A stretch of 6,350 nucleotides of DNA from an uncultured Rhodospirillales bacterium (GTDB lineage: Bacteria; Pseudomonadota; Alphaproteobacteria; Acetobacterales; Acetobacteraceae): the NCBI GenBank assembly GCA_903928045.1, contig CAIYPH010000241.1:1-6350 (forward strand), read 5' to 3'. The notes below the pieces were generated by a model. The model did not search any database. It saw nothing but the letters and a program-made list of their open reading frames with translations, and was not told the DNA's origin. Positions 1 to 6,350 of this stretch are shown here, in pieces (position 1 is the stretch's first letter; every line of letters starts with the position of its first letter). Position numbers and translations under genes: made by a program.

Positions 1-170
1 CCACCGTCGCGGTGCCGTTCGAGCAGATGGGCGAAAAATCGGTGGCCGCGCTCGAGACCATCGTCGCCCAGGGCAAGCCGCGCGATAGCGTGGTGAAGGG
101 TCCCTACATGCTGGTCCCCGCCGTGCTGGTCGATCGCACCAACGTGCCGGCCGAGGGCAAGTGGCCCTGA
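1..170 (+). CDS. Sugar ABC transporter periplasmic substrate-binding protein, C-terminal end (partial)
   Basis: The frame is open from the window edge (first full codon at base 3) to TGA at 168-170 and gives the last 55 residues of a protein. The reading includes TVAVPFEQMGEKSVAALETI, then a charged turn and a final strand carrying LVPAVLVDRTNV. That pattern, a helix containing MG-x(4)-AxxxL followed by a closing L-V-P-x-x-L-V-x-R-x-N strand, is typical of the C-terminus of ribose/fructose-type periplasmic binding proteins (and the related LacI sugar-binding domains). The gene after it is a sugar-importer ATPase that overlaps its stop by 10 bases, so a binding protein of that importer fits better than a repressor. 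Such proteins capture a sugar in the periplasm and deliver it to the membrane permease. The N-terminus, signal peptide and most of the ligand pocket lie outside the window, so the sugar cannot be read. Confidence 0.8.
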   Translation, partial: TVAVPFEQMGEKSVAALETIVAQGKPRDSVVKGPYMLVPAVLVDRTNVPAEGKWP

Positions 171-913
171 TCGGCCAACCCGCCGCCTGTCCGCTCGAAC
201 TGCGCGGCATCGGCAAAAGCTACGGCGCCGTCCGCGCGCTGGAAGGGGTGGACCTCGCGATCCGCAAGGGTGAGGTGCTCGGCCTGTGCGGCGACAACGG
301 CGCCGGCAAATCCACCCTGGTGCGCATCCTCTCCGGCGCCGAAACCCCAAGCGCCGGCACCCTCCTGCGCGACGGCGCCGCGGTCCGCTTCGCCTCCCCC
401 GCCGATGCCCTCGCCCAGGGCATCGCCACCACCTACCAGGACCTCGCCCTCGCCCCCCGGCTTTCCATCGCCGAAAACGTCTTCATGGGCGCCGAGCGCC
501 TGCGCTTCGGCCTGCTCGACAAGAAGCGCATGCGTGACGAGGCGGCGGGCTACCTCGCCCGCTTCGGCTTCGGCGCCATCGCCATGGACCGTCCGGTCTC
601 CGACCTCTCCGGCGGCCAGCGCCAGGCGGTGGCGCTGGCCCGCGCGCTGCGCTGGAACGCCCGCATCGTCATCATGGACGAACCCACCGCAGCCCTCGGC
701 GTGGCGGAGAGCCAGGTCGTGCTCGACCTCATCCGCCACATGCGCGCCGAGGGGGTGACGGTGATCCTGGTCAGCCATGACATGGAAGACGTCATCGCGG
801 TCACCGACCGCGTCGCGATCCTGAAAAAGGGCCGCAAGGCCGGCGAAATCGCCACCAGCGCCCTCACCGCGGCCTCGCTCGGGGCGATGATCATGAGCGG
901 AGTGGTGCCATGA
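161..913 (+). CDS. Sugar ABC transporter ATP-binding protein (FrcA-like, single nucleotide-binding domain)
   Basis: This 250-residue cytoplasmic ATPase would power a sugar importer. All hallmarks of an ABC nucleotide-binding domain are present and in order: Walker A GDNGAGKST (44-52), Q-loop glutamine Q93 in TTYQDLALAP, signature LSGGQ (149-153), Walker B IVIMDEP (169-175) with catalytic E174, a D-loop AALGV and the switch histidine H206 in SHDMEDV. The AALGV D-loop and the ENVFMG motif after the Q-loop are typical of the ribose/xylose/fructose importer class. Ribose-type RbsA has two such domains in about 500 residues; this protein has one, as in the fructose importer FrcA. The GTG start at 161 overlaps the upstream stop (168-170) and has GAGGG at 153-157, a rather short spacing; it is chosen because the N-terminus then reaches the usual distance before the first strand. 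The stop overlaps the next ATG (ATGA, 910-913), so translation is probably coupled along the operon. Permease and substrate are not visible. Confidence 0.93.
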   Translation: MALIGQPAACPLELRGIGKSYGAVRALEGVDLAIRKGEVLGLCGDNGAGKSTLVRILSGAETPSAGTLLRDGAAVRFASPADALAQGIATTYQDLALAPRLSIAENVFMGAERLRFGLLDKKRMRDEAAGYLARFGFGAIAMDRPVSDLSGGQRQAVALARALRWNARIVIMDEPTAALGVAESQVVLDLIRHMRAEGVTVILVSHDMEDVIAVTDRVAILKKGRKAGEIATSALTAASLGAMIMSGVVP

Positions 914-1893
914 GCGATCATTTCTCCCCCGTCGCCGAAGCGGTCGCCGCCGGGCGTATCCCTGGCGCGGTGTTCGGCCTGCTGGCGGCGGATGGGACAC
1001 GGAGCGTGCGGGTTGCCGGCCTCGCCCAGCGCGAGCCGGAGCCGGCGGCGATGGCGCGGGAGACCTGGTTCGATCTCGCCTCGCTGACCAAGGTGGTGTT
1101 CACCACGACGGTGATCCTGCGCCTCGTCGAGCAGGGGCTTATCGCGCTCGATGATCCGCTGACCGTCGCCATCCCCGATCTCCGGCAGTACGACGTGGCG
1201 GGCGCAGCCGAGCGGCGACTCACCTTCCGCCAGTGCCTGAGCCATCAGACCCACCTCCCCGCCGTCGAGCCGCTCTATACATACGGGCAGGACCCCAACA
1301 CGCTGCGCGCCTTCGTGTTGCAGCGGGAGTGGCGGGCGGGGCCGCCGGTGTATTCCGACAATAACTTCATCCTGCTCGGCATCGCCATCGAGCGGCTGAC
1401 CGGACGGCCGCTGGGTGAGCTGGCGCCGGAGGGGTTCAGCTTCGGCGCGGAGCCGGCGCGGAGTGCGGCGACCGAGCGCTGCACCTGGCGCGGGCGGGTG
1501 ATGCGCGGCGAGGTGCATGACGAGAACGCCTATGCCCTCGGTGGCGCTTCAGGGCATGCCGGGTTGTTCGGCACCGCGGATGCCTTGCTGGATTTCGCGG
1601 CCGGGTTGATGGCGGGGCGCGTGCTGCGGCCGGAGACGGTGGCGGAGATGGCGACGCGGCAATCCCCGACGCGCGGGCTGGGCTGGGAGATCGCCTATCC
1701 CGGCTGGTCCGGCGGCGATGCATGCGGGAAGCGGACCATCGGCCACACCGGCTTCACCGGCACCGGGCTGTGGATCGACCTCGATGCCGGGCGGGCCTGG
1801 ACGCTGCTGACCAACCGGGTGCACCCCTCCCGATTCTCCGACAGCGGCATTATCGCGCTGCGTCGCGCGGTGGGGGATGCGGTGTGCGGCTGA
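910..1893 (+). CDS. Beta-lactamase-family serine hydrolase
   Basis: This 327-residue protein belongs to the class C beta-lactamase/penicillin-binding-protein-like serine hydrolases. The nucleophile motif SLTK (58-61) sits in FDLASLTKV, the second motif is YSDNN (148-152) with Y148 as likely base, and a KTG-box equivalent HTG lies at 279-281 in GHTGFTGTG. LSHQTHLPA (near 110-118) is the family's L-T-H-T-S-G-L-P segment, and the C-terminal LLTNRVHPS is a frequent motif of the group. Members cleave D-amino-acid peptides, amide bonds in peptidoglycan fragments, or esters; the motifs alone do not choose. No signal peptide is visible (the N-terminus is polar), so it probably acts in the cytoplasm on an imported substrate. 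The start is supported by GCGGAG at 897-902, seven bases upstream. It overlaps the ATPase stop by ATGA, so it belongs to the sugar-import operon. Related hydrolases (E. coli YfeW, B. subtilis AmiE/YbbE) sit in MurNAc recycling loci, so a muropeptide-processing role is possible but inferred. Confidence 0.9.
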   Translation: MSDHFSPVAEAVAAGRIPGAVFGLLAADGTRSVRVAGLAQREPEPAAMARETWFDLASLTKVVFTTTVILRLVEQGLIALDDPLTVAIPDLRQYDVAGAAERRLTFRQCLSHQTHLPAVEPLYTYGQDPNTLRAFVLQREWRAGPPVYSDNNFILLGIAIERLTGRPLGELAPEGFSFGAEPARSAATERCTWRGRVMRGEVHDENAYALGGASGHAGLFGTADALLDFAAGLMAGRVLRPETVAEMATRQSPTRGLGWEIAYPGWSGGDACGKRTIGHTGFTGTGLWIDLDAGRAWTLLTNRVHPSRFSDSGIIALRRAVGDAVCG

Positions 1894-1894
1894 G

Positions 1895-2179
1895 CTAACC
1901 GGCGCGGCGGAGCATCCTGGGTGGCACCCAGGCCGGCTGCACCTGGCCGATCACCAGATCGAGCACGCAGGGTCCGTCATGGTCGATCGGCAGGCGGGCG
2001 TCGCCGTTGGTCCAGCGCCACTGGCGGCCTTCCTCCGTCTCCAGGTGATGGAACCCGGCATCCTCCGACAGGGTGGCGAGTTCGATCGCCCGGCGCCATC
2101 CGGCGCCGCGCAGCGTCGCTGCTTCCACCATGAGGCCGAGCCGGCGGGCATCGCCGCCGCCGTCCTCCGCCTCGGCGGG
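1895..2179 (-). other. Displaced C-terminal segment of the Hint protein (reads in the shifted frame)
   Basis: In the frame one base off the main reading, 94 codons run from 2179 down to a TAG at 1897-1895. The peptide continues naturally from the Hint protein: an Arg-Arg-Leu-Gly segment (DARRLGLMVEAATL) and later GRQWRWTNGDARLPI, followed by a hydrophobic strand VLDLVIGQVQ. RRLG-hydrophobic and RWT(D/N)GDA are, from memory, the style of C-terminus carried by many alphaproteobacterial Hint-domain proteins. The main frame over the same bases gives an Arg/Pro/Gly tail without such features. I therefore read this as the real end of the protein, not as a separate gene; it has no start codon with a ribosome site of its own. 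Confidence 0.75.
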
Positions 2180-5100
2180 CCCCCCCCACCGGCGAGACAA
2201 CCCGCACCTCGCGCGTATCGGCGGGGAGTGCGTAGCGGTGCAGCGCGCCGGCGATCATGCGAGGCGCGATCGCCCGGCCGCCCGCCAGCACCGTGCCATC
2301 CCACGCCGCCACGCGACGGAACCCGCGCCCCGCCGCCTGCCCGGCCAGCATCGCGCGCACGCGCAGCAAAGCCTCGCCATCACGTACCAGCGGCGCGCAG
2401 GCGACGGTGGCCCAAATGGCGAGGGCGAAATCGGGGTGCTGCTGCACCACCGCGCCGCCATTGGCGAAGGCGCCGCGATTGCCGGTGTCGAGGTAGCTCT
2501 CGCAGGGCAGCCCCTCGGCGAACATCACGCCATGGCGCGCGAACTCAACGTGCCAATACGTCACCCGCGCCGCGCGCTCCTGCACGATGGTGGCGCCGTT
2601 CACGAGGTAGCGCACGGGGATCAGCACGCCATCGACGAACACCGCATGATCGGGCGACAGGCGCAGATCGCGCGCCGGCAGCCCCTCCCCGAAGGCGCCC
2701 GCACGGACACGCACAGGCCAAACGTCCTGCGGCCGCGGATGGCGCGCGCAGGCGAGGCTGCGATGGCCGAGCCAAACGATCGCCTGCCCCACACCATCCG
2801 GCCCGGGCACCATGTCGCCCAGCCGCAGCCGCTCCACCGCCACCTCGCCGCGCAAGGTCAGGATGCGCGTGCCGGCGGCGAAGCAGGGGAGTGCCGAGGT
2901 GGTGGTGACATCGGCGTGCGGGGTCGGCGAGGCGGAGCTGAGTTTCTGGGGAACGGTGACGTGGAAGCTGGCGGGGTCATAGCCGGGGCCGATCGGAATC
3001 CGGGTCGTACCGTAACCCGTCGTCACCGCCAATATTCCGTTACTGTAGACCACACTGGCGGTATCCGCGGTCGAAATCGCGGTCACCGTGATGGTGTCGC
3101 CCTGGCGGAAGCCGTGCACGTGGGTATTGATCAACGATGCATTGACCACCCATAGCGATGCCGTTGCATCATCGAGGGTAATCGATTGCCCGGTGGCAAT
3201 CGTGTTCTCCACGAAAAGGGTTGCACCGCTGGCGACATGAATTGCGCCGGTGCCCGAGGTCGCGAGGGGGAGGCTCACCACCCCACCATTGCTCGCATCA
3301 ATAGTGCCGTTGTTGGTCAACGTCGCGGCCAGTGGATCGAACGGGACTCCGCTGGCGAATCCAATGCTACCGCCATCGGCCAGGATCAGCCCATCATTGA
3401 CGATCTGCCCCAATCCACTCGGACCTTGATATGAATTGCCGACCGCCTCGATCGCACCACCGCCGCTCGTGGCATGGATGGTGGTATCCGCGGCGATCGT
3501 GCCGCTGCCAACCGGGAGCGGGCTGTCGGTAGCGCGATTGAACAGGAGGTCACCGCCATCAATGGTCACATCCACGCCGCTGATGACCGTGGGATAGGCG
3601 AACAACAACTGGCGAAGCGGGCCGAAGCTGCCGTTTGGCTGCTGTCCCCCGCCGAGATAAAGGTGCGGCCGCGCTTCGCCCGCATGCGGCTCGAAGGTCA
3701 GACCTCCACTCATCACCTGGGCCGCCGTACCGTTCGCGATGGTCAAATCCCCCACCCAGGTCACGCCATTCCACAGGCCCCCGCCATGGATGAAATCGAA
3801 CTGCCCGCCATCGGCAATGATCGTGCCGGTGATCAGCGGTTCGATAGCCCCGTAATTCGCGGTCGAACTGTCCTGCGGTGATAGGATGCCGGCCTTGAGA
3901 TCGAGCGTGCCGAAATTCATGTCGGCGTTGACGGCGAGCGTGGCGCCAGGCGCGTCGAGCGTCAGGGTGTTGAAGGTGAACGCCGGGTTGGACGACGGGG
4001 CGCTCGTCGCCTTCCCGACGTTGATGCGGTAGGGATAGCCCGGCGCGAAGGTGACGGAGGCGTCGATCGCCGCGCCGGGCACCGCCGATGACCAGTTTCC
4101 CGCGGCATTCCAGTCAAAATTGAACAGGCCGAGGCTGGCGGTGAATATGTCGGGCCCGGTGCCGCCGGGATTAACCGGCGGCACAAAGGGGCTGGGCGAC
4201 GGCGGCGCCACGGTCGTGGTGGTGATCACCGCCATGGCGGCGCCATTGCCGAACGCCGAGGTGTCGGAAATGGTGGCGCTGAAGCTCGCGGGGTCGTAGC
4301 CCTGGCCGATATAGAATTGGGTAATCGCGGTGCCGATCGTCACCGTCAGCACACCGGCGGTATAGGAGAGACTGGGCACGAAACCATAGGGATCATAGGC
4401 GACAATCCGATCGCCCTGGCGGAAGCCGGTGATCGAGCCCTCCGGTTGGGTCGCGAGGGACACGATCGTGGCGGTGGCATCCTGCAAGGCGATGGTCTGG
4501 CCCATCCCGACGTTCTGCCCGAAGGACGCAAGCCACAGCGTGCCGCCGGAGCCTATGCGGATCGTACCTGCGCCTTCCAGATCGGACCCGGTTTGCAACA
4601 TCGCATTGCCCGAGATCGCGATGGTGCCGGAATTGGTCAGCGTCGACCGGCTTGTTGCACTGTAGGAGGGTGGGCCGACATAGAGCGTCCCCCCGCTGAC
4701 CACGAGTTGGCCGGCATTGGTCATCGTGAAGTTTTTAAAGGCAGCAAAGGTGAGGTCATTCACCCCGGAGATCGCCTGCAGCACGGAATCGGCGGCAATG
4801 CCGGTGGCATTCGCCAGGGTGGCCTGTCCGAGCAGCACGACGTCGAATCCGCTCAGGTCGTGATCAATGGAAAGGGAAGTTGCAGGCGCACCAAACGGGA
4901 GCGGCACGAGGTTGCCGAGTGTGAAGACAGGCCGCGCGCCCCCTGGCGCCGGGCCGACGGAGAGGCTGCCGAAGAATTCCGTAGTTGAGAAATGCTGGCC
5001 GTCGGAAGCAATGGTCAGGTCGCCGAGCCAGACCGCATTCTGGAAATAGAGGGGGTGGATGAGGTCCAGTATGCCGCCGTCATCGATGAAGGTGCCGGAA

Positions 5101-5414
5101 AGAACGGGAGCAAGACCGAAATTGCCCGATCCCTCGATGGTGCCGGCCTTCAGGTCCAGCGTACCGAACGTCATGTTCGCCGCAACGTCGAGGGTCGCAT
5201 TCGCGGTATCGAAGATGAGCGTCCCGAAGGTGATCGCCGGGTTCTGGTCCGCACCGACAAGCGTTGTACCGCTGGTGATCGCGTAGCCGAAGCCAGGATT
5301 GTAGGCGAGCGACACGTCCTGCCCGGCGACGGGAACCCCCGCCGACCAGTTGAGGGCGTCGGACCAGACGAAGGAGATAAGCCCGTCTCCAGCGGTAAAA
5401 GTATTGCCGGCCAT
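1895..5414 (-). CDS. Hint-domain protein with duplicated beta-strand-rich modules, frameshifted near its C-terminus
   Basis: The ATG at 5412-5414 opens a frame that continues unbroken to 2187. The N-terminal 820 or so residues hold two copies of a Gly/Ala/Thr/Asn-rich module: VWSDALNWSAGVP (16-28) matches FDWNAAGNWSSAVP in copy two (W17 versus W435), MTFGTLDLKAG (81-91) matches MNFGTLDLKAG (499-509), and both copies end in FRQGD then GYDPASF (372-378, 811-817). A Thr/Pro linker separates them. Such strand-turn repeats usually fold as a beta-helix in surface or secreted proteins. Then comes a Hint domain starting PCFAAGTRI (C844) with SPDHAVF (H923) and YLDTGNRGAF near 970-980, followed by a C-terminal domain. 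No signal peptide is seen; a leaderless export route is possible but inferred. In an eight-G run (2187-2180) the frame slips: as given it ends at 1977 after 1145 residues with a basic Arg/Pro tail, while loss of one G gives 1172 residues ending at 1895, one base from the neighbour's stop. No good Shine-Dalgarno precedes the ATG, and a TGA stop in the same frame lies upstream near 5511-5513. Function is unknown; adhesion or matrix roles are only guesses. Confidence 0.85.
1916..1932 (+). terminator. Hairpin just past the sugar operon stop, terminator-like
   Basis: CCTGGGT (1916-1922) and ACCCAGG (1926-1932) form a perfect 7-bp stem with a GGC loop, 23 bases after the serine hydrolase stop. No T tract follows, so a classic Rho-independent terminator is not shown. 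It lies inside the last codons of the convergent Hint gene, because only one base separates the two stops. It may stop or stabilise the operon transcript; it may also be chance in GC-rich coding DNA. Confidence 0.35.
2180..2187. repeat. Homopolymer of eight C/G at the frameshift point
   Basis: Eight C on the + strand (eight G in the coding sense) mark where the Hint gene changes frame. Coding bases read gtG GGG GGG Gcc. Seven G, or ten, would join the two frames exactly after the Val-Gly-Gly at residues 1076-1078. Mononucleotide runs of this length are prone both to replication slippage and to sequencing error, so the run alone cannot say which is true here. Confidence 0.8.
2475..2891 (-). 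other. Hint (hedgehog/intein-type) domain within the large protein
   Basis: Residues about 842-980 match the bacterial Hint_2 type. The block starts with the candidate nucleophile C844 in PCFAAGTRILT, followed by VAVERLRLGDMV. After a W-L-G-x-R segment come WPVRVRAGAFG and LRLSPDHAVFVDGVLIPV, where H923 is the likely counterpart of the block-B histidine that assists the N-S acyl shift. The domain closes with TYWHVEFARHGVMFAEGLP and SYLDTGNR. No His-Asn pair followed by Cys/Ser/Thr marks a C-terminal splice junction, so cleavage at the domain's start fits better than splicing. Activity is inferred, not shown. Confidence 0.8.
2943..4154 (-). repeat. Protein-level repeat module 2 of the Hint protein
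   Basis: Residues about 421-824. It begins DIFTASLGLFNFDWNAAGNW, then FTFNTLTLDAP, MNFGTLDLKAG, a DGGQFDFIHGG segment and TWVGDLTIANG, matching module 1 in order. The second half contains TNNGTIDASNGG, GQSITLDDATASL and FRQGDTITV and ends GYDPASFHVTV. A Thr/Pro-rich spacer (VAPPSPSPFVPPVNPGG) separates it from module 1, and a Ser/Thr/Pro stretch joins it to the Hint domain. Confidence 0.8.
4254..5408 (-). repeat. Protein-level repeat module 1 of the Hint protein
   Basis: Residues about 3-387. It opens with TFTAGDGLISFVWSDALNWS, contains ITFGTLIFD and MTFGTLDLKAG, a DDGG-x-LDLIH segment, VWLGDLTIA, then GTIAISGN and FRQGD, and closes with GYDPASF. The same landmarks recur in module 2 at about 418 residues further on (W17/W435, M81/M499), growing to 439 at the end because of insertions. 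DNA similarity is visible but much diverged, so the duplication is not recent. Confidence 0.8.
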
Positions 5415-5455
5415 CAGATAATGCCCGCAATGAAAGCGATACTGTCCCGTACCAT
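5414..5455 (-). CDS. Possible 13-codon upstream reading frame coupled to the Hint gene
   Basis: ATG at 5455-5453 begins MVRDSIAFIAGII and ends at TGA 5416-5414, which overlaps the Hint gene's ATG as TGATG. It has an AGGGGG six bases upstream, whereas the Hint ATG has only a pyrimidine-mixed stretch (cattatctg) before it. This layout is what translational coupling by ribosome re-initiation looks like. The peptide has no recognisable function, and so short a frame may arise by chance; the case rests on the ribosome-site contrast and the exact overlap. Confidence 0.35.
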   Translation of the reverse strand: MVRDSIAFIAGII

Positions 5456-5461
5456 TGAACG

Positions 5462-5467
5462 CCCCCT
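5462..5467 (-). promoter_or_regulatory. Shine-Dalgarno-like AGGGGG upstream of the short leader frame
   Basis: Read on the minus strand, AGGGGG ends six bases before the ATG at 5455. It is the only good ribosome-site candidate within 70 bases upstream of the Hint gene, whose own ATG lies 47 bases beyond it, too far for direct use. Confidence 0.4.
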
Positions 5468-5644
5468 GTTCTTCTTCGCTCCAGAAGGGGGGCCAAAGGC
5501 CAAGCAGTATTCACCCGCCGATCATTGCAGGGACCGTAGACGGGTTCCGATTCCGGCACAATTGCCAAATTGAAGTCGCAGCACCTGGGCATCGCTTCCC
5601 CCGTTGGGCGGTCGACGCGGGGCGAGGTTGATGACGAAACCGCT

Positions 5645-5655
5645 CCCCCCCCCCC
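5645..5655. repeat. Run of eleven C
   Basis: The longest mononucleotide run in the window, in the intergenic region about 190 bases upstream of the leader frame of the Hint gene (read on the minus strand) and about 155 bases before the small + strand gene. It would be expected to slip during replication; whether its length affects any promoter is unknown. Confidence 0.85.
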
Positions 5656-5716
5656 TGCTGGCGCACCCGCTGGCGCCTCCGGCTGCGCGGGGCTGACTGG
5701 CACCGGCAGGAATGAA

Positions 5717-5741
5717 ATTTTTTCTTTTTTTAAGAAAAAAT
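5717..5741. repeat. AT-rich perfect inverted repeat, 10-bp arms
   Basis: ATTTTTTCTT (5717-5726) and AAGAAAAAAT (5732-5741) are exact reverse complements around a five-T loop. The island stands out in DNA otherwise mostly G and C. The stem has almost no G-C pairs, so it is a poor classic terminator; on either strand it could act as a bent or easily melted A/T tract upstream of a promoter, or be part of a dispersed intergenic repeat. It lies immediately upstream of the promoter-like sequence of the small gene. Confidence 0.7.
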
Positions 5742-5750
5742 ATCTTGCAT

Positions 5751-5778
5751 TTGGTTGGTGGGCACGCGAACATATAAG
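5751..5778 (+). promoter_or_regulatory. Possible promoter of the small + strand gene
   Basis: TTGGTT (5751-5756) and TATAAG (5773-5778) are separated by 16 bases. The -10 matches the sigma-70 consensus at five of six positions, the -35 only at TTG. An alternative -35, TTGCAT (5745-5750), would need a spacing of 20 or more. The A/T tract just upstream could serve as an UP-like element. The match is suggestive only. Confidence 0.35.
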
Positions 5779-5795
5779 GAACATGCGTCCCACAT

Positions 5796-5809
5796 GAAAG
5801 GCCCCCCCC
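5796..5809 (+). promoter_or_regulatory. Ribosome site with an all-C spacer
   Basis: GAAAGG (5796-5801) is followed by exactly eight C (5802-5809) and then ATG at 5810. The spacing is good for initiation, and the entire spacer is a homopolymer, so any slippage would directly change the distance between ribosome site and start. This site supports the start at 5810 over the ATGs at 5783 (stops after four codons) and 5794. Confidence 0.5.
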
Positions 5810-6202
5810 ATGTCCCCCCGCCCGCTCCCCCAAACCCTGCTGCGCCGCGTCCTCGCGCGCCTGCTGCTGGTGCTCGGCGCCGTTCTCGGCGCGCGGGGGG
5901 TGGAGCTGCGCGCGCGGCTCGATGCGCTGCCGCAAGGCCACCGGCGCCGTGCCCGTTTGCAGGCTGAAATCCGCCGGCTGGCGCGGCTGCGAGCCTTGCT
6001 CGCGGAGCCCGGCGTGCTCGACGATCCCGGGTTCCGCGGCAAGGCGGCGGAGGTGGCGCGCGTACGCAATGATGCCGGGCGGCGGGCGCTGCCGCGGCGG
6101 CGCCTGGTCGCCGCACCCCATGCCGGGCCGCGTGCCGCTTTTCCGCTGGTGTCGGCCGTCTTGGGGGAGGGGCGATGTAGCGGCTGCATCGCCGTCGCGT
6201 GA
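5810..6202 (+). CDS. Small Arg/Leu-rich protein of unknown function
   Basis: The frame encodes 130 residues and I do not recognise it. Its codons mostly end in G or C, as in the confident genes nearby, which argues for real coding. The N-terminus has a short hydrophobic stretch flanked by arginines (RRVLARLLLVLGAVLGARG, 12-30), too short to be sure of a membrane segment, perhaps a signal anchor or an amphipathic helix. Residues about 31-68 are a Leu/Arg/Ala heptad-like helix (RRRARLQAEIRRLARLRALL). A middle part has DDPGFRGKAAEVARVRND, which looks ordered. The C-terminus carries a CSGC pair (C123, C126), possibly a metal or disulfide site. It is divergent from the Hint gene and convergent with the hydrolase gene at the window edge. 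A chance frame in GC-rich DNA remains possible, mainly because the protein is so arginine-rich. Confidence 0.6.
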   Translation: MSPRPLPQTLLRRVLARLLLVLGAVLGARGVELRARLDALPQGHRRRARLQAEIRRLARLRALLAEPGVLDDPGFRGKAAEVARVRNDAGRRALPRRRLVAAPHAGPRAAFPLVSAVLGEGRCSGCIAVA

Positions 6203-6253
6203 TAAGCTGCCGGGCATCAACCCGTGCGGCGCCGCGCGCGCATGTTCGCGTCC

Positions 6254-6281
6254 CGGGCGCGGCGGTGCCCCGCCGCGCCCG
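6254..6281. terminator. Strong GC hairpin between two convergent genes
   Basis: CGGGCGCGGCGG (6254-6265) and CCGCCGCGCCCG (6270-6281) form a perfect 12-bp stem with a TGCC loop. It starts 51 bases after the small gene's stop and lies 8 bases past the hydrolase stop on the other strand, a position expected of a shared bidirectional terminator. Neither side has a T tract, so it may act with Rho or as a 3'-end stabiliser. Confidence 0.6.
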
Positions 6282-6289
6282 AGCGGGTG

Positions 6290-6350
6290 CTACTTGCCCA
6301 GATGCTTGTCGAAGAAGCGGGCGATGTCGGTGAAGGCTTCCTTGGTTTCG
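6290..6350 (-). CDS. Probable alpha/beta hydrolase (dienelactone hydrolase-like), C-terminal end (partial)
   Basis: Read on the minus strand, the last 19 codons give ETKEAFTDIARFFDKHLGK and stop at TAG 6292-6290; the rest lies beyond the window. An acidic/amphipathic helix ending in A-x-x-F-F-D-K-H-L is the common C-terminus of dienelactone hydrolase and related alpha/beta hydrolases, where it follows the catalytic histidine. With only 19 residues the family is a guess, and no catalytic residue is visible. The coding frame itself is well supported by codon use and by the hairpin just after the stop. Confidence 0.6.
   Translation of the reverse strand, partial: ETKEAFTDIARFFDKHLGK

What the first reader, a model, noticed from the sequence alone, without database searches (positions are those of the whole stretch)
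2180..2187. Frame switch in a G8 run near the C-terminus of the Hint protein
Seen: the long frame and the frame giving a sensible C-terminus meet exactly at an eight-base homopolymer; one G fewer fuses them into 1172 residues ending one base from the next gene's stop. As given, the protein loses 94 residues and gains a 67-residue Arg/Pro/Gly tail. Inference: either a sequencing/assembly error, a recent mutation, or an on/off (or tail-swapping) phase-variable switch of a surface-type protein. The remainder of the gene has no other lesion, which speaks against old decay.
Basis: partly seen in the sequence, partly recalled or inferred. Interest (0 to 1): 0.7.

Follow-up and report, generated by a model that had tools for sequence, protein, structure and literature searches.

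The report
Frameshifted tail of a Hint protein
In a bacterium whose nearest held relatives are uncultured Alphaproteobacteria, one of many similar proteins has probably lost half of its last folded domain through a small natural reading-frame break at a run of eight Gs; most likely an ordinary recent mutation rather than a built-in switch.

Summary
In detail: beside eight G (minus strand) at 2180-2187 the 1145-aa Hint frame leaves, and another frame takes up, the family's C-terminal domain. The other frame's 94 residues match 91 of 120 homologs at E<=1e-3; the Arg/Pro tail matches, at that level, only P0001, a near-identical record. P0001 has the same frame and tail but differs by F965L, so a one-off read error is unlikely. 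A sister allele, P0122, is also out of frame there, by a different change (inferred from its protein). Both syntenic DNA orthologs (L001, L002) are intact and lack the run, so no switching tract is conserved; eight G is below the cut-off used for Neisseria. Best reading: a recent, lineage-specific frameshift truncating the beta-sandwich after an intact Hint domain, in a family with 27-28 matches per genome in two relatives. Twelve of 42 relative loci show no sandwich half, and four frame splits lie elsewhere in the family in 12 genomes, so the loss is probably tolerated. Phase variation and systematic sequencing error are not excluded; raw reads would decide. Interest is low.

The parts
2180..2187 (-). 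G8 run beside which the two reading frames meet
1977..5414 (-). 1145-aa ORF as given: passenger repeats, Hint_2 domain, half sandwich, out-of-frame tail
4251..4730 (-). best Hyphal_reg_CWP (PF11765) stretch in the passenger, residues 229-388
   Evidence: 108.8 bits, cut-off 28; two stretches
2484..2888 (-). Hint_2 domain (PF13403), residues 843-977, complete, first Cys at 844
   Evidence: 156.2 bits, cut-off 28.4
2190..2483 (-). post-Hint helices and first half of the beta-sandwich (residues 978-1075), still in the long frame
1980..2180 (-). 67-residue Arg/Pro/Gly out-of-frame tail
   Evidence: only P0001 matches at E<=1e-3 among 120 homologs; next best P0052, E 0.006
1895..2179 (-). second half of the beta-sandwich in the other frame (94 codons plus stop)
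910..1893 (+). convergent serine-hydrolase-type gene (Beta-lactamase family PF00144), syntenic in L001 and L002

Best explanation
A recent, naturally occurring, lineage-specific frameshift at a G8 run in one member of a large Hint_2 paralog family. Replication slippage is the likely cause (inferred). The predicted product keeps its passenger and a complete Hint domain but loses the second half of a C-terminal beta-sandwich, replaced by an Arg/Pro/Gly tail that matches no homolog but the near-identical P0001 at E<=1e-3 (shown from sequence). If Hint cleaves at its first Cys, as in related autoprocessing domains, the passenger could still be released (inferred), so the change removes an accessory module rather than the whole protein. 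Redundancy among paralogs probably lets it persist (inferred).
For: P0001 shares frame and tail but differs at residue 965, where L001 has Leu like P0001, and L002 and P0122 have Phe like the window, so both alleles look natural. P0122, with 19 of 216 residues different before the break (one of them its start Met), is out of frame at the same point by another change. L001, L002, P0002 and P0123 read through. The second frame retains coding character and the seven invariant residues of the domain, so the break is young. Four frame splits without an assembly gap occur at other sites in the family in 12 genomes. 28 and 27 Hint_2 matches in G001 and G002. G/C runs are indel-prone in high-GC P. aeruginosa, shown there in MMR-deficient lines (PMC4702332, passages).
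Against: The DNA and origin of P0001 were not seen; it may come from a related assembly made with the same technology, and the same run could be misread twice. P0122 is one Logan contig, and its lesion is read from the protein only. None of the four other family splits lies at a run of 5 or more, so slippage is not shown to be the family's usual route. In the wild-type lines of PMC4702332 only one indel lay in a homopolymer. No raw reads were available.
Confidence: 0.68

Rival explanations
1. Sequencing or assembly error in the homopolymer; the gene is intact in the organism.
For: The lesion sits at the only run of 7 or more inside the three genes recognised in the window; the second frame is still conserved; the orthologs are intact.
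Against: P0001, with a different residue 965, has the same frame and tail; sister allele P0122 is also out of frame there; the 6-base runs inside the ABC gene (453-458) and the Hint gene (4689-4694) lie in open frames.
Confidence: 0.17
2. Phase-variable switch: slippage in the G run toggles between a sandwich-bearing and a truncated Hint protein.
For: A run in a surface-type gene whose other frame is preserved; such G/C runs can mutate and revert (PMC4702332, passages).
Against: The run is absent in L001 and L002; eight G is below the >=9 cut-off used for Neisseria (PMC5953494, passages); no length variant was seen, though only proteins were available for P0001 and P0122; the longest G/C run in the profile-matched part of the 42 relative loci is 7, in frame; a run this long turns up in about a quarter of synonymous shuffles.
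Confidence: 0.1
3. Programmed +1 frameshifting or transcriptional slippage at the run yields a fraction of full-length protein.
For: A G run is a possible slippery stretch, and the downstream frame is still constrained.
Against: No such site in the two syntenic orthologs, which need none; P0122's junction, inferred from its protein, lacks the run and is out of frame; the local hairpin folds no better than shuffles (26 of 200 fold as well).
Confidence: 0.05

Closest known systems
Hint_2 (PF13403) proteins of Alphaproteobacteria
   Same: Complete Hint_2 profile, first Cys, SPDH, YWHVE and LDTGN motifs; C-terminal sandwich encoded
   Different: Frame leaves the sandwich midway; the only such split among the window and 42 relative loci
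Homopolymer (SSR) phase-variable genes, e.g. Neisseria
   Same: G run inside a surface-type ORF at the point of frame change
   Different: Run of 8, absent in both syntenic orthologs, no length variants seen
Hedgehog-type Hint with a C-terminal adduct recognition region
   Same: Hint fold followed by an extra C-terminal region (PMC2362128, passages)

Membership tests
Hint_2 (PF13403) | Profile score above the curated cut-off | tested here: met
   156.2 bits against 28.4
Hint_2 (PF13403) | Hint fold | tested here: met
Hint_2 (PF13403) | Self-cleavage activity | not testable with these tools
   needs biochemistry
SSR phase-variable gene | Tract at or above the published G/C cut-off (>=9) | tested here: not met
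   eight bases; cut-off from PMC5953494 passages
SSR phase-variable gene | Tract conserved at the orthologous place | tested here: not met
   0 of 2 syntenic DNA orthologs
SSR phase-variable gene | Run-length variation between strains or clones | tested here: inconclusive
   P0001 same frame; P0122 different junction; both seen as proteins only; no reads
Programmed frameshift site | Conserved slippery site with conserved split frames | tested here: not met
   both syntenic orthologs have one frame and no run
Hint-containing polymorphic toxin | Variable toxin domain after Hint | tested here: not met
   The C-terminal domain is one conserved sandwich, present in 30 of 42 loci; the Hint ORF has no toxin family hit in Pfam, NCBIfam or PADLOC

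The most novel reading that the evidence does not exclude
Hint proteins of this clade repeatedly shed their C-terminal sandwich, an unassigned module that may recognise an adduct or sort the cleaved product, by breaking the frame at one loop (window/P0001, P0122 and, judged from its protein, the distant P0089 appear to break there), with selection favouring tail-less forms and the G run making the loss reversible in the window's lineage.
Probability: 0.1. Interest if true: 0.5.

Novelty: new member of a known kind. Interest (0 to 1): 0.2.

Why it matters
Mainly as annotation: the Arg/Pro tail should not be treated as a protein feature, and the gene should be marked as truncated in this lineage unless reads say otherwise. 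It also suggests that the sandwich after Hint_2 is a separable module, so its role could be tested by comparing natural forms with and without it.

Tried and rejected
Site hot-spot: of 241 homolog proteins collected, 212 reach model position 290 or more, 19 end before 205, and 10 end between; of these 10, P0001, P0122, P0089 and P0178 carry a long unmatched tail and stop at 231-239 (P0178 looks like an in-frame loss), and 6 stop with 2-6 residues left. In 12 whole genomes (216 match rows by the per-genome tallies) I picked five frame-split pairs by eye from neighbouring rows; one (L065) is a run of N, and the other four lie elsewhere (hc.hmm positions about 51/173, 65-71, 105/109, 134/135). 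So no hot-spot is claimed; the protein list favours late breaks because hits were ranked on the Hint part. Not examined: 12 rows with a stop inside the match, and several matches that end mid-model, some at contig ends.

Homopolymers as a general cause in the family: 0 of those 4 splits have a run of 5 or more within 30 nt.

Hairpin at the run: folds no better than shuffles (26 of 200 as good).

Finding the window's own genome or a closer relative: none held; among 299 genomes of G001's family, 234 have some match but, among the listed rows, only G001 and G002 match the whole 1301-base query. Literature: 'Hint domain' with 'Acetobacteraceae' gave 0 papers; 'Hint_2' was read as hint2 and the ten listed papers, by their titles, concern other subjects.

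Full report
What is there. The minus strand carries a 1145-codon ORF (5414..1977) with Hyphal_reg_CWP-type passenger repeats and a complete Hint_2 domain, residues 843-977. Eight G lie at 2180-2187. A profile built from 51 of the 121 homolog proteins then held (those with the Cys motif and a suitable length, P0001 left out) matches the long frame up to model position 231 and a second frame from 227 on, so the frames change within about 14 nt, 3 nt from the run. The second frame ends one base from the convergent hydrolase gene's stop.

Which frame is the family's. The 94-residue second-frame piece aligns to 91 of 120 homologs at E<=1e-3; the 67-residue tail aligns to 1 of 120 at that level, P0001, the next best being P0052 at E 0.006. 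The 120 are the listed best of 2380 hits and include P0001. In the second frame the third codon positions are 86% GC; in the long frame after the run they are 55%. Nei-Gojobori dN/dS after the run, second frame, is 0.49 and 0.30 against L001 and L002, compared with 0.39 and 0.50 just before the run; residues unique to the window number 10 of 94 and 13 of 97. These are small samples. All seven invariant columns of the sandwich alignment (28 of the 30 sandwich loci; L026 and L029 left out) lie after the break, and by eye the window's second frame keeps them.

Relatives. L001 (Lac Pavin MAG) and L002 (Umea MAG) are syntenic, hydrolase 91-92% identical, read through in one frame, and have no G run there. 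P0002 and P0123 also carry the intact C-terminus. P0001 has the window's frame and tail and differs at one residue of 1145, F965L; its source is given only as ncbi/ena, one contig of 13,175 nt, a cluster of two members, and its DNA was not seen. P0122 (Logan, 284 aa) differs at 19 of 216 residues, one being its start Met, and after VVSP reads the third frame; of the single shortenings of 1-59 nt tried, only a 32-nt one across the run (four equivalent placements) reproduces its junction. P0121 (78 aa, 5 differences) is the second-frame piece as its own predicted protein, and its sequence is compatible with P0122's tail in two frames; the state upstream of it is unknown. So the C-terminus appears out of frame in at least two distinct alleles of this clade, in two different ways, while the four outgroup sequences examined are intact.

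How ordinary is it. G001 and G002 hold 28 and 27 Hint_2 matches. Of the 63 loci then held, four duplicates were dropped; 42 of the other 59 have a Hint match. Of these 42, 30 have Hint plus sandwich in one ORF, 12 have no detectable sandwich half, and 0 are split. Eleven of those 12 end within 2-35 residues of the match; the twelfth, L007, runs on for 292. One of the 12, L022 (G002:C48), ends near a TGA that the longer profile match reads through, so it may be decayed rather than naturally short. In 12 genomes four frame splits without N lie elsewhere in the family, none at a run of 5 or more; assembly error in these is not excluded. G/C runs of 8 turn up in about a quarter of synonymous shuffles.

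What is lost. An AlphaFold2 model of the L002 Hint-to-end region (334 aa, pLDDT 94) shows a Hint fold (6-138), helices, and a beta-sandwich at about 195-325. Window residue 1075 corresponds to model residue 237, so six strands stay and six go. The sandwich alone (pLDDT 92) has no clear PDB match. The same module also appears in several ORFs without a listed Hint match.

Mechanism and alternatives. Shown from sequence: frame break, intact upstream parts, preserved second frame, a second record with the same frame, a sister record with another break. Inferred: slippage as the cause; tolerance through redundancy; continued Hint cleavage. Papers were seen only as passages: PMC4702332 (G/C runs are indel-prone in MMR-deficient lines; only one wild-type indel lay in a homopolymer), PMC5854121 (single-base indel rate rises with run length in mutS lines), PMC5953494 (Neisseria cut-off of nine), PMC2362128 (region after Hint in Hedgehog relatives). 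Phase variation would need length variants, which I could not look for; systematic error would need the same mistake in two records.

Noticed in passing
window 5645-5655: A C11 tract (G11 on the Hint strand) 231-241 nt upstream of the Hint start, longer than the coding run. The stretch does not align to L001, which has no G/C run of 8 or more in its 10.7 kb.
   Followed up: partly
window 5415-5568 and L001 1362-1515: A conserved leader block upstream of the Hint gene; a 22-base core occurs in 1 of 63 loci, L001.
   Followed up: partly
G022:C14, G002:C64, G001:C177, G195:C122, G209:C286 and others: The C-terminal sandwich occurs in ORFs where no Hint match was listed, so it looks like a separate unannotated module.
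   Followed up: no
L064, L066, L067, L068: Other Hint genes of the family split between two frames, without homopolymers at the break. L065 is an N gap, not a shown split.
   Followed up: partly
L007: A Hint ORF runs on 292 residues past the match into a kinase-like sequence; a lost stop, a fusion or an assembly join ('kinase-like' is by eye).
   Followed up: no
P0089: A distant homolog stops matching at the same loop and goes on with a similar Arg-rich tail, 265 residues long.
   Followed up: partly
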